From contig PXRO01000050.1 in assembly GCA_003021685.1 (NCBI GenBank), forward strand, positions 1 to 64,000: a stretch of DNA of 64,000 nucleotides, written 5' to 3'. The DNA comes from Halobacteriales archaeon QS_4_62_28 (lineage in GTDB: Archaea > Halobacteriota > Halobacteria > Halobacteriales > Haloarculaceae). The notes under the pieces were generated by a model. The model saw nothing but the letters and a program-made list of their open reading frames with translations. It had not been told where the DNA came from and ran no database searches. The translations under genes were made by a program, and so were the position numbers. This document shows, in pieces, positions 1 to 64,000 of the stretch. The stretch's first letter is position 1; each line of letters begins with the position of its first letter.

Positions 1-621
1 GGTTGCCATATGAGCCATTTGACCGCTAGCCACATGAATCTAACTCATGCACACGGATAAAGAGCCTTATTTGTGAAACTAGTGCTGTCTATGGCGGCAA
101 TATGGATCTTTTATTTGTATTGCTAACCCATCAACGGGCCAGGGGTCACGTGCACAAATAATATCTGTTGCTCTCTGGCCGACAGATTGTCTGTCGGATA
201 CATAACATATAAAAAATATCTTTCTCCAGACCATTCACTCTGAGAACGTGGTGGCGGCATCTCTCTGGCCCAGTGATTGGGTTAAACGAAACCCACGACA
301 GGATACCCGTTAACCGTTTCGGATGATTTTCGAACTCGCCGTCACTGCTTCTCGAATCACCTCGAACGCTGACGAGCGACTTCGCGCATTCGAACGGGCT
401 GTGGGTGACCGTTTCCGAAGACAATCGACAGTGGTTCCCACCAGGTGATCTGACAGTCATCGACTCGGTATGAGGGTATCACATCGAGAAGGAGCTGTAA
501 GCATCGGACGTACGATCAAAACATCTCGACGCCCTGGAAGTAGACGTGGTCGCGACGCTCCGTTAGGCAGTATCAGTGTTTATCCAGGTATGGTGTTCAG
601 AACATCTGGACAGTTCAAGTG

Positions 622-699
622 ATACTGCCGGCTGTCCATCTGTGAAGAGTTTCGTGAGCCGGGTCGCGAGAACCGTGACGCAGTGACAGCCAGCAGTAT
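622..699. repeat. Family B palindromic element, copy B1
   Basis: 78-bp palindrome with ends ATACTGCCGGCTGT and ACAGCCAGCAGTAT (one mismatch between arms) and an inner hairpin around a GTCGCGAG core. It is flanked by TG on the left and GA on the right. The same architecture, length and end sequence recur at 13165-13325 (B2, interrupted) and 59246-59325 (B3). It encodes nothing. It resembles REP-like or MITE-like palindromes moved in trans; no transposase for it lies in the window. Confidence 0.75.
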
Positions 700-806
700 G
701 AGGAATTGTCGTTACACTATTGATTCGCCCCGCCTGTGAGCACGCTGCAATGGTACAGACCACTGTTGAGAGAGATATCGGAGCAGGGACGGCACTGATT
801 GTATGC

Positions 807-900
807 CATCGTGAGTTACATTCCTACGATATGATCGAACAGGTCATTTTTTACATCGTGAGTTACATTCCTACGATATGATCGAACAGGTCATTTTTTA
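807..900. repeat. Perfect tandem duplication, 2 x 47 bp
   Basis: Positions 807-853 and 854-900 are identical over all 47 bases, with no spacer. Each unit begins with an imperfect palindrome whose ends read ATCGT and ACGAT and finishes with a T-rich tail. The absence of any divergence implies a recent slippage or recombination event, or selection on a repeated binding site. It lies in non-coding DNA about 350 bp from the nearest gene, so no target gene is obvious. Confidence 0.9.
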
Positions 901-1245
901 ATCACGACTGAGAAAGACTGACACCTCAGAGTGTGCAGTCGGCAGCCGTACGTTTCACTTGACGCATAGGGGTCCAGATCAATCCCCGATGTCGACTACC
1001 TTCGACAGTGGTTTGGAACAGCTATACTCTCACCGTTCTTCTCTCAAGTGATTGTTGCTGAACTCGTAAATCATATACCGCTATATCAATATGGGTCGGT
1101 TGCGATTCGAATGCGGTGGTGACCGTTCACGACAAATTCCGGAAACGCCTCAAGCTCGACCACTGTGTCGGTCGTCTGTCCCTCCTCGTCCACCAGCGGG
1201 GATTTGAAGTACCAGTGTCGATCCGACAAGGGGGACAAGACAGGG

Positions 1246-1674
1246 TCAGTCTATGTCGGTTAGCGGACCAAAGTCGTCCACTGGTAACACGGAGTAGTCG
1301 ATCGTGAGCGTGTCTTTCGTCGCCCGGACCTTCCCGACGAACGTCGAGATTTCTTCGAGCGATCCTTCTAATACGAACAGTTCCATACAGTGATGACCGC
1401 CGACGTGACTATGGAAGTTCGAAGCGACGATATCCTCGTGTTCGTGTCTGAGATGCATCATTTTCTCCTCGACGTTTGTCGTCTCGTAATCGAAAACCAC
1501 GGTGACGACGCCCATCAACTCTCGGCCTTCGAGTTTTTTGTCTTCGAACTCGCCGAGAAGGTTACGACTTGCTTCACGAAGCACTTCGCTGCGGCCAGTG
1601 TATCCGTGGTCGTTCGCGAACTGGTCGATTCGTTCGAGGAGTTCTTCCGGCATCGAGATACTGACGACGCTCAT
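1246..1674 (-). CDS. nikR: NikR-like nickel-responsive regulator
   Basis: 142 residues, the usual NikR length. Residues 1-45 form a ribbon-helix-helix DNA-binding domain ([17 protein letters not shown], then [14 protein letters not shown]). Residues 55-135 form the ACT-like metal-binding domain. By alignment with E. coli NikR (His76, His87, His89, Cys95), the nickel ligands here would be His77, His88, His90 and Cys96, all present. In the family, nickel-bound tetramer represses nickel uptake. No nickel transporter lies nearby, so the regulon must be elsewhere. A GAGGTAG stretch about 10 nt upstream supports the ATG at 1674. A cobalt- or other-metal-sensing role cannot be excluded. Confidence 0.85.
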
Positions 1675-1843
1675 ATAATAACTACCTCGCCATCAGATGT
1701 TAAGCATTATTATCATACTCCTCTTGTTCAGGTTTTGTTGACGTATCCGGTCGGGATTGAGACGCTCTCGGGTGTAACTGACAGAGACAATAGAAGTGTA
1801 CCAGCCAAACGGCGCAGTGGAAAAAGACGGACGACGCTATCGA

Positions 1844-3724
1844 CTACTCCTCGTCTTTGGGTGTCCGTGTCGTCTGTGATGGACCGCCCGAGAAGACGAA
1901 CTCGTGTTCGGCGTCAGTCTCGAATCGCTCGAGGATATCACCGAGTGGGCGTGCGTATCGTTTTAGTTGCTTCGCACGCGAGGAGACTTCGTTGAGTTCG
2001 GCGGCCTGCTCTTCGGCGGCTCCTGCGACGGTCTCGGATTCCTGCATCATCTCTTCGCTGGTGTCGGCGGCTTCCTGTAGTTGGGTCGCGACAGCGCGGA
2101 ACTGTTCGAGCGACGCGGTCAGATCGAGTTCCGGATGTTCCTGCTCGAAGCCTTCGAGCGTCTCAACGAGTTCGTCGAGGTCCTCAGAGATATGCTGGAG
2201 CTGATCTTTCTGTTCGTACGTCTGGTCCGATATCCGCTGGATGAATGCTGCCACCTGTTCGGAGGCGTCCTTGACCGATTCTGCACTCGTCAGGACGACA
2301 TCCCCGGATTCGGCGACTTCTTCCGAGAAGCTCTTTAGTTGACCGGTCGTCTTCTCCAGTTCTTCGATCATCTGATTGAATTCTGCTGCGATGGTATCCA
2401 TCGCCTCGTTCTCGCCGTCTTGCTCCATTCGGGTGGTCATATCGCCTCCCGCGGTTTCTTCCATCGCGATAGAGAACTCCGTGGCTTTCTCTTGGAGATA
2501 ATTGCTCATCTCCATCGCCTCTGCACGGGACACTTCGGCCTCCTTCCGGGCGCGTTCGGCCTCGTCGATCTGGTTTTTCAGCGCGTCGCGCATATCTCCG
2601 AAGCCGACGTACAATCGACCGATGTTGTCGATCCGCGTCGTCTGGAGTTCGATGTCCAGATTCCCTTCTCTCATCTCTTCGGTCTTCCGGGTCAGACGAT
2701 CAATTGCCGAACCAGTGCTGTAGGCCAACAGTAAGCCGAGACTACCGATGAGAACGACCTGACCGGTGATAGTGAGCAGGCCCCACTTCTGGATCTGATT
2801 CGCGAGACCGAATACGTTCGATGTGGGTGCGTGAGTCAGGACAACCCAGTCAGTTCCGTCGACAGGTGCGTATCCGACCGTGTACTCTTCGTCGATGAGT
2901 TTCTCGGTGGCGGGCATCGACGTGCGAACGCCGGCTCTTTTTTCCGCGTTTTCCCGGAGGTTGTTTCCGTCGAGAACTGTCTGGACTTCGGGATATTGGC
3001 TAAGTGCATCAGTCCCTCCGCTCCCCTCGCCGCCCTCGGAGAGGTCGGCAATGATCGTTCCGTCGTTACTGACGACCTGGCTAAAGCGGTCGTCACCGCC
3101 GTCGACACCCCGGAGTGACTCGGCGAGTCGGTAGGTACCGTACTCGAAGACGAGCAGGCGATCATCGGCCGCCGGCGCTGGCGTGACGAACCCGATCGTT
3201 GGCGTCTCGTCATCTCTGTCGGCATAGACGTTCGAGACGGTCACTTTACTGGTCTCGTCGACTGATACGCCAGATACCCAGGTCAGATACGCGAGGTTCG
3301 CGTCGGTGCCAGACTCGATGCTTGTGCTCGCGACCACCTTCGTCCCATCGGGCCCCCGTTCGAGGAGGTGGATATTCTTCGCGTCGTCCGGTAAGCGAGC
3401 GCGTTCGTTCTCCAATGCCTGCTCGAGGTTCCGGTCGTCGTTCGCCCATCGGTCTTGGTTAGAAATGAGCCACGCAGAGAGTTTGTTCTGTGAGACCCAC
3501 TGTTCGACGACGTTACTCTTCTGGAGCGCCGTATTCTGGAATTCAGACTCGACGTTTTGTTGGGTCTCGCTCCGAACTTCGTTAGTGGCGACCACGCCGA
3601 TAACTCCAACGGCGAGTCCGATCACGAGGAGACCAATACCGAACTTCAGAACGAAACTCCGCCTGATGAGGTCTGGTGTGATTCGCTGAACGATACTCTC
3701 TGATGGAGCGTTGTCGTCGTTCAT
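1844..3724 (-). CDS. Transducer-like membrane protein lacking the kinase-control tip
   Basis: 626 residues. TM1 is at about 26-47, an extracytoplasmic dCache-like sensor at 50-310, TM2 at 315-335, HAMP at 336-390, a second HAMP-like helical segment at about 405-460, then coiled coil to about 605. The coiled coil starts (SAESVKDASEQVAAFIQRIS) and ends (AGAAEEQAAELNEVSSRA) like a haloarchaeal Htr transducer. Only about 90 residues separate these parts, and the conserved hairpin tip that contacts CheA/CheW (the E-A-A-R-A-G-E and G-F-A-V-V-A-x-E-V motifs) is absent. It therefore looks like a transducer with the distal part of the antiparallel bundle deleted on both arms. It probably senses a small ligand outside the cell, but should not control CheA directly. 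Confidence 0.8.
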   Translation of the reverse strand: MNDDNAPSESIVQRITPDLIRRSFVLKFGIGLLVIGLAVGVIGVVATNEVRSETQQNVESEFQNTALQKSNVVEQWVSQNKLSAWLISNQDRWANDDRNLEQALENERARLPDDAKNIHLLERGPDGTKVVASTSIESGTDANLAYLTWVSGVSVDETSKVTVSNVYADRDDETPTIGFVTPAPAADDRLLVFEYGTYRLAESLRGVDGGDDRFSQVVSNDGTIIADLSEGGEGSGGTDALSQYPEVQTVLDGNNLRENAEKRAGVRTSMPATEKLIDEEYTVGYAPVDGTDWVVLTHAPTSNVFGLANQIQKWGLLTITGQVVLIGSLGLLLAYSTGSAIDRLTRKTEEMREGNLDIELQTTRIDNIGRLYVGFGDMRDALKNQIDEAERARKEAEVSRAEAMEMSNYLQEKATEFSIAMEETAGGDMTTRMEQDGENEAMDTIAAEFNQMIEELEKTTGQLKSFSEEVAESGDVVLTSAESVKDASEQVAAFIQRISDQTYEQKDQLQHISEDLDELVETLEGFEQEHPELDLTASLEQFRAVATQLQEAADTSEEMMQESETVAGAAEEQAAELNEVSSRAKQLKRYARPLGDILERFETDAEHEFVFSGGPSQTTRTPKDEE

Positions 3725-4156
3725 TGGTCCCGACCACCACGTGCGAGTTTCTGTCCGGTCCTTGCCATGCGTCGTGTCGACACGCCATCCCCTGACGCCA
3801 CGTTATTACAGCGCATGGGTTCCACTGTATTATTTGTCTATATAAACCTTTGGAGTGAATCAATTAATGGTGGATATTCCGGTATCGAGTGGTACAAACG
3901 GTGTGCACTACACATCTTACAAGCGTTCCGGACATTATTATTTATAATATGAAATAGAAGGAAGCAAGAGTACAGGTTCCTATAGTAGCGGCTTGCTCTG
4001 TCTGTAGGGGTCCAGCACCGTCTACACGTTGTCGAACGGGGGCACAATTACTGACTCGTGGCTGCGCGCGCGTCAGGTGAGTGAAGACGTGCAAATGCTA
4101 CTATAATTGGGGGCAGGTCGTCGGGATTTATATTTAGTGGGGGTGCACGAACGAGT
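3725..4156. other. Divergent intergenic region, transducer / kdgK
   Basis: 432 bp between two divergent genes, with an A+T-rich core at about 3825-3960. No credible ORF was found. The kdgK side holds the TATA box described at 4125-4134. The transducer side has several A+T-rich candidates around 3830-3860, none clearly better than the others. Confidence 0.5.
4125..4134 (+). promoter_or_regulatory. TATA box of kdgK (leaderless)
   Basis: TTTATATTTA is centred about 27 nt before the ATG at 4157. This is the spacing expected when transcription starts at or one base before the start codon, so the kdgK mRNA is probably leaderless. No Shine-Dalgarno sequence is present. Confidence 0.7.
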
Positions 4157-5110
4157 ATGGCTGACCTCGTTACGTTTGGCGAGACGATGTTACGACTATC
4201 GCCGCCGGGAGACGAGCGGATCGAAACCGCAGACCAGTACACTGTCCGTGCGGCCGGGGCCGAGAGCAACGTCGCCGTTGCGGCCCAGCGTCTCGGACTC
4301 GATTCGGCCTGGACCTCGAAACTCCCGGATTCACCGGTCGGCCGTCGGGTTACCGGTGAACTGCGGACACACGGCGTCACGGTCGACGTCGTCTGGGGCG
4401 ACGAGGGCCGACAGGGGACGTACTATCTCGAAAACGGCGACCAGCCGCGTGGCGACAATGTCATCTACGACCGGCACGATGCCGCCGTGACGACGGCAAC
4501 ACCGTCCGAACTCCCCACCGGGCGCATCGAGAACGCGTCGGGGTTCCACACGACAGGTATCACGCCAGCACTGTCTGACACCCTCGAAGAGACGACAGCG
4601 ACACTGCTCTCGGAAGCCAGCGAGGCGGGGACGATGACTAGTTTCGACCTCAATTACCGGTCGAAGCTTTGGTCTCCCGAGGACGCAAGAGAGACGGTGG
4701 AGTCACTGTTTAGCGACATCGACCTCCTCGTCGTCGCCGAGCGGGACGCCAGGGACGTACTGGGTCGGTCGGGCGATAGTGAAGAAATCGCCCGCGGGCT
4801 TGCCGACGAGTTCGAATTCGAGCTGATAGTCCTCACGCGGGGAACACGACCAGCGCTGGCCGTCGCAGGGGGGACCATCTTCGAACAACCGACCTTCGAG
4901 TCGACGAACGCCCATCCGGTCGGGACCGGGGACGCCTTCGTCGGTGGCTTTCTCTCACAGTACGTCGGGGGCACCGACGTAGCCGACGCACTGGAGTACG
5001 CTGCCGCGACAGCGGCACTCAAGCGGTCGATCCCCGGCGACATCGCCGTCGTCACACCGGCCGAAGTCGAGGCGATCATCGAAGGTGACACAGCGGCGAT
5101 GTCCCGATAA
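4157..5110 (+). CDS. kdgK: 2-keto-3-deoxygluconate kinase (PfkB family)
   Basis: 317 residues, standard for ribokinase/PfkB sugar kinases. The N-terminal substrate-binding motif (FGETMLRLSPPG) and GAESNVAVAAQRLG stretch resemble archaeal KdgK. The C-terminal signature HPVGTGDAFVGGF contains the catalytic Asp in GTGD and the anion hole. It phosphorylates 2-keto-3-deoxygluconate to KDPG in the semi-phosphorylative Entner-Doudoroff pathway, in the cytoplasm. Pyruvate kinase follows 100 bp downstream and a ROK sugar kinase after it, consistent with a glycolytic group. The start is fixed by the leaderless promoter. Activity on the galactose epimer (KDGal) is possible. Confidence 0.9.
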   Translation: MADLVTFGETMLRLSPPGDERIETADQYTVRAAGAESNVAVAAQRLGLDSAWTSKLPDSPVGRRVTGELRTHGVTVDVVWGDEGRQGTYYLENGDQPRGDNVIYDRHDAAVTTATPSELPTGRIENASGFHTTGITPALSDTLEETTATLLSEASEAGTMTSFDLNYRSKLWSPEDARETVESLFSDIDLLVVAERDARDVLGRSGDSEEIARGLADEFEFELIVLTRGTRPALAVAGGTIFEQPTFESTNAHPVGTGDAFVGGFLSQYVGGTDVADALEYAAATAALKRSIPGDIAVVTPAEVEAIIEGDTAAMSR

Positions 5111-5212
5111 TACAGGCTCACCAGCGGTCGGCAAAGTTCTTATCCCCTCGCCGGATAGTCGCGTATATGATCGCTGGAATCGCCCGAACGGCGGATGGGG
5201 GCTTGCGGGACG

Positions 5213-6958
5213 ATGCGTAGCGCAAAAATCGTCTGTACACTGGGGCCGGCATCGGAGTCTGTCGAGGAGATCCGGTCGCTCGCGAACGCCGGCATGTCTG
5301 TGGCACGACTCAACGCGAGTCACGGATCTCCCGAGCATCGACGAGCGATGATCGACCGAATCCGTGAAGTCGATGCGACGACCGAACGGCCAGTCGCGTC
5401 GATGCTCGATATGCCAGGACCGGAAGTCAGAACGGCACCGATCAGAGAGCCAATCCATCTCGAACAGGGATCGACGGTCGAATTCGTCAAGGCCGACGAG
5501 GCGACGCCGGACCGTGTTGGCCTGTCAGTGTCTATTACATCAGTCGAACCTGGAGACCGCGTGTTGCTCGACGACGGACGGATCGAGACGACGGTTCAGA
5601 GCGTCGACGACGTTGTCCTTGCAACCGTCGAAAACGGCGGGGAACTCGGCGCTCGAAAGGGTGTGAACGTTCCGGGCGTCGAACTCGACTTGCCAGCGGT
5701 CACGGACAACGACCGACAGGAACTCGATGTCGCAGCAAAAAAGAAACCGGACTTCGTCGCGGCATCGTTCGTCCGGGCGGGCGAGGACATCTACGAGATC
5801 GAATCCGAAATGGAAGCGCGTGGCATCGACATCCCGATCATTGCCAAAATCGAACGAGCGGGGGCCGTCGAGAACCTCGACGCCATCATCGAAGCGGCGT
5901 ACGGTGTGATGGTCGCACGAGGGGACCTCGGTGTCGAGTGCCCGCTCGAAGACGTCCCGATCATTCAAAAGCGGATCATCCGGAAGTGCCAGCGGGCCGG
6001 GGTTCCGGTCATCACCGCGACCGAAATGCTCGACTCGATGATCCAGGCGCGGCGACCGACGCGAGCGGAGGCCTCGGACGTCGCTAACGCAGTCCTCGAC
6101 GGGACCGACGCTGTCATGCTCTCTGGCGAAACAGCAGTCGGGGACCACCCGGCCCGCGTCGTCGAGACGATGGACCGGATCGTCCGTGATGTGGAATCAG
6201 CACCAGAGTACGACGAGTCGCGTGAACAGCAGATTCCGACAGCCGGCGAGACGCGAACGGACGCACTCGCCCGATCCGCCCGGTTTCTGGCGCGCGATAT
6301 CGGCGCGTCCGCGGTCGTCGCGGCATCAGAATCGGGCTACACTGCCCTGAAGGCAGCCAAGTATCGGCCCTCGATCCCGGTGGTGGCATCGACGCCGAGC
6401 GAGAGTGTTCGCCGGCGACTCGCGCTGTCGTGGGGAATCATCCCGGTCCTGACGGAGTACACGACGAAGGGCGCAGACGCCATCATCCAGAACGCCGTCC
6501 AGGCCGCACTCGACACTGAGGCCGCCAACGGCGGCGACACTGTCGTGGTGGTCTCTGGTATGATGACGAACCTGAGCGGACTCAACACGGCGAACATGCT
6601 CAAAGTCCACGTCGCCGCGGAGCGGATCGCAACCGGCCGCTCTGTCGTCGACGGCATGGTCACCGGGCCAGTGTATCACGTTCCGGATGGCGACCTCACA
6701 GACGTCCCTGCCGGCGCGATTATCTCTGTCCCGGCCGGCTTCGAAGGCGAGTTCGAGGGCGACATCTCGACGGTCGGTGGAATCATCGACCAGCACGCGG
6801 GCACGACCAGTTATGCCGCAATCGTGGCCCGCGAGATGTCGATGCCGATGATATCGGATGTCGACCTGCCCGACCTCGCGACAGGGACTGCTGTCACGCT
6901 GGATGCGGAACGGGGCATCGTCTACGAGGATACCGACACGGACGAGCAACGACGGTAG
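5213..6958 (+). CDS. pyk: Pyruvate kinase with C-terminal PEP-utiliser-like domain
   Basis: 581 residues from the ATG at 5213, chosen because MRSAKIVCTLGPAS is the normal N-terminus. An in-frame ATG at 5195 would add six residues. The catalytic barrel shows the substrate loop (RLNASHGSPEHR), the MARGDLGVE-type signature (MVARGDLGVECPLED) and the TATEMLDSM motif. An extra domain of about 100 residues at the C-terminus resembles the swivelling phosphohistidine domain of PEP synthase/PTS enzyme I. Where those have TSHAAI with a phospho-acceptor His, this protein has TSYAAI (Tyr534), so the domain is probably structural or allosteric. It converts PEP + ADP to pyruvate + ATP. The CDS ends 65 bp before the ROK kinase. 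Confidence 0.95.
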   Translation: MRSAKIVCTLGPASESVEEIRSLANAGMSVARLNASHGSPEHRRAMIDRIREVDATTERPVASMLDMPGPEVRTAPIREPIHLEQGSTVEFVKADEATPDRVGLSVSITSVEPGDRVLLDDGRIETTVQSVDDVVLATVENGGELGARKGVNVPGVELDLPAVTDNDRQELDVAAKKKPDFVAASFVRAGEDIYEIESEMEARGIDIPIIAKIERAGAVENLDAIIEAAYGVMVARGDLGVECPLEDVPIIQKRIIRKCQRAGVPVITATEMLDSMIQARRPTRAEASDVANAVLDGTDAVMLSGETAVGDHPARVVETMDRIVRDVESAPEYDESREQQIPTAGETRTDALARSARFLARDIGASAVVAASESGYTALKAAKYRPSIPVVASTPSESVRRRLALSWGIIPVLTEYTTKGADAIIQNAVQAALDTEAANGGDTVVVVSGMMTNLSGLNTANMLKVHVAAERIATGRSVVDGMVTGPVYHVPDGDLTDVPAGAIISVPAGFEGEFEGDISTVGGIIDQHAGTTSYAAIVAREMSMPMISDVDLPDLATGTAVTLDAERGIVYEDTDTDEQRR

Positions 6959-7023
6959 CTCCCCGTCGGGAGCGAGAGCGAATACGTGCAGTTAAGTGTC
7001 GAAGGGTTCACCGATTCAATATC

Positions 7024-7986
7024 ATGGCCGCATACGCAGGGGTCGATATCGGTGCGACGAATGTCCGTGCCGTAGTCGGCGACGAGTCAGCCCGTGAGAT
7101 GGGCTCACATTCGCGGGGAACACCACGCGGCCCGAACGGGATCGCTGTCACAGAGGCGATTCTCGATACGCTACGGGCAGCGTGTGAGAACGCGGACGTC
7201 TCCCCGAGTTCGGTCGTCGCTGCTGGGATCGGATCGATCGGACCGCTCGACCTCGCAGAGGGTGTGGTCGAGAACCCGGCGAACCTTCCCGATACGATCA
7301 ACCGGATCCCGCTGACTGGTCCTGTCGCCAACCTCATCGAATCGAATCGCGTCTACCTCCACAACGACACGACTGCCGGCGTAATCGGTGAACGGTACTT
7401 CTCCGACCGGAACCCAGACGACATGGTCTACCTGACTATCTCGTCGGGAGTCGGTGCCGGTGTTGCTGTCGACGGCAACATCATCAGTGGATGGGACGGC
7501 AACGCCGGAGAGGTCGGTCACATGACGCTCGACCCGGCGGGGTTACTTACCTGTGGGTGCGGGTACGACGGCCACTGGGAAGCGTACTGCTCGGGCAACA
7601 ACATCCCGAACTACGCGCTCCAGTTGCACAGCGAGGATCCCATCGAGACCTCACTGCCAGTCGAGAGCGGGGATTTCGGTGCCGCGGATGTCTTCGATCA
7701 CGCCCGTGAGGGCGACGATTTCGCCGAGTACGTCATCGACCAGGTCGGACACCTCAATGCGATCGGCGTGGCAAACATCGCCCACGCCTACGCGCCCCTG
7801 GTGATCTACGTCGGTGGGGCCGTTGCTCTCAACAACCCTGACGCTGTGCTCGAACCGATCCGAAAGGAAATCGAAGAGATGGTGATGGCCAACGTCCCGG
7901 ACGTGAAACTGACGACGCTTGGCGACGATATCGTCGTGATGGGCGCACTGGCATCCGCGATCACTGGTGGAACCGGTGAGCGATAG
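7024..7986 (+). CDS. ROK-family sugar kinase (glucokinase-like)
   Basis: 320 residues. The N-terminal ATP loop GVDIGATNVRAVVG, the SSGVGAG phosphate motif and the ROK signature with its zinc site (GHMTLDPAGLLTCGCGYDGH, with the nearby E-A-Y-C) are intact. It fits a cytoplasmic ATP-dependent hexokinase, most likely glucokinase. N-acetylglucosamine or another hexose is possible because ROK substrate range is hard to read from sequence. It lies 65 bp after pyruvate kinase in the same direction. A promoter-like A+T stretch just before the ATG (ATTCAATATC) suggests it can also be transcribed alone. Confidence 0.85.
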   Translation: MAAYAGVDIGATNVRAVVGDESAREMGSHSRGTPRGPNGIAVTEAILDTLRAACENADVSPSSVVAAGIGSIGPLDLAEGVVENPANLPDTINRIPLTGPVANLIESNRVYLHNDTTAGVIGERYFSDRNPDDMVYLTISSGVGAGVAVDGNIISGWDGNAGEVGHMTLDPAGLLTCGCGYDGHWEAYCSGNNIPNYALQLHSEDPIETSLPVESGDFGAADVFDHAREGDDFAEYVIDQVGHLNAIGVANIAHAYAPLVIYVGGAVALNNPDAVLEPIRKEIEEMVMANVPDVKLTTLGDDIVVMGALASAITGGTGER

Positions 7987-8079
7987 CTACCACTCGCCAC
8001 CCCAGTCGCGTGACCGCGTGATCGCCTCGGGCCAGCGAATGTATCTGGCCTCGGCCGTTTCAGAGTTCTCCAGTGGCTC
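7987..8079 (-). pseudogene. C-terminal remnant of an FGGY-type kinase
   Basis: On the minus strand 30 codons and a TAG stop remain, ending IRWPEAITRSRDWGGEW. This matches the C-terminus of the glycerol kinase in this window (YGRWDDAVERSRDWAREE) at R-W, A, R-S-R-D-W, and is typical of FGGY carbohydrate kinases. The rest of the gene is missing. The fragment is cut off exactly where palindromic element A1 begins (8080). It is too short for normal ORF detection. I infer that a glycerol- or xylulose-kinase paralogue once stood here. Confidence 0.6.
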
Positions 8080-8161
8080 ATAGTGACTGTTGTAAGTCTT
8101 TGCGGGATTGATCGCACGATGACGTGCGACCGATCCGGTAATCAGTTACAACAGTCACTAT
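8080..8161 (-). repeat. Family A palindromic element, copy A1
   Basis: 82-bp palindrome. The outer arms ATAGTGACTGTTGTAA (8080-8095) and TTACAACAGTCACTAT (8146-8161) are perfectly complementary over 16 bp, and an inner hairpin pairs TCGCACG with CGTGCGA. Read on the minus strand it matches the copy at 59240-59402 at about 77 of 82 positions by eye. It fills the gap between the FGGY remnant and slyD. The slyD stop codon TGA is completed at its edge, giving TGA TAG TGA in frame. It could serve as a 3' hairpin for slyD. Confidence 0.85.
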
Positions 8162-8661
8162 CACTCGATATCGACGATGTGGAGATCGAACACGAGCGTT
8201 TTACCTGCCAGTTCGTGATTGAAATCGATCCTGACGGTACCGTCTGCAATAGCAGTTACGTCGCCATGCAGGTCGTTCTGTGCCTCGACGTGGAGACCGA
8301 CCTCCGGTGGCCGACCGACCATCGACTCGAACGTGTCTCGGTCGTACTCGCGCACCCGGTCAGGGTCGTACTCCTCGTAGGCTTTGGCAGGGGGGACGGT
8401 CACGGTCTGTTCGTCGTCCACCATCATCCCGACGACCGCTTCGTCGATTCCCTCGATGACTTCGTGGCTCCCGACGGTAAACGAAAGCGGTGAGAGTTCC
8501 TGACCCTCCGGATGGTCTGGATCCACGAGACCGTGCTCTCTGGCGACGGGCTGCTTCGAGGTCCCAAAGACAGTTCCGTCCTCGAACCGGCCCACGTACT
8601 CGACGTGGACTCGGTCACCGTGCTCGACGCGCTGGTCCTGTTCGTGGTGGTGGGCAGTCAT
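8161..8661 (-). CDS. slyD: SlyD-type FKBP peptidyl-prolyl isomerase
   Basis: 166 residues. The FKBP half-barrel is split by an insert-in-flap domain: GDRVHVEYVGRFEDGTVFGTS at the start, then SFTVGSHEVIEGIDEAVVGM, the inserted flap, and FNHELAGKTLVFDLHIVDI at the end. This is the archaeal/bacterial SlyD layout, a cytoplasmic prolyl isomerase and chaperone. The His cluster near the N-terminus (TAHHHEQ) could bind metal. The start codon overlaps the last 4 bp of the orc gene upstream, so the two are translationally coupled. The stop codon abuts element A1. Confidence 0.9.
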   Translation of the reverse strand: MTAHHHEQDQRVEHGDRVHVEYVGRFEDGTVFGTSKQPVAREHGLVDPDHPEGQELSPLSFTVGSHEVIEGIDEAVVGMMVDDEQTVTVPPAKAYEEYDPDRVREYDRDTFESMVGRPPEVGLHVEAQNDLHGDVTAIADGTVRIDFNHELAGKTLVFDLHIVDIE

Positions 8662-9833
8662 TGCTGGAGGTCATAGAGACGACGGAACGCGGTCGGCGGG
8701 AACCGAAGTTCGACCCGACTCGGTGGTCGGCCTTTCCCGTTCTTGCTGTCTGACTGGATACGCTCTACGATGCCGACCTCTGCCATCTCGTAGAGGTAGC
8801 GCTTGACCGTCCCCGGTGAGAGATCCACGGACGGTTTGGATCCGATCGCTTTTGTCGTCGCGGTGACCGTCGCACGGTCCTCCGAATCCAGGTCGACCAG
8901 TTCTCGAAGGACGAGTTGTTTATTGTTCGGAAGCGCGAGTACCCGCCCGAGTGAAACGGACGGTCTGGGCGTTTCCTCGATGGCTGCCGTGACATCGGAC
9001 TCGGTGAGTCGGTTCTGATCTGCCCGGTTCGCACGGTCGGCGGCGACAAAGATGGCGGCGAGTGCGTCGTGGGCGCTGCCGTCCGCCCAGTCGGCGATTC
9101 GCCGTGCCTGTTCGTGGTTGAGTGCCTGCTGGGCCAGTCCCTCCGAGGCGCGTGTCATCAACACGTCGACGAGCATCTGCCGACGATAGCACTGGATCTG
9201 GAGCGATGTCGCGGTGTACTCCGTCAGTAGCGTCTGGTCGGGATCGGTTCGGCCGATTGCGAGCCAACTCACGTTGCTCGGGAGGCCAGCGAATAGATCG
9301 ATCAACGCCTCGGCGTCAGCGCTGTTTGGCTCCCCGACGTGGTCGACCGCGATGACCACGCCAGTTCTGGACCCATTCAGGAGGTCGTGAAGACGAGTTC
9401 GGAGTTGTTCGGTACTGATGCCGTGTTCGGGGACCGGATCTTCGACGAGTGTATCGAGGACGGTGTGATAGAACGCGAACTCACTTGTCGTCTCCCGCAT
9501 GTCGACATAGACGAACCCGGGTGACGGGGGAGATGCCGCGCGGGTACTCGTGTGGATGACAGATTGTGTTTCTGTCGATAGCTGTTTGAGATGTGCAAAC
9601 AGTGCAGTCACGATGGCCGACTTGCCCGAACCGAACGGACCCGAGATGTAGGCATTCGGTGGCAGTCTGCCGTCGAACACCGGATCGAGATGGTCGAGCA
9701 ACCGCTCGAAAGCCGGACCACGGTCGGATGGTTCGTCGATATGTGCAACTGGCGATAGCGACTCGTAGTCCTGTACCAGGCGAGGGCCGCCGTCCCGGCG
9801 TCGTCGTCGTTTTATTCTCGCGTCGATATCCAT
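8658..9833 (-). CDS. Divergent Orc1/Cdc6-family initiator-like AAA+ protein
   Basis: 391 residues. The N-terminal AAA+ module has Walker A GPFGSGKS (65-72) and a Walker B-like IAVDHVGE (about 161-168). The usual acidic D-E pair is D-H here, so ATP hydrolysis may be altered. The sensor region reads WLAIGRTDP. The C-terminal ~100 residues look like the Orc1 winged helix (LVDLDSEDRATVTATTKAIG...VKRYLYEMAEVGIVERI). Haloarchaea carry many Orc1/Cdc6 paralogues, several not tied to an origin. I saw no convincing ORB repeats beside it. A 12-bp inverted repeat over its promoter (9865-9907) suggests autoregulation. A STAND/AAA regulator is the main alternative. Confidence 0.8.
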   Translation of the reverse strand: MDIDARIKRRRRRDGGPRLVQDYESLSPVAHIDEPSDRGPAFERLLDHLDPVFDGRLPPNAYISGPFGSGKSAIVTALFAHLKQLSTETQSVIHTSTRAASPPSPGFVYVDMRETTSEFAFYHTVLDTLVEDPVPEHGISTEQLRTRLHDLLNGSRTGVVIAVDHVGEPNSADAEALIDLFAGLPSNVSWLAIGRTDPDQTLLTEYTATSLQIQCYRRQMLVDVLMTRASEGLAQQALNHEQARRIADWADGSAHDALAAIFVAADRANRADQNRLTESDVTAAIEETPRPSVSLGRVLALPNNKQLVLRELVDLDSEDRATVTATTKAIGSKPSVDLSPGTVKRYLYEMAEVGIVERIQSDSKNGKGRPPSRVELRFPPTAFRRLYDLQQ

Positions 9834-9864
9834 GGAAAGTCCGGGGGTTTGCTATCGGATTTTC

Positions 9865-9907
9865 CGTCTACACGTTTAAAAGAACCGTGGCTAATAACGT
9901 GTAGACG
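9865..9907 (-). promoter_or_regulatory. Perfect 12-bp inverted repeat around the orc-like gene's TATA box
   Basis: CGTCTACACGTT (9865-9876) and AACGTGTAGACG (9896-9907) are exact reverse complements, 19 bp apart. A TTTAAA core (TATA-like on the minus strand, about 42 nt before the ATG at 9833) borders the inner end of the left arm. The position suits an operator for the Orc-like protein itself or another dimeric regulator. It does not match the haloarchaeal origin-recognition-box consensus as I know it. Confidence 0.6.
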
Positions 9908-10099
9908 TTTTCGTCTGTCGCGTTCGAAAGTCGTCTCGACACTCTGTCTATCGAGGCCAGCAGCCGTCTGTGACAGCACCGACCCGTCACGCAGAAGCGA
10001 CTCGTCGTCTGCCAATCGGCATCGGCTGGTTCCGGTTTGTGTGTTCATTGCGCCCCATATAGCGTACAGCAGGCGATTACAAACGGTCGTTCCCGGGCC

Positions 10100-11200
10100 C
10101 TAGATCGGGACCGGGACCCAGGAGGCGTCGTTGAAGACGCCAGCGAGGTAGAGGATCGCGACCGTGAACGTCCCGACGACAATCGCCGCTGCCGGCGGGT
10201 CGAAGTGAGTGTCCGAGTGTGCGTAGAAGACACGCTGGACGACTTCACCGACCAGTGCGCCGTAGACACCGAAGATGCCAGCGACGATCATTGCGACGAC
10301 CGCTGACCCACCGGTCGGGTCAGCAAAGACCGCCAGTGCCGCCGTGCTGGCGGGCAGGGTCATGTGGTGGGTCACGGGAATCTTCTCGACACCGAGGTTG
10401 AGGAAGGTCAGGCTGGCCGCGGAGATACCGAAGCCGAGGAACGGACTCCCCGTCTTGAGCGCGATCCAGCCACCGAGGAGGCCGGTGGCGAGGCCGATCA
10501 TAGCGACGTTTGCCCACTTGTACTGGTGGGGGAGCCACGGCTCGACGGCGAGGCGCTTCGCTTCGACAGTGCCGCCGTCGGCGGCGGTTTCGCCGCCGCC
10601 AGTTGCCATTCGCTTTTCGCCTTGCTCGAAGGGCGTCATGTCCAGAATGTTCCGACTTCCCGCGCCGATCAGCGGGTAGCCAAAGACGATGCGGTGGGCC
10701 GCTGCGGAGACAACCACCATGATCGCAATCGGGTCCCAGGGGAGTGCGAGGCCGGCAGACACCGCGGTCCCGACTGCACCGAAGATACCGAAGAGACCAC
10801 CGACCGCAAGCACGTCTGGGCGAGTCCCCAGCGCGTAGGTGATATCCTTCGCCGGATGGTAGCCACCGTCTTCCTGTTCGGGCATCACACTCTCCTGCTT
10901 CGCCGCGTATGCGGCCGCTGCCGCACCGCCAGCGAAGGAGACGTGCGGGCCGAAGACCGGACCGAAGCCGACCTGACCGGTCACGTTCGCAGCAGTGAGA
11001 GAGATTTCAGCAGCACTGCCCTCAACACCGACGAGGTTGGCTGCTTCGCCGGCGATAACCATGAATCCGGTGAAACAGAAGGCTGGGAGTGCACCGAGCG
11101 CGGCACCGAACGCGCCGCCCGCGAACGCTGCGATGAGCAGGAGGACGAACTCCGATGTTTCCATTCCGATGACCGGGATCTGCAGTACGACATCGTACAT
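10100..11200 (-). CDS. Polytopic membrane protein linked to glycerol kinase
   Basis: 366 residues with about 8-10 hydrophobic segments rich in Gly/Ala (for example LLLIAAFAGGAFGAALGALP and AIVVGTFTVAILYLAGVF) and a charged cytoplasmic loop near residues 190-215. It starts 3 bp after glpK on the same strand, so the pair is almost certainly one transcript. A homologous gene accompanies glpK in Haloferax volcanii, where I recall it being labelled a putative glycerol transporter. No MIP/aquaporin NPA motif is present, so any uptake role would be by a different fold. Function is inferred from context. Confidence 0.65.
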   Translation of the reverse strand: MYDVVLQIPVIGMETSEFVLLLIAAFAGGAFGAALGALPAFCFTGFMVIAGEAANLVGVEGSAAEISLTAANVTGQVGFGPVFGPHVSFAGGAAAAAYAAKQESVMPEQEDGGYHPAKDITYALGTRPDVLAVGGLFGIFGAVGTAVSAGLALPWDPIAIMVVVSAAAHRIVFGYPLIGAGSRNILDMTPFEQGEKRMATGGGETAADGGTVEAKRLAVEPWLPHQYKWANVAMIGLATGLLGGWIALKTGSPFLGFGISAASLTFLNLGVEKIPVTHHMTLPASTAALAVFADPTGGSAVVAMIVAGIFGVYGALVGEVVQRVFYAHSDTHFDPPAAAIVVGTFTVAILYLAGVFNDASWVPVPI

Positions 11201-11203
11201 TGG

Positions 11204-12736
11204 TTATTCCTCCCTGGCCCAGTCTCTGGAGCGTTCGACAGCGTCGTCCCAGCGACCGTACAGTCGGTCTGCTTCGTCGCTGTCCATCTCGACCTTGAAC
11301 TCGCGGTCGATCTGCCAGTTGTCGCGGAGTTCGTCGACAGTGTCCCAGTAGCCGACGCCGAGGCCGGCCGCGTAGGCCGCACCGAGGGCCGTCGTCTCGT
11401 CGACTTCCGGCCGTGCGATGTCCGTCTGGATGATGTCGGACTGGAGTTGACAGAGGAAGTTGTTCTTGACTGCACCACCGTCGACACGAAGCGTCGTCGT
11501 CTCGACGCCGGAGTCTGCTTCCATGGCTTCGGCCACGTCGCGGGTCTGGTACGCGATGGCTTCGAGGGTTGCCCGGACAATGTGTTCTTTCCGGGTCCCG
11601 CGAGTCATGCCAACCAGCGTCCCGCGTGCGCGGCCGTCCCAGTGGGGTGCGCCCAGTCCTGTAAAGGCCGGAACCATGTAGACTCCATCTGTCGAGTCGA
11701 CGGAGTCTGCTAATTCCGCCGTCTGTGCGGCGTTCTGGATGAGGTCGACGTCTTCGAGCCATTCGATGGCCGCGCCTGTCATGAAAATCGACCCCTCTAG
11801 CGCGTACTTGACTGGCTCGCCGGACATCTGGAAGCCAATCGTCGTCAGGAGGCCGTGGTCCGAGGAGACGGCTTCTTCGCCGGTATTCATCAGGTAGAAC
11901 GATCCGGTTCCGTAGGTGTTCTTGGCATCGCCGGGGTCGAAACAGGTCTGGCCGAAGAGCGCGGCTTGCTGGTCGCCCAGCGCACCGGCAACAGGTACTT
12001 CGGCACCGAGGAATCCGTCGGGGTCCGTACTGCCGTACGTTGCCTCGTCCGAGGACGGACGTACTTCGGGCAACATCGACTCGGGGACACTGAACTCGTC
12101 GAGGAGTTCGGGGTCCCAGTTCAGTCCCTCGATGTTGTACAACATCGTCCGGGAGGCGTTGGTTACGTCAGTAATGTGGTTCCCGGTGAGGTTGTAAATA
12201 ACCCACGTATCGGTCGTCCCCATCAGGAGTTCGCCGTCCTCGGCGCGTTCACGGAGTGGTCGCCCGCGAGTGCTGTCGAGTTTCAGTGGCTCGGCGTTGT
12301 CGAGGATCCACTCGGCTTTCGTCGCCGAGAAGTAGGCGTCACACTCCAGGCCAGTCTTCTCACGGATCATTTCGACTTTGCCTTCTTCCTGGATCTCTTC
12401 GACGCGGTCGGTGGTACGACGGTCCTGCCAGACCAGTGCATTGTGGACTGGCTTGCCCGTGTCCTTGTCCCACACGATCGTGGTCTCACGCTGGTTCGTG
12501 ATTCCGATTGCTTCGAGTTGTGTCGCGTCCAGGTCCGCCTCGTCCAGTGCCTGGAGGACGACTTCTTTCGTGTTCTCCCAGATCTCGATTGGGTCGTGCT
12601 CGACCCAACCAGGCTCGGGGTAAATCTGTTCGTGTTTCTTGTAGGCGCTCGCGACGACCTGCCCGCTGTGGCCGAACACCATGAAGCGAGTTCCGGTCGT
12701 TCCTTGGTCAATCGCACCGATGTATGTGTCTACCAT
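11204..12736 (-). CDS. glpK: Glycerol kinase
   Basis: 510 residues from the ATG at 12736, matching glycerol kinase length. The 12799 alternative would add 21 residues unlike the family. FGGY features include YIGAIDQGTTGTRFMVFG at the N-terminus, the WQDRRT substrate region, GALGDQQAALFGQ and the C-terminal VDGGAVKNNFLCQLQSDI. It phosphorylates glycerol to sn-glycerol-3-phosphate, which GlpABC oxidises to DHAP. Glycerol from Dunaliella is a main haloarchaeal carbon source. The promoter carries an 8-bp inverted repeat over the TATA box (12803-12830). Confidence 0.97.
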   Translation of the reverse strand: MVDTYIGAIDQGTTGTRFMVFGHSGQVVASAYKKHEQIYPEPGWVEHDPIEIWENTKEVVLQALDEADLDATQLEAIGITNQRETTIVWDKDTGKPVHNALVWQDRRTTDRVEEIQEEGKVEMIREKTGLECDAYFSATKAEWILDNAEPLKLDSTRGRPLRERAEDGELLMGTTDTWVIYNLTGNHITDVTNASRTMLYNIEGLNWDPELLDEFSVPESMLPEVRPSSDEATYGSTDPDGFLGAEVPVAGALGDQQAALFGQTCFDPGDAKNTYGTGSFYLMNTGEEAVSSDHGLLTTIGFQMSGEPVKYALEGSIFMTGAAIEWLEDVDLIQNAAQTAELADSVDSTDGVYMVPAFTGLGAPHWDGRARGTLVGMTRGTRKEHIVRATLEAIAYQTRDVAEAMEADSGVETTTLRVDGGAVKNNFLCQLQSDIIQTDIARPEVDETTALGAAYAAGLGVGYWDTVDELRDNWQIDREFKVEMDSDEADRLYGRWDDAVERSRDWAREE

Positions 12737-12802
12737 AAGTTCGTGTACTCCATCCGACGGCAAATTTACCAATTGTGCCGTCTTATCGGTAAACAACATT
12801 GT

Positions 12803-12830
12803 GAACCATTATAAATGTTACTAATGGTTC
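12803..12830 (-). promoter_or_regulatory. Inverted repeat over the glpK TATA box
   Basis: GAACCATT (12803-12810) and AATGGTTC (12823-12830) form an 8-bp inverted repeat with a 12-bp spacer. On the minus strand the spacer and arm edge read TTTATAAT, a good TATA box about 75 nt before the ATG at 12736. A repressor bound here would block TBP. A DeoR-type GlpR regulator or a glycerol-responsive factor is a reasonable candidate, though none is encoded in the window. Confidence 0.55.
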
Positions 12831-12858
12831 GGAACCGAGAGTAAAGAGAAGGGGAACG

Positions 12859-12984
12859 CTACTGTACTCGGTCGTCGCTCGCAGTTGCCGATTCGACCTG
12901 TTCGAGGAGTTCGGGAACCACTATTCGACGCACCGGCAAATCGTTTGCGAACGCGGAAGCGTGACTGTCCGGAAGCAACTCCAC
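12859..12984 (-). CDS. Possible 41-aa small protein or gene remnant
   Basis: A GTG-started frame of 41 codons (start VELLPDSHASAFANDLPVRR) is acidic at its C-terminus and has codon use like real genes here, unlike surrounding frames. No Shine-Dalgarno sequence precedes the GTG. The frame is open a further 6 codons upstream, so it could be the tail of a truncated gene. I do not recognise a family. Confidence 0.25.
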   Translation of the reverse strand: MELLPDSHASAFANDLPVRRIVVPELLEQVESATASDDRVQ

Positions 12985-13164
12985 AACGGGGCAGAAACTA
13001 AATTACTCTCGCGTGCACGCGCACTGACAACCGACAGATCGACTCACAAGTCGTTCGACCCGTCCGGTAGACAGTCAGTTCGACCGCCAGACGCGGCCGT
13101 TCTCAGTCCGTCTCGGGTGCCGTCGGGCGATAGCGCCTGACCCGCCCGACCCCAGCTCCGTCTG

Positions 13165-13325
13165 ATACTGCCGGCTGTAACTGTTTCATAGTGGTTGTTG
13201 TAGCTGTGTACCGGTATTCGCCGACCCAGGTCGGCGAAATGCCGAAGTGACTTACAACAATGACTATCAAGATATTCGCGACCCCGGGGTCGCGAAATCC
13301 GTCACAGACGGACAGCCGGTAGTAT
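13165..13325. repeat. Family B element B2, split by an A element
   Basis: The outer ends ATACTGCCGGCTGT (from 13165) and ACAGCCGGTAGTAT (to 13325) pair with one mismatch. The inner hairpin core is GCGACCCCGGGGTCGC. Removing the nested A copy (13188-13267) and one flanking C leaves about 80 bp, which aligns with the reverse complement of B3 (59246-59325), including GCGAAATCCGTCAC against GCGAAATCCGTCAC. This shows that A entered a pre-existing B. Confidence 0.8.
13188..13267. repeat. Family A element A2, nested in B2
   Basis: 80 bp. The arms ATAGTGGTTGTTGTA and TACAACAATGACTAT are imperfect complements (13 of 15), and the inner hairpin is TTCGCCGACC/GGTCGGCGAA. It is flanked by TC and CA, as are the other three A copies. 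Its arms are more diverged than those of A1 or A4, implying greater age. Confidence 0.8.
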
Positions 13326-13750
13326 GAACGAACGTGGTTGTCGTGGCTACCAGGATGGCAAACGAATTTCAGCATCTTTCGAGGCGGAACCTCCGGCCTC
13401 AAGGAGAGAAGAGGGCTTCGACGCTTAGTCGGAAGCACGACGCGAGTAGGCCGGAGAGGAGGCCGACATGGTGGGGAACGGGCAACGTGGTTGATGCTGA
13501 TTGACTCGCCGTTCGATACACTTTTTTCGGGAGCCACCGTATCGGAAGCCAGTGATACCGTCGCACATGTCGACGGTATCACGGGCCGCAGTAGCCCGGC
13601 CCCCGAATGGTGGGGATGTTGACCCCGAAGGTCGTTCGGTACGGGCGAGGAACGACCTTCCTCCCCGGCGACAACTGACGGCGAGTCCCACAGCAAAGCC
13701 CCACCCTCAACGAGCGAACCCGTCAGGGTGAGCGAAGTAGGGTGGGGTCG
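13324..13750 (+). mobile_element. IS200/IS605-type right-end remnant with guide-RNA-like hairpins
   Basis: A 34-codon frame (13324-13428, ending ASRREEGFDA) may be the decayed end of a TnpB gene. After it come three strong hairpins: GTGATACCGTCG with its complement (13552-13582), GAAGGTCGTTC with its complement (13627-13660), and an end hairpin CCCCACCCT/AGGGTGGGG (13699-13747). The last hairpin recurs at 36862-36910 with 2 mismatches in about 53 bp. It resembles the right end found after TnpB genes of haloarchaeal IS1341-type elements, where the 3' region yields an omega-like RNA. The transposase body is gone. Confidence 0.4.
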
Positions 13751-14153
13751 GTTACAGCGGATGCTGTCACTGTTCACGGTGATCTGCTATCCCGTCGGGT
13801 GGAGCACCGACAACAGTAGTTACGATCACGTACTCACAGCACTAACTGTTACTGGGGACAAGCTGGCTCGTATCTGTCTGCAATGATCGTGTATCTTCTG
13901 TTAGCCTAAATAGCTGTTATCGACTATTTTAGTCCATTAGTAAAGAACCTATTTCGGACGGCCACCGGAGAGAAACACCCTTTTTCATTCACCGGGATGT
14001 AGAGAGCCTCCAAAGGCATAATTCACGGCTCCAACAGTCGGAGGAAGGTAACGTCGGACCGAGACTGTCGTGTGTAGTATTGTCAAATATTTAACCATCA
14101 TGTTCTTTGGTCGAATTTACTGACGACTACAGTTTGTCGGTGAAGTAAAGTGC
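13751..14153 (+). promoter_or_regulatory. Intergenic region and promoter of glpABC
   Basis: About 400 bp of A+T-rich DNA between the IS remnant and glpA. The clearest promoter element is AATATTTAA at 14086-14094, giving a predicted start near 14115-14120 and a short leader. GGTGA at 14141-14145 matches the 16S 3' end and supports the ATG at 14154. No gene is evident in the rest. Confidence 0.5.
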
Positions 14154-15896
14154 ATGGGGGCCAAATCAGTCGGAACACAGATGGCATCGGTACCACACAT
14201 CGCCGTGATCGGCGGCGGGTCGACCGGGATCGGGATCGCCCGGGACCTTTCGATGCGGGGTCTCGACGTGACTCTCGTCGAACAGGGGAACCTGACCCAT
14301 GGCACGACGGGTCGAATGCACGGTCTCCTCCACAGCGGAGGACGCTACGCTGTCTCCGACCAGGCGAGCGCGACTGAATGCATCGAGGAGAACCGTGTTC
14401 TCAGGGACATAGCGAGTCACTGCGTCGAGATGACCGGTGGCATGTTCGTCAAGCGCCCCGAAGACACAGAGGAGTACTTCCAGAAGAAGTTGTCTGGCTG
14501 TGAAGCCTGTAACATCCCTGCAGCGGTTATCTCCGGGGAGCGTGCACGCGAGCGCGAGCCGTATCTCGCGAAGGACATCGACAAGGCGATTTCTGTTCCC
14601 GACGGCGCAGTCGACCCGTTCAGACTCGTAGTCGCAAACGCCGCGAGCGCCCAGCAACACGGCGCGCGCATCGAGACCCACACGGAAGTAACGGACCTGC
14701 TGGTCGAGGACGGCGAAATCGTCGGTATCGAGGTCGAACACGGCGCGAAATCCGGCGAGCGAGTCCACGGCGTCCAGTCTGGCCGCGAGGAGATCCGGGC
14801 CGATCACGTGGTCAACGCGACGGGCGCGTGGGCCGGCCGAATCGGGAACATGGCGGGTCTCGACATCGAGGTTCGCCCATCGAAGGGCGTCATGACGATC
14901 ATGAACGTCCGGCAGGTCGACACCGTCATCAATCGGTGTAAGCCCAAGGGTGACGCGGATATCATCGTCCCCCACGAAACCACTGCGATTCTCGGGACGA
15001 CCGACGAAGAGGTCGAGGATCCAGCGGACTATCCCGAAGAAGAGTGGGAAGTCGACCACATGATCGATACGCTGAAGGAACTGGTGCCGATGCTCGAAGA
15101 AGCCCGGACGATCCGTTCGTTCTGGGGCGTTCGTCCGCTGTACGAGCCACCGGATGTCGGGAGTGACGACCCGACCGACATCACGCGGGACTACTTCCTG
15201 CTCGACCACGAGGAGCGCGATAGCGTGCAGGGGATGACCTCCATCGTCGGCGGGAAGTTCACGACCTACCGGATGATGGGCGAGGAAATCGCGGACCACA
15301 TCGTCGGGAAGTTCGGGATCGACTCGGAGTGTCGGACGGCCGACGTTCCCTTGCCAGGGAGCGATGACTTCTCGGTGCTCAGAGACTACATGGACGAGTT
15401 CGGTCTTCGGTCGCCCATCGGCCGCCGAAGCGTCGAACGCCTCGGCTCCCGTGCCGATGAAGTGCTGAAGACCGACGAGCCGAACCCGGTCGTCTGTGCG
15501 TGTGAGGGTGTCACCCGTGCGGAAGTTCGGGACGCAATCTCACAGGCCGGCCCGGACCTGAACGCGACGCGAATCCGGACGCGTGCCTCGATGGGCAACT
15601 GCCAGGGCGGCTTTTGCTGTCACCGTCTCGCCAACGAACTCCATCCGGAACACGACGAGGCCACAGTCCGTGACTCCTGGGACGACCTGCTCCAGGAGCG
15701 CTGGAAGGGCCAGCGCCACGCGCTCTGGGGACAGCAACTCCAGCAGGCGATGATCAACTACGCGCTGCACGCGACCACGCAGAATCGGGACCAGGATCCG
15801 GCGACCCACGGCAGTATCGACTTCGCGGCGTTCGACAGCGGTCCCGGAACCGAGCGGCCGTCGAAGATTGCGACGGAGGCCGCCGATGGCGATTGA
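14154..15896 (+). CDS. glpA: Glycerol-3-phosphate dehydrogenase subunit A
   Basis: 580 residues. An N-terminal FAD-binding [13 protein letters not shown] motif is followed by the DAO-fold catalytic domain with [12 protein letters not shown] and [16 protein letters not shown]-terminal BFD-like [2Fe-2S] domain follows with C-A-C-E-G and GNCQGGFCC. It oxidises sn-glycerol-3-phosphate to DHAP with GlpB and GlpC at the membrane. The start at 14154 has a GGTGA site. A second ATG at 14181 ([13 protein letters not shown]) is a reasonable alternative. It overlaps glpB by 11 bp. Confidence 0.95.
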
Positions 15897-17154
15897 ATCG
15901 GACGTACTGGTCGTCGGCGGCGGTCTGGCCGGCCTGACGAGTGCACTGTCGGCGGCACAGGCGGGCGCACACGTCAGACTCGTTTCGTACAAGCAAAGTT
16001 CCATGCGGCAGGCGTCGGGACTCGTCGACCTGCTGGGCTATGTCGGCGACGACGCGGTCGTCGACCCCTACGACGCGATGGACAGATTGCACGACGAGCA
16101 TCCCTATCGGTTGGTCGGCACTCAGACCGTCAAAGAGGGAATGGCCCTGTTCGACGACGTGGTCGACGGCTACAGCGGCAGTCACACCGACACGAACGCG
16201 CTCTTACCGACCCACGGTGGAACGGTCAAGCCGACAGCGCGCTACCCACGCAGCGCAATGGAGGGAATCGCCAGCGACAACCGGGATATGCTACTTGTCG
16301 GGTTCGACACGCTGGTCGATTTCGACGCGCCGCTGGCGGCAGCCCACCTCGAAGCGGCTGGCGCACCGTTTGCGGCCGACGGCGTCCAGATCCCGTTCCC
16401 CGGTGACGTCCGGCCCGATGCGAAAGTGACCCACTACGCGAAAATGCTGGACCAGGACAGCGAGGTCGCCGTCTCGGGCAGGAAAACGAGTGCGCGCGAG
16501 GCCCTCGCAGAACGTGTCGAGCCACATCTCGAAGGCCACGAGCGCGTCGGCTTCCCAGCCATCCTGGGCGACGACAACACGACGACGGTGCGGTCGACGC
16601 TGGCAGACGCCCTCGGCGCGGCGGTCTTCGAGGTGCCCATGGGACCACCCTCGCTACCGGGATTGCGACTGGAAGACCGACTGTACACGGCACTGGACGA
16701 ATACGGCGCGAGTTTCGAGATGGGGAACCCAGTCATCGATCACGAGAGCGGGGACGCCATCGACCACGTGGTCGTCGAGCACACGGGCGCGCCCGTCCCC
16801 TACAGCGCAGATCAGTTCATCCTCGCGACCGGCGGCCTCGTCAGCAAGGGCGTCACGTCAAATCGTGCGGGCGTTCGGGAACCGGTATTCGACTGCCACA
16901 TCCCCCATCCCGGAGACCGGTACGACTGGTTCGAGGACGGCGTCTTCGACGACCACGAGTTCGCCCGCTTTGGGGTGGACGTAGGGCCGGACTTGCGGCC
17001 CCGTGACAGTTCCGGCGAGATCGAATTTTCGAACCTTCGTGCGGCAGGGGCCACGCTGGGCGGCTACGATTTCGCCGCCGAGAAATCAGGGAGCGGCGTT
17101 TCGATTGCGACTGGCTACGAGGCCGGTCGCCTTGCAACAGAGGAGATAGCATGA
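15886..17154 (+). CDS. glpB: Glycerol-3-phosphate dehydrogenase subunit B
   Basis: 422 residues from the ATG at 15886. This start was chosen because [17 protein letters not shown] gives the normal N-terminal FAD/FMN dinucleotide motif and a GGAGG lies upstream within the end of glpA. The C-terminal [19 protein letters not shown] is the usual flavoprotein closing motif. GlpB joins GlpA and GlpC in the membrane-associated G3P dehydrogenase. It overlaps both neighbours (11 bp and 4 bp), so translation of the three subunits is coupled. Confidence 0.93.
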
Positions 17155-18530
17155 GCGAGCGAGTCGAAGATTCGACAGTCGATGAATCGTTCGAGCCGAC
17201 CCAGCCAAACACTGGCGAGAGCTACGAACCGGTCCAGGTGTTCCCCGACGACCAGACGATGGACCTGCGCCCCGGGGCAGACTCCTGCACCAAGTGTTCG
17301 ACCTGTGATACGAACTGCCCGGTCGCGGCGGTCGACGACGAGTTCCCTGGACCGAAGTTCCAGGGGCCAGAGCAGTGGCGACTCAAACAGACCGACGAGG
17401 GCGAGGAGTACACCATCGACGATTCGGTGATGGACTGTTCGAACTGCATGCGCTGTGACGACGCCTGTCCCTCCGGGGTTCCGCTGAGCCAGATGCACAA
17501 CGAGGCCCGCGGGGAGTACGTCGAAACGGAGATGTCGAAATTCTCCCGGACGTACTGGCGCAATCGCCTCCTCGCAAACTACCGCACGTCGGCGAAAGTC
17601 GGGACCGCAGTTCCGAGACTCGCCAACGCCGTCCTGAACAACTCGGCAGTCCAGTGGATCAACGAGACGGTCCTCGGTATCACAAGCGAGCGGGAGTTCC
17701 CGGATTTCGCCACGCAAACGTTCAGAGAGTGGTGGGCCGACCGTGGCGGTGCGGCCGCCTCCCGCGAGAACGCCCGCGAGTCGCGTGAGCGAATGGGCGA
17801 CCCCGCCGACGCCGACAAACAGGTCGCGTACTTCCATGGCTGTTATTCCAACTACAACACCCCAGAAGTCGCGAAGGCGATGGTCCGGAACTTCGAGTAC
17901 TTCGGCTACGAGATCGTCGTCCCAGAGCAGCGCTGCTCGGGGACACCGATGTTCGCAAACGGGATGCTCTCGGACGCACGGCGGGATGCCGAGGTCAACG
18001 TCTCGTCGTTCTCTGATCTCGTCGACCAGGGGTACGATGCCATCTGTTCGTGTACCTCCTGTTCGATGGCGATCCGCCAGGAGTATCCGGAACTGTTCGA
18101 CATCGACGGTCTCGACGACGTGTCCACACATACCTACGAGGCCGTCGAATACCTCCGTGCCTTCGAGGATCTCGAAGGCGAACTCGCCGACGCGACTGTC
18201 GAATTCCCGGACCTGGCGTACCACGCGCCGTGTCACGGACGCAACCAGGGACTAGAGCGCCAGGCAGTCGAACTGTTCCGCGAACTCGACGGTGTCGAGG
18301 TCGAGGACGTCGGCAAGTCCTGCTCGGGGATTTCGGGCACCTACGGCTGGAAGGCCGAGAAATACGAGACGTCGATGAAAATCGGTGAGGAGATGTTCGA
18401 GCACATGGACCACGCGGAGCCAGAGACTGGCCTCACCGAGTGTCCGACCTGTTCGATGCAGATGGAACACGGTAGCGGCTACGAGATCCGGCATCCGCTC
18501 GAAGTCGTCGAGGCCGCACTGATCGAGTAA
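17151..18530 (+). CDS. glpC: Glycerol-3-phosphate dehydrogenase subunit C
   Basis: 459 residues. There are two [4Fe-4S] motifs, CTKCSTCDTNCP (46-57) and CSNCMRCDDACP (96-107), and two CCG-type cysteine-rich domains, the second near the end (TECPTCSMQME). It carries electrons from GlpAB to the quinone pool and docks the complex on the membrane. The start overlaps the glpB stop as ATGA and has GAGGA upstream. Its end lies 13 bp from the convergent uspA-like gene. No obvious terminator separates the two. Confidence 0.95.
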   Translation: MSERVEDSTVDESFEPTQPNTGESYEPVQVFPDDQTMDLRPGADSCTKCSTCDTNCPVAAVDDEFPGPKFQGPEQWRLKQTDEGEEYTIDDSVMDCSNCMRCDDACPSGVPLSQMHNEARGEYVETEMSKFSRTYWRNRLLANYRTSAKVGTAVPRLANAVLNNSAVQWINETVLGITSEREFPDFATQTFREWWADRGGAAASRENARESRERMGDPADADKQVAYFHGCYSNYNTPEVAKAMVRNFEYFGYEIVVPEQRCSGTPMFANGMLSDARRDAEVNVSSFSDLVDQGYDAICSCTSCSMAIRQEYPELFDIDGLDDVSTHTYEAVEYLRAFEDLEGELADATVEFPDLAYHAPCHGRNQGLERQAVELFRELDGVEVEDVGKSCSGISGTYGWKAEKYETSMKIGEEMFEHMDHAEPETGLTECPTCSMQMEHGSGYEIRHPLEVVEAALIE

Positions 18531-18543
18531 CCGCCGCCGACCG

Positions 18544-18996
18544 CTACTCTCCGCCCTTGACAAACGTGACGGGGACAGGCGATTCGAGCAGGACTTCCTG
18601 TGCCGTCGATCCGAACACGGCTTTGCCGGTCGGAGACCGTCGTCGGCCACCCACGATGACGTGGTCGACCGACTCCTCTTCTGCGGCATCGACGATTCGG
18701 GCACCGTGTTCGCCGATACGGCCGGTGATCCGATAATCGATCCCCGCCTCGTCGAGGGTCTCCATCAGGTCACGAACAATCGAGAGTCGCTGTGCGACCT
18801 GGTCGACATCTGCGTCTCCCGCGCTGGCGAAGTCCAGTCGGTCAGTCGCTTCCTCGTACTCCTCGGGGGTAAAGACGTGAGCGACGACGACTGTTGGGCC
18901 GGCCGGTCCGGCAATGTTCGCCACGGCGTCGCTGAGTTCGTCGATGCGTGTGTCGTCGTTTGGGCCAACTGCAAGAAGAACTGTTTCGAGTGCCAT
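18544..18996 (-). CDS. Universal stress protein (UspA domain)
   Basis: 150 residues from the ATG at 18996, where the Usp fold begins (LETVLLAVGPND). The upstream ATG at 19020 gives an unrelated eight-residue extension. The C-terminal ATP-binding signature VGGRRRSPTGKAVFGSTAQE matches G-x2-G-x9-G-[ST] and indicates the ATP-binding class. It is a cytoplasmic stress-linked protein of undefined molecular role. It is convergent with glpC and divergent from the histidine kinase, with which it shares a 176-bp promoter region. Confidence 0.9.
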   Translation of the reverse strand: MALETVLLAVGPNDDTRIDELSDAVANIAGPAGPTVVVAHVFTPEEYEEATDRLDFASAGDADVDQVAQRLSIVRDLMETLDEAGIDYRITGRIGEHGARIVDAAEEESVDHVIVGGRRRSPTGKAVFGSTAQEVLLESPVPVTFVKGGE

Positions 18997-19038
18997 ATCG
19001 GATACTCTCAGGCACTCCACAAAAATTATTCGGTGATT

Positions 19039-19054
19039 TACAACAGCAGTTGTA
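19039..19054. repeat. Short inverted repeat in the usp/kinase promoter region
   Basis: TACAAC and GTTGTA are separated by AGCA (19039-19054). The arms equal the terminal TTACAAC/GTTGTAA portion of family A elements, so this may be a collapsed element end or a small operator between the divergent genes. Confidence 0.35.
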
Positions 19055-19172
19055 GTTTATCAAGTCGAACAGTGCCGAGAACCTCTGCAAACGAGCAGGG
19101 TCTCTGTCCAAAATCTTCCATCACTCACTATCGGCTAAAGATACAAATAACTGTATACGCATACCCAGACAA

Positions 19173-20867
19173 ATGCTCACTGGTCCAGAATCGTACGCGA
19201 TATTCCTGTTTCTGGCTACGTTTCCGGCCCTGTGGGTCGCGAGAGCCAGTTGGCAAAAGCGCAATACGGTCGCGGGCCGGTGGCTGGCGGTGGCCGTCGT
19301 CGGCATGGCCGGGTGGTCAGTGTTCTGGGCGCTGATGATCCTGTTCGAGCGCCGCCAACTGACGCTCGCCAGCGCGAATCTCGTCTTGCTCAGCGTGAAC
19401 GTCGCCAGCGTCTCCTGGTTCCTGCTGACGGTCGAGTACACCCGGCGCAAGCGATACCCGAATCGCTACGTTCTGGCGTTGCTGCTACTGCCACTAGCAA
19501 CACAGGTCGTCGCCTGGACCAACCCCGTCCACGGTCTGTTGTGGGGACCGTCGACTATCATCACGAGCAACGGTGTCGTGCTTCCCGACGAAGCGACATG
19601 GTTCATCGTTCACGCGGTGTACAGTTCCATCCTGACGGTCGTCAGTCTGGTCTTGCTCCTCCGGAACTTCTACCGCGTCGACGGGATCTACCGCACACAA
19701 ACGGCGATTTTGCTCGTCGGTGGGTTGATCCCGTTCACGACGAGTATGTTGTTTACCGCCGGTATCGTCCCGACGGAGTATCTGAACCCGACACCGGTTG
19801 CGTTCATCGCGGGGGCCTCCGTGTTCGGATGGGGCCTCTACCGGTACAAACTGTTCGAGATCGTTCCAATCGCACGACGGACGGCCTACGACGTGATGGA
19901 CGAAGCAGTCATTACACTCGACGAACGGGACGCAATCGCCGACATCAACAGGGCGGCACGGGAGATGTTCGACCTGCAGGCACAACCGATCGGGATGGCA
20001 CTGACGGACGCGCTCGAATCTTACCCCGAGGTGATCGAAGCATACCAGCGCGAGACGCAATCCGAGACCATCTCGATCAAGACAGGTGATTCGTATCGGT
20101 ATCTCACTCTCGACAGGAAGGCGATCACGAGTGGCGAGGCGACGATCGGATCCGTCCTGGTGTTCAAGGACGTGACTCGGCTCAAGCGCCACGAGAACGA
20201 ACTCGACCTGTTGAAACAGGTGTTCGGGCGCGTGTTTCGCCACGACCTCAGCAACGAATTGAACGTCATCCGTGCCAGGGGTGAACTCCTGGCGAGTGAG
20301 TCTGCTGGCGCCGAATCCGAACACGCACGCGCTGTCGTCGAGAAGTGTGACGACATTCTCGCGACCAGCCAGAAGGCCAGGGCAATCGAAACGGTCGTCG
20401 AAGCCGACCGTCGCCGTCACGACATCGACATCAGTGTCGTCGTCGAAAACGCCGCGCAGTGGTGTCGGGAGCGATATCCGAATGCGACAGTCGAGGTCGA
20501 CGTGCCGGACGGCATCCTGATTCGTGGTGACAGCAAAACCGACCTGGCAATACGGGGGTTGCTCGAAAACGGCGTCATCCACAACGATTCGCCAGAACCG
20601 ACAGTGTGGGTCACTGCGACCAGTGACCGGGAGACAGTGACCATCAGCATCGAAGACGACGGTCCCGGTATCGACGCCGAGGAGGCCCAGGTGCTCGAAA
20701 CCCGTGAGGTCGATCAGCTCAATCACAGCAGCGGACTCGGCCTGTGGCTGGTCCACTGGGTCGTCAAGAACTCTGGCGGCACGGTACACATCGAAAACAC
20801 GAGCACTGGCGCGCGTGCCGAACTCACGTTCGACCGGTCGGCTGATTCCAGCTCGGCGGCGACCTAA
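19173..20867 (+). CDS. 7TM-sensor histidine kinase with PAS domain
   Basis: 564 residues. Seven hydrophobic helices occupy about residues 5-225 (histidine-kinase N-terminal 7TM region). A PAS domain follows at about 240-340, then the H-box FRHDLSNELNVI (His at about 356), and a HATPase_c domain with N-box LLENGVIHND, DDGPGID and SSGLGLWLVHWVV. It is a membrane sensor kinase of the haloarchaeal type. The N-box lacks the usual second Asn pattern (N-x-x-x-H-N is retained), which is common in the archaeal group. No response regulator is adjacent. The stop overlaps the convergent neighbour by 4 bp. Confidence 0.9.
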   Translation: MLTGPESYAIFLFLATFPALWVARASWQKRNTVAGRWLAVAVVGMAGWSVFWALMILFERRQLTLASANLVLLSVNVASVSWFLLTVEYTRRKRYPNRYVLALLLLPLATQVVAWTNPVHGLLWGPSTIITSNGVVLPDEATWFIVHAVYSSILTVVSLVLLLRNFYRVDGIYRTQTAILLVGGLIPFTTSMLFTAGIVPTEYLNPTPVAFIAGASVFGWGLYRYKLFEIVPIARRTAYDVMDEAVITLDERDAIADINRAAREMFDLQAQPIGMALTDALESYPEVIEAYQRETQSETISIKTGDSYRYLTLDRKAITSGEATIGSVLVFKDVTRLKRHENELDLLKQVFGRVFRHDLSNELNVIRARGELLASESAGAESEHARAVVEKCDDILATSQKARAIETVVEADRRRHDIDISVVVENAAQWCRERYPNATVEVDVPDGILIRGDSKTDLAIRGLLENGVIHNDSPEPTVWVTATSDRETVTISIEDDGPGIDAEEAQVLETREVDQLNHSSGLGLWLVHWVVKNSGGTVHIENTSTGARAELTFDRSADSSSAAT

Positions 20868-21838
20868 CCGGTCACGTCGAAGCCCCAGCCGTATAGAATC
20901 GTCCCACACTCACACTCGGTGCCGAAGGAACAGACCGGACAGTGGTACTGCAGGGGCGTCGCCGACTCGAACGTCGCTAGGTGTTCGGTCCCGGGATAGT
21001 CCTCAACGAGTGTGACGTTGCCGCGATTGTCCGACCTGTCCCAGAGCATCGTCACGACTGGCGGGTGCTGGGCCAGGTACGCCATCCCGTGAGAGCCAAG
21101 TGCCTCGCCGATACCCTGTTGCTGGTGGTCGGGGTGGACCGCTGTAACCTTGAACGCGCCAAGCGGGAAGTGGTGTGGTTCGATACGGGTTTCGGCGAAC
21201 AGGCGTTCGAGCGGGATCATCGACGCCTCGGCGAACTCCTCGCGGTCGTAGACGCCGGTGAGTGAAAACCCGAGGATCTGCTGTGAGCGGTTCAGTTGCG
21301 TCACCGTCTCGACTTCGACGACGCCGTCGTTTTGAACGTAGACGTACAGGTGCTTGTCCGCGGGTTCGACGTACGACTCGATCAGGTGATCGAAACTCTC
21401 GACGTAGGTCGGGCTCATCACGCGCTCTGCGATGCCGAGTATCTGTGCACCGACGTGGTCGCCCGTCTCGAACTGTTCGATTCGGTCCCCGAGTCGCCGG
21501 TAGGCCTCCCTCCGGGTCTCGGCCCGCGTGACCAGGCCAGTCGCCCTGTCAGTGACAACGTGGGAGTTGCTCGATTCGCGGCCCTCGACGACAGTCGTCG
21601 CCGATACCCAGCCGGTGGTGTCCTCGCCCATCGGAACCCGCTCGACAGCGTCGTCGGCCGCGAGTTCTTCGAGCACTTCCTGGACCTGAGCAGGGGGTGC
21701 ACCGACGTATTCGGCGATAGCATCGGCAGTGAGTGACTCCCGTTCGGTCGCTTTCAGGACGCCACAAACCGCACCATCAAGAAGATCCGTCTCATTACTC
21801 TCCGAATTCTCTGCCGCTGACGTGTCATACGTTGACAT
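20864..21838 (-). CDS. HTH - GNAT acetyltransferase - zinc-ribbon protein
   Basis: 324 residues in three parts. Residues about 20-75 read as a winged-helix domain (LTADAIAEYVGAPPAQVQEV). Residues about 100-275 include a GNAT-like core with the acetyl-CoA motif A VHPDHQQQGIGEALG. The tail CPVCSFGTECECG is a four-Cys zinc ribbon. The HTH plus acetyltransferase layout suggests a regulator that senses acetyl-CoA or acetylates a partner near DNA. I know of no named function. It is convergent with the histidine kinase, with the stop codons overlapping. Confidence 0.65.
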   Translation of the reverse strand: MSTYDTSAAENSESNETDLLDGAVCGVLKATERESLTADAIAEYVGAPPAQVQEVLEELAADDAVERVPMGEDTTGWVSATTVVEGRESSNSHVVTDRATGLVTRAETRREAYRRLGDRIEQFETGDHVGAQILGIAERVMSPTYVESFDHLIESYVEPADKHLYVYVQNDGVVEVETVTQLNRSQQILGFSLTGVYDREEFAEASMIPLERLFAETRIEPHHFPLGAFKVTAVHPDHQQQGIGEALGSHGMAYLAQHPPVVTMLWDRSDNRGNVTLVEDYPGTEHLATFESATPLQYHCPVCSFGTECECGTILYGWGFDVTG

Positions 21839-21882
21839 GGCATGTCAGGACACGAACCGGGGCACTATCGCTGTTTGGGGAC

Positions 21883-21900
21883 TAACAGTGACTACTGTTA
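21883..21900. repeat. Short hairpin TAACAGT/ACTGTTA
   Basis: A 7-bp inverted repeat with a 4-base loop, between the HTH-GNAT gene start and the end of ppc. It could be an operator for the HTH-GNAT gene (45 nt before its start) or a 3' structure for ppc. I cannot tell which. Confidence 0.3.
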
Positions 21901-21989
21901 CAGTACGTTGTAACTAATTCTACTTTTGCTCTGTTTACGCTTGTAGAATACCGGCACTGGCCGCATACGAACGGCCTGTTCGCGAGTGG

Positions 21990-24686
21990 TTACCCAGTGT
22001 TTTTCATGCCGGCCGCGATACCTTGCACCGTCAGACGTAGCGTCCGACGCTCCGTTTCGGTGAGGTGGCTCTGTGCCAGCAGTCGGACCTGCAGGAGGTT
22101 CAGTGGATCGACGTAGGGGTTCCGTCTGTCGAGGTTCTGTTCGAGCCATTTGCGCTTGAGCAGGCCGTCCCGTTCGGTAATCCGCTTGAGCAGGTCGACC
22201 GTGTCCTCGTACTCCTGGCGAATGTCCGGGAAGATGCGCTCGCGCAACTCGTCGTCGGCGAGATTCGCGTACTGCTCGGCGATGTCGAAATCCGTCCGAG
22301 CCAGCGCCAGCGAGGCGTTATCGAGTTTCGTCTGGAAGAACGGCCATTCTGCATACATCTCTTGGAGTGTCTCCATGTCGCCGCCATCGTCGAGATACGC
22401 CTGGATGCCGGTCGCAATCGAGTACCAGCCAGTGATGATACAGCGGGCCTGTGTCCAGGAGAACACCCACGGGATGGCACGCAGGTCGTCGACGCTCCTG
22501 TCACCGGACCGGGATGCCGGTCGCGATCCCATATTGAGGTTCTCGATGACGGTAATCGGTGTGGCCTGCTCGAAGAAGTCCACGAAGCCCTCCGTCTGCA
22601 GGAGCGACTCGTACTTTTTACGAGCGGCTTCAGCGGCGGTTTCCATTGCCTCCTCCCACTCGTCGGGAATCTCCTCGATTGGTTCCTCCAGCGCGTTGTA
22701 TCGCGCGCGAATCTGCGCGTTGAGCATCTGCTCGAGGTTGCGCCCGGCGATATCGTCGTTGGCGTACTTTTCGGCGATTGCCTCGCCCTGTTCGGTGAAC
22801 TTGATCTGGCCGGTCACCGTTTCGTTCGGGAGCGCCAGCATCGCGTCGTTCATCGGGCCGCCACCGCGGGAGATGGAGCCACCGCGGCCGTGGAACAGTC
22901 GCATCTCCACGTCGTAGTCGTTCGTGATGCTGGCCAGTCGCTTCTGGTTGCGGTACAGCGACCAGTTGGCCGCGAGGTAGCCGTTCTCTTTGTTGGAGTC
23001 AGAGTATCCGAGCATGATCTCCTGGACGCCGTTGCGGGCGTCCAGTGCCTGTTCGTAGGCTTCGTTCTCGAACAGCGTCCCCATGATCCGGCGTGCGCCG
23101 TCGAGTGCGTACTTCGATTCCAGTAGCGGGACGACATCGAGGCCACAGTAGCCGGGCAGGTCGACGATGCCCGCCTGGTCGGCGAGGAACAGGACTTCGA
23201 GGACGTGGCTCGATTCCTCACACCAGCTAATACAGTAGGTGTCGATAGCGTCGACGCCGAACTCCCGTTGCCAGTCGGCCGTTTTCCGGAAGCGACGGAC
23301 GACGCGCTCGGAATTGTCCGAGAGCCCCTCGGTGTCGTCCATGTCGATGAGGGGCCGGTCCTGCAAAATGGCGTCGGTGAGAAAGTCGACGCGCTCGTCC
23401 TCGCTCATGCTTGCGTAGTCGACGCCCGCCGGCTCGACAGCCTCGGCGATGGCATCGGTGTGCATCTTGCGGTGGTCCCGGAGGTCGAGACCGGCAAGCG
23501 TGAACCCGAAGGTGTCGACTTTCCGGACGAGGGGTTGGACGTGGGAGTTCGCGATCACTTCGGCATCGTTCTCACGCAGATCCGTTGCGATGGTTTGCAG
23601 GTCCTCTAGCAACTCGTTGGGGTCCGAGTAACCGCCGGAGCGAACGTCGCCGACCCGGAGCACCGCCTCTCGCATGAGTTTTAGCTGCTGTCGGTACGGT
23701 TCGTCCGGATAGCGCTCCTCGGCTTCCGAGGCAACGCCCGGCAGCGCGTCCTTGTGGGCTTCGAGTCGTTCGTCGAAGGCTGCAGTCGTGTCGATGTTAC
23801 TCGCGTCCTGGCTGAGGACACCGGACAGCGCCTTGAGACGGTCACGGTAGAGCGGCAAGATCACGTCGCGCTGGCGACGCAGCGTCTCCTCGGTGATTTC
23901 GGGGGTCACGAAGGGGTTGCCGTCGCGGTCCGACCCGGCCCACGACCTGAACTCGTAGAGTTTCGGGACGGCGATATCCGCGTCGTAGTGTTCGTCGATA
24001 GCGTCTTCGAGTTCGTCATATACTTCGTCGATGACCTCGAACAGGACGTTCTCGATGTACCACTGGACGTTGAGCGCCTCGTCGGTGACCTCGGGACGAC
24101 GGTCACGGACCTGTGGCGTCTGCCAGAGACTGGTGACTTCGGCCGCCAGGTTCTCTTCGACCCGTGCTGTCTCTTTGTCGGTGAGTCGGCCCTCGTCGAG
24201 CGTTTCCAGGTCGTTGGCGACCGAACGGAGTTTGGCCTTGACGGTCTTGCGTCGGGCCTCGGTCGGGTGGGCAGTGAACGTCGGTTCGATGAGCACGTCA
24301 TCGAGGACACGTTCGACTGTCTCTGCGTCGGCACCGCGCTCGGCGAGGGTCTCGACGGCCTCTTCGACACTGTCTTCGAGAGTCCCGTCCTGACTCCCTT
24401 CTCGAATTTCCCTGACTCGCTGGCGCTCTTCGGCGAGATTGATCAGTTCGAAGTACGTAGTGAAGGCCCGGGCGACGATATCCTGCATCTCCGGTGAAAG
24501 TCTGTCGATGGTCTGTTCGACATCGGTGCGGTCCTTGGCATCGCCACGCCGATAACTGATCGACGACGTCCGGATGTTCTCGACAGTCTCGAACCCTTTG
24601 GTCGATGACTGTGCTTGGATGACCTCTCCGAGAAGTTCGCCGAGTTCCCGGACGTCCTCGTTGATCTCCCTGGCGTGTAAATTCAT
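21990..24686 (-). CDS. ppc: Phosphoenolpyruvate carboxylase
   Basis: 898 residues, normal for bacterial-type PEPC. Landmarks in order: FTAHPTEARRKTVKAKL with the catalytic His, WAGSDRDGNPFVTPEIT, the LGYSDSNKENGYLAANW signature, LFHGRGGSISRGGGP with the catalytic glycine-rich loop, and the C-terminal ...GIAAGMKNTG that carries the effector/active-site end. It carboxylates PEP to oxaloacetate, replenishing the TCA cycle. In haloarchaea it is patchily distributed. It stands alone, with 150 bp and 240 bp of non-coding flanks. Confidence 0.96.
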   Translation of the reverse strand: MNLHAREINEDVRELGELLGEVIQAQSSTKGFETVENIRTSSISYRRGDAKDRTDVEQTIDRLSPEMQDIVARAFTTYFELINLAEERQRVREIREGSQDGTLEDSVEEAVETLAERGADAETVERVLDDVLIEPTFTAHPTEARRKTVKAKLRSVANDLETLDEGRLTDKETARVEENLAAEVTSLWQTPQVRDRRPEVTDEALNVQWYIENVLFEVIDEVYDELEDAIDEHYDADIAVPKLYEFRSWAGSDRDGNPFVTPEITEETLRRQRDVILPLYRDRLKALSGVLSQDASNIDTTAAFDERLEAHKDALPGVASEAEERYPDEPYRQQLKLMREAVLRVGDVRSGGYSDPNELLEDLQTIATDLRENDAEVIANSHVQPLVRKVDTFGFTLAGLDLRDHRKMHTDAIAEAVEPAGVDYASMSEDERVDFLTDAILQDRPLIDMDDTEGLSDNSERVVRRFRKTADWQREFGVDAIDTYCISWCEESSHVLEVLFLADQAGIVDLPGYCGLDVVPLLESKYALDGARRIMGTLFENEAYEQALDARNGVQEIMLGYSDSNKENGYLAANWSLYRNQKRLASITNDYDVEMRLFHGRGGSISRGGGPMNDAMLALPNETVTGQIKFTEQGEAIAEKYANDDIAGRNLEQMLNAQIRARYNALEEPIEEIPDEWEEAMETAAEAARKKYESLLQTEGFVDFFEQATPITVIENLNMGSRPASRSGDRSVDDLRAIPWVFSWTQARCIITGWYSIATGIQAYLDDGGDMETLQEMYAEWPFFQTKLDNASLALARTDFDIAEQYANLADDELRERIFPDIRQEYEDTVDLLKRITERDGLLKRKWLEQNLDRRNPYVDPLNLLQVRLLAQSHLTETERRTLRLTVQGIAAGMKNTG

Positions 24687-24856
24687 ACCAGTAGCTCCTC
24701 AGTCAAGTCCTAAAACTCCAGCGAAAGTCAAAATTCCTGTTAATTCGCCACGATCATTCCATCACCGTTTTTAGGGTGTCATAGAAAGTTCGCACGGTGG
24801 TTAGTTTCAGGACTATTAAAAAAGAACCGGCTGCTCAGTAAAAGTGCAAACTGAGC

Positions 24857-24874
24857 GCTGATAGTTTTATCAGC
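24857..24874 (-). terminator. Hairpin downstream of the lipoprotein gene
   Basis: GCTGATA and TATCAGC are perfect complements around a GTTT loop, 54-71 nt past the stop of the minus-strand lipoprotein gene that ends at 24928. The surrounding 24687-24927 segment is otherwise A+T-rich non-coding DNA holding the ppc promoter. A terminator role is inferred from position only. Confidence 0.4.
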
Positions 24875-24927
24875 TGAAGGTGACTTTCTTCATCTCTGAA
24901 TAGCGCGTCTTGTACCGGTTCGTATTC

Positions 24928-26448
24928 TTACTCGTCAGACAGTCGCTTCACTTGATAGGCTTGTCCACGGAGTTCGAACCGTTTCATGTCTTCGTCGTAC
25001 TCAATAGTTCTATCGACAACGTGTTCATCAGCTCGAACAATAACTCGGTCTACGTCGGAGTCCATTACGGCCAGCGCGTTCCGAAGTCCTCGTTCACCGG
25101 TCGGGCCACGGTCAATCCCGGTAGCAATCTGTTCGGGAATCACGCGTTCGTCAGCGCTGTCTACCCGGGTCAGTGCAAACGACGCATCCGGCGGATGGTC
25201 GTCGTCACCATACCTGTCTGTGGTGACTGTGACGGTATCATCGTCACCTTCAACCACTGCGTCGGCCGTGACGGTAAATTCGACGGGCTCCCCGAGGAGT
25301 TCGATGAGTGATCCGCTATTCTCTTCCGGGTGACCATATCCGGCGACTACTGCATACACGCCGCCACCGAGGAACCCGCGTGTAAATCCGCTGTTGCCAC
25401 ACGATGTCCCACATCGCACGGGTTCACCGTTGAACGCACGGAGCGCCCACGACTTCGTGCCGCCCGGTAGAAGAGCGCGACAATCGGCCGTATGGATGAA
25501 CGGGCCGACGTGATACCACGCACTGTCAACTAACTTGTGAAGGTTCCAGTGCCCGCATCGAAGTACCTCATGTGTATGGTTGACCACTTCGAACTCGACG
25601 AGGCTATCGAGTTCGAGCCGTTCGGTGGACGGTTCAACGTATGCACCGGTCGTTTCATCGGCCTCGTGGAACCACTGGAGCGAGGACTCCTCCTCTATGG
25701 TCGGGACTGATCGCCCAGCAAAGCGTGACTCAGCACCTGGACCGGGGCTGTCCGTCTCCCAAAGGGTCACGTCGATTTGTTCGTCTCGCCCCCGGAATTC
25801 ATACGTCCCTGTCGGGCGCTCCTCCAGTTCGGGATGCCCGACGAGCACATATTCAAGCCCCACGCGCTCGCCCGGGTCTAATCGGTACAGGTCGGGAATC
25901 CATGACCCGGTCTCTTCAACGACCCAGTGGTCGTCGTCGGTCAGCGATACGTCTGGAACCTCCTCAGCTATTTCGTTGTTCTTTGTCGGAACGGCATATA
26001 GACTGGCTTCATAGCCGTATCCGCGCGGTTGACGGGAATAGGTCCGCCCAACTATCGGAATCCAAGTTACTTGGAACGTGTTCTCAAAGTCGTTCCGATT
26101 TTCCAAGTATCCAGTGATTCGAGCGGGGTGATCGGTGGTCGCAGTTCGGTCAAACCAGAGCGCAACTTCAGCTCTATCATCGGTATGGAGGCGCGTGGGA
26201 CTGAGCGCGAGTGTGAACAGATGCGTGTCTGACTCGATTACACTTGCAGGACTCTCCGACGGATCACGCTGGTCCCTCGTATCTGGTGTGCTCGTTGGCG
26301 TCGGTGAGCCTCCTGTTCGAGTTGGAGTTTGCTCAGTTTCCTGTCGAGTCGGTGTTGTCGTCGAGTTATCGGTATTGTTCAATCCTGTGCATCCAGATAT
26401 CCCCGCAATCCCGGTCCCTATCGTCGCAAGGAATGACCGTCGTCTCAT
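24928..26448 (-). CDS. Tat-exported lipoprotein, unknown function
   Basis: 506 residues. The N-terminus MRRRSFLATIGTGIAGISGC has a twin-arginine motif followed by a lipobox Cys at 20, then a Thr/Pro-rich linker to about 70. This is the classic haloarchaeal membrane-anchored extracellular protein. The mature part has two beta-rich domains with paired cysteines (RCGHWNLHK, HTADCRAL, CGTSCGN). The second domain resembles the whole mature part of the divergent neighbour at 26683-27330. The last ~100 residues (DDTVTVTTDRYGDDDHPPDA...) form a further acidic domain. I recognise no enzyme motif. Confidence 0.75.
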   Translation of the reverse strand: MRRRSFLATIGTGIAGISGCTGLNNTDNSTTTPTRQETEQTPTRTGGSPTPTSTPDTRDQRDPSESPASVIESDTHLFTLALSPTRLHTDDRAEVALWFDRTATTDHPARITGYLENRNDFENTFQVTWIPIVGRTYSRQPRGYGYEASLYAVPTKNNEIAEEVPDVSLTDDDHWVVEETGSWIPDLYRLDPGERVGLEYVLVGHPELEERPTGTYEFRGRDEQIDVTLWETDSPGPGAESRFAGRSVPTIEEESSLQWFHEADETTGAYVEPSTERLELDSLVEFEVVNHTHEVLRCGHWNLHKLVDSAWYHVGPFIHTADCRALLPGGTKSWALRAFNGEPVRCGTSCGNSGFTRGFLGGGVYAVVAGYGHPEENSGSLIELLGEPVEFTVTADAVVEGDDDTVTVTTDRYGDDDHPPDASFALTRVDSADERVIPEQIATGIDRGPTGERGLRNALAVMDSDVDRVIVRADEHVVDRTIEYDEDMKRFELRGQAYQVKRLSDE

Positions 26449-26682
26449 AATTCGTCGTTGAACAGGATACTGTAAACGCTTTCTGCACGGTCAAATGGAC
26501 ATTTCACTCGCTAAGGTCGTTGACCAAAATACGATATATGAACACCTGTCATTGCCGAGAGACAGTACACGCCAGCGGTCACTCTGTTCCCTACACTGAG
26601 CGAATCGAGGAAGCAAAGAACGGGTATGAGAACCGTTGTATGACACTATAGTTATTTGTTATACTAGATCAGATATAATACT

Positions 26683-27330
26683 ATGATGGAACAACCAAAT
26701 CGTCGCTCGGTTATAAAAACAGTCGGGGTCATGGGGGTTGGTGGACTATTTGGCTGTATGGGTCGCGATAGGAAAGGTTCAAGATCTACGATCTCCCCAT
26801 CGGAACCGGATCACTCAGCAACTAACACAAGTGTTGAGACGACCGCTCGTCCTGGGGAATGTGACTTAGATTACGAGCGCGTCAATGCGTACACAGACTA
26901 TACGACGCTAGCGGAACAGTTGAACGGGTTTGTTCTAAAGCGAAGTAAGGCCTCAGTACAACAAGGCGAAACTATATCATTTCATTTAACAAATGAATCC
27001 GACGAGGAGAAGAACACCGGCAACAACTCAAAATATGATATTCAACACCGTACTGACGATGGTTGGCAGTCGATCTTCTGGAAGCAATCTGACAATTTAG
27101 TAATGTGCGAGGATGATGCCATCCTCCATCCACCCGAGGAGGGATTCATCTGGGTGTTTACCGTGACTCGTGACGCTCTCTCCCGAGAGATAGAGCACGG
27201 TTCGGGCCATCTCGAAGTCTGCACGCCACTCCTCTCTGGTTTGTACCGGTTCGTTTTCCATGGTGAAACAAAGCACGGGGAGAACAATCAGACAACCGTT
27301 CTGGGAATCGAATTTAGCATCAAAAACTGA
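26683..27330 (+). CDS. Small Tat-exported lipoprotein, unknown function
   Basis: 215 residues. NRRSVIKTVGVMGVGGLFGC is a Tat signal ending in a lipobox Cys, followed by a Ser/Thr linker and one beta-rich domain of about 150 residues (VQQGETISFHLTNES... to GLYRFVFHGE). The domain shares order and spacing with part of the divergent lipoprotein (SLVEFEVVNHTHEV...GVYAVVAGYG), including two Cys. G+C and codon use are clearly lower than neighbours, with Asn/Lys-rich stretches, which suggests acquisition from another source. The 234-bp divergent promoter region lies between them. Confidence 0.7.
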   Translation: MMEQPNRRSVIKTVGVMGVGGLFGCMGRDRKGSRSTISPSEPDHSATNTSVETTARPGECDLDYERVNAYTDYTTLAEQLNGFVLKRSKASVQQGETISFHLTNESDEEKNTGNNSKYDIQHRTDDGWQSIFWKQSDNLVMCEDDAILHPPEEGFIWVFTVTRDALSREIEHGSGHLEVCTPLLSGLYRFVFHGETKHGENNQTTVLGIEFSIKN

Positions 27331-28048
27331 AAAGAGACCGCAAGCGGTACTAGATTAACCCGTAATATATGTTAAAAAGAATTGTACTGGACGGTTTTAG
27401 TTACACGAGTCGCCATCGGCCTCCGAAGCGGAGATATGTTACAGAGAGGTTCAGGTTGGTTTCAGTTCATTGGTACTAGACAGTATCGACTGGTCGACCC
27501 TGCGACTTCAGTATAGTCGGACTTTCCGGACAAAGTTCCTCCGCTGCGGAGTCTTGGTCAGCGATCTCGCCGAATCGGTTCGACGGCACTGACCGATCAC
27601 TCTGTCCCGACCGATGGCGGCAGAATACCGACGGCAAAAGCCCTGTTTGGCGCTCACAGCCACGTGCCTGAATTGATGATGCAGTTATCATTGCTATTTG
27701 AACGTTTCTTCTTCTCTTCTGTCTTTTCTAAATTTATCGAGGGTTGAGCTACGGGAAATGGATGTGATAATGGTAAGACGGAGCCCTGCGTAAACCCTAC
27801 CGGACGCTCGCCTGGATAACAGGGGAACCGGCGAGTCCGACGAACTGGAGATAGCCGAGTTGCTGGACGACACCGCTCCGCCACTGCTCGTTGTCGAAGA
27901 ACCGTTCAACGACAATGTGAGTGATACTGTTTGTCGTCTGTATCTTGCCTACGAGGGCGGAATAGATTATGACTGTTTAGAACGGATTCGCATAGGATTC
28001 GGGGAGATATCTCCACCACTTATACCAGTCGCGGTCGACCGGGTCCGT
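27331..28048. other. Long non-coding region before xylose dehydrogenase
   Basis: 718 bp without a convincing gene. The first half is A+T-rich near 27330-27400. From about 27800 a plus-strand frame continuous with the dehydrogenase (ESDELEIAELLDDTAPPLLV) has coding-like acidic composition and could be the tail of a lost gene. It has no start and no known relative. The promoter and a palindrome lie at 28003-28024. Confidence 0.45.
28003..28024 (+). promoter_or_regulatory. 12-bp palindrome and TATA box of the xylose dehydrogenase
   Basis: GGAGATATCTCC (28003-28014) is a perfect palindrome lying just before an ACTTATA box (28018-28024), itself about 25-31 nt before the ATG at 28049. A dimeric factor bound immediately upstream of the BRE/TATA would fit activation rather than repression. 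In Haloferax the pentose genes are activated by the IclR-type XacR, and an IclR-family gene lies at 51791 in this window. Confidence 0.5.
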
Positions 28049-29122
28049 ATGGAACTCGACGAGTATTTCGACGACTTCCTGCGTCGCGACTGGCAAGAGT
28101 CCGAGTCCGGGAACGTTCGGTTCGCGATGATCGGTCTCGGCTGGTGGACCCGGGACTATGCCATCCCGGCGACGAAGCAGTCTGCCCTCTGTGAGACGAC
28201 GGCAGTCGTGAGTTCCACCACCGAAAAGGCCGAGGACTTCGCGTCTGATTTCGATAGCATCGAAGCCGCGATGACCTACGACGAGTTCAAGGACGGGGCA
28301 CACACCGACGCCTACGACGCCGTCTACGTCGGCACGCCCAATTCCCTGCACCTGGAATACGTCGAGGCCGCCGCCGAACACGGGAAAGACGTACTCTGTG
28401 AGAAACCGATGGAGGCCGGCGTCGAACGCTCCGAGCAAGTAGTCGAGGCCGCCACGGACATCACGCTGATGATCGCCTACCGGATGCAGACCGACCCCGC
28501 AGTACAGCGGATACGCGACCTAGTCGCCGACGGGTTCATCGGCGAACCGACCCACGTCCACGGCCACATGTCCCAGCCACTGCTGGAGATGATTCCGGAC
28601 CCTGACCAGTGGCGACTCGACCCGGAGTACGCCGGTGCCGGCGCGTCGATCACCGACCTTGGCGTCTATCCGATCAACACGGCCCGGTTCGTGCTGGACC
28701 GCGAACCGGTCGCCGTCCAGTCGGCGATGTACGCCGGCAGCGAGGGCTTCGAAGACGTACCTGACGAACGCGCCGCAGCGACCATCGTCTACGAAGACGA
28801 CGTACTGGCATCAATTTCGGCCAGCCAGAACAGCTACAAGTCGGGCTTCCTCCGGATCACTGGGACCGAGGGCGAAATCGAACTCGAACCGGCCTTCCTC
28901 AAACCGTCCGGCCTGCGGCTCTCTCGCGACGGCCTGGACACGACCTACGACCTGCCGGAACTAAACCAGGCACGCCAGATGCAAGAGGAGTTCGACTACT
29001 TCAGCGACTGTCTTCTCTCGGACCGCAGCCCGCTCCCCGACGGCGAACACGGCCTCGTCGATATGAACGTGATCGAAGCGGCCGTCGAATCAGCCGAAAC
29101 CGGCGAACGCGTCGAACTGTAG
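28049..29122 (+). CDS. gfo6: D-xylose 1-dehydrogenase (NADP+), Gfo/Idh/MocA family
   Basis: 357 residues. The ATG at 28049 was chosen because ELDEYFDDFLRRDWQES matches the start of haloarchaeal xylose dehydrogenases. A frame open to 27860 has no support. The Rossmann motif is MIGLGWWTRDYAIPA, and the CEKPM motif (LCEKPMEAG) supplies the conserved catalytic Lys region. It oxidises D-xylose (and often L-arabinose) to the lactone, the first step of the oxidative pentose pathway. The next enzyme type, a xylonate dehydratase, is encoded at 56938. A leaderless promoter with an upstream palindrome precedes it. Confidence 0.9.
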   Translation: MELDEYFDDFLRRDWQESESGNVRFAMIGLGWWTRDYAIPATKQSALCETTAVVSSTTEKAEDFASDFDSIEAAMTYDEFKDGAHTDAYDAVYVGTPNSLHLEYVEAAAEHGKDVLCEKPMEAGVERSEQVVEAATDITLMIAYRMQTDPAVQRIRDLVADGFIGEPTHVHGHMSQPLLEMIPDPDQWRLDPEYAGAGASITDLGVYPINTARFVLDREPVAVQSAMYAGSEGFEDVPDERAAATIVYEDDVLASISASQNSYKSGFLRITGTEGEIELEPAFLKPSGLRLSRDGLDTTYDLPELNQARQMQEEFDYFSDCLLSDRSPLPDGEHGLVDMNVIEAAVESAETGERVEL

Positions 29123-29137
29123 GGGCCTGATCGGATG

Positions 29138-31525
29138 CTACTCGGTCGACCGGACGAACAGCGCTGCCTGACTGTCGGCGAGGGTAACCGGGTCACTTGG
29201 GTCGGCCACGTCGAGGCCGGGCGACGCGAGAGCGACCGACCAGCCACGCTCGTCCACGTCGACTAACTCCGTCGGCGTGACCGTTTCCTCGATGCCTTCC
29301 ATCGTCGCGACGAAGAGGAGTTCCTCGCTCTCGTCGGGCGCGGTCCGGTACCCGTAGTACAGCACCGTCCCGTCAGTCGGGGAGACGTAATCGAGATGAT
29401 CGTCGTCCGTGAAATCCGTCGTCACCCACTCGTGGTCGTGACGGAACTGCCGGACAGCCAGGTCGAAGGCCGTCCGGTCGTCGTCCTGAACGTCCGTCCA
29501 GTGCGAGAGCGTCGCGAAGTCGGCCACGTCGCGCATCCAGTCCCGACCGAGGTGTTCGAGGTCATCGACCGAGAGGTCGTCACCGATTGGCGTCCCTGCA
29601 GTCGAGAGAAGTGTCGCCATCGATTCTTTGTCGTAGTCGGCCATACTGACAGCGTCGTCGAGGCGTGCGAGGAAACGACTCAGTTCCGCGCTGCTCTCGA
29701 AGCCCCACCCCGTGAGTCGCGAAAAGAACCGGTCGTCTGCGAACGCAGGTTCGCGAATTTGCCACTCGGGGAAGTTCCGCTCGTCGGCGAGGACTTTCAG
29801 GTTCCAGACCGCGTCGGTGTCGCGGAAGAACCCCCACGGCGCGCGCATGTTGGCGTGGGTGAAATCCATCGGACAGCCGGGCATGAAGCCGTGGAACAGG
29901 ATCGTCGAGGCCGGATTGTTGTAGGCCCGTTCGAGTTGCTCGGGGCGACTGTCGCCGAGGTAGCGGTTGATCTGTGGCTGGCTGAAGGGCGGGTCAGGTT
30001 CGAGTTGGGTCCCTCGCCGAATGGTGTCGTGGTTCGCGACGCCCGAGATCCAGTTTCCACCCATATCGGCGACCTCACGGACGCGCCACCACTTCGTCGC
30101 CCAGAACGTCTGGAGTGCGGGCGTGTTGTGGGCGAAGGTGACCGGTCCCCACTGGTAGGCGTGGGGATGGTGCTCGATGAGCGTCCGGTAGGTCGAGGCC
30201 AGTTCCCAGTCCGACCGTGGCCACGGGCGGCCGTCTTCGTAGATCATCCAAGGGCGGTACTCGACGCCGGCCACCTCCTGTGTGATCCGGTCCATCTCGG
30301 CGAGGTACTCGTCGTCGTGACGCTCCTCCTCGGCCTCGGGGTCCCAGTTCGTGAAGTCCTGTGCGCCGTCGACGCGGATACCGTCCGCACCGAAGTTCAT
30401 CTTCCGGCGCTGGAGTTCGAGCAGGCCCGCCCGGACGATTGGTTGCGTGTAATCGAGTTCCTGTCCGTACATCCCGGGCCCGGCGAACCACTCGTCGTTG
30501 AGGAGGGGGAGCGCGCCGTTGTCGGCGTGACCCAGCGCGATATCGAAAACTACCTTGATCGGGTTGGGCAAGGTGTGCAGCGTCGCGATGAAATCGACCA
30601 GTTCGTCCGGCCGACGGCTCTCCAGTATCGCGGCATTGACAGTCCCGAATCCGGCGATGACGATGTCGTACCCCCAGTTGATCATGTCCGGGTGTCGGAT
30701 CGTCACCATGAGTTCCTCGTCACTGGCGGTCTGGGGGAGCCAGTAGCCCAGTTCGTCTTCGTTCTGGGTGATCGGTGCGACCGGCATCAACTGGACGGCG
30801 TCGTAGCCAGTGAAGTTCCGCTCTGCTGGCGTCAGCTGCTCGCCCGCACGCCGCTTGCGCCCGATCTCCTCGAACCGTCGCGTCAGTCCGGCTAGCGTCC
30901 CAGATCCGGTCGCCGTTCCGGGATGAATCTCTAGCATACTCGTCGCCGGTTCGAAGCGCGGCAGGCCGTCGTCCTCGTGAGCGTGTGGCACGACCCCATC
31001 GGTTTCGAGCGCCTGGAAATATGCCCTGTCGTCGCGTTGCTCGTCGAGGCGGTCCATATCGTACAGTTCCGGGGGACCGTACGCACCGAACGGGAGTGAA
31101 TCGGCGAACGGATCGGTTATCGTCTCGCGTCTGCCGTCCTGCTCGTAACTGAGTCGATAGAGCGTCCCCAGTTGCTCGCGTGTGCCCGGTCTGGGGCCGT
31201 TGACGGCCGCCCACGTGAATTCGCCGTCGCGACGCGTCTCGACGAACTGTCGGTCGAAGGAAATCGTCTCCTCGGGAGCGGTCAAATCGACCGGTTCGAT
31301 GGCCGTCAACAGTTCGAGTTTGACCGCGTCAGCCGGCACCCTGTCGACGAGTTCTGGCGTCCAGAACCCGAATTCGGCGTGGCCGTCCCGCCAATGCGCG
31401 CCGAGCCGTGTCGTGATTTCTCTGGCCGCCTCGAACCGGTCTTCGTGACGGTCGAGGTGGCCACGCTGCCAGTCACGGAGTGCTTCAGTCGCATCGGGGA
31501 GCGTCGTACAGGGTCGCATTCTCAT
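29138..31525 (-). CDS. gghA: Glucosylglycerol-hydrolase-like GH13 enzyme
   Basis: 795 residues. An N-terminal beta domain (to about 200) is followed by a TIM-barrel with alpha-amylase-type motifs: FGADGIRVDGAQDF (nucleophile Asp), WMIYEDGRPWP (acid Glu) and GVANHDTIRRG (region IV His-Asp). Long insertions such as TGYDAVQLMPVAPITQNEDE match the glucosylglycerol hydrolase family found in cyanobacteria and haloarchaea. It has no signal peptide, so it acts in the cytoplasm, probably on compatible-solute-type glucosides. Substrate is inferred from family. It is convergent with xylose dehydrogenase, with a 15-bp gap. Confidence 0.8.
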   Translation of the reverse strand: MRMRPCTTLPDATEALRDWQRGHLDRHEDRFEAAREITTRLGAHWRDGHAEFGFWTPELVDRVPADAVKLELLTAIEPVDLTAPEETISFDRQFVETRRDGEFTWAAVNGPRPGTREQLGTLYRLSYEQDGRRETITDPFADSLPFGAYGPPELYDMDRLDEQRDDRAYFQALETDGVVPHAHEDDGLPRFEPATSMLEIHPGTATGSGTLAGLTRRFEEIGRKRRAGEQLTPAERNFTGYDAVQLMPVAPITQNEDELGYWLPQTASDEELMVTIRHPDMINWGYDIVIAGFGTVNAAILESRRPDELVDFIATLHTLPNPIKVVFDIALGHADNGALPLLNDEWFAGPGMYGQELDYTQPIVRAGLLELQRRKMNFGADGIRVDGAQDFTNWDPEAEEERHDDEYLAEMDRITQEVAGVEYRPWMIYEDGRPWPRSDWELASTYRTLIEHHPHAYQWGPVTFAHNTPALQTFWATKWWRVREVADMGGNWISGVANHDTIRRGTQLEPDPPFSQPQINRYLGDSRPEQLERAYNNPASTILFHGFMPGCPMDFTHANMRAPWGFFRDTDAVWNLKVLADERNFPEWQIREPAFADDRFFSRLTGWGFESSAELSRFLARLDDAVSMADYDKESMATLLSTAGTPIGDDLSVDDLEHLGRDWMRDVADFATLSHWTDVQDDDRTAFDLAVRQFRHDHEWVTTDFTDDDHLDYVSPTDGTVLYYGYRTAPDESEELLFVATMEGIEETVTPTELVDVDERGWSVALASPGLDVADPSDPVTLADSQAALFVRSTE

Positions 31526-31831
31526 CAGTCCTCACTCCAGCGCTATCGGACGACCAGTAGTACTGGTGCTCGTAACCGGTGGGGCTGTTCGTGTCAGTGT
31601 TCGAACCACGGGACGTCGTGCTGGGCCTGAAATGTTCATACCACACACTGTCACCCAGTTCCATATCAGTGTTTTCCAGAGAGGTACAACAGCTGTGATA
31701 TACACTGATTCCCGTCGGCACCGTTCGATCTCTCGGTCTCGACCCCGGGAACGAGAGGCAGTTTCTTCGGGTGATATCGGCACAAGTGTTAATATCGTCT
31801 CAGTGCGATACGCACAAAGAGTGTCTGCTCG
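31526..31831. other. Divergent promoter region, gghA / dnaJ-like
   Basis: 306 bp with no credible gene. A TTAATAT box at about 31790 could drive the J-domain gene with a short leader. I see no clear repeat. Confidence 0.4.
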
Positions 31832-32758
31832 ATGACAGAGACGTTCTACGACGTGCTCGACGTGTCACCCGACGCCTCACAGAGTGACATCGAGACCGCG
31901 TACCGCGAGCGGATCAAGGAGACCCATCCGGACCTCAACGACGACGAGGACGCCGACGTGGTGACACAGCAAGTTATCGAGGCACGCGACGTGCTGACCG
32001 ACGAAAAAGAACGCGCTCAGTACGACGACGTTGGCCACGCCGCGTACGTGGGTGACGACGCGGGCAGCGACACCACGGCGGATGCCAGCGATAGCACGGC
32101 CGCTTCCAGAGCGGCTAGCGCAGCAGGGTGGGGTGATTCGGACGCCAGTGGTCCGAGCGAGTCGACTGCCAGCGGGACCACTGCTGGACCATACGAGCGC
32201 AGACAACGAGAGCGAACCGCGAGCGAGCGGGTGCGACAGGAACGCAGCAAGCAGACGGAGGCCGGCGACACCAGTGCCGGGAGCGATCCGACGACCGACG
32301 GCGGGACATCGAGTGCCAGCGGGGCCACGGCATCGTCGAATCGGCGCACGGGCCAGAACTACGGCACGACGACGTGGAACTCGAATGGCGGGTACAGCGT
32401 TCGCCAGGACGTCGGTCCTAGCCGTCACCCGCTCCGACAGTTTCTCTCGGGGGTCTCGGCGTCGCTCGCGGTCAGTACGTTCGTTCTCTACCCGGTAATG
32501 GTCTTTGCGACGTTCTTTCCACCCTTCCCGGTCGTCGTCAACGTCACCGTCGGCCTGTGTACGCTCTTTCTGATCGGCTACCTGCAGTCCCAGCCCTCGG
32601 TCGGTATCGTCGTCTTTGGCGGGTGGAGCCTGCTCGTTCCACTGGGGCTGATCGCCTTCGGCGTCGGGTTCTCGAGTCTCGTCGGCGTCGTCTCACTCGT
32701 TGGCGTCGTAATGCCGCTGTGTTTCTCCCTGCTGACTCACTCGATGGTCCGCCTATAA
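31832..32758 (+). CDS. Membrane-anchored J-domain protein
   Basis: 308 residues. The N-terminal J domain (TETFYDVLDVSPDASQSDIE) has the intact HPD motif (KETHPDLND) that stimulates Hsp70/DnaK. A Ser/Thr/Asp-rich linker covers about 70-195. About four hydrophobic helices fill residues 205-305. The G/F and zinc-finger regions of true DnaJ are absent, so this is a class III co-chaperone recruiting DnaK to the membrane. This layout is common in haloarchaea. Its specific client is unknown. It is convergent with menD, with a 25-bp gap. Confidence 0.85.
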   Translation: MTETFYDVLDVSPDASQSDIETAYRERIKETHPDLNDDEDADVVTQQVIEARDVLTDEKERAQYDDVGHAAYVGDDAGSDTTADASDSTAASRAASAAGWGDSDASGPSESTASGTTAGPYERRQRERTASERVRQERSKQTEAGDTSAGSDPTTDGGTSSASGATASSNRRTGQNYGTTTWNSNGGYSVRQDVGPSRHPLRQFLSGVSASLAVSTFVLYPVMVFATFFPPFPVVVNVTVGLCTLFLIGYLQSQPSVGIVVFGGWSLLVPLGLIAFGVGFSSLVGVVSLVGVVMPLCFSLLTHSMVRL

Positions 32759-32783
32759 CGAGACGGCCGACCGTCGTCTGGGG

Positions 32784-34526
32784 CTATATCTCCTCGCGCA
32801 CACGCTTGTGGACCTGTTCCCTGTGCCGGTGACTTCGCTCGCTGTCGAACTGGCATTCGAGGATCTGTGTCCCGTCGCTGGCGATGGAGTCAGACAGCGT
32901 CGATTCGAGCGCGTCTCTGTCGGGAATGGGTCGATACTCCAAGTCGTACAGCGCCGCCGTCGGTTCGAAATCGAGACCGTGTGGAGTGCGGAACTGCTCG
33001 GTAAAGGGCGGGTCGAAGGACTCGATGGGGAGTTTGTGGAAGATACCGCCGCCGTCGTTGTTCACGAGGACGATTGTCGCGTCCACGTCACAGCGTCCGA
33101 CCGCCAGCAGGCCGTTCATGTCGTGGTAATACGCCAGGTCACCGGTCAGGAGAACGAGCGGATCCTCGGTCCCGCTCCCGGCCCCGAGTGCCGTGGAAGT
33201 GATTCCGTCGATACCGCTGGCCCCGCGATTGCCGAGGACGGTTACGTCACGGTCGTGTGGCTTCCCGAACCGGTCGAGGTCCCGCACCGGCATGCTGTTG
33301 GAGACGAACAGGGTCGCCGGGTCCGGCAGTGACTGAGCGACCGTTGCCGCCACGCTCCCTTCGAAGAACTGCGTCTCGTGGCCGGACTCGACGATGTCCC
33401 AGTACGTCGCTTCCGCTCGCTCGAATCGCTCGGCCCAGGCCGTCGGTGTCTCGTCGAGTCGGCCAGCGAGGTCCTCGGCCAGTCGGGTCGGATCGGTGAC
33501 GAGCAGATCACTCGCGGTGAATTCGGCCTCCCGCCACTCCCCCGCCGGGTCGACGACGAACTGCCGTCCGTCGCTGTGTGCGAGCCATGTGCGGAGCGTC
33601 TTCGATGTCGGCGACGCGCCGAACCGGAGGACAACCTCCGGTCCCGGCCACTCGACCCCATCGAGAAAGGAGTCGTAGCCGCCACAGACCGGCCGGTCGG
33701 AGACGTGTGAACCGAATCGATGGCCCGAGAGCGGGTCGGCAAGCACCGGCGCGCCAGTCGCATCGGCCAGTGCCCCGAGCGACGCACGATCCGGGACCGG
33801 CCCGTCCTCGGGACCAGTCACGATCAGGGTCCGGGACTCCTCGATGGCGCGGGCGACCGTCGACAGTGAATCGTCAGACAGCGCCGAAGTTCCCCGCGTC
33901 GTCGTGACCATCGGGCCGTCGCGACCGTCGGTCCCGAGCGGTGCCCGCTCGGCGAGGTCGTCGGGAATAGCACCCTCGACCGGCGTCGGTTCCAGGGGCT
34001 TCGACAGTGGGACGTCGAGGTGGACCGGCCCCGGCGGCGTGCCTGTTGCCGTGGCGACTGCCCGGCAGACGGTCGTCCGAAGCGAGCGGAGGCGTCGCGC
34101 CTCGGGTGCCGGCTCTGGCAGCGTCCGATACTTCCTGACAGCGTCGCCGTATAACTTCTCCTGGTCGATGGTCTGGTTCGCCCCGCTGTCCTGAAGTTCA
34201 CGGGGTCGGTCTGCGGTCAACAGGATCATCGGCACCCGAGACTGGTTGGCCTCGATGACCGCGGGATAGAAGTTCGTTGCCGCCGTCCCGGAGGTGCAGA
34301 TCAGCGGCGTCGGCGTGCCGGTTCGGCGAGCGCGGCCGAGGGCGAAAAACGCCGCCGAGCGCTCGTCTATATGCGAGAAGACGCGAATATCGGAGTGTTC
34401 GGCCACAGCGACGGTCAACGGGGTCGAACGACTCCCCGGTGCGACACACACCGCATCGATCCCACTGGCGACGAGTTCGTCACAGATCGTCTGCCCCCAC
34501 AGGGCGTTCTCGTTGGGTGCAGTCAC
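32784..34526 (-). CDS. menD: SEPHCHC synthase (menaquinone biosynthesis)
   Basis: 580 residues from a GTG at 34526, where TAPNENALWGQTICDELV begins as in MenD. The frame extends to 34604 but that extension is Gly/Arg-rich and unlike the family. ThDP-enzyme landmarks: IDERSAAFFALGRAR near the N-terminus, VSNSMPVRDLDRF, and the ThDP/metal motif LLTGDLAYYHDMNGLLAV with VLVNNDGGGIFHKLP. It joins isochorismate and 2-oxoglutarate in the menaquinone pathway. A 9-bp hairpin (34568-34591) lies in the putative leader. No other men gene is in the window. Confidence 0.95.
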   Translation of the reverse strand: MTAPNENALWGQTICDELVASGIDAVCVAPGSRSTPLTVAVAEHSDIRVFSHIDERSAAFFALGRARRTGTPTPLICTSGTAATNFYPAVIEANQSRVPMILLTADRPRELQDSGANQTIDQEKLYGDAVRKYRTLPEPAPEARRLRSLRTTVCRAVATATGTPPGPVHLDVPLSKPLEPTPVEGAIPDDLAERAPLGTDGRDGPMVTTTRGTSALSDDSLSTVARAIEESRTLIVTGPEDGPVPDRASLGALADATGAPVLADPLSGHRFGSHVSDRPVCGGYDSFLDGVEWPGPEVVLRFGASPTSKTLRTWLAHSDGRQFVVDPAGEWREAEFTASDLLVTDPTRLAEDLAGRLDETPTAWAERFERAEATYWDIVESGHETQFFEGSVAATVAQSLPDPATLFVSNSMPVRDLDRFGKPHDRDVTVLGNRGASGIDGITSTALGAGSGTEDPLVLLTGDLAYYHDMNGLLAVGRCDVDATIVLVNNDGGGIFHKLPIESFDPPFTEQFRTPHGLDFEPTAALYDLEYRPIPDRDALESTLSDSIASDGTQILECQFDSERSHRHREQVHKRVREEI

Positions 34527-34567
34527 GACACCGCCACCCCCTCGTGTACTCGACGGTCGAAGTCGTC

Positions 34568-34591
34568 CCCTGCCGTTCGCATACGGCAGGG
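34568..34591 (-). promoter_or_regulatory. Hairpin just upstream of the menD GTG
   Basis: CCCTGCCGT and ACGGCAGGG are exact complements around a 6-base loop, 42-65 nt upstream of the chosen menD start. If transcribed, it would be a stable 5' leader hairpin. If the frame really starts at 34604, it would be coding. Confidence 0.4.
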
Positions 34592-34732
34592 ATAGGAATG
34601 GCACACCTTTCAGAGTAACTATACAGCCCTCACGATCCGGTTAGAAATCGACGCTCGGTATCACGGCGAAGTTCCAATTGGTGACGCCGTTGCGGAAGGC
34701 TCCGCGTAGCAGATTGATAACAAACTTTGCTA

Positions 34733-34754
34733 AAACTATTCAACAGAATAGTTT
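34733..34754. promoter_or_regulatory. 9-bp inverted repeat between menD and the RHH gene
   Basis: AAACTATTC and GAATAGTTT are perfect complements with an AACA loop, in the A+T-rich divergent region between menD and the small gene at 34881. The size suits a dimeric regulator such as the Lrp-like or RHH proteins encoded nearby. A TTTATATTTT box near 34809 lies on the RHH-gene side. Confidence 0.45.
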
Positions 34755-34880
34755 CCGACATAGGGAGAATTATTTTGGTAGCGAAAACGAGTCTAGCGAG
34801 AACCCAAATTTATATTTTCAAGTTCGGCAACTGGCCCCGTCAGATTTTTATGGAGGTCTGTCGAACCACCGTACGTTCCG

Positions 34881-35096
34881 ATGCCACAGGTAGAGATAAC
34901 GATCCCGGAACACCTCGAAATGCAAATCGCACAGCTCGTCGAGAACGACGAGTTCCTGAACCGCGAGGAAGCAATCGAGGACCTCCTCTCGACCGGGCTG
35001 AAAGCCTACAAAACGAGTGGTCCCATAGACGAGGAGGATGAACCCGGACTCGAAGACGACGGAATGATGGGCCACGACGACGAGTACGTCTTCTAG
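34881..35096 (+). CDS. Small ribbon-helix-helix-like protein
   Basis: 71 residues. Residues 1-45 (PQVEITIPEHLEMQIAQLVE, then NREEAIEDLLSTGLKAY) have the beta-strand/helix/helix pattern of CopG-type DNA-binding domains. A very acidic tail follows (DEEDEPGLEDDG). Proteins of this form are conserved across haloarchaea without a known target. It lies between menD and a UPF0058 gene and is probably transcribed alone, since 86 bp and a new TATA box separate it from the next gene. Confidence 0.7.
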   Translation: MPQVEITIPEHLEMQIAQLVENDEFLNREEAIEDLLSTGLKAYKTSGPIDEEDEPGLEDDGMMGHDDEYVF

Positions 35097-35182
35097 CGAA
35101 TCCTCGCTCAGCAGACGAACCAAACCCTGGTAGCCGTTCACAAGTAATTCTTATACTGTTGGCAGCCGCTACTAGTAGCAAG

Positions 35183-35464
35183 ATGCACAAGGACGAACTT
35201 CTCGAACTCCACGAACAGATGGTGATGATCATGCGCTATTTCCGCGACGACATGGACAGTGTCGACCCCGAACTGTTCGACGCCTACGGCGAACTGGACG
35301 TTCGTCCGTCCGACGTTCACAAGTCCAAGAGCGAGCACAAGCACGCCGTCTTCGTCCTCGGGAACTCGCTCGCAACTGCGATGAGCGAGGACGAATTCTC
35401 CGATGCGGGCCGGGTCGGCAAGCGGATGAAGGAACTCGCAGAGGACGCAGAGAGCAAACTGTAG
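35183..35464 (+). CDS. UPF0058 family protein
   Basis: 93 residues from the ATG at 35183 (MHKDELLELHEQMV). A frame to 35159 adds eight unrelated residues. An all-helical, His/Asp-rich protein of the UPF0058 family, found throughout haloarchaea, with no assigned function. A CTTATACT box about 30 nt upstream gives a near-leaderless transcript. Its stop directly abuts the end of the convergent regulator gene (35464/35465). Confidence 0.85.
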   Translation: MHKDELLELHEQMVMIMRYFRDDMDSVDPELFDAYGELDVRPSDVHKSKSEHKHAVFVLGNSLATAMSEDEFSDAGRVGKRMKELAEDAESKL

Positions 35465-35977
35465 CTACGCTTCGAGTTCGGTGAACATCTCCGGATCGGT
35501 GCGGAACTTCAGGACGTTGTGTATCACCGAGTTGCGGATGTTCTGGACGACATCTCCGTGATCTTTGTAAAACTCGTGAATCCACCGTGATTCTGCCTTT
35601 CTGCTCGGGAACATCATCACCGACTTCCACTGGTACTCGCCGTCCGAGAGGAAGTAGAACATCGTGTGTCGGTCGTCCCTGATCATCTCCATCGCCTCGC
35701 GCCACCCCTCCTCGAAGTGCTCGGGATTGAACTTGAACTCGAAGAGCGCAAAATTGAAATACTCCTCGTTCGGGACGACGGCCTCGCGGAACACACCGTT
35801 CTGGCGCATCTTTCTGATCGACTCGCTGACCGTGACGTGCGAGACAGAGATGTCGTGTTCCGTTTCGAGCAGATCAGCCAGTTCCCGAGACGAGAGTTGT
35901 GGATCGTTTGCCAGCTCTTTGAGAATCAACACGTCCCGTTGCTTGAACTCCCAGTCGGGGGAATCCTCCCGTGTCAT
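35465..35977 (-). CDS. Winged-helix regulator (Lrp/AsnC-like)
   Basis: 170 residues. The N-terminal wHTH (FKQRDVLILKELANDPQLSSR, ELADLLE, HVTVSESIRKMRQNGVF) is like the Lrp/AsnC DNA-binding domain. The remaining ~95 residues (FKFNPEHFEEGWREAMEMI... to NVLKFRTDPEMF) form a haloarchaeal C-terminal domain with aromatic and charged residues that does not follow the RAM ligand-binding pattern closely. Target genes are unknown. TTTATATAT just upstream of the ATG suggests a leaderless transcript. Confidence 0.75.
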   Translation of the reverse strand: MTREDSPDWEFKQRDVLILKELANDPQLSSRELADLLETEHDISVSHVTVSESIRKMRQNGVFREAVVPNEEYFNFALFEFKFNPEHFEEGWREAMEMIRDDRHTMFYFLSDGEYQWKSVMMFPSRKAESRWIHEFYKDHGDVVQNIRNSVIHNVLKFRTDPEMFTELEA

Positions 35978-36016
35978 ATTTATATATCTTTTCTCACGCT
36001 CTTGGGTTTTCCTATG

Positions 36017-36100
36017 CCGGTGGACGTACCGTTTGATACGTCTCGGCCGTCACGGACTTCCGTCCGACAGTATGAGTGTATCACTGCGTACGTCCACCGG
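36017..36100. repeat. Family C palindromic element containing half of a B element
   Basis: The outer arms CCGGTGGACGTA (36017-36028) and TACGTCCACCGG (36089-36100) pair over 12 bp. Inside, 36047-36073 equals one end of family B in reverse (ACGGACTTCCGTCCGACAG followed by TAT). A diverged copy of one C end lies at 38411-38438, on the other side of the photolyase gene. It is non-coding. Confidence 0.65.
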
Positions 36101-36405
36101 TATATTTCCCCAGTGGGAGAGACGATGCGGTGACGCTGTCGAGGTGTCTCTCATCAGCGGTGAGCAGTTACAACAAATAGTATGACAGCCTCGGTACTTG
36201 AAAGCGGGTCAAATCCGGAAGTCGATTCTGTGTCTTCGTGTCATCTTGAGCCATTTTCTTGCGTGGTTGCCGTCGGTCACAGGAACGATTTGTATCAGGT
36301 TCCTGTTCTCTATTCTGCACCAGGTGGTTCGTTCTCCGAAGTCTTGCCCCGCGTGGTACAATATGTCTTCCGACACACCGACAACGCTTATGATAATACA
36401 GACGT
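36101..36405. other. Non-coding region before the antitoxin gene
   Basis: 305 bp. A degenerate A-type end (GCAGTTACAACAAATAG) sits near 36164-36180. No convincing gene was found. A CTTATGATA box at about 36388-36396 lies at leaderless distance from the ATG at 36406. Confidence 0.45.
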
Positions 36406-36702
36406 ATGTCCGACGCTGACGCAGGGGCCAACGACGACCCCAACATGACCACCATCACGCTCAAGATTCCGCAGGCGTTCCTTGACGACCTCGATGCGAC
36501 CTGGCGGGCCGAAGACTTTCCATCCCGTTGCGAGTTTATCCGGTGGGCGCTTCGAGACGCCGTGAAACACCCCGCGTTCTCACGGAAGGGCTGGAAGGAC
36601 ATCGCCGTCAGCGAACACCAGTTGGCGACCGGTGAGGGACGAACCTACAGGAGCGACGAGATTCGAGCGCGTCTGAACGAGGACACGGATGCCGGCGAGT
36701 GA
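36406..36702 (+). CDS. Ribbon-helix-helix antitoxin-like protein
   Basis: 98 residues. TTITLKIPQAFLDDLDATWR then SRCEFIRWALRDAVKHPAF is a clear CopG/Arc-type RHH fold, followed by a C-terminal arm (FSRKGWKDIAVSEHQLA, RTYRSDEIRARLNED) of the type that wraps a RelE-like toxin. The next frame, overlapping its end, begins like such a toxin but is truncated. It is therefore a probable type II antitoxin now without its partner. It may survive as a repressor or as protection against related toxins. Confidence 0.75.
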   Translation: MSDADAGANDDPNMTTITLKIPQAFLDDLDATWRAEDFPSRCEFIRWALRDAVKHPAFSRKGWKDIAVSEHQLATGEGRTYRSDEIRARLNEDTDAGE

Positions 36703-36787
36703 CGAGGAATGGGACTGGAAGTTAACTGACCCCGCAGAACGTGAATACGAAACAGTCGTCGCACTCCCAATACTCAACTCGCCCTAA
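36689..36787 (+). pseudogene. Truncated RelE/ParE-type toxin
   Basis: 32 codons starting at ATG 36689, overlapping the antitoxin by 14 bp. EEWDWKLTDPAEREYETV matches the start of haloarchaeal RelE-type toxins (W-x-L-T-x-x-A-E-x-x-x-E-x-L). The frame then ends in an unrelated short tail and a TAA, so about two thirds of a normal 85-90-residue toxin, including the catalytic core, is missing. The IS200/IS605-type end hairpin at 36862 lies 75 bp further on and may mark the event that removed it. Confidence 0.6.
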
Positions 36788-36861
36788 AGTCTGGAACGGT
36801 GACGCCGAGTAGCGGATTTACCGCCCACCCGGACGGGTTCGAGGCCGAGTTCATGAACAAG

Positions 36862-36910
36862 CCCCACCCTCCACGAGCGAACCCGTCAGAGTGAGCGAAG
36901 TAGGGTGGGG
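36862..36910 (+). mobile_element. Solo IS200/IS605-type right-end hairpin
   Basis: CCCCACCCT (36862-36870) and AGGGTGGGG (36902-36910) bracket a G+C-rich segment that is nearly identical (2 mismatches in about 53 bp) to 13697-13749. The preceding bases include an in-frame stretch (HPDGFEAEFMN) that may be TnpB debris. No transposase remains. It lies between the broken toxin gene and photolyase. Confidence 0.5.
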
Positions 36911-36996
36911 TAGTTGACCTACTGATCCCTTCTGACAGTCGCCGATACCAACTGTGTAGGCCCGCCTTTGACGTGGGATCCTGCCTTGATGTTGGT

Positions 36997-38406
36997 ATGC
37001 GAATTCACTGGCATCGCCGCGATCTGCGAGCAGCAGACAACGCCGGCCTGGCGGCGGCGACGGACGGCGGCCCGGTCGTTCCCGTCTTCGTGTTCGACAA
37101 CGAGGTGCTCGCCCATGCGGGACCGCCGCGTGTCGCCTTCATGCTCGATGCGCTCGCCTCACTCCGGGAGTGGTATCGCGAGCGAGGGAGTGACCTCGTC
37201 GTCGCCCACGGAGACCCTATCGAGGAACTACCACGCCTCGCTCGGGAGTACGACGCCAAGGCCGTCACCTGGGGCGAGGAGTACTCGGGGCTGGCGAGTG
37301 AGCGCGACGCCGCCGTCCGACAGGCACTCGACGATGTCGGGGTCGCGCGCGAAGTGGTCACCGACGCCGTGTTGCACCGCCCCGGTGAAATTACGACCAA
37401 TGCCGGCGATCCGTACTCGGTGTTTACCTACTTCGGCCGCAAGTGGCAGGACCGGGAGAAAGAATCGCCCTACGACGCCCCAGCGGAGACGGACCTGGCA
37501 GACATCCGGGGCGATCCGTTGCCGTCGATCAGTGAGCTGGGTTTCGCAGAACCCGAGGCTGACGTTCCGCCGGCAGGGACGCAGGTTGCACGAGACCTGC
37601 TCGAACAGTTCTGTGCGGACGAGATTTACCAGTACGAGCAGCGTCGTGACTACCCCGACGACGACTGCACGTCACGGCTGTCGGCCCATCTCAAGTTCGG
37701 TACTATCGGTATTCGGGAGGTGTACGAGCGAACCGCAGCGGCGGCAGAGGACGCGAGCGGCGACCGACTCGACGCCGTCGAGGAGTTTCAGTCCCAGCTG
37801 GCCTGGCGAGAGTTCTACACACAGGTGCTCTTTGCCAATCGCAACGTCGTCACGCAGAACTACAAGAGCTACGAGAACCCCATTCAGTGGCGCACGGACC
37901 CGGAGAAGCTACAGGCGTGGAAGGACGGCGAGACGGGCTATCCAATCGTCGACGCCGGCATGCGCCAGTTGCGCGAGGAAGCGTTCATGCACAACCGCGT
38001 GCGTATGATCGTCGCGTCGTTTCTCACCAAGGACCTGCTGATCGACTGGCGGGAAGGATACGACTGGTTCAGGGAGAAACTGGTCGATCACGACACGGCA
38101 AACGACAACGGGGGCTGGCAGTGGGCCGCCTCGACTGGCACCGACGCACAGCCCTATTTCCGGATTTTCAATCCGATGACCCAGGGCGAGCGCTACGACC
38201 CCGATGCAGCGTACATTACAGAGTTCGTCCCGGAGCTGCACGGCGTCGACCCGGACCTGATCCACGAGTGGCCCGACCTCTCACTGACCCAGCGGCGCAA
38301 CGCCGCGCCGGAGTATCCCGATCCAATCGTTGACCACAGTGAACGCAGGGAACAGGCCATCGAGATGTTCGAAGCGGCACGGGGGGAGAACGACAGCGCT
38401 GGCTGA
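36997..38406 (+). CDS. phr: Deoxyribodipyrimidine photolyase
   Basis: 469 residues from the ATG at 36997 (MRIHWHRRDLRAADNAGL). The frame to 36973 is not family-like. An N-terminal antenna-chromophore domain is followed by the C-terminal FAD domain with SRLSAHLKFGTIGIREVY, WREFYTQVLF and the signature region RMIVASFLTKDLLIDWREGY...NGGWQWAASTGTDAQPYF. It is a class I CPD photolyase, which repairs UV dimers with blue light. Superoxide dismutase follows 123 bp downstream, the same order known in Halobacterium. Confidence 0.95.
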   Translation: MRIHWHRRDLRAADNAGLAAATDGGPVVPVFVFDNEVLAHAGPPRVAFMLDALASLREWYRERGSDLVVAHGDPIEELPRLAREYDAKAVTWGEEYSGLASERDAAVRQALDDVGVAREVVTDAVLHRPGEITTNAGDPYSVFTYFGRKWQDREKESPYDAPAETDLADIRGDPLPSISELGFAEPEADVPPAGTQVARDLLEQFCADEIYQYEQRRDYPDDDCTSRLSAHLKFGTIGIREVYERTAAAAEDASGDRLDAVEEFQSQLAWREFYTQVLFANRNVVTQNYKSYENPIQWRTDPEKLQAWKDGETGYPIVDAGMRQLREEAFMHNRVRMIVASFLTKDLLIDWREGYDWFREKLVDHDTANDNGGWQWAASTGTDAQPYFRIFNPMTQGERYDPDAAYITEFVPELHGVDPDLIHEWPDLSLTQRRNAAPEYPDPIVDHSERREQAIEMFEAARGENDSAG

Positions 38407-38410
38407 TACA

Positions 38411-38438
38411 CCGGTGGACGCATGCGGTGATACATTCA
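38411..38438. repeat. Partial family C end
   Basis: CCGGTGGACG and the next 18 bases match the reverse complement of 36073-36100 at about 24 of 28 positions. Only one end is present. It lies just after the photolyase stop, so photolyase sits between a full C element and this partial copy. Confidence 0.5.
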
Positions 38439-38529
38439 GCCCGGGAACCGTGTCGTGTGGTGTGATAGCATACGGCTCCTAAACGTTTAACAGTCGCCCG
38501 CCCCACCCTCAGGATGGAGGAGGTTTCCC

Positions 38530-39141
38530 ATGTCCGAACATTCAAATCCTGAACTGCCGCCACTTCCATACGACTACGACGCACTGGAGCCACACATCTC
38601 CGATCAGGTGCTGACCTGGCACCACGACACCCACCATCAGGGCTATGTCAACGGTCTCGAAGCCGCCGAGGAGACGCTCGCCGAGAACCGCGAGTCGGGC
38701 GACCACGGTTCGACCGCCGGTGCACTCGGCAACGTGACCCACAACGGCTGTGGACATTATCTCCACACGCTGTTCTGGGACAACATGAGTCCCGACGGCG
38801 GCGGCGAGCCAGCGGGCGAACTCGCTGACCGCATCGAAGAAGACTTCGGGTCCTACGAGGGCTGGAAAGCCGAGTTCGAAGCAGCAGCCTCGGCCGCCAG
38901 TGGCTGGGCCTTGCTCGTGTACGACCCAGTTGCGAAACAGCTTCGCAACGTCGCGGTCGACAAGCACGACCAGGGCGCACTCTGGGGCTCACACCCGGTA
39001 CTGGCCCTCGACGTCTGGGAGCACTCCTACTACTACGACTACGGCCCGGATCGGGGCAGTTTCGTCGACGCCTTCTTCGAGGTCGTCGACTGGAGCGAAG
39101 TCGCGGATCAGTACCAGATCGCAGTCGGTCACTTCGAGTAA
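38530..39141 (+). CDS. sod: Manganese superoxide dismutase
   Basis: 203 residues. The metal-binding signature DVWEHSYY is present, with His ligands in LTWHHDTHHQGYV and GHYLHTLFWDN. The Mn/Fe SOD fold is complete. It removes superoxide in the cytoplasm. A strong GGAGGAGG lies 6-13 nt before the ATG, unusual in a window dominated by leaderless genes, and fixes the start. A GTTTAAC box about 45 nt upstream gives it its own promoter besides read-through from photolyase. Confidence 0.97.
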   Translation: MSEHSNPELPPLPYDYDALEPHISDQVLTWHHDTHHQGYVNGLEAAEETLAENRESGDHGSTAGALGNVTHNGCGHYLHTLFWDNMSPDGGGEPAGELADRIEEDFGSYEGWKAEFEAAASAASGWALLVYDPVAKQLRNVAVDKHDQGALWGSHPVLALDVWEHSYYYDYGPDRGSFVDAFFEVVDWSEVADQYQIAVGHFE

Positions 39142-39256
39142 GGCTCCCGAGCTTCGCACGTTTTTTCGGACTGAGCGGTCGACAGGAGCCGCTAGTGCGG
39201 CCTCGTCACTGGATCGATTCCGGGGGATTTAGGCCCGCGCTCGGAAACGCGATAGT

Positions 39257-39520
39257 ATGACACGACCGAAAGCGGAGTTCGACGACTTGCGCCAGTTAGA
39301 GTTTCGCGAACCCAGAGCAGTACTCGACGACGACACGATGTACACCATCTACGAAATCGGCAGGCTGTTGCAGGGGCTCGATGCCGACGCCGAACTGGAT
39401 GTCGAGACCGAGAACGTCCTGCTAGACTGGGCGATTCCGTGGCTGATGAAACACAGCGGCGAGTTCGTGTTCGCCGAACCGAGTTCCGACGAGGAACCGG
39501 GCTTTTACGGTCTCGCGTAA
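39257..39520 (+). CDS. Small conserved haloarchaeal protein (DUF5827-like)
   Basis: 87 acidic residues. The central MYTIYEIGRLLQGLDADAEL and DWAIPWLMKH segments match a small haloarchaeal family I know as DUF5827, with no known activity. It ends 2 bp before the P-loop ATPase gene, so the two are one transcription unit and likely functional partners. Confidence 0.65.
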   Translation: MTRPKAEFDDLRQLEFREPRAVLDDDTMYTIYEIGRLLQGLDADAELDVETENVLLDWAIPWLMKHSGEFVFAEPSSDEEPGFYGLA

Positions 39521-39522
39521 CG

Positions 39523-40332
39523 ATGCAACTGCTCGTCGCTGGCGGCGACCGCGTCGACGCGGGGAAGACGACGTTTTCGACGGGCCTCATCGAGTATATC
39601 GACGCGACTGGGTACAAGCCCCGGGCCGGCAACAACTACTGGCACGATCACGACGACGTTCGGCGGGCGGTCGACGCCAGCAGACTCTACGGGAACGACG
39701 CACACCGACTCGTCCGAGCCAGTTCCATCGCCGGCCCACCCGAACGAATCAATCCGGTCCACAGGCTCTGGCAACCAGTCCCGGGGACTGGAACGGGACT
39801 CCTGAACCAGACTGACCGCGCGTTCCTCGTCGACCGGGTCGGCGAGGAGTTCGTCGTCAACGGGACCCGTTCGCTCCCGGACCCGGTCCGTAAGGGGCTC
39901 CCGCTGTCAGATGCGACCACTGTCACGTCACTATCGAAGCTGAACGACGTGATGCAGCAGCGACATCTGCCGGCGCTGCAGGCACTCGCCGGGGAACTCG
40001 CAGACGCCAACCGGACCGTCGTGGAGTCCTACGGAGACATCGCACGCCCGCTCCAGTCGTTCGAGCCGGACGCCGTCGCCGTCGTCGAACCTGGCCGCGC
40101 CCGCATCTACGACGGCGGCAGGTACACCCGGGCCTGTACAGTCGTGAGCGGTGGTCCCGGTGTTGGTCAACTCGAAGAGCGCGTCGGATCAGTCGTCGAC
40201 ATGATCGACGAACGGGCGACGGTCGCCCTGCCGGCACTGGACGGCCAGGCACAGTCAGACCCGGCAACCATCGCTGGCGCGTACGAACCCGCATACGACG
40301 CGCTCCTGTCGACGGCACCGGACGACAACTGA
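39523..40332 (+). CDS. Predicted P-loop ATPase
   Basis: 269 residues from the ATG at 39523, 2 bp after the preceding stop. The frame open to 39439 lies inside the neighbour and is spurious. The N-terminal P-loop LVAGGDRVDAGKTTFSTGL is of the SIMIBI type (G-x4-D-A-G-K-T-T), as in dethiobiotin-synthetase/CobQ-like ATPases. Downstream parts (NRTVVESYGDIARPL, VVEPGRARIYDG) are conserved in haloarchaea only, as far as I know. Role unknown. Coupling to the DUF5827-like gene is the best clue. Confidence 0.7.
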   Translation: MQLLVAGGDRVDAGKTTFSTGLIEYIDATGYKPRAGNNYWHDHDDVRRAVDASRLYGNDAHRLVRASSIAGPPERINPVHRLWQPVPGTGTGLLNQTDRAFLVDRVGEEFVVNGTRSLPDPVRKGLPLSDATTVTSLSKLNDVMQQRHLPALQALAGELADANRTVVESYGDIARPLQSFEPDAVAVVEPGRARIYDGGRYTRACTVVSGGPGVGQLEERVGSVVDMIDERATVALPALDGQAQSDPATIAGAYEPAYDALLSTAPDDN

Positions 40333-40350
40333 CCAGTCCAGCGCGTCCCG

Positions 40351-40926
40351 CTAGAATCGCGCGGCTTGCCGGGCCAACTCGATGTTCTGGTAGGCCCGGT
40401 CGGTGACGCTCGGCCCGTGGCCCGTGTGCAGTGCTGCGAGGTCCTCGTCGACGACAGACAGCACCCGGTCGATGCTCTCGACGAGTTGGGCTCGATTGCC
40501 TTCGTCGAGGTCAGTCCTGCCGAAACTCCCGTTGGCGAAAACGAGATCACCGGCGAACAGTACCGCTGCCTCGTCGGCGTACAGGCAGACGTGGTCGTCC
40601 TTGTGTCCGGGTGTGTGAAGCACGGCGTAGTCGTGGTCTCCGATCCGAAGGGTCTCCGCGTCGTCGAGTCCGCGGTCGACGCCATCGAACGTCCCATCGT
40701 CGCCGACGACTGGTGCATCGAAGGCCTCTCGGACGGCAGGGAGGGTCCCGACGTGGTCCGGGTGCGTGTGAGTCAGAACGACGAGGTCCAGCGTGTCGAC
40801 GTGGTCCCGAATCGCCGAAACTACGTCGAAGTCGTTACCTACGTCGACAAGGGCAGTGGTCTCACCCTCGACGAGGAACACGTTACTCGTGAAGGTGCCA
40901 TCGCCAGGAGCGAGGTTGCGGATCAT
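40351..40926 (-). CDS. Metallo-beta-lactamase-fold hydrolase
   Basis: 191 residues from the ATG at 40926 (MIRNLAPGDGTFTSNVFLVE). A start at 40947 is also possible. The metal motif is LTHTHPDHVGTLP, with the later ligand His in LHTPGHKDDHVCLY, the bridging Asp in LFAGDLVF and the last His in LHTGHGPSV. It is compact, of glyoxalase-II-like size. Substrate unknown. It is convergent with the ATPase gene. Confidence 0.85.
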   Translation of the reverse strand: MIRNLAPGDGTFTSNVFLVEGETTALVDVGNDFDVVSAIRDHVDTLDLVVLTHTHPDHVGTLPAVREAFDAPVVGDDGTFDGVDRGLDDAETLRIGDHDYAVLHTPGHKDDHVCLYADEAAVLFAGDLVFANGSFGRTDLDEGNRAQLVESIDRVLSVVDEDLAALHTGHGPSVTDRAYQNIELARQAARF

Positions 40927-41151
40927 ATCGCACTCTTCCGGAGCCACGGGTTTGTGTGTGCTGGTTCCCGAGCACCCGATCCGAAATATAGTAGCATTTG
41001 CAACCGATTGCTCATCCGATTGTACGCAATCGCGCGATCAGGTAGGACTGACTTACCCACTCGTAGTGTCGCGGTCGCGGAACGGGTCCGGAAATCACAG
41101 TGGACCCACAGGGCTATGTATGATGAAAAATAAAGAATCGGTAGAGAATAG

Positions 41152-41736
41152 ATGTCAGAATCGGACCGACCCGTCGTGCTCATCGTCGAGGACGAACCGG
41201 ATGTCGCCGAAACCTACAAGCTGTGGCTCCGGAACGACTACGAGGTTCGGATGGCCAACGATGGCAACGAGGGTCTCGAACTCCTCGATGCGACCATCGA
41301 TGTCGTGTTGCTCGACCGTATGATGCCGGGCCTCTCCGGCGACGAAATGCTCGACCGTATCCGCAATCGCGACCTAGGGTGCCGCGTTTCGATGGTGACC
41401 GCGGTCGAACCGGACTTCGACATTCTCGAAATGGGCTTCGATGCGTATCTCTCAAAGCCGATCAGGAGCGAGCAACTCCACGAGACGGTCGAAAACCTTC
41501 TGGAACGATCAGAGTACGACTCAGTGCTACAAGAGTACTATTCACTGGTCGAAAAACAAGCCACACTGGAGGCGAGCAAGAGTAACGCCGAACTCGAAGA
41601 AAGCGACGAATACGACGAACTTAAGAGTGAGATTGATGAACTACAGGACGAGTTATCAGAATCACTCGGTGGTATCGGCGACGACGCCGACTTTATCGCA
41701 ACACTGCGTGGCCTGAGCAATGGTGAAGAGGAATAA
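41152..41736 (+). CDS. HalX-domain response regulator
   Basis: 194 residues. The receiver domain (VVLIVEDEPDVAETYKLWL) has phospho-acceptor Asp55 (VVLLDRMMPG) and the conserved Lys in LSKPI. The C-terminal helical HalX domain (about 125-190, LQEYYSLVEKQATLEASKS...) is specific to haloarchaea. It has no DNA-binding domain. The next gene begins 13 bp downstream and encodes a RAD55-like protein that often accompanies it, suggesting a shared signalling module. The cognate histidine kinase is not adjacent. Confidence 0.92.
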   Translation: MSESDRPVVLIVEDEPDVAETYKLWLRNDYEVRMANDGNEGLELLDATIDVVLLDRMMPGLSGDEMLDRIRNRDLGCRVSMVTAVEPDFDILEMGFDAYLSKPIRSEQLHETVENLLERSEYDSVLQEYYSLVEKQATLEASKSNAELEESDEYDELKSEIDELQDELSESLGGIGDDADFIATLRGLSNGEEE

Positions 41737-41749
41737 AGCTTCAAAGAAT

Positions 41750-42406
41750 ATGTACGACCTGTCAACCGCACTCGAATTCGATGCGTTATCCTCCGTTCGT
41801 CCAGGGACGAGTCTGCTCGTCGCGGGCCCCGCGATGAGTGGCAAGGAGGCACTCGCTCTCGACGTGCTCAAGGAAGGCGCACGCGACGGCGAGGGTGCTG
41901 TCGTGGTGACGACGAACGATCAGGCGTCCGCTGTCGTGGACGAGTTCAGGACCGACGTACCGGACCTCGACGATTCGCAGCTCGGCGTCGTCGATTGCCG
42001 GGGAGACTCCGGTGGGAGCGATGTAGACAGGAGCGGCGCGTACGTTCATCACGTAAGTTCGCCCGGTGACCTGACGGGAATCGGTATCGGGATTACGAAA
42101 GCACTCGAAGGTCTCCACAAGAGTGGTCGCGATGATGGTCGGCTTGCGCTGGTCTCCCTCTCGACGATGCTGACGTATACGGACAAAAAGACCGTTTTCA
42201 AGCTCTGTCATATCCTCTCGTCGCGTCTCGATTCTGCGGGCTACGTGGGCGTGTTCACCATCGATTCCGGTGCGCACGACGACCAGACCCTTCAGGTCAT
42301 CAAGCAGGCCTTCGACGGCCTCGTCGAGTTCCGCGAGCAGAATGGCGCCCGCCAGGCCCGCATGATGGGCCTGTCGAGCCAGGCGAGCGACTGGAAAGAA
42401 GTGTAG
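41750..42406 (+). CDS. RAD55/KaiC-like P-loop protein (HTR-like)
   Basis: 218 residues from the ATG at 41750. An upstream ATG at 41720 would overlap the HalX gene. The RecA-fold begins with a degenerate P-loop, AGPAMSGKEALALDVL, then VVVTTNDQASAVVDEF and a Walker-B-like LALVSLSTMLTYT. This matches the haloarchaeal 'HTR-like' RecA-superfamily proteins found beside HalX regulators. It probably acts as a nucleotide-dependent signalling partner. The usual Walker B acid is not obvious. Confidence 0.8.
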   Translation: MYDLSTALEFDALSSVRPGTSLLVAGPAMSGKEALALDVLKEGARDGEGAVVVTTNDQASAVVDEFRTDVPDLDDSQLGVVDCRGDSGGSDVDRSGAYVHHVSSPGDLTGIGIGITKALEGLHKSGRDDGRLALVSLSTMLTYTDKKTVFKLCHILSSRLDSAGYVGVFTIDSGAHDDQTLQVIKQAFDGLVEFREQNGARQARMMGLSSQASDWKEV

Positions 42407-42706
42407 CCGGGTCGGGTCACGCTCTTCTCGCGCCGATAGCTGGGATGTTGCTGCTATCGAACAGTGCTGTCGGTGTGTCGCCGGCTATCGGACAGCCCCG
42501 ACACCCGTCTCCACCGGCCACGATTGGTCGCTGGGGCAGTTATCGTGCGAATTATATACGGATAGAATGTCATTACTGAAACGAAGCAATGACAGCGACC
42601 GTGTTCGGGTCGTCGTCCTGGAGTCATCCCGAATCGGGACCTTCGACGCACTGGCAGTCCGCGACTGTAAGCGGGTCTCGGCGACCGAAGCAGATGGAGG
42701 AAAGCG
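42407..42706 (+). promoter_or_regulatory. Upstream region of the livHMGF-type operon
   Basis: 300 bp. AATTATATA at about 42549-42557 is the best TATA box, predicting a leader of about 130 nt. A 61-codon frame at 42567-42752 follows but overlaps the permease start and lacks any family, so I do not call it a gene. GGAGG at 42695-42699 is the ribosome site for the permease. Confidence 0.5.
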
Positions 42707-44164
42707 ATGGTTAGCACCGGGCTGGAAAACGCGATTCTCAACGGCCTCGTGACGGGAAGCTTCGTCGCGCTCGGCGCGATTGGTCTCTCGCTGGTCTACA
42801 ACATCGCCGACGTCCCGAACTTCGCACACGGCGAGTTGCTGATGATCGGAGCGTATGTCGCACTGCTCGTCAACGTCCCCGGCGACGTGCCACTGTTGAC
42901 GACGCTCGCGTCGAATTCCGATCCAGTGACTGGTGGTGTCATGGCCGTCCTCTTCGTCCTGACGGCGGGTGGCAGTCTCGGGACAGTGATGCTTCTAGAT
43001 GGGAGAGCAGCGCTCGAAGGGGGCTGGTGGCCAGTCGATCCACCGACACCGGTGATCGCTGTCGCGGCGCACGCACTCGGCGCTGTCGTTCTCGGCCTGA
43101 TCGTTGCAGTCGCCGCACCATCGATCTGGGCTGGCCTTCTCCTCGCCGGCGTCGTTCTCGCTTTCGTCGGACCGCTGTTCGACAGATACGTGTTCAGCAA
43201 ATTCCGTGAGGAGGGGGCCGCGCTGGCGACGATACTGATGGCGACCATGGGACTGGCCTTCGTTCTCCGGTTCTCGATGCAGGCATTCTTCAGCGGATCT
43301 GTTCGTCGATACGATGTCAGCGAAACGATCACTGTCGGTGGCGACACGTTCGACGTGTCGCGTGCGAAGTTCGTCGATTTCTACGTCACCGACGGCGGCA
43401 CTGTCGTCGAACTGATCGACACGGCATCCTCGCCCGACGCGACCCGCTTTCTCGCCGGGCACTCGTGGCCGGTGCTGGCGCTCGTCGTGGTGGTGACGCT
43501 TGCCGTCGGGTACGGGGCCTACCGATGGCGAAGGAGCGACATCGGCACAGACGAGGCGGCCCAGACGATTGGACCGCGACTGGTCGGCACGGCCGCTGGT
43601 GCAGTCACCTTTCTCACGCTGTTCGCCCTGCTGTCGACCGGGGTGGCGCGCCCGGATCCAGCCGGAGCGATGTACGCCACGCGAGTTCGTACGTCGGTCC
43701 TCCGCCTGTCAGTCCTCGTCCTGGCAGTGGTGCTGATATTCGCATTACATGTCCTCCTCCAAGAGACGAAACTGGGGACAGCGATGCGAGCCGCGAGTGA
43801 CAACCTCGACCTGGCAAAGGTAACCGGGATCGACACCGACCAGGTGATGATGACCACGTGGATCATCGCCGGCGGGTTCGCGGCCATCGCCGGGGTCATT
43901 ATCGGACTGCTCTTCCACCAGATCGTCCCGAGCATGGGGTTCTATCGACTCCTGCCGATCTTCGCAGCGGTCATTCTCGGCGGCCTGGCGTCGGTGTACG
44001 GCGCTATCGTCGGGGCGTTTGCAGTCGGCATCGCGATGGAAGTGGGTTTCTACAGCCTCAACCTCGCGTGGCGGGTCAGTGGGACCCACCGCGTCTCGCT
44101 GGCGTTCGTCCTGCTACTGGTCGTTCTACTCGTCAAACCAGACGGAATCGTCGGGAGGGGGTAA
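42707..44164 (+). CDS. livH: LivH-type ABC transporter permease
   Basis: 485 residues, well above the usual ~300. The N-terminal GSFVALGAIGLSLVYNIADVPNFAHGEL and C-terminal ILGGLASVYGAIVGAFAVGIAME are typical LivH segments. The excess lies in two hydrophilic/hydrophobic insertions (about 65-150 and 200-330), giving extra TM helices. It is a membrane permease for branched-chain amino acids, urea or related compounds. First gene of a four-gene operon, with spacing of 3 bp or overlaps. A GGAGG precedes the ATG. Confidence 0.9.
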   Translation: MVSTGLENAILNGLVTGSFVALGAIGLSLVYNIADVPNFAHGELLMIGAYVALLVNVPGDVPLLTTLASNSDPVTGGVMAVLFVLTAGGSLGTVMLLDGRAALEGGWWPVDPPTPVIAVAAHALGAVVLGLIVAVAAPSIWAGLLLAGVVLAFVGPLFDRYVFSKFREEGAALATILMATMGLAFVLRFSMQAFFSGSVRRYDVSETITVGGDTFDVSRAKFVDFYVTDGGTVVELIDTASSPDATRFLAGHSWPVLALVVVVTLAVGYGAYRWRRSDIGTDEAAQTIGPRLVGTAAGAVTFLTLFALLSTGVARPDPAGAMYATRVRTSVLRLSVLVLAVVLIFALHVLLQETKLGTAMRAASDNLDLAKVTGIDTDQVMMTTWIIAGGFAAIAGVIIGLLFHQIVPSMGFYRLLPIFAAVILGGLASVYGAIVGAFAVGIAMEVGFYSLNLAWRVSGTHRVSLAFVLLLVVLLVKPDGIVGRG

Positions 44165-44167
44165 TCG

Positions 44168-45916
44168 ATGGCGAGTGCCGGTCTCCTGGTCAGTGTGGCG
44201 ACCATCGCGGCCATCTGGGCGCTCTTTGCCCTGGGCCTGAACATCAAGTTCGGTTACACCGGCTTGCTGGATTTCGGCCACGTCGCCTTCTTCCTTGTCG
44301 GTGCCTACACAACGGCGCTACTCGTCGCACCGCCGGCGGAAACCCAGCAGTTCCAGGCGTACCTCCTCGGCCTGGCGCTCCCCGACCGTCTGGCGGCACT
44401 GACGGGCCTGCAACTGGCCGGCGGCGTCGGCTGGTTCATCGCCCTCGCGGTCGGAACCGCCGTGGCGGGACTGCTCGGTCTCCTCGTTGCTTTGCCCGCG
44501 ATTCGGCTGCGCGAGGACTACCTGGCGATTGCGCTACTCGGTATTTCGGTCATCGTCAAGCGTACCGTCCAGACCGAGACGTGGCTGGCGAACGGTCCCG
44601 ACGCGCTCCGTGGTTACCCGCGTCCGCTCCAGGGCGTCTTTCCGCTTCCCGGTTACGCCGTCGCCGACGCCGCCGTGTTCGGCCTCGTGGTTTTCGCGTT
44701 CTGGAGTATCGCCATTGCACTCCTGTCGCGTGAACCGCTACTCGATGACGGTATCAGATCAGAGACGCGGTGGTCGACGGTTTCGAACGCCGTCTTCGCG
44801 ATACTCACGCTCGGATTCGGGTACGCCAGCGCTCTGTTTGCTCGTCGGAGGCGACAGGACAACGGCGGCACCCCGTTGCTGGCAATCGTCGCTGGCGGCG
44901 CACTCGCGGCTGCCTTGGGGAGCGGTCTCGTGGCCTTTGCGTACTTTTCCCCGGCTGTGCTCCTGTTGCTCGGACCGCTGTCCGTGTTCGTCTGGGGATA
45001 CGCCGGTGTGATCACGTGCCGGCATTTCACACAGGTGACCGCCAGAGAATGGGCGATTGCGCTCGCTCTCGCATCAGGCCTCCTGATCGCGTTCCTGCCC
45101 GGTCGTCTCGTTGACGACGGACCGCTGGGCACAGACGGACTGGTGCCGGTGCTCGTACTGCTCGGTGTGTACGTCGCAGGATCGGCCTATCTCCTCCGGA
45201 ACTGGTCGCGGTTCGGCGACGGGACGAATCGACTGAGCTTTCTGGGCGTCGCTGGCGTCTGGGTGTTCGTGATCCGGTACTTCCTGCTCGACAGTCTCGA
45301 CGCGCTCCCCGACATCGAACAGGCGGGAGGGGCGCTCCTCGAAAACGTGCTCTTCCTGGTTTCCTACCGGGGAGCCAGCATCTCCGACGGTCTCGCGTTC
45401 GATTACTCGCGGTTCCTGTTTGCCCTCGTTCTGGGGTTCCTGACGATGGGGTACCTGCTCGCGGAACTGAGTGTCACGTCGCCCTTCGGTCGCGTCCTCA
45501 AGGCGATCAGAGAGGACGAGAACGTCGCGATGGCCCTCGGAAAGAACCCCTTCGCCTACAAGGTCCAGAGCATGGTTCTCGGCAGCGCGATTGCCGGTCT
45601 GGCAGGGGGGCTAGTGGCCATCTACTACGGGACACTCACGTTCCGGAATTTCGACCCGCTCTTTACCTTCTTCATGTTTCTCATCGTCGTGATCGGTGGG
45701 ACTGCTAACAACAGAGGTGTCATTCTCGGGGCGGCCCTGTACTGGGGATTCGTCCAGTTGTCGAACGACGCCGCCGCAGCCCTGCCGACGGGGTCGGCGG
45801 CGGTGTTTTCGGTCAGAGTCGCGCTACTGGGTGCCGTTTTCATTGCCATTCTCTACTATCGCCCGGAGGGAATCTGGGGAGAACGGTCAATCGTGCAGGG
45901 AGGCACAGAGGAATGA
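44168..45916 (+). CDS. livM: LivM-type ABC transporter permease
   Basis: 582 residues, against about 320-420 normally. The start WALFALGLNIKFGYTGLLDFGHVAFF and end MVLGSAIAGLAGGLVAIYYG / VVIGGTANNRGVILGAALYW are classic LivM. A central extra block (about 190-400) adds several TM helices, paralleling the expansion in LivH. It pairs with LivH to form the channel. It overlaps livG by 4 bp (ATGA). Substrate is not evident from sequence. Confidence 0.9.
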   Translation: MASAGLLVSVATIAAIWALFALGLNIKFGYTGLLDFGHVAFFLVGAYTTALLVAPPAETQQFQAYLLGLALPDRLAALTGLQLAGGVGWFIALAVGTAVAGLLGLLVALPAIRLREDYLAIALLGISVIVKRTVQTETWLANGPDALRGYPRPLQGVFPLPGYAVADAAVFGLVVFAFWSIAIALLSREPLLDDGIRSETRWSTVSNAVFAILTLGFGYASALFARRRRQDNGGTPLLAIVAGGALAAALGSGLVAFAYFSPAVLLLLGPLSVFVWGYAGVITCRHFTQVTAREWAIALALASGLLIAFLPGRLVDDGPLGTDGLVPVLVLLGVYVAGSAYLLRNWSRFGDGTNRLSFLGVAGVWVFVIRYFLLDSLDALPDIEQAGGALLENVLFLVSYRGASISDGLAFDYSRFLFALVLGFLTMGYLLAELSVTSPFGRVLKAIREDENVAMALGKNPFAYKVQSMVLGSAIAGLAGGLVAIYYGTLTFRNFDPLFTFFMFLIVVIGGTANNRGVILGAALYWGFVQLSNDAAAALPTGSAAVFSVRVALLGAVFIAILYYRPEGIWGERSIVQGGTEE

Positions 45917-46881
45917 GCGATCAGGACCCGATTCTGGCGGTGAGCGACCTCCGGAAATCCTTCGGCGGGATCCAGGCCGTCGACGGTGCGACCTTCGACG
46001 TAGCGACCGGAACGATTACCGGCCTCATCGGACCCAACGGCGCGGGCAAGACGACGACGTTCAACCTCGTCAGTGGCTTTCTCGAACCGGACGGCGGCGA
46101 GATCTCGTTCAAGGGCGTCGACGTCCAGGAACTCATGCGGCCCAGTGGCGAGGAAAATCGCATCTGGACGACTGCGGCGGGCGTCACTGCTGGCGGCATC
46201 GGGGTCGCCGGAACGGCCAGTATCGGGGCCGGACCGCCGGCGATGCTCGCGGCCGGTGTCATCGGTGCCAGCGTCGGTGTGGGCGCGTACTACGGCCAGG
46301 AGCGGGTGAAACGCGCAACGAGCCATCGGGCGACGAGGCCGTACCAGATGGCGCGCCACGGCCTCTCGCGAACGTTCCAGATCACTCGCGAGTTACAGGG
46401 CATGACTGTGTTCGAAAACCTGTTGCTCGCGCCCCAGGACCAGCGCGGCGAGCAATTGCTGAACGCCTGGTTCCGGCGCGACACTGTCGCCGAGGACGAA
46501 CGACGGGTTCGGGAACGTGCCGAGGAGGTGCTGGGACTGCTCGAACTGGACCATCTCAGGACCGAACGGGCGGGCAATCTCAGCGGCGGCCAGCGAAAGT
46601 TACTCGAACTCGGTCGCGTGCTGATGACCGATCCCGACCTGGTCTTGCTCGACGAACCAGTGGCCGGCGTCAATCCCGCGCTGACCCGGAACCTGCTCGA
46701 CCGCATCGAGCAACTGCGCGACGAGGGCTACACCTTCCTCATCGTCGAACACGACATGGAGGTCATCATGGAACTCAGCGACACCATCATCGTCATGGAT
46801 CAGGGACAGAAACTCACCGACGGAACGCCAGCGGAGATACAGGCAGACGAACGCGTCGTCGAAGCGTATCTCGGGGGCTAA
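45913..46881 (+). CDS. livG: LivG-type ABC ATPase with a glycine-rich hydrophobic insertion
   Basis: 322 residues. Walker A is GLIGPNGAGKTTTF (38-50), the Q-loop region RTFQITRELQGMTVFEN, the signature NLSGGQRKLLELGR, Walker B LVLLDEPVAGVNP, and the switch His in IVEHDM. Between the first beta-sheet and the RTFQ segment is an insertion of about 65 residues (75-143) with a long Gly/Ala stretch (TTAAGVTAGGIGVAGT...) that could span or insert in a membrane. Ordinary LivG has only about 15 residues here. It otherwise energises the importer with LivF. Confidence 0.9.
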   Translation: MSDQDPILAVSDLRKSFGGIQAVDGATFDVATGTITGLIGPNGAGKTTTFNLVSGFLEPDGGEISFKGVDVQELMRPSGEENRIWTTAAGVTAGGIGVAGTASIGAGPPAMLAAGVIGASVGVGAYYGQERVKRATSHRATRPYQMARHGLSRTFQITRELQGMTVFENLLLAPQDQRGEQLLNAWFRRDTVAEDERRVRERAEEVLGLLELDHLRTERAGNLSGGQRKLLELGRVLMTDPDLVLLDEPVAGVNPALTRNLLDRIEQLRDEGYTFLIVEHDMEVIMELSDTIIVMDQGQKLTDGTPAEIQADERVVEAYLGG

Positions 46882-46884
46882 TTG

Positions 46885-47589
46885 ATGGCGCTGCTTCGAG
46901 CCCAGAACGTCGTGTCGGGATACGGCGACGCGGAAATCCTTCATGGCGTCTCGATGGACATCCACGAGTCCGAAATCGTCTGTATCATCGGTCCCAACGG
47001 TGCCGGCAAGTCGACGTTCATGAAGGCCGTGTTCGGTCTGATCGACTGCTGGGACGGGCGGGTCACCTACGACGGGGCGGATATCACCGACGCCGATCCG
47101 GACGATATAACGCGGCGCGGGCTGTGCTACGTTCCCCAGACCGAGAACGTGTTTCCGAGCCTCACGGTCCGGGAGAACCTGGAGATGGGGGCCTACATTC
47201 TCGACGGGGTGCCACAGGCGGCCCTCGACGGGGTGTTCGAGCGGTTCCCGATTCTCGAAGAACGTCAGGACCAGATCGCAGAGACGCTCTCGGGCGGCCA
47301 ACAACAGATGCTCGCGATGGGACGAGGGCTGATGGTCGATCCGGGACTCATGCTCATCGACGAACCGAGCGCCGGGATGGCCCCCCACCTCGTCGACGAT
47401 GTCTTCGAAAAGATACAGGATATCAACGAGAGCGGGACGGCGATTCTCATGGTCGAACAGAACGCCCGCAAGGCACTCCGCAACGCTGACCGTGGCTACG
47501 TGCTGGACATGGGTGAAAACCGGTTCGTCGACGACGCCGACGCCTTGCTGGACAACGACGACATCGAGGAACTGTATCTCGGCGGCTAG
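46885..47589 (+). CDS. livF: LivF-type ABC ATPase
   Basis: 234 residues from the ATG at 46885 (a TTG codon directly precedes it and could be read as an earlier start). Walker A IIGPNGAGKSTFMK, signature TLSGGQQQMLAMGR, Walker B LMLIDEPSAG and the switch MVEQNA. Standard length with no insertion, in contrast to LivG. Last gene of the operon. It converges on the binding-protein gene with a 27-bp gap. Confidence 0.95.
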   Translation: MALLRAQNVVSGYGDAEILHGVSMDIHESEIVCIIGPNGAGKSTFMKAVFGLIDCWDGRVTYDGADITDADPDDITRRGLCYVPQTENVFPSLTVRENLEMGAYILDGVPQAALDGVFERFPILEERQDQIAETLSGGQQQMLAMGRGLMVDPGLMLIDEPSAGMAPHLVDDVFEKIQDINESGTAILMVEQNARKALRNADRGYVLDMGENRFVDDADALLDNDDIEELYLGG

Positions 47590-47616
47590 ACGGCCAGTCC
47601 TGCCGTCGGCCGTCGT

Positions 47617-48960
47617 CTATTCGGAGAGGACACCCTCGAACTCCGAGCGCGGTATAGTTTCGAGCGTCTCGGTGCCGCCGTCCTGGATCTGGAGGATCGC
47701 AAATCGATTGAGTGGTTCCAGGTTCTCGTTCATGTTGACGGGGCTGGAGGCCCCCTCGTAGTTGACCGCCTCGTCGTTGTCCAGCAGTTCCTTCGCACGG
47801 TCGAACTGACCGACGGTAACTGTCTCACCCTCGGACCGGGAGACGGCGCGGATATTCTCGGCGATTGCGCGGCCACTGGCTTCGCCCGCCCGGTGGATGG
47901 CAAGTGCCTGCAGGAACAGCGCGTCGTAGGCGTGGGGTGCAAACAGCGCGTTCCGGTCGCCCATTCGCTCCTCGAATCGCTGGACACCGTCGGTCTCTTC
48001 TGGTTGCGGTGATGCGAAATAAAAGCCCTCGAGGGTGTCTGCCAGTGGTTCGATGAAGTCGCTCTGGCTATTGAGCCCCTCGCTAAAGACCCATTCGCCA
48101 CCGAAGCCACCGTCGGCCCACTGTTGCATGATAGTGACGCCGTTTCCGGGGTAGCCGACGAAGCCGACGGCGTCGGGATCGCCGGTAAACACCTGTTCGA
48201 GCGTCGAGGTGTAGTCGGCGGCGTCCTGGGCGTAGCCGACCATGTCCGTCGTCTCGCCGTCGAAGGCGTCGCTCGCCGTGTTCGCGAGGCCCTCGCCGTA
48301 GGGGTTGTCGACGTAGAGGAAGGCGGCCGATTCCGCTTCGATGTACTGATTCAGGACTTGTCCCATGACGATACCTTGCTGGGCATCGTTGGGCGCAGTT
48401 CGGCCGAAGAACTTCGTTTCGTCGGCATAGCCCAGTTCGGCGAGGACAGGACTCGTGCTCGCGTTGCTGACCTGCATGACCGCTTCGTCTCCGACCCGCT
48501 CCGCAATCGGCGTCGAAACTCCGCTGGATGCCGCGCCGACGAACCCGATGATCTCCTGTTCCGTGACGAGTGAATCGAACCGGTTGACGCCCGCTTCCGG
48601 TCGCGTCTGACTGTCCGTATGGTGTATCTCTATCTGCCGGCCGAGGGGACCGCCAGCGCTGTTGATGTCTTCGACGGCCAGGTCGACGGCTGCTTGCATC
48701 CCGCTGCCATAGGCTTCGAGACTTCCGGTGATCGGGAGTATCGATCCCATCTGGATCGCGCCCTGTTGTTCACTATCACCTTCGGTCGCTTCCGTCTCGT
48801 CCATCGCCTCTGCCGTCCCGGTTTCCGTTTCCGTAGCCTGTTCTGCACCATCGCCCTCGCCTTCACCTTCACCGTCGTCGGTCGCACATCCGGCAAGCGC
48901 GATGAAACTTGCGACACTAACACTCTTGAGGTACCGTCTTCGTGGCAATCTGTCTGACAT
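47617..48960 (-). CDS. LivJ/K-type substrate-binding lipoprotein
   Basis: 447 residues. The N-terminus RLPRRRYLKSVSVASFIALAGC has a twin-arginine-like signal and lipobox Cys, then an Asp/Glu/Thr-rich linker to about 66. The periplasmic-binding-protein type I fold follows (GSILPITGSLEAYGSGMQAAVDLAVEDIN, IIGFVGAASSGVSTPIAERV). It is the extracellular receptor for the convergent LivHMGF operon. Being on the opposite strand, it has its own leaderless promoter (TATA at 48989-48996). Ligand could be branched-chain amino acids, amides or urea. Confidence 0.92.
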   Translation of the reverse strand: MSDRLPRRRYLKSVSVASFIALAGCATDDGEGEGEGDGAEQATETETGTAEAMDETEATEGDSEQQGAIQMGSILPITGSLEAYGSGMQAAVDLAVEDINSAGGPLGRQIEIHHTDSQTRPEAGVNRFDSLVTEQEIIGFVGAASSGVSTPIAERVGDEAVMQVSNASTSPVLAELGYADETKFFGRTAPNDAQQGIVMGQVLNQYIEAESAAFLYVDNPYGEGLANTASDAFDGETTDMVGYAQDAADYTSTLEQVFTGDPDAVGFVGYPGNGVTIMQQWADGGFGGEWVFSEGLNSQSDFIEPLADTLEGFYFASPQPEETDGVQRFEERMGDRNALFAPHAYDALFLQALAIHRAGEASGRAIAENIRAVSRSEGETVTVGQFDRAKELLDNDEAVNYEGASSPVNMNENLEPLNRFAILQIQDGGTETLETIPRSEFEGVLSE

Positions 48961-49359
48961 GCAAATAGTCTGTCAAGTACGCTAGCTGTATAAATACTGG
49001 TCCTAATTCACGGCTCTGAGGTGTGTAAGATATGTATACTGCAGGTACAAGAATAAAAGTTTGGATCAATTCTCAACATCAAGCCACGATACGTTCGTAT
49101 CACCCCCGGAATGGCAAACTCGTCCGCCGTCCCACCGGAGCACCGGACGCGTCCTGTCGCACGCAACTCGGCGACCGGAATGGTCACGAGACACCACATC
49201 CCGTCCAGCGACTCGATGCGGCGCTCCGGCCGTGAGATGACACAATCAGATCGCGTGTGACATGAATGAAACGACGGAATGGATGGTTAGTGTTACCATG
49301 GAAGTGCGTCCACCGGTAGACGCAGTGTTTTTATTCTGGCCCCAGAAGGTATACAACAG
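48961..49359. other. Divergent promoter region (binding protein / HTH membrane protein)
   Basis: 399 bp with no gene. It holds a TATA box TATTTATA (minus strand, complement of 48989-48996) 29-36 nt before the binding-protein ATG. On the plus-strand side a TTTTTATT box at about 49328-49335 lies about 27 nt before the ATG at 49360. Both transcripts are predicted leaderless. A palindrome abuts the second box. Confidence 0.55.
49305..49324 (+). promoter_or_regulatory. Palindrome upstream of the HTH membrane gene
   Basis: TGCGTC and GACGCA flank CACCGGTA, giving a 20-bp near-palindrome immediately upstream of the TATA box of the gene at 49360. Its GCGTCCACCGGT half resembles the ends of family C elements (CGTCCACCGG), so it may be an element end reused as an operator. 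Confidence 0.45.
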
Positions 49360-50538
49360 ATGGAGCGCCAGGTGGTTGTCGGGTGTCTGATCGTCTTGCT
49401 GGCCGGTTCCTGTAGTGCCACAGTGGTAGCCACACAGGATTCGCCCGATCCGGGCTTTCTGGCCCAACCTGACGGGTTCGACCAGACGACTTTCGAGATA
49501 ACTGTCCTGGAAAACGGGTCGGCCCACTGGCAGATCAAGCATCACCGTCGACTGGCTAACGACACCGAGCGCCAGCGCTTCGAGTCCTTTGCGAGAAACT
49601 TCAAGAACAACGAAACTGACCTGTACCGGAACTTCGTATCGCGTGCAGGTTCATTGACAAGTATCGGCACCGACGCGACGGGTCGAGAAATGACCGCCAA
49701 GTCGTTCGACCGTGACGCTTACACGAACGTCACCGCGAGTTTCGGCGACCGTGGAACCGTCGAACTGAGTTTCACGTGGACCAACTTCACGCAGTCAAAC
49801 GATGACCGCGTCGTCGTCGGCGACGTGTTCGAAGGTGGATTCTACATCGGTCCCAACCAGACGATTGTCTTCGAACGGGGCCCTACGCTGCAGTTCGTCG
49901 AGACCATACCGGAACCGGCCTCGCGAACACAGCCGGATTCACTGGCCAGAAGCCAGCGCGTAACCTGGGAAGGCGAACGCGAGTTTTCCCCACAGCGTCC
50001 ATACATCGAACTTGTGCCCCGAGAGGGCGACACCGCCAACCAGTCGGCCACTGACAAAACCGGCCCGACTGGAACGAACACCACGGTCGGCGGGCCAGTG
50101 GCCAACGATGTCGGGAGCGATCAGATGCTGTGGATCGTCGGCATTCTCATCGTCGTCGTCGGTGTCTCAAGCGCCGTTGCCTACCGATCCGGAACAGTTT
50201 CACTGCCGGACAGGGGTTCCGAGAGAACATCGGAAACTATCGACCAATCGGCCAACAGTTCCCCGAGCACGTCGATGGACCAGACACCAATCCCCGACGA
50301 GGAACTCCTCTCTGACAACGACCGCGTGATCAAGCTACTCGAAGAGAACGGCGGTCGGATGAAACAGGTCAACATCGTCGAGGTGACTGACTGGTCGAAG
50401 TCGAAGGTGAGTATGCTCCTCTCGGACATGGAAGACGAGGGTGAGATCAGCAAACTCCGCGTGGGCCGCGAAAACATCATCAGTCTCGCCGGACAGGAAC
50501 CCGACGCCGCCGGTTCTCCGTTCGACGACGAAGAATGA
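49360..50538 (+). CDS. Membrane-anchored helix-turn-helix protein
   Basis: 392 residues. A signal peptide (RQVVVGCLIVLLAGSCSATV) is followed by an extracellular beta-rich domain (about 30-235), one TM helix (MLWIVGILIVVVGVSSAVAY), a linker, and a cytoplasmic winged helix (NDRVIKLLEENGGRMKQVNI...SKSKVSMLLSDMEDEGEI). This layout is a known haloarchaeal group of one-component, membrane-tethered regulators (DUF7345/DUF7343-type). It likely senses an outside signal and binds DNA directly. The palindrome at 49305 is a candidate self-operator. Confidence 0.8.
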   Translation: MERQVVVGCLIVLLAGSCSATVVATQDSPDPGFLAQPDGFDQTTFEITVLENGSAHWQIKHHRRLANDTERQRFESFARNFKNNETDLYRNFVSRAGSLTSIGTDATGREMTAKSFDRDAYTNVTASFGDRGTVELSFTWTNFTQSNDDRVVVGDVFEGGFYIGPNQTIVFERGPTLQFVETIPEPASRTQPDSLARSQRVTWEGEREFSPQRPYIELVPREGDTANQSATDKTGPTGTNTTVGGPVANDVGSDQMLWIVGILIVVVGVSSAVAYRSGTVSLPDRGSERTSETIDQSANSSPSTSMDQTPIPDEELLSDNDRVIKLLEENGGRMKQVNIVEVTDWSKSKVSMLLSDMEDEGEISKLRVGRENIISLAGQEPDAAGSPFDDEE

Positions 50539-50603
50539 GAAACCGACACAGGGCAGTGCTGAAACGCAACCGTTATACGTTCATCCCCGATACCTCCGTG
50601 TGC

Positions 50604-50678
50604 GCTCCGTTGGTGTAGTCCGGCCAATCATCTTGCCCTCTCACGGCAAGGACCAGGGTTCGAATCCCTGACGGAGCA
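50604..50678 (+). tRNA. tRNA-Glu (CUC)
   Basis: 75 nt. Acceptor GCTCCGT (50604-50610) pairs with ACGGAGC (50671-50677), and the discriminator A is at 50678. The anticodon stem TTGCC/GGCAA encloses the loop CTCTCAC with anticodon CTC, reading GAG. The T arm CCAGGGTTCGAATCCCTG is intact. No intron and no encoded CCA. It lies 65 bp after the HTH membrane gene. Confidence 0.97.
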
Positions 50679-50722
50679 TCCCGCGACAAACCAAGGTGAG
50701 CGAGAGACAGCCACAAAGGGCT

Positions 50723-51091
50723 TTACGCCCGCTTCAGAATCGCATCTCGGGCATCCCTCGCACACGCTCGGCCGCTGCGGTCGAAGTGAAGCGTGTTTCG
50801 ATTGACGGGATCGCTCATGAGGCCACCGCTGTCGACCGGGACTCCAGTCTGCTCGATCTGGAGGGACCCGACGGTGATGCCGCCGTCGTACTGGACGCCA
50901 GTTATTTCATCGGCAGGGATGGTTCGGTCGTCGAATTTCGAACGGTCGACGCGTTCGATGGTGACGCGGTCTTCGTAGACTGCGAGCGTTCCGTCTTGAA
51001 ACGAACAGACGACAACTGCCTCCGGATGGTTGCCCGAGGACTCGTCTACGGTCGCCGTGTCGCTATCGTCGCCCCACGGGAAGTTGACCAT
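50723..51091 (-). CDS. Small conserved hypothetical protein
   Basis: 122 residues from the ATG at 51091 (MVNFPWGDDSDTATVDESS). Two beta-rich runs, VVVCSFQDGTLAVYEDRVTIERV and IPADEITGVQYDGGITVGSLQIE, suggest a small PH-like or GRAM-like barrel, followed by a helix (ARDARDAILKRA). No catalytic motif. The short-PH suggestion is a fold-level guess. It ends 45 bp from the tRNA on the other strand. Confidence 0.6.
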   Translation of the reverse strand: MVNFPWGDDSDTATVDESSGNHPEAVVVCSFQDGTLAVYEDRVTIERVDRSKFDDRTIPADEITGVQYDGGITVGSLQIEQTGVPVDSGGLMSDPVNRNTLHFDRSGRACARDARDAILKRA

Positions 51092-51790
51092 GCTAAGCCC
51101 TACCACTGGCGGTCGCAAAAGCGTTTGGCTCTCCGCCGGGCTCGTGTCTACTATCGTAAAAACCAGCAGATTCAGGATCGCAAACGACTAGAAAGCTCCG
51201 GTGTACTGACCGCAAAACCGCATTTATCAGCAAAGATGGCATCGACGTACCTGCCGAAAGACGGCCGGTGACCGATCCGTGTTGACACTATAGATGCATA
51301 CTTCTTCTTATCGTATCATCGTACCCACATGTGTATACAAATTTGACAAAAGTAGATAGAATATACGAAATAGAGTACGATTTTCCCTTTTTCAGTGTTA
51401 AAATTCCCTATTTGCTACCGTATTTACGCAAATATGAGATTATATTGTTCCACTCGAATGAATCGGGCGTAGCGGAGTCGTGTTTGTCTCTTGCGAATAT
51501 CACTGTAGCACGGCGTACGACGAGGACAGAGATCCGACGCTCGGAGCCTGAAACGGTGCGCGCAATGGAACGGCTTTGGCGTGTCGTGTCGAATCCCAGT
51601 ACGGCGTATTCGCGAATACCACTAACAGGGGTACTCCTGTTATTTTAGCCCGCATCCTTCGTTTGTCTCTCACGAACGATACGAGTGCGCGCCGGCAAAG
51701 CAAGCGGACGATGGTTGGCCGGACGGGGTCGTGATGTGGCGCTGACGACAGCGACACGACTTTGATTATCCGTTTGCAAATCCCGAACGA
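51092..51790. other. Long A+T-rich non-coding region
   Basis: About 700 bp. Positions 51280-51480 are the most A+T-rich stretch of the window. The frame at 51331-51648 has no halophilic composition and no family. Notable structures are a perfect palindrome GTATTCGCGAATAC (51606-51619) and a TAACAGG/CCTGTTA hairpin followed by TTTT (51623-51646), terminator-like on the plus strand. No RNA gene is recognised. Confidence 0.5.
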
Positions 51791-52570
51791 TTATACCTGC
51801 GTCGCGTTGACCTCAATGACGTTGGCGGCCCCCCGGACGATTTCGGGAAGTTCCTCGTGAAAACGGTCACCTTTGAACCGACTCGTCGGTCCCGAGATAC
51901 TGATTGCACCACAGGGATCACCGGTGGGATTGTCGATGGGTGCAGCAACACAGCGCAGTCCCTGTAACACTTCCTCGTCGTCGAAGGCTACACCCTCTGC
52001 TCGGATCGTCTCCAGCGCGTCGAACAGCTCCCCGCGCGTCGTGATCGTGTTTTCCGTCCGTCGGGAGAGTCCGTGCCGGTCGATAATCCGGTCTATCTCG
52101 TTGGTCGAGCGTTGCGAGAGGATTGCCTTGCCCAGCGCGGTACAGTGGAGGTGCTTCCGGGTACCGGTGTGCGATGCTGTCTGGATGGCGTTCTCGCCAC
52201 AGGCCTTGTGCAGGTAGACACCACGACCGTGTTCCTGAACCATGAACTGTGCGACCTCGCCTGTCTCCTCGGCCAGGCGGTCGACCTCCGCTTTGGCGAC
52301 TTCGTAGATATCGATCTGATTTTTCGCGTACTCGCCGATGTCGACGAACTTGAGGCTGATCTCGTAGGTGCCGCCGTTGTTCACTACGAACTCGTTGTCT
52401 GCGAGCGTCGCGAGATGGGTGTGGACCGTGGCTTTCGACCGGCCCAGACGGTCGGCCAGTTCCGAGACGCCCGCACCGTCCATCTCACGGAGGGCTTCGA
52501 GTATAGTACAGGATATCTGAACGGCTTGCACGCGCCGTCCCGAGTCGGGCTCAGTCGGAGTCTCACTCAT
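51791..52570 (-). CDS. IclR-family transcriptional regulator
   Basis: 259 residues from the ATG at 52570 (SETPTEPDSGRRVQAVQIS). The N-terminal winged helix (TILEALREMDGAGVSELADR, SKATVHTHLATL) and the C-terminal effector domain (GVYLHKACGENAIQT, LHCTALGKAILSQ, EVLQGLRCVAAPI) are standard IclR. In Haloferax the IclR protein XacR controls pentose catabolism. The genes next to this one encode a CUT1 ATPase, alpha-xylosidase and an XacD-like dehydratase, so control of pentose or sugar-acid genes is likely. A TATATAA box just upstream gives a near-leaderless mRNA. Confidence 0.88.
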   Translation of the reverse strand: MSETPTEPDSGRRVQAVQISCTILEALREMDGAGVSELADRLGRSKATVHTHLATLADNEFVVNNGGTYEISLKFVDIGEYAKNQIDIYEVAKAEVDRLAEETGEVAQFMVQEHGRGVYLHKACGENAIQTASHTGTRKHLHCTALGKAILSQRSTNEIDRIIDRHGLSRRTENTITTRGELFDALETIRAEGVAFDDEEVLQGLRCVAAPIDNPTGDPCGAISISGPTSRFKGDRFHEELPEIVRGAANVIEVNATQV

Positions 52571-52618
52571 ACCGGATAATAGGACGAAGGGGTATATAAT
52601 TGTTCGCGAGACCCAAAC

Positions 52619-52841
52619 GGTGCTGTTCAAATAAGCAACCGTGCCGGATATGTCGGAGACACCGAAAGCCCTCGTGCAGTTGCAGTCCCGCGGCTCGCTG
52701 CGCGCGCTTCGCGTGCTTGCTTCGCCGGGGTTCCCGCAACTGCACTCGCCCTTTCATCCGCCAGGATTCAGTCGGTGAACCAGCGCGAGGGCTTTCGGTG
52801 TTTTGTAAGCGTTTCTCTCAACCTCTTATCTGAACACTGCT
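52619..52841. mobile_element. MITE-like element D1
   Basis: 223 bp with imperfect terminal inverted repeats (TGTTCAAATAAG against TGTTCAGATAAG) and an apparent 8-bp target duplication ACCCAAAC at 52611-52618 and 52842-52849. A second inverted repeat ACCGAAAGCCCTCG/CGAGGGCTTTCGGT (52661-52674, 52786-52799) lies inside. It has no coding capacity. It sits in the gap between the IclR gene and the ATPase gene and shares ends and inner repeat with D2 at 56566-56888. Confidence 0.7.
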
Positions 52842-52855
52842 ACCCAAACAGGCAG

Positions 52856-53983
52856 TCAGACCTGGAGCGGATCAGCCACCGCTTCGAGTTTGGTGTTCTT
52901 GACAGCTGCGCCTGTCCGACCATCGAAGAGGTGAATCTTCTCTTCGGGAAAGACGATGTCGACCTGTGTGCCGGCCTCCATGCGGTACTCGCCGTCGATG
53001 CTGACAGTGTAGGTCTCGCCGCCGATTTCGAAGTAGCCGTAGGTGACTTCGCCCATGGGTTCGACGACCTGAATGGTCGTTTCGATGGCGTTCCCTCGAT
53101 CACTCTCGGCGAGCTGGATGTGTTCGGGGCGTATCCCCAGTGTCAGTTCTCGGCTTGCATCCGCGAGGCTGTCGACTGTCTCCGTCGAGATCGTGTACGT
53201 AAACGTGTCGTGTTCAAGCGTCTCGCCGTCGTGAGTGACCGGGAGGAAATTCATCGAAGGCGAACCGATAAAGCCAGCGACGAACTGGTTCGTCGGTTGA
53301 TGGTAGCACTTCAGGGGCTCGCCGACCTGCTGGAGTTCCCCGCCGTCGAGGATGGCGATGCGGTCCCCCATCGTCATCGCTTCCGTCTGGTCGTGCGTGA
53401 CGTAGATGGTCGTGATCCCCATGTCCTGCTGGAGTTGCTGAATCTCGGTTCGCATCGTCGTCCGAAGCTTCGCGTCGAGGTTGCTCAGTGGCTCGTCCAT
53501 CAGGAATACGTCGGGTTCGCGGATGATCGCTCGGCCCAGTGCAACCCGCTGTTGTTGTCCCCCGGAGAGGTCACTTGGCTTTTTATCCAGTAAGTCCTCG
53601 ATTTCGAGCAGTTCTGCCGTCTCCTCGACGCGCTGACCCCGTTCTTCCCTCGACAGGTCGGTAGTGATTTTCAACCCGTACCCGATGTTTTTCCGGACGG
53701 ACATGTGGGGGTACAGCGCGTAGTTCTGAAACACCATCGCCATCTGGCGCTCCTTGGGCTTGAGATGGGTGATATCCCGGTCATAGAGGAGTATCTGACC
53801 CGACGTTGCCCGTTCGAGACCTGCGATACAGCGCAGCGTCGTCGACTTCCCACATCCCGACGGACCGACGAGAACGAGCAATTCACCGTCCCGAATATCG
53901 AGATTCAGGTCGTTGACCGCGACGATGTCGTTGCCCCCGGAGTCGAACACCTTCGTCAGATCGTTCAGTTGTAAGCGTCCCAT
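52856..53983 (-). CDS. CUT1 sugar ABC transporter ATPase (UgpC/MsmX type)
   Basis: 375 residues from the ATG at 53983 (MGRLQLNDLTKVF). The frame to 54055 is unsupported. Walker A LVGPSGCGKSTTLRCIAGLE, Q-loop MVFQNYALYPHM, signature DLSGGQQQRVALGRA, Walker B VFLMDEPLSNLDAKLR, switch VTHDQTEAMT. A C-terminal MalK-like TOBE domain follows (LGIRPEHIQLAESDRG). It should energise the importer whose binding protein and permease lie at 62032-64000, or be shared by several importers as MsmX-type ATPases are. Confidence 0.93.
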   Translation of the reverse strand: MGRLQLNDLTKVFDSGGNDIVAVNDLNLDIRDGELLVLVGPSGCGKSTTLRCIAGLERATSGQILLYDRDITHLKPKERQMAMVFQNYALYPHMSVRKNIGYGLKITTDLSREERGQRVEETAELLEIEDLLDKKPSDLSGGQQQRVALGRAIIREPDVFLMDEPLSNLDAKLRTTMRTEIQQLQQDMGITTIYVTHDQTEAMTMGDRIAILDGGELQQVGEPLKCYHQPTNQFVAGFIGSPSMNFLPVTHDGETLEHDTFTYTISTETVDSLADASRELTLGIRPEHIQLAESDRGNAIETTIQVVEPMGEVTYGYFEIGGETYTVSIDGEYRMEAGTQVDIVFPEEKIHLFDGRTGAAVKNTKLEAVADPLQV

Positions 53984-54053
53984 GGTGTCACTGATTTCCA
54001 GTACGACATGATTCACGATCTGCAGTAATAAATCCACCCCCGCACACAGCCTC

Positions 54054-54136
54054 ATAGGGATCCGTCGTCACTACGTACCGGTAGACACCGACCCGGAGTC
54101 GGTGCTATCCGGTAGTGGCTTACAACGGATCCCTAT
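54054..54136 (-). repeat. Family A palindromic element, copy A3
   Basis: 83 bp. The arms ATAGGGATCCGT and ACGGATCCCTAT are perfect over 12 bp, and the inner hairpin CACCGAC/GTCGGTG is intact. The arms differ from A1 and A4 in a compensated way (GTGACTG replaced by GGGATCC on both sides). Flanks are TC and CA. On the minus strand it begins inside the alpha-xylosidase stop codon, giving TGA TAG. Confidence 0.8.
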
Positions 54137-56478
54137 CAGACGACGACTGTGACACCCACGTCCGTCTGCCGCCACTCGCCAGCACCGGCGTCTGTCCCGA
54201 CGCGGTCGAACCGGTCGCCCTCGACGACGACGTTGTCCGGGTCGGCCCCGCGGACGATCAGGGTGATTCTCGACGCACTAATCGGAGCGAGATCGATTGA
54301 CAGCTCCCCATCGGATCCTTCGACAGCGATGTCGGCCAGTTCGTCGCGGCCGACGTCGTAGAAGCGACCCCGGGCTTCGCCGTTAGCCAGCGTCGCGTCC
54401 AGTTCGAGATGCTCGGGCGTGCCCGACTGAATGGACTGTGTCGGTGCCCGCTGGGGAACGATACTGCCGGCACGAACGAACACGGGCATCTCGTCGATTT
54501 CAACAGGCATCTCGACAGTCTGATTGCCCTCGTAGCGCTCGCCGGTCCAGTAATCGCGCCACTCGTCGTCGGGGAGATACACCGACCGCCTCGCTCGCTC
54601 TGTGAACACCGGGGCGACGAGGACATCCTCGCCCAGCAGGTACTGTGTGTCGAGGCGATGGACCGTCGGGTCGTCTTGGTACTCCAACACGAGGGGGCGC
54701 ACGACGGGAAGCCCGGTCCGGGCGGCCACCTCGGCGCAGGTGTAGATGTACGGAACGAGGCGATAGCGAAGGCGGGCGTACTCGCGGAAGATATCGAGTG
54801 CTTCGTCACCGAACTCCCAGGGTTCTCGCGGCGTGGTCCCGTGACATCGGCTGTTCGAGGACAGCAAGCCAAACTGTGCCCAGCGGACGTACAGCCCGCT
54901 CGACGGAGTCCCGCGGAACCCGCCGATGTCGTGGCTCCAGAAGGCGATGCCAGACAGGGACGCCGAGAGGCCGCCCCGCAACGCGGCGCTCATGCCGTTC
55001 CAGCTGGTCTGTGGGTCCCCACCCCAATGCATCGGGAACGACTGGCTCCCGGTCCAGGCCGAGCGACCCCAGACGACGGCCTCCTCGGTCCCGTTGACAT
55101 CCTCGACCGCTTCGTACACCGCTTCGTTGTAGAGATAGGGGTAGAGATTGTGCATCACGCTGCCGCTCTTGCCGTTAGTGAAGACGGCGTCCTCGGGGAC
55201 GTATTCGCCGTAGTCGGTCTTGAACACGGCCACGCCTTGTTCGAGCAGGCGGCGATGCTGCTCCTGCCACCACTCGACTGCGTCGGGGTCGGTGAAATCC
55301 ACGAGCGCCCCGCGATAGTCGCCCTGGCAGGTGTTGTCCATGACGTATGGACGCCCGCTGCCGTCGGTGACGAAATATCCCTCGCGAGCGCCCTCGGCGA
55401 ACGCGTCGGTGCCGACCGGGACGTGGGGATGCTCCCACAGCGAGAGGCGAAAGTCGTCGGCCCGGAGCAGGGAAATCATTTCTTCCGGGTCGGGGAACTG
55501 CTCGGTGTCCCACGCCAGATCAGTCGAGCAGCCCTCGCGCATCCAGAACGGGTCCAGATGAAGCACGTCACTGGGAATTTCCTCTTCACGCAATCGCTCG
55601 GCCACCGATTCCAGTTCCGCGCGAGACTCGTAGCCAAGGCGCGACATCCACGTTCCGAAGGACCACTTTGGCGGACGTGGGGGCCGACCCGTGACCGCAG
55701 TGTAGCGCCTCAGTATCTCCCGGAAGGACGGCCCGTAGAAGAACAGCAACGCGAACTCGTCGTCGGCCACCGACATCGTCCCCGAGGCTGTCGAGGACTT
55801 CCCGAAGTCGTAGTGGACTCGCGCCGTCGTATCGACCAGCGCGCCGTAGCCGTTTGTCGAGAGGTAGAAAGGGATGTTCTTGGACGCACGCTCGGTCTCG
55901 GTTCCCAGCGGTTCCTCGTGCCACATAGTTAGTTCCCGCCCGCGGCGGTCGAACTCGACGAACTGCTCGCCAGCCCCGTAGATTTTCTCGTCGGGAGAGA
56001 GCCTGAAGGCGGTCCCCACCTCGGTCACTCTCCGTGGATTGTGATTGATTTCTTCTTGGCTGAACCCCAGCGCCTCGACGCGCTGGCGGCCGAACACGTC
56101 GGGATCAGCCCGCTGTTCCTCGAACACTGTCTCGCCCGTTTCGGCGTCACGCACTGCAAAGGACCACTCGTCGAGACCGACCGCGATGTGCAATCGGCCC
56201 GTCCCGACGCGGAGTGTGCCGTCGCTCTCGGTCACGTCCAAGTCGACGTCGGTCGTGATGGCGTCGGTATCCAGCGGCGGGTATTCGCTGTCTGTCGGGA
56301 CTTCCGGGTTCGCCTGGAGTTCGAACCGGAACGTCCGTGGATCGTAGAGGGTCAGTGTCACGGGAACAGTCCGGGACGTGACGGTCTCTGTGGCGGCAAT
56401 GTCACAGTCGAAACGGACGATGTTGTCCTCGACTGTGTAGTCGGCCACCGCCGCGACGGTAATGCGCTCGCTCGTCAT
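54136..56478 (-). CDS. GH31 alpha-xylosidase-like glycosidase
   Basis: 780 residues, as in YicI/XylS. The N-terminal beta-sandwich (to about 265) is followed by the barrel with the nucleophile in VFKTDYGEYVP (Asp422), a context typical of alpha-xylosidases rather than alpha-glucosidases, and the acid/base Asp in FPMHWGGDPQTSW (Asp488). Beta-sheet domains follow. There is no signal peptide, so it works in the cytoplasm on imported alpha-xylosides, releasing D-xylose for the dehydrogenase at 28049. Alpha-glucosidase activity is possible. The stop codon lies in element A3. Confidence 0.9.
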   Translation of the reverse strand: MTSERITVAAVADYTVEDNIVRFDCDIAATETVTSRTVPVTLTLYDPRTFRFELQANPEVPTDSEYPPLDTDAITTDVDLDVTESDGTLRVGTGRLHIAVGLDEWSFAVRDAETGETVFEEQRADPDVFGRQRVEALGFSQEEINHNPRRVTEVGTAFRLSPDEKIYGAGEQFVEFDRRGRELTMWHEEPLGTETERASKNIPFYLSTNGYGALVDTTARVHYDFGKSSTASGTMSVADDEFALLFFYGPSFREILRRYTAVTGRPPRPPKWSFGTWMSRLGYESRAELESVAERLREEEIPSDVLHLDPFWMREGCSTDLAWDTEQFPDPEEMISLLRADDFRLSLWEHPHVPVGTDAFAEGAREGYFVTDGSGRPYVMDNTCQGDYRGALVDFTDPDAVEWWQEQHRRLLEQGVAVFKTDYGEYVPEDAVFTNGKSGSVMHNLYPYLYNEAVYEAVEDVNGTEEAVVWGRSAWTGSQSFPMHWGGDPQTSWNGMSAALRGGLSASLSGIAFWSHDIGGFRGTPSSGLYVRWAQFGLLSSNSRCHGTTPREPWEFGDEALDIFREYARLRYRLVPYIYTCAEVAARTGLPVVRPLVLEYQDDPTVHRLDTQYLLGEDVLVAPVFTERARRSVYLPDDEWRDYWTGERYEGNQTVEMPVEIDEMPVFVRAGSIVPQRAPTQSIQSGTPEHLELDATLANGEARGRFYDVGRDELADIAVEGSDGELSIDLAPISASRITLIVRGADPDNVVVEGDRFDRVGTDAGAGEWRQTDVGVTVVV

Positions 56479-56565
56479 CGTACCCCGGAGAACGTGTCAC
56501 GTACTAATAAAACCGCCCCGACAGTGCCCCCATCTCGTTCGACTCTCGTACACTGCTTCTCGTGG

Positions 56566-56888
56566 GGTGCTGTCCGAATAAGTAACCGTGCCGAATACAT
56601 CAGAGACACCGAAAGCCCTCACGGCGCTCGACCGCTCCGGGGCTCGCTGCGCTCCAGCGGGTGCTTTCGTCGCCCGGGAGGGACCGACCGCCGCTCGCCC
56701 TTTCATCCACCAGGAATCGACTGGTTCACCGACTGAATCCTGGCGGATGAAAGGGCGAGGCGCGGTAGCCGGCGCTGCGGCGGCACTATTCGACTGCAGG
56801 GAGAATATCCGTCACAGCGCCGGCTAGCGTGCCGAGGGCTTTCGGTGCTTTGTAAGCGTTTCTCTCGATCTCTTCTCCGAACACTGCT
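56566..56888. mobile_element. MITE-like element D2 with internal palindromes
   Basis: 323 bp. Ends GTGCTGTCCGAATAAG and the complement of CTTCTCCGAACACTGC mirror D1. Flanks TCTCGTGG (56558-56565) and TCTCGTGA (56889-56896) look like an 8-bp duplication with one change. The shared inner repeat ACCGAAAGCCCTC/GAGGGCTTTCGGT lies at 56608-56620 and 56834-56846. Two further palindromes are nested inside: 15-bp arms at 56694-56708/56745-56759 and 12-bp arms at 56766-56777/56815-56826. It separates alpha-xylosidase from the dehydratase gene. Confidence 0.7.
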
Positions 56889-56904
56889 TCTCGTGACACC
56901 CAAA

Positions 56905-56911
56905 TCTTTAA
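56905..56911 (+). promoter_or_regulatory. TATA box of the XacD-like gene (leaderless)
   Basis: TCTTTAA lies 27-33 nt before the ATG at 56938, at leaderless spacing and only 17 bp from the right end of element D2. Any upstream regulatory DNA is therefore element-derived. Confidence 0.55.
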
Positions 56912-56937
56912 CCGGACATTCTCCGACTGTGACTACG

Positions 56938-58203
56938 ATGACAGACGACGATCAGCCGGAGTACCGGATCCCGCAGGGTGGCGGCGTCCCGTGGCGGGAC
57001 ATGGGCATGGAGGAGACCCGTCGGCCGCCCGCGCGGGACGTGGCCATTACGGGCATCGAGACGATGGCAATCGCGGGCAATTTTACCTGGGGGATCGTCA
57101 AAGTCGAGACGGACGCCGGCGTGTACGGTCTGGGCGAAACCTTCCGGGCCGAGGCCGCACTGGACATGGCCGGTCGGCTGGCAGTCGATCTCAATGGCGA
57201 GAACCCGCTGGACACGGACCGCATTCGCGAGTTGCTCGAACAGCGGTACACCGGATGCGGTCGTATCGGGCAGGCCGCGTTCACGGCCATCGAGACGGCC
57301 TGTTACGACATCAAGGGGAAACTGTTCGACGTTCCAGTGTACGAACTGCTGGGCGGGAAGTACCGCGACGAGATCACGATTTACTGTGACACCCACGGCG
57401 GGGAGTCCCTGGGCGCGGCCAGCGAACACGACCCGAAAGACGTCTACACCCCAGAGTCCTACGCACGCGCGGCGCGAGCGGTCGTCGACGAGGGGTTCGA
57501 GGCACTGAAATTCGACCTCGACGTGCCGACACACGCCGAGTACGACGAGGCCAACCGACGACTCGACAACGAGGCAATCGAGCACAAGGTCAGTCTCGTC
57601 GCGGCCGTCCGGGACGAAATCGGCACGGACGTGGACCTCGGGATGGACCTCCACTGGAATTTCACGACCGAGACGGCCATCCGCCTTGGCAAACGACTCG
57701 AACAGTTCGATCTGGCGTGGCTCGAAGACCCCGTCCCGCCGGAAAAAACAGCGTCACAAAAGCGGGTGACCGAGTCACTGGACCTGCCGGTGTTGACTGG
57801 TGAGAACCTCGTGACAGCTAGTCAGTTCAACGACGCGGCCCGCGAGGGCCTCATGGACATCGCCGCGCCCGACGTGAACAAGTGCGGTGGCCTCGGCGAG
57901 TACGTCGACATCGCCACTATTTGTGATCTCTACGGCATCCCCATTGCCTCGCACAACATCTCCAGCCCGCTGGGTACTGTCGCTGGAGCCCACGTCTCGG
58001 CGGCCATCCCGAACTTCCTTTGCATGGAGTGGCACGCCAGGGATGTCCCATGGTGGAACGATATGTGCCGCCGCGTCGACGGGTCGGGACCGATCCTGGA
58101 GAACGGGTACATCGACGTGCCCGAGGGACCCGGACTGGGTGTCGAGTTGAACCGTGACCTCTGTGAAACGTATCTCGTTGACGGCTACGACCTCGTCGTC
58201 TGA
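56938..58203 (+). CDS. xacD: Enolase-superfamily sugar-acid dehydratase (XacD-like)
   Basis: 421 residues from the ATG at 56938. A GTG frame to 56845 runs into mobile element D2. The N-terminal capping domain (DVAITGIETMAIAGNFTWGIVKV) is close to haloarchaeal gluconate and xylonate dehydratases. The barrel has ALKFDLD, metal ligands in LGMDLHWNF, AWLEDP and LTGENL, and the general-acid His region IASHNISSPLG. It likely dehydrates D-xylonate/L-arabinonate or a hexonate to the 2-keto-3-deoxy acid. A hydroxyacid dehydrogenase follows 25 bp later. Exact substrate is uncertain. Confidence 0.8.
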   Translation: MTDDDQPEYRIPQGGGVPWRDMGMEETRRPPARDVAITGIETMAIAGNFTWGIVKVETDAGVYGLGETFRAEAALDMAGRLAVDLNGENPLDTDRIRELLEQRYTGCGRIGQAAFTAIETACYDIKGKLFDVPVYELLGGKYRDEITIYCDTHGGESLGAASEHDPKDVYTPESYARAARAVVDEGFEALKFDLDVPTHAEYDEANRRLDNEAIEHKVSLVAAVRDEIGTDVDLGMDLHWNFTTETAIRLGKRLEQFDLAWLEDPVPPEKTASQKRVTESLDLPVLTGENLVTASQFNDAAREGLMDIAAPDVNKCGGLGEYVDIATICDLYGIPIASHNISSPLGTVAGAHVSAAIPNFLCMEWHARDVPWWNDMCRRVDGSGPILENGYIDVPEGPGLGVELNRDLCETYLVDGYDLVV

Positions 58204-58228
58204 ACGCTCTACAACCTAACCCAAACCC

Positions 58229-59197
58229 ATGGCACCATACACTGTCGTCGTCACAGACCACGACTTCACGGACCTGTCTATCGAACGCGAGGGGCTCGGC
58301 GATATCGCTGATATCGTCGAACTGACGAGTGCCGTCGGTGAAACCGTCGAGGGCGCCCACGAGACACTCGCCGGGGCCGACGCCGTCATCACGCTCCGGT
58401 ACGACCTCGATGCCGACGACATCGCCGCACTGTCGGAGTGTCGGGTCATCGCCCGGTATGGCATCGGCGTCGACAACATCGCCGTCGAAGCGGCCAGTGG
58501 CCGGGGTATTCCGGTCACGAACGTTCCTGACTACTGTATCGAGGAGGTTTCGACCCACGCGCTGACGATGTGTCTCGCGCTCGCGCGAGGCCTGCCAGCC
58601 TACGACGATTCCGTGGCCGCTGGCGAGTGGAATCGTGAGACCAGCGCGCCGATTCATCGCTTCTCGACACGGACCGTCGGTGTCGTCGGCTACGGCGCAA
58701 TCGGTCGGGCAGTGGGCGAGCGTGTCGCCGCTCTCGGCGCCGACGTGCTCGCGAGCGACCCGTTCCTCGACGACGAGGACGTGACCGACGACCCGGCGAC
58801 CCTCGTCGCGTTCGAGACGCTACTCGAACGGTCTGATTTCGTCACGATCCACTCGCCGCTGACACCAGAAACGAGAGAGATGTTCGACGCCGATGCGTTC
58901 GCGCGGATGCGAGACGACGCGTCGCTCGTCAACGTCGCCCGCGGTCCAGTCGTCGACGAGGCGGCCCTCCTCGATGCACTCGATAGCGGGGCACTCGCCG
59001 GTGCGGGCCTGGACGTGTTCCCAGAAGAACCGCCCCCTGTCGATCACCCGCTTCGGGACCACCCCGACGTGCTGACGACCCCCCACGTCGCGTGGTACAG
59101 CGAGGAAGCCGACGAGCAGCGTCGGGAGACAGTGGTCGACATCGTTCGCACCGCACTGGAGGGTAGCGAACCGTACAATGTCGTGAACGACCGGTGA
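58229..59197 (+). CDS. D-2-hydroxyacid dehydrogenase family (SlcC-like)
   Basis: 322 residues. NAD-binding GVVGYGAIGRAVGERVAALG, then catalytic Arg in LVNVARGPVVDEAAL, catalytic Glu in GLDVFPEEPPP and His in TTPHVAWYSEEA. Members include phosphoglycerate dehydrogenase, hydroxypyruvate reductases and (S)-sulfolactate dehydrogenase SlcC. No ACT domain is present, so it is not full-length SerA. It lies 25 bp after the dehydratase and 264 bp before a SuyAB/UxaA-type lyase. That neighbourhood makes either a sugar-acid or a sulfolactate role possible. Confidence 0.85.
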   Translation: MAPYTVVVTDHDFTDLSIEREGLGDIADIVELTSAVGETVEGAHETLAGADAVITLRYDLDADDIAALSECRVIARYGIGVDNIAVEAASGRGIPVTNVPDYCIEEVSTHALTMCLALARGLPAYDDSVAAGEWNRETSAPIHRFSTRTVGVVGYGAIGRAVGERVAALGADVLASDPFLDDEDVTDDPATLVAFETLLERSDFVTIHSPLTPETREMFDADAFARMRDDASLVNVARGPVVDEAALLDALDSGALAGAGLDVFPEEPPPVDHPLRDHPDVLTTPHVAWYSEEADEQRRETVVDIVRTALEGSEPYNVVNDR

Positions 59198-59239
59198 GCA
59201 GACAGGACAAAACTGTGTGGCTGGGGGCGAGGGAGAGTC

Positions 59240-59402
59240 ATAGTGATACTGTCGGACGGAAGTCCGTGACGGATTTCGCCACCCCGGGGTGGCGAGAATC
59301 CTCAGATAGTTACGTCCGACAGTATGACTGTTGTAACTGGTTACCGGGTCGGTCGCACGCCGTCGTGCGATCAATCCCGTAAAGACTTACAACAGTCACT
59401 AT
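59240..59402 (+). repeat. Family A element A4, split by a B element
   Basis: The left end ATAGTG (59240-59245) is separated from the remainder (GACTGTTGTAACTGG... to CACTAT at 59402) by nested B3. Rejoining the parts after removing B3 and one G recreates the A1 sequence without a gap (about 77 of 82 identical). Flanks are TC and CA. It fills most of the gap between the dehydrogenase and the lyase small subunit. Confidence 0.85.
59246..59325 (+). repeat. Family B element B3, nested in A4
   Basis: 80 bp. Ends ATACTGTCGGACG and CGTCCGACAGTAT pair perfectly, and the inner core CGCCACCCCGGGGTGGCG is a perfect hairpin. It interrupts A4 within the trinucleotide TGA. Its half sequence is also found inside the family C element at 36047-36073. 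Confidence 0.85.
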
Positions 59403-59461
59403 CAGTCCGGGCGACAGGTGGGAGAAAAGGTTATGAACCGGGCACCCCCTGGGCCTAGTGC

Positions 59462-59785
59462 ATGTCTGACAGATACCTGGAAGTAGTCGAACCTGTCGAC
59501 AACGTCGGGACCGCGCTGCGTGACTTCGAGACGGGCGAGACCGTCACCGTCGCCGTCGGAAACGAGGAGCGAGAGATCGAGGTCCACGACGATGTCGGAT
59601 TCGGACACAAGATCGCCATCGAGGACATCACAGACGGCGAGACGATAACGAAGTACGGCAAGAGCATCGGCAACGCGACGGCAGACATTCCCGTGGGCAC
59701 GTGGGTCCACGTCCACAACGTCGAATCGAACTACGGCCGTGGTGACCTCGCGGCAGAGAGCGAAGTCGAAGCAATCAACGAGTAA
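59462..59785 (+). CDS. SAF-domain small subunit of a UxaA/SuyAB-type lyase (SuyA-like)
   Basis: 107 residues, a stand-alone SAF domain: VEPVDNVGTALRDFETGE, VGFGHKIAIEDITDGE, KYGKSIGNATADIPVGTWVH, with the conserved VHVHN near the end. In altronate and galactarate dehydratases this domain is fused to the large domain. A separate small subunit is typical of (R)-sulfolactate sulfo-lyase SuyA and of archaeal split homologues. It ends 2 bp before the large subunit. A new promoter is likely, since element A4 separates it from the dehydrogenase. Confidence 0.8.
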   Translation: MSDRYLEVVEPVDNVGTALRDFETGETVTVAVGNEEREIEVHDDVGFGHKIAIEDITDGETITKYGKSIGNATADIPVGTWVHVHNVESNYGRGDLAAESEVEAINE

Positions 59786-59787
59786 CA

Positions 59788-60954
59788 ATGAGTGAATTCC
59801 TCGGATTCGAACGAGACGACGGGAGTGTCGGCATCAGGAATCACACGGTCATCCTCTCGACAGCGCCCTACGCCAACGACACGGTCGAGCGGGCGGCCGC
59901 TATCGTCGACGATGCGATTCCGATTACACACCCACTGGGTCGCTGTCAAACCAAGCCAGACGTGTTTCAGACGTACCGGACGCTGTTGGGGTACGCGACA
60001 CACCCGAACACCTACGGCGCGGTCGTCGTCGCTCACGCTGGCGAAATCGTCGACGGCGACGAACTGGCAGCAGACGTTGCCGAGACCGGCCGGCCGAGCG
60101 CCTCGATCAACATCCACGAAGAGACGGGTGTGATGAACGCGCTCACGGCGACAGTCAACGCGGCACAGCAGATGGTTCAGGATGCCAGCGAGCAGCGTCG
60201 AGTCCCGGCCGACATGTCGAAGCTAACCTTCGGGATCAACTGCGCCACCTCGGACACGACGAGTGGCCTCTGCCAGCACAAGGCCACCGCCGGCGCGGTC
60301 TGGCGACTCATCGACGAGTACGGCGGCCGCGGCGTGTTCGCGGAAACGCCGGAGTTCTTCGGCGGCGAGGAGGAGCTCGCAGACCGGGCTGTCGACGACG
60401 AGGTCAGACGGGAGATTCTCGACCGCGTCGAGCAGTGGGACGAGCGCCTCACTGCGACGGGCTACGACGTTCGTGGTGCCCAGCCAACCCCGGACAACAT
60501 GGACGGCGGGCTGACGACAATCGAGGAAAAGTCCCTCGGAGCCTTGGTCAAATCCGGCGATGGACCGATCCAGGATATCGTCGACTACGGGGCGAAGATT
60601 CCCGACGCCCCTGGCATGTACATCATGGACTCGCCGGGCCACGGCGCGGAGTCGGTCACCGGCATCGGTGCGGGCGGGGCCCACTTCATGGTCATCTCGA
60701 CGGGCCAGGGACACACACTCTCGAACGCTGTCATGCCCACGATCAAGATCACCGGTAACCCCAACAGCGCCGAGCGAGTCCCGGAAGAAACTGATGTGGA
60801 CGTGAGCGAGGCGCTGGTCGGGGGCGAATCCATCGAGTGGGCGACCGACCAGCTCTGGAACGAGGTCCAGGACGTTGTCAACGGGAAGCTAACGCTCAGC
60901 GAGGTGCTGGGCGAGAGCCAGTTCGCCATCCACCGGATCGGTCCCTCGACATAA
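59788..60954 (+). CDS. Large subunit of a UxaA/SuyAB-type lyase (SuyB-like)
   Basis: 388 residues. The family start LGFERDDGSVGIRNHTVIL, the FGINCATSDTTSGLCQHKAT segment with cysteines, AETPEFFGGEEEL, GGLTTIEEKSLGALVKSGD and DSPGHGAESVTGIGAGGAHF are all present. The family performs iron-dependent beta-elimination: water from altronate/galactarate, or sulfite from 3-sulfolactate (SuyAB). The two-subunit form and the flanking pair of stereochemically different dehydrogenase families fit SuyAB. The nearby sugar genes fit altronate-type dehydration. The stop overlaps the next start (TAATG). Confidence 0.8.
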   Translation: MSEFLGFERDDGSVGIRNHTVILSTAPYANDTVERAAAIVDDAIPITHPLGRCQTKPDVFQTYRTLLGYATHPNTYGAVVVAHAGEIVDGDELAADVAETGRPSASINIHEETGVMNALTATVNAAQQMVQDASEQRRVPADMSKLTFGINCATSDTTSGLCQHKATAGAVWRLIDEYGGRGVFAETPEFFGGEEELADRAVDDEVRREILDRVEQWDERLTATGYDVRGAQPTPDNMDGGLTTIEEKSLGALVKSGDGPIQDIVDYGAKIPDAPGMYIMDSPGHGAESVTGIGAGGAHFMVISTGQGHTLSNAVMPTIKITGNPNSAERVPEETDVDVSEALVGGESIEWATDQLWNEVQDVVNGKLTLSEVLGESQFAIHRIGPST

Positions 60955-61958
60955 TGGACACCGACCGACAGCGCGCGGTCGAGGTCGCCACCGCCGCGCT
61001 CCGCGCACACGGCATCGACGAAGCAGACGCCGAACAGACGGCGAACGTGCTTGTCAGCGCCGACGCCAGGGGCAAGCACTCACACGGCCTGCTCAGGCTT
61101 CCGCGGTTCGTCCAGGGTATCGAGCACGGCAACGTCGACCCGAACGGCGACATCGAGGTGGTCACAGAGCGGGGCGGCGCGGCGACGCTCAGGGGCGGGT
61201 CTCGACTCGGTCCAGTCGTCGCAAGTGCGGCGGCCGCCGAAGCCATGGACCGGGCCGACGAGTACGGAATCAGCGCAATTGGCGTCCACGAGACGAACCA
61301 TCTCGGGATGCTGGGCTACTACACTGACCAGATCCAGCAGGGGGGCTACGTCGGCATCGCTATGACCAACACGGAGCCAGCGATGCCGCCCTATGGCGGG
61401 GCCGAGCCGGTGCTTGGAACCAATCCAATCGCCATCGGTCTGCCGACAGACCCCGTCTTCAACCTCGATCTGTCGACATCAGCAATCGCCCGCGGCGACG
61501 TGCTCCACCGAAAAGAGTCCGGCGAGGACCTACCAGCGGGGGTTGCGCTGAATGCCAACGGCGAGCCAACGACTGATCCGGCGGCCGCCCTGTCGGGGAC
61601 TATCCTGCCGTTTGGCGGCCCGAAGGGGTCGGGGCTGGCCATCGCAGTGGAAGTGCTGGCCGGCGGCCTCGTCGGGGCCGCGATGGGAGAGGACGTGACC
61701 GGCACCTACCACACGGAGGACCCATGTACCAAGGGTGATCTATTCCTGGCAATCGACACCGAAGCCTTCGGCGTCACCGACTTCGAGGCGCGGACCAGCG
61801 AGTTCCTGCGGGCGTTGACCGCCAGCGAGACGGCCGCAGACGCCGACGAAATCAGGCTCCCCGGCCAGCGTTCAATCGAGCGTGACCGGACAGCGACCAC
61901 CGTCACCATCGAAGACGACCTCTGGGAACGGATCCGGACACTCGCATCGAACGGTTAG
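60954..61958 (+). CDS. Ldh2/malate dehydrogenase-like oxidoreductase (ComC-like)
   Basis: 334 residues from the ATG at 60954, which shares a base with the preceding stop. The frame to 60837 lies inside the neighbour. Landmarks: ARGKHSHGLLRLPRF, HETNHLGMLGYYTD, VLGTNPIAIGLP and LPFGGPKGSGLAIAVEVLAGG. The family includes (R)-sulfolactate dehydrogenase ComC, malate/ureidoglycolate dehydrogenases and diketogulonate reductase, using NAD(P) without a Rossmann fold. Translational coupling to the SuyB-like gene argues that it acts on the same substrate. Confidence 0.85.
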   Translation: MDTDRQRAVEVATAALRAHGIDEADAEQTANVLVSADARGKHSHGLLRLPRFVQGIEHGNVDPNGDIEVVTERGGAATLRGGSRLGPVVASAAAAEAMDRADEYGISAIGVHETNHLGMLGYYTDQIQQGGYVGIAMTNTEPAMPPYGGAEPVLGTNPIAIGLPTDPVFNLDLSTSAIARGDVLHRKESGEDLPAGVALNANGEPTTDPAAALSGTILPFGGPKGSGLAIAVEVLAGGLVGAAMGEDVTGTYHTEDPCTKGDLFLAIDTEAFGVTDFEARTSEFLRALTASETAADADEIRLPGQRSIERDRTATTVTIEDDLWERIRTLASNG

Positions 61959-62031
61959 TTCCGCCGAACTGTGAAATGGCTATTTCACTAACAATAACAA
62001 CTATTAGTTGGGGTGTATAAATGGTCTCCGT

Positions 62032-63387
62032 ATGACAGAAAACGTGTCAGACAGGCGTAGGCGGATCCTTCTCAAAACGATGGCAAGCGGCAGCGTGGCG
62101 CTGCTTGCCGGTTGTAGCGGTGACGACGGTAGTGGCGAAACTCCGGAGGAGACCACCGCTGGCGGCGACGGTGGCGACGGCGGTGACGGCGGTGACGGCG
62201 GGTCCGGTGCGACCGTCTCCTTCGTCCACATCTCGTCGTTCGAACCGTCGGCAAACGACTTCAAACAGGCCTACGGCAGCAATTTCGACGGCACGCTGGA
62301 AGTCCAGTCGACCCCGGCGGAATCGAGTTCGACCCGCGAGTATTACGTGAATCAGTTCGCCGCGCAGTCCTCGGAGTTCGATGTCGGGATGATGGATGTC
62401 ATCTGGCCGGCCGAATTCGTCAGTGCTGGCTGGGCAGCGGCGGTCGAGGATCCGGACAATCACACCGACGCGATGCTCTCGACGCCAGTCGAGGCCGCCA
62501 CTATCGACGGCACACTACACGGGATGCCGATGTTCACGGACGCCAACGGCCTGTATTACCGGACGGACCTGCTCGAAGAGGCCGGCTACGACGAACCGCC
62601 CTCGACCTACATGGAACTCGTCAACATAGCCCAGGACGTCAAAGAGCAGTCCGACGAGGACCTCAACGGCTACATCTGGCAAGGTGGTGCCAACGAGGGA
62701 CTCACGATCATGTGGCTCAACTGGCTCTGGGGCATGGGCGGGTCCGTGCGTGACGACAGCGGTGACCTCGTGGTCAACACCGAAGAGGGCGTCATGGCAC
62801 TCCAGCACGCCGTCGACCTCATCTACGAGCACGAAATCACGCCAGATTCGATTCCCTCCAGTGGGACCGACGGGAACAGGCAGACGTTTCAGCAAGGCAA
62901 CACCATCTTCATGCGCAACTGGCCCTACGCGTACTCGCTGTTCCAGGACGACACGCCAGTGACGGACAACTTCGCGGTGACGACGATGCCCAAGGCCGAA
63001 GGGAACCCGGACGCGAGCAACTCCTGTCTGGGTGGCTGGAGCCTCTTTATCAACAGCTTCTCGGAGAACAAGGCCGCTGCACAGCAGTTAGCGAACCACG
63101 TTGCAACGGCAGAGGCCCAGGAGCAACTGGCCGCAGAACGGAGTCGTCTGCCAGTGCGTGAGGAACTGTACGAAGACGGCTACTGGGACGAGGAAAAACC
63201 CGCCTTTCTCGACCGGTTCGCGGAAATCCTCCAGCAAACCAGCGCTCGACCAGCGACGCCGAACTACTCACAGTGGTCGAATATCATCTACACTCAGTGC
63301 AACCAGGCACTTACTCAGCAGAAGAGTCCCCAGCAGGCCCTCGACGACGCACAGGATCAGATCGATAGCGAAATCAACGATGCGTGA
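62032..63387 (+). CDS. CUT1-type sugar-binding lipoprotein
   Basis: 451 residues from the ATG at 62032 (a TTG at 62008 was not used). The signal DRRRRILLKTMASGSVALLAGC has an RR pair and lipobox Cys. An unusual Gly/Asp repeat linker (GGDGGDGGDGGDGG) follows, then the extracellular solute-binding protein fold (AAQSSEFDVGMMDVIWPAEF, ADANGLYYRTDLLEEAGYDEPP-like region). It delivers a sugar or oligosaccharide to the permease starting 82 bp downstream, with the ATPase at 52856. A xylose-containing oligosaccharide is plausible given the alpha-xylosidase. Confidence 0.92.
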   Translation: MTENVSDRRRRILLKTMASGSVALLAGCSGDDGSGETPEETTAGGDGGDGGDGGDGGSGATVSFVHISSFEPSANDFKQAYGSNFDGTLEVQSTPAESSSTREYYVNQFAAQSSEFDVGMMDVIWPAEFVSAGWAAAVEDPDNHTDAMLSTPVEAATIDGTLHGMPMFTDANGLYYRTDLLEEAGYDEPPSTYMELVNIAQDVKEQSDEDLNGYIWQGGANEGLTIMWLNWLWGMGGSVRDDSGDLVVNTEEGVMALQHAVDLIYEHEITPDSIPSSGTDGNRQTFQQGNTIFMRNWPYAYSLFQDDTPVTDNFAVTTMPKAEGNPDASNSCLGGWSLFINSFSENKAAAQQLANHVATAEAQEQLAAERSRLPVREELYEDGYWDEEKPAFLDRFAEILQQTSARPATPNYSQWSNIIYTQCNQALTQQKSPQQALDDAQDQIDSEINDA

Positions 63388-63438
63388 GCCGCGACACCGG
63401 GCGCGTCAGACAACGAGCCGGAATTAGCTGACCTGTAG

Positions 63439-63445
63439 TTTTAAT
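63439..63445 (+). promoter_or_regulatory. TATA box of the permease operon (leaderless)
   Basis: TTTAATA is centred about 28 nt before the ATG at 63470. It gives the permease genes a leaderless promoter of their own, separate from the binding-protein gene. Confidence 0.5.
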
Positions 63446-63469
63446 ACGCCTGAGAGAGCATCACAAACA

Positions 63470-64000
63470 ATGGCAGACGTGAATCCACAGACACAGGACC
63501 ACGTTCCGTTCGAGGAACAGGGTTTGCGTGGCCGACTCAGCCGCTACCGAGAACTCAGGCTTACACAGGAGGAACTGGCCGTCGTGCTGTTGACGCCGGT
63601 GATGCTCTTCCTATTGGCGGTGTCGTTTTACCCGATCATCGACACGTTCTGGGCGAGTTTCCACACCGGCTACGTCATCCAGTTGCCCACCCAGACGACG
63701 GAGTTCGTCGGCCTCGAGAACTACGCCCGACTCTTTTCGAGCGGGAGTTTCTGGAACGCACTCGGCGTGACTCTCTTTTATACGTTCGTTAGCGTCCCGA
63801 TCGAGCTGGTCTTTGGCCTCGGGCTTGCTCTGCTCCTGCAGAAGGATTTCAAGGGACGATACTTCGCGCAGGTTGCCATCCTGTTTCCCTGGGCGCTCCC
63901 GACGGTGATCAACGCGAAAATCTGGGCGTGGATGCTGAATCCGAACTACGGAGTGATCAGCGACATCCTGGTCAGGATCGGCATCCTCGGTGAGCCCTTC
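63470..64000 (+). CDS. CUT1 sugar ABC permease (MalF/UgpA type), 3' end outside window
   Basis: 177 codons are visible from the ATG at 63470 and the frame is open to the last base. The N-terminal cytoplasmic segment is followed by TM1 (AVVLLTPVMLFLLAVSFYPI), an extracellular loop (FVGLENYARLF), and TM helices (LGVTLFYTFVSVPIELVFGL, VAILFPWALPTVINAKIW). The EAA loop lies beyond the window. A second permease gene is expected downstream. Partner of the binding protein at 62032. Confidence 0.92.
   Translation, partial: MADVNPQTQDHVPFEEQGLRGRLSRYRELRLTQEELAVVLLTPVMLFLLAVSFYPIIDTFWASFHTGYVIQLPTQTTEFVGLENYARLFSSGSFWNALGVTLFYTFVSVPIELVFGLGLALLLQKDFKGRYFAQVAILFPWALPTVINAKIWAWMLNPNYGVISDILVRIGILGEPF

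What the first reader, a model, noticed from the sequence alone, without database searches (positions are those of the whole stretch)
59240..59402. B inside A: an ~80-bp palindrome inserted into another palindrome family
A4 is interrupted after ATAGTG by a complete B element (59246-59325). Removing B plus one G restores an uninterrupted A that aligns gap-free with the copy at 8080-8161 (about 77 of 82, counted by eye). This gives an empty-site reconstruction from one genome and shows that B is a discrete mobile unit of about 81 bp.
Basis: seen in the sequence. Interest (0 to 1): 0.78.

Follow-up and report, generated by a model that had tools for sequence, protein, structure and literature searches.

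The report
Nested stop-codon-docking palindromic mini-transposons
In a salt-loving archaeon, one roughly 80-letter hairpin-shaped jumping element has landed inside another; both belong to a large family of tiny elements that often insert exactly at the stop codons of genes and copy that stop codon, and the enzyme that moves them was not found.

Summary
B is a 78-bp palindrome (59247-59324) inside an 80-bp palindrome A (59241-59401), flanked by a 3-bp duplication, TGA. Removing exactly 81 bp restores an A matching another genomic copy at 78 of 80 bases; every other cut from 74 to 87 bp gives at most 34. The window also holds the reverse nesting, A inside B, at 13166-13324. Both are non-autonomous elements with TA...TA ends and TNA target duplications (196 of 203 selected elements identical on both sides, 92 expected). 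Sister strains show empty sites. At 80 of 182 unique sites the triplet is a called gene's stop codon, mostly TGA. A weak GAC-TGA-GAC target preference accounts for this excess over nearby downstream sites and for much, not all, of that over all intergenic sites. The B end occurs in 27 of 292 haloarchaeal genomes, mostly in 77-79-bp elements with a covarying inner hairpin. No autonomous partner was seen, and three IS5/PIF-type transposase families gave no match over cut-off. The elements work like miniature inverted-repeat transposable elements moved in trans. Nesting itself is ordinary; stop-codon docking, the structured core and the missing mobiliser are unusual.

The parts
59238..59240 (.). 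left target duplication of the host A element (TCA)
   Evidence: sequence
59241..59401 (.). A element (A4), 80 bp net, interrupted by B after its 6th base
   Evidence: 78/80 to L042 after removing 81 bp
59244..59246 (+). TGA inside A, first copy of B's 3-bp target duplication
59247..59324 (.). B element, 78-bp imperfect palindrome TACTGTCGGACGG...CGTCCGACAGTA
   Evidence: DNA fold z -8.1
59325..59327 (+). second TGA copy (target duplication of B)
59402..59404 (.). right target duplication of A4 (TCA)
8081..8160 (.). uninterrupted A element with TCA duplications (8078-8080, 8161-8163); the TCA is the stop codon (TGA on the minus strand) of a called gene on its right
13166..13324 (.). B-type element (TACTGCCGGCTGTAA ends, TGA duplications) interrupted by an A-type element
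13189..13266 (.). A-type element (TAGTGGTTGTTGTAG...) with TCA duplications, inside the B-type element
623..698 (.). B-type element, 76 bp, TGA duplications
54055..54135 (.). related 81-bp palindrome (TAGGGATCCG ends), TCA duplications; TCA = stop codon (TGA) of a called minus-strand gene
36012..36105 (.). another palindrome (CTATGCCGGTGGACGTACC ends) holding a truncated B right end (about 36047-36073)

Best explanation
A and B are two branches of one superfamily of non-autonomous, hairpin-forming miniature transposons of haloarchaea. They have TA...TA ends and often a TGTAA-like box 11-15 bp in, and are mostly 77-80 bp long. A transposase supplied in trans cuts the target with a 3-bp stagger at TNA (nearly always TGA or TCA, within a weak GAC-TGA-GAC consensus), joins the element, and repair duplicates the TNA. 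Haloarchaeal genes often end in GAC-TGA, so elements frequently land on stop codons and the duplication rebuilds the stop, leaving the gene intact. B jumped at the TGA that is bases 4-6 of an existing A, giving the nest. Shown: units, duplication, empty sites, target bias, stop-codon excess, covarying inner stem. Inferred: DDE chemistry, trans mobilisation, any role of the hairpin.
For: Exact 81-bp empty-site reconstruction. Among 203 elements with TNA on both sides the triplets are identical in 196, 92 expected if the middle bases were independent. Of 45 elements sought between two sister genomes, 5 had an empty site, 4 of them with one TNA kept; 3 show the 3-bp overlap directly. Pattern TSATACGGANNGTTGTAG: 177 hits in G001, 90 in G002, reversed control 0. 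B-type end in 27 of 292 class genomes, 10 of 77 genera, 1 control match. 80 of 182 unique sites at a called stop codon; for TGA/TCA, stop versus intergenic odds ratio 6.8, p 2e-27. RefSeq: 2 of 4 complete elements in two annotated 50-kb plasmid stretches begin right after an annotated CDS stop. Two-helix structure with 11 of 23 pairs changed on both sides, 0 of 500 shuffles as high.
Against: No transposase or autonomous copy with these ends was found. Of 293 A/B ends in Halomicrobium stretches 14 lacked a near partner; the longer end pairs that I looked into hold ordinary-looking genes. Of 151 further end matches, 18 had no near partner and none of these a distant one. Mostly fixed length, conserved core and covarying inner stem are not typical of internally deleted MITEs. 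The stop-codon counts rest on a home-made gene caller. A target matrix learnt from intergenic sites predicts a stop share of 0.36 against 0.49 observed over all intergenic sites, and 0.74 against 0.75 observed when only sites within 60 bp downstream of stops are compared: stop codons need not be recognised as such. Some 'intergenic' sites may be missed genes.
Confidence: 0.85

Rival explanations
1. REP-like hairpins moved by a Y1/HUH tyrosine transposase (TnpA-REP or IS200/IS605-PATE type) through single-stranded DNA.
For: Strong hairpins and covarying inner stem; no autonomous copy with the same ends seen; PF01797 Y1 transposases are present in 13 of 16 genomes tested.
Against: IS605-type elements and PATEs cause no target duplication (PMC3119063 passages), yet here the N of TNA matches on both sides in 196 of 203. 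G003, which has 78 B-end matches, has no PF01797 match at E<=0.01.
Confidence: 0.06
2. MITEs of an IS5-superfamily (IS1031 or IS427 type) transposase, whose IS1031 group makes 3-bp TNA duplications.
For: A 3-bp repeat at TNA is stated for the IS1031 group (PMC12016507 passage); the target consensus resembles the palindromic PIF target (recalled).
Against: PF13340: 0 of 57 family genomes. PF13586: 0 of 57 over cut-off, one weak match in G027. PF13359: 0 of 16 over cut-off, one weak, stop-riddled match in G011. Of 91 PF01609 places in the genus 30 loci were read; I saw no A/B-like ends with TNA around any of them, and 61 were not read.
Confidence: 0.25
3. Functional intergenic RNA or terminator hairpins spread or kept by selection at gene ends rather than by targeted insertion.
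For: 80 of 182 sites at stops; inner stem covaries; the residual stop excess over all intergenic sites could reflect loss of harmful upstream insertions.
Against: Empty sites in close relatives and nesting show transposition; 4 of 5 polymorphic, hence probably young, insertions already sit at stops; B is not followed by a T-run; no Rfam family over threshold in the window except one tRNA.
Confidence: 0.1
4. Covariation in the inner stem is a by-product of template-switch correction of quasi-palindromes, not selection (compatible with the best explanation).
For: Such correction is an established mutational process (recalled).
Against: The internal loops at columns 15-28 and 51-64 stay unpaired in the consensus while the inner stem stays paired.
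Confidence: 0.3

Closest known systems
Prokaryotic MITEs (general)
   Same: short, non-coding, terminal inverted repeats, target duplication, multi-copy
   Different: near-complete palindromes of mostly fixed length with a covarying core; no parent transposon found here
Haloquadratum walsbyi SMR elements (HqIRS41, 80 bp; SMR-A about 110 bp)
   Same: haloarchaeal, about 80 or 110 bp, inverted repeats unrelated to known transposons, insert into other mobile elements (PMC3119063, passages seen)
   Different: SMRs are stated to cause no target duplication; these make a 3-bp TNA duplication. Sequences not compared (supplement not looked at)
IS5 family, IS1031 group
   Same: 3-bp TNA target duplication (PMC12016507, passage seen)
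   Different: PF13340 and PF13586 gave no match over cut-off in 57 family genomes
REP/RAYT and PATE elements
   Same: short palindromes; for REP, no parent copy with the same ends (recalled)
   Different: no target duplication in PATEs (PMC3119063, passages); clear TNA duplication here
PIF/Harbinger-type (Tourist) MITEs of eukaryotes
   Same: 3-bp duplication with T and A outside, extended palindromic target (recalled)
   Different: no PF13359 match over cut-off in 16 genomes; size and host differ

Membership tests
MITE (generic) | short, non-coding, terminal inverted repeats | tested here: met
   mostly 77-80 bp, 14-bp arms with at most 4 mismatches
MITE (generic) | target duplication of fixed length | tested here: met
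   3-bp TNA, 196 of 203 selected elements identical; 20 of the first 30 B loci by eye, damaged copies included
MITE (generic) | mobile (empty sites) | tested here: met
MITE (generic) | ends shared with an autonomous transposon | tested here: inconclusive
   none found, but only parts of the genomes were read; I use MITE in the descriptive sense
IS5 / IS1031-derived MITE | TNA 3-bp duplication | tested here: met
IS5 / IS1031-derived MITE | IS1031/IS427-type transposase in the lineage | tested here: not met
   PF13340 0/57, PF13586 0/57 over cut-off; that these two Pfam families mark the group is recalled
REP/RAYT or PATE | no target duplication | tested here: not met
   3-bp duplication
REP/RAYT | Y1 transposase in element-rich genomes | tested here: inconclusive
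   present in 13 of 16, no match in element-rich G003
Haloquadratum SMR | inverted repeats unrelated to known transposons | tested here: inconclusive
   no partner found here; no ISfinder available
Haloquadratum SMR | no target duplication | tested here: not met

The most novel reading that the evidence does not exclude
A haloarchaeal superfamily of self-standing structured micro-transposons (about 78-80 bp and about 104-108 bp classes with the same ends) that docks on stop codons through its target sequence. It is moved by an unidentified, possibly host-encoded single-copy transposase that recognises a TA/TGTAA end and the inner hairpin, rather than being decayed copies of an autonomous transposon.
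Probability: 0.3. Interest if true: 0.72.

Novelty: new variant of a known kind. Interest (0 to 1): 0.5.

Why it matters
It gives a clean two-way nesting (B in A, A in B) with exact target duplications, and a simple way for a selfish element to be harmless: insert at TGA and copy the stop codon. Mostly fixed length, a covarying core and no visible autonomous partner in the material read raise a testable question: which enzyme moves them? Eight paper searches listed no paper that I recognised as describing these families; I saw listings, and passages of three papers only, and only open-licence papers are held.

Tried and rejected
1-bp duplication ('one G'): rejected, because T and A on both sides are part of a 3-bp TNA duplication. 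TA duplication (IS630 type): rejected, the empty A has only one TGA and no extra TA. Autonomous partner: PF01609 loci (30 read of 91 places), PF13586, PF13340, PF13359, unpartnered ends, long-range end pairs and sister-genome indels were tried without success. Longer end pairs: the 1128-bp unit in G002 (L126:9084-10211) carries an HTH gene and a DUF7509 gene; the 1366-bp pair in L208, the 759-bp pair in L123 and the 1179-bp pair in L201 hold ORFs that look by eye like a superoxide dismutase, a membrane protein and a hydrolase (names recalled, no Pfam run); the 3166-bp pair in L167 and a 2513-bp mixed A/B pair in g2 are neighbouring separate elements, contents not read. A TA-ended, TAA-flanked 1461-bp pair with unrelated ends in g1 overlaps the start of a 593-aa ORF that covers a PF01609 match but does not enclose it. 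A clustering of PF01609 proteins was too crude to use. Viral contigs: one B-end match, unpartnered, and 21 A-end matches, none with a partner at 75-81 bp (best 2 mismatches at 249 bp in L367); probably chance. Phages: no match for one B-type query. Pattern was mis-spaced by me. A preference for nesting was not tested. An extra recognition of stop codons beyond the target sequence: not needed near gene ends. Rows dropped: duplication and stop counts use only elements with TNA on both sides, TA ends and at most 4 arm mismatches, so damaged copies are left out; 32 of the 51 G000 loci were added to the contiguous stretches by hand to avoid overlap; 203 elements were reduced to 182 unique sites by flank similarity.

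Full report
What is there. The window is part of contig C50 of a 2.64-Mb haloarchaeal genome. I take its genus to be Halomicrobium, because contigs of same-genus genomes have the lengths of Halomicrobium records. At 59238-59404 the sequence reads TCA, six bases of A, the 78-bp palindrome B, TGA, the rest of A, TCA. Cutting out exactly 81 bp gives an 80-bp A that is 78/80 identical to another copy; cuts of 74-80 and 82-87 bp give at most 34/80. The nest lies between a 2-hydroxyacid dehydrogenase gene ending at 59197 and a SAF-domain gene starting at 59462.

Families. B has at least 40 places in the genome (scoring stopped at 40 of 66 candidates) and A 22 at E<1e-10, the nested one included. Reading flanks shows TNA next to TA...TA ends: of the first 30 B loci, 20 have identical TNA on both sides by my reading, the rest have damaged or differing ends. 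A scan for TA-ended palindromes flanked by TNA in six contiguous stretches found 69 elements. Over all the material so scanned, 203 elements had TNA on both sides, and 196 of these had the same triplet on both sides (TCA 100, TGA 88, TTA 6, TAA 2) against 92 expected if the middle bases were independent. A and B look related: both often carry a TGTAA-like box 11-15 bp from the end, for example TAGTGACTGTTGTAA and TACTGCCGGCTGTAA. In sister genomes A-like copies end TACGGANNGTTGTAG or similar.

Mobility. Two same-genus genomes, G001 and G002, align at about 95-99% in collinear blocks. I sought 45 elements (20 and 25) at the matching site of the other genome: 5 sites were empty, 22 occupied by a gap of element size, 3 had some other gap, and 15 had no synteny in the stretches held. 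Four of the empty sites keep one TNA; the fifth (g2 82645) is less clean. Three of the indels show the 3-bp overlap directly. The end pattern of one A subfamily hits G001 177 times and G002 90 times, with 0 control hits. In the window, the reverse nest (A-type in B-type, 13166-13324) restores a 78-bp B-type element after removal of 81 bp; a second A-in-B, also after TTTCA, is in G001 (L171). In G001 a B-like and an A element also sit in tandem sharing one TCA. Thus composites arise independently; they are not one unit.

Target and stop codons. With a simple codon-usage gene caller, 80 of 182 unique sites have the triplet exactly at a called gene's stop codon, 83 are intergenic and 19 inside called genes. 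Among all TGA/TCA of the contiguous stretches 654 are stops, 4577 intergenic and 21342 coding; for elements at TGA/TCA (76 stop, 78 intergenic, 19 coding) stop versus intergenic gives odds ratio 6.8, p 2e-27. Within 1-60 bp downstream of stops there were 25 sites against 76 at TGA stops, background 885 and 654, p 2e-10. The target logo is roughly GAC-TGA-GAC. A matrix learnt from intergenic sites alone raises the expected stop share from 0.125 to 0.356 over all intergenic sites; observed 0.494 (76 of 154, p 3e-4); a matrix learnt from all sites over-predicts (0.650). Compared only with sites within 60 bp downstream of stops, the intergenic matrix expects 0.739 and 0.752 (76 of 101) is observed (a first figure of 0.82 used a narrower background and is superseded). 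So near gene ends the docking follows from sequence preference combined with how haloarchaeal genes end; the remaining excess over all intergenic sites may reflect selection against upstream insertions. Four of the five polymorphic insertions are at stops. RefSeq annotation of two 50-kb plasmid stretches gives 2 of 4 complete elements exactly at annotated stops, one about 100 bp beyond a gene end, and one inside a short hypothetical gene.

Structure. 29 B elements of 78 bp, chosen from 116 for diversity, fold as an outer stem, two internal loops and an inner 9-bp stem. With a 14-bp outer stem, eleven of 23 pairs have changes on both sides, seven of them in the inner stem, and no shuffle of 500 reaches the score; slid controls fall to 0.07 or less from 0.20. 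Single-strand DNA folds are strong, z -8.1 for B and -8.9 for A. Related sequences can exceed such shuffles without structure, as the tool warns, and template-switch correction is a rival source of covariation.

Distribution. The canonical B end occurs in 27 of 292 genomes of the class and 10 of 77 genera, reversed control one match. Of 151 end matches in those loci and the viral ones, 115 are partnered at 71-79 bp, 16 at 104-108 bp, 2 at other lengths by weak partners, and 18 have no near partner; a palindrome with two matching ends counts twice. The 104-108-bp class has the same ends and a different interior. Another 107-108-bp class with TACTGTCGGACACAAG ends is in L312, L328 and L357.

The missing mobiliser. 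No element with these ends was seen to enclose a transposase in the material read, which is only part of each genome. IS5-group families PF13586 and PF13340 have no match over cut-off in 57 family genomes, with one weak PF13586 match; PF13359 none over cut-off in 16. PF01609 is common (91 places in 7 genomes) and 61 of these places were not read. Y1 transposases are in 13 of 16 genomes but gave no match in element-rich G003, and would not give a duplication. Insertion of the IS1031 group at TNA with a 3-bp repeat is printed in PMC12016507 (passage), so the outcome looks like that group although the membership test fails here.

Literature. For PMC3119063, PMC10969869 and PMC12016507 I saw search passages only. 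Haloquadratum SMRs (about 80 or 110 bp, no duplication) are the closest printed description; I could not compare sequences. No paper listed or 86-88 is one that I recognised as describing these families; most were seen as listings only, and the one literal sequence hit is an unrelated paper. The target of PIF elements, quasi-palindrome correction, REP biology and general IS-family duplication lengths are recalled, not looked up.

Noticed in passing
window 36012-36105: A different palindrome family (TATACCGGTGGACGTACC... ends) recurs in the genome, e.g. beside or interrupted by A/B copies in L006, L037, L050; here it holds a truncated B.
   Followed up: partly
L126:9084-10211 (G002): 1128-bp segment with A-type ends and TCA on both sides, carrying an HTH_20 gene and a DUF7509 gene; the right TCA is the stop codon of the next ORF.
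   Followed up: partly
L264, L268, L274, L281, L285, L307, L311, L333, L336, L342, L345, L354: A 104-108-bp class with the same B ends and TNA duplications but a different interior; among elements with equal TSDs scanned none was 94-103 bp long.
   Followed up: partly
L312:1815-1922, L328:2887-2994, L357:927-1033: 107-108-bp elements with TACTGTCGGACACAAG ends, close to the window's own B ends, and a different interior.
   Followed up: no
G001/G002 stretches: Other polymorphic short repeats: CTATAGTAACAATTG-type about 80 bp, and 441-478-bp insertions with about 11-bp overlap; possibly other haloarchaeal MITE families.
   Followed up: no
window 807-900: Perfect tandem duplication of 47 bp.
   Followed up: no
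L202:7710-7895: B-like and A elements in tandem sharing a single TCA.
   Followed up: yes
G000 B copies versus relatives: Most of the own genome's B copies read have ends TACTGTCGGACG while relatives have TACTGCCGGCTG; both arms changed together.
   Followed up: partly
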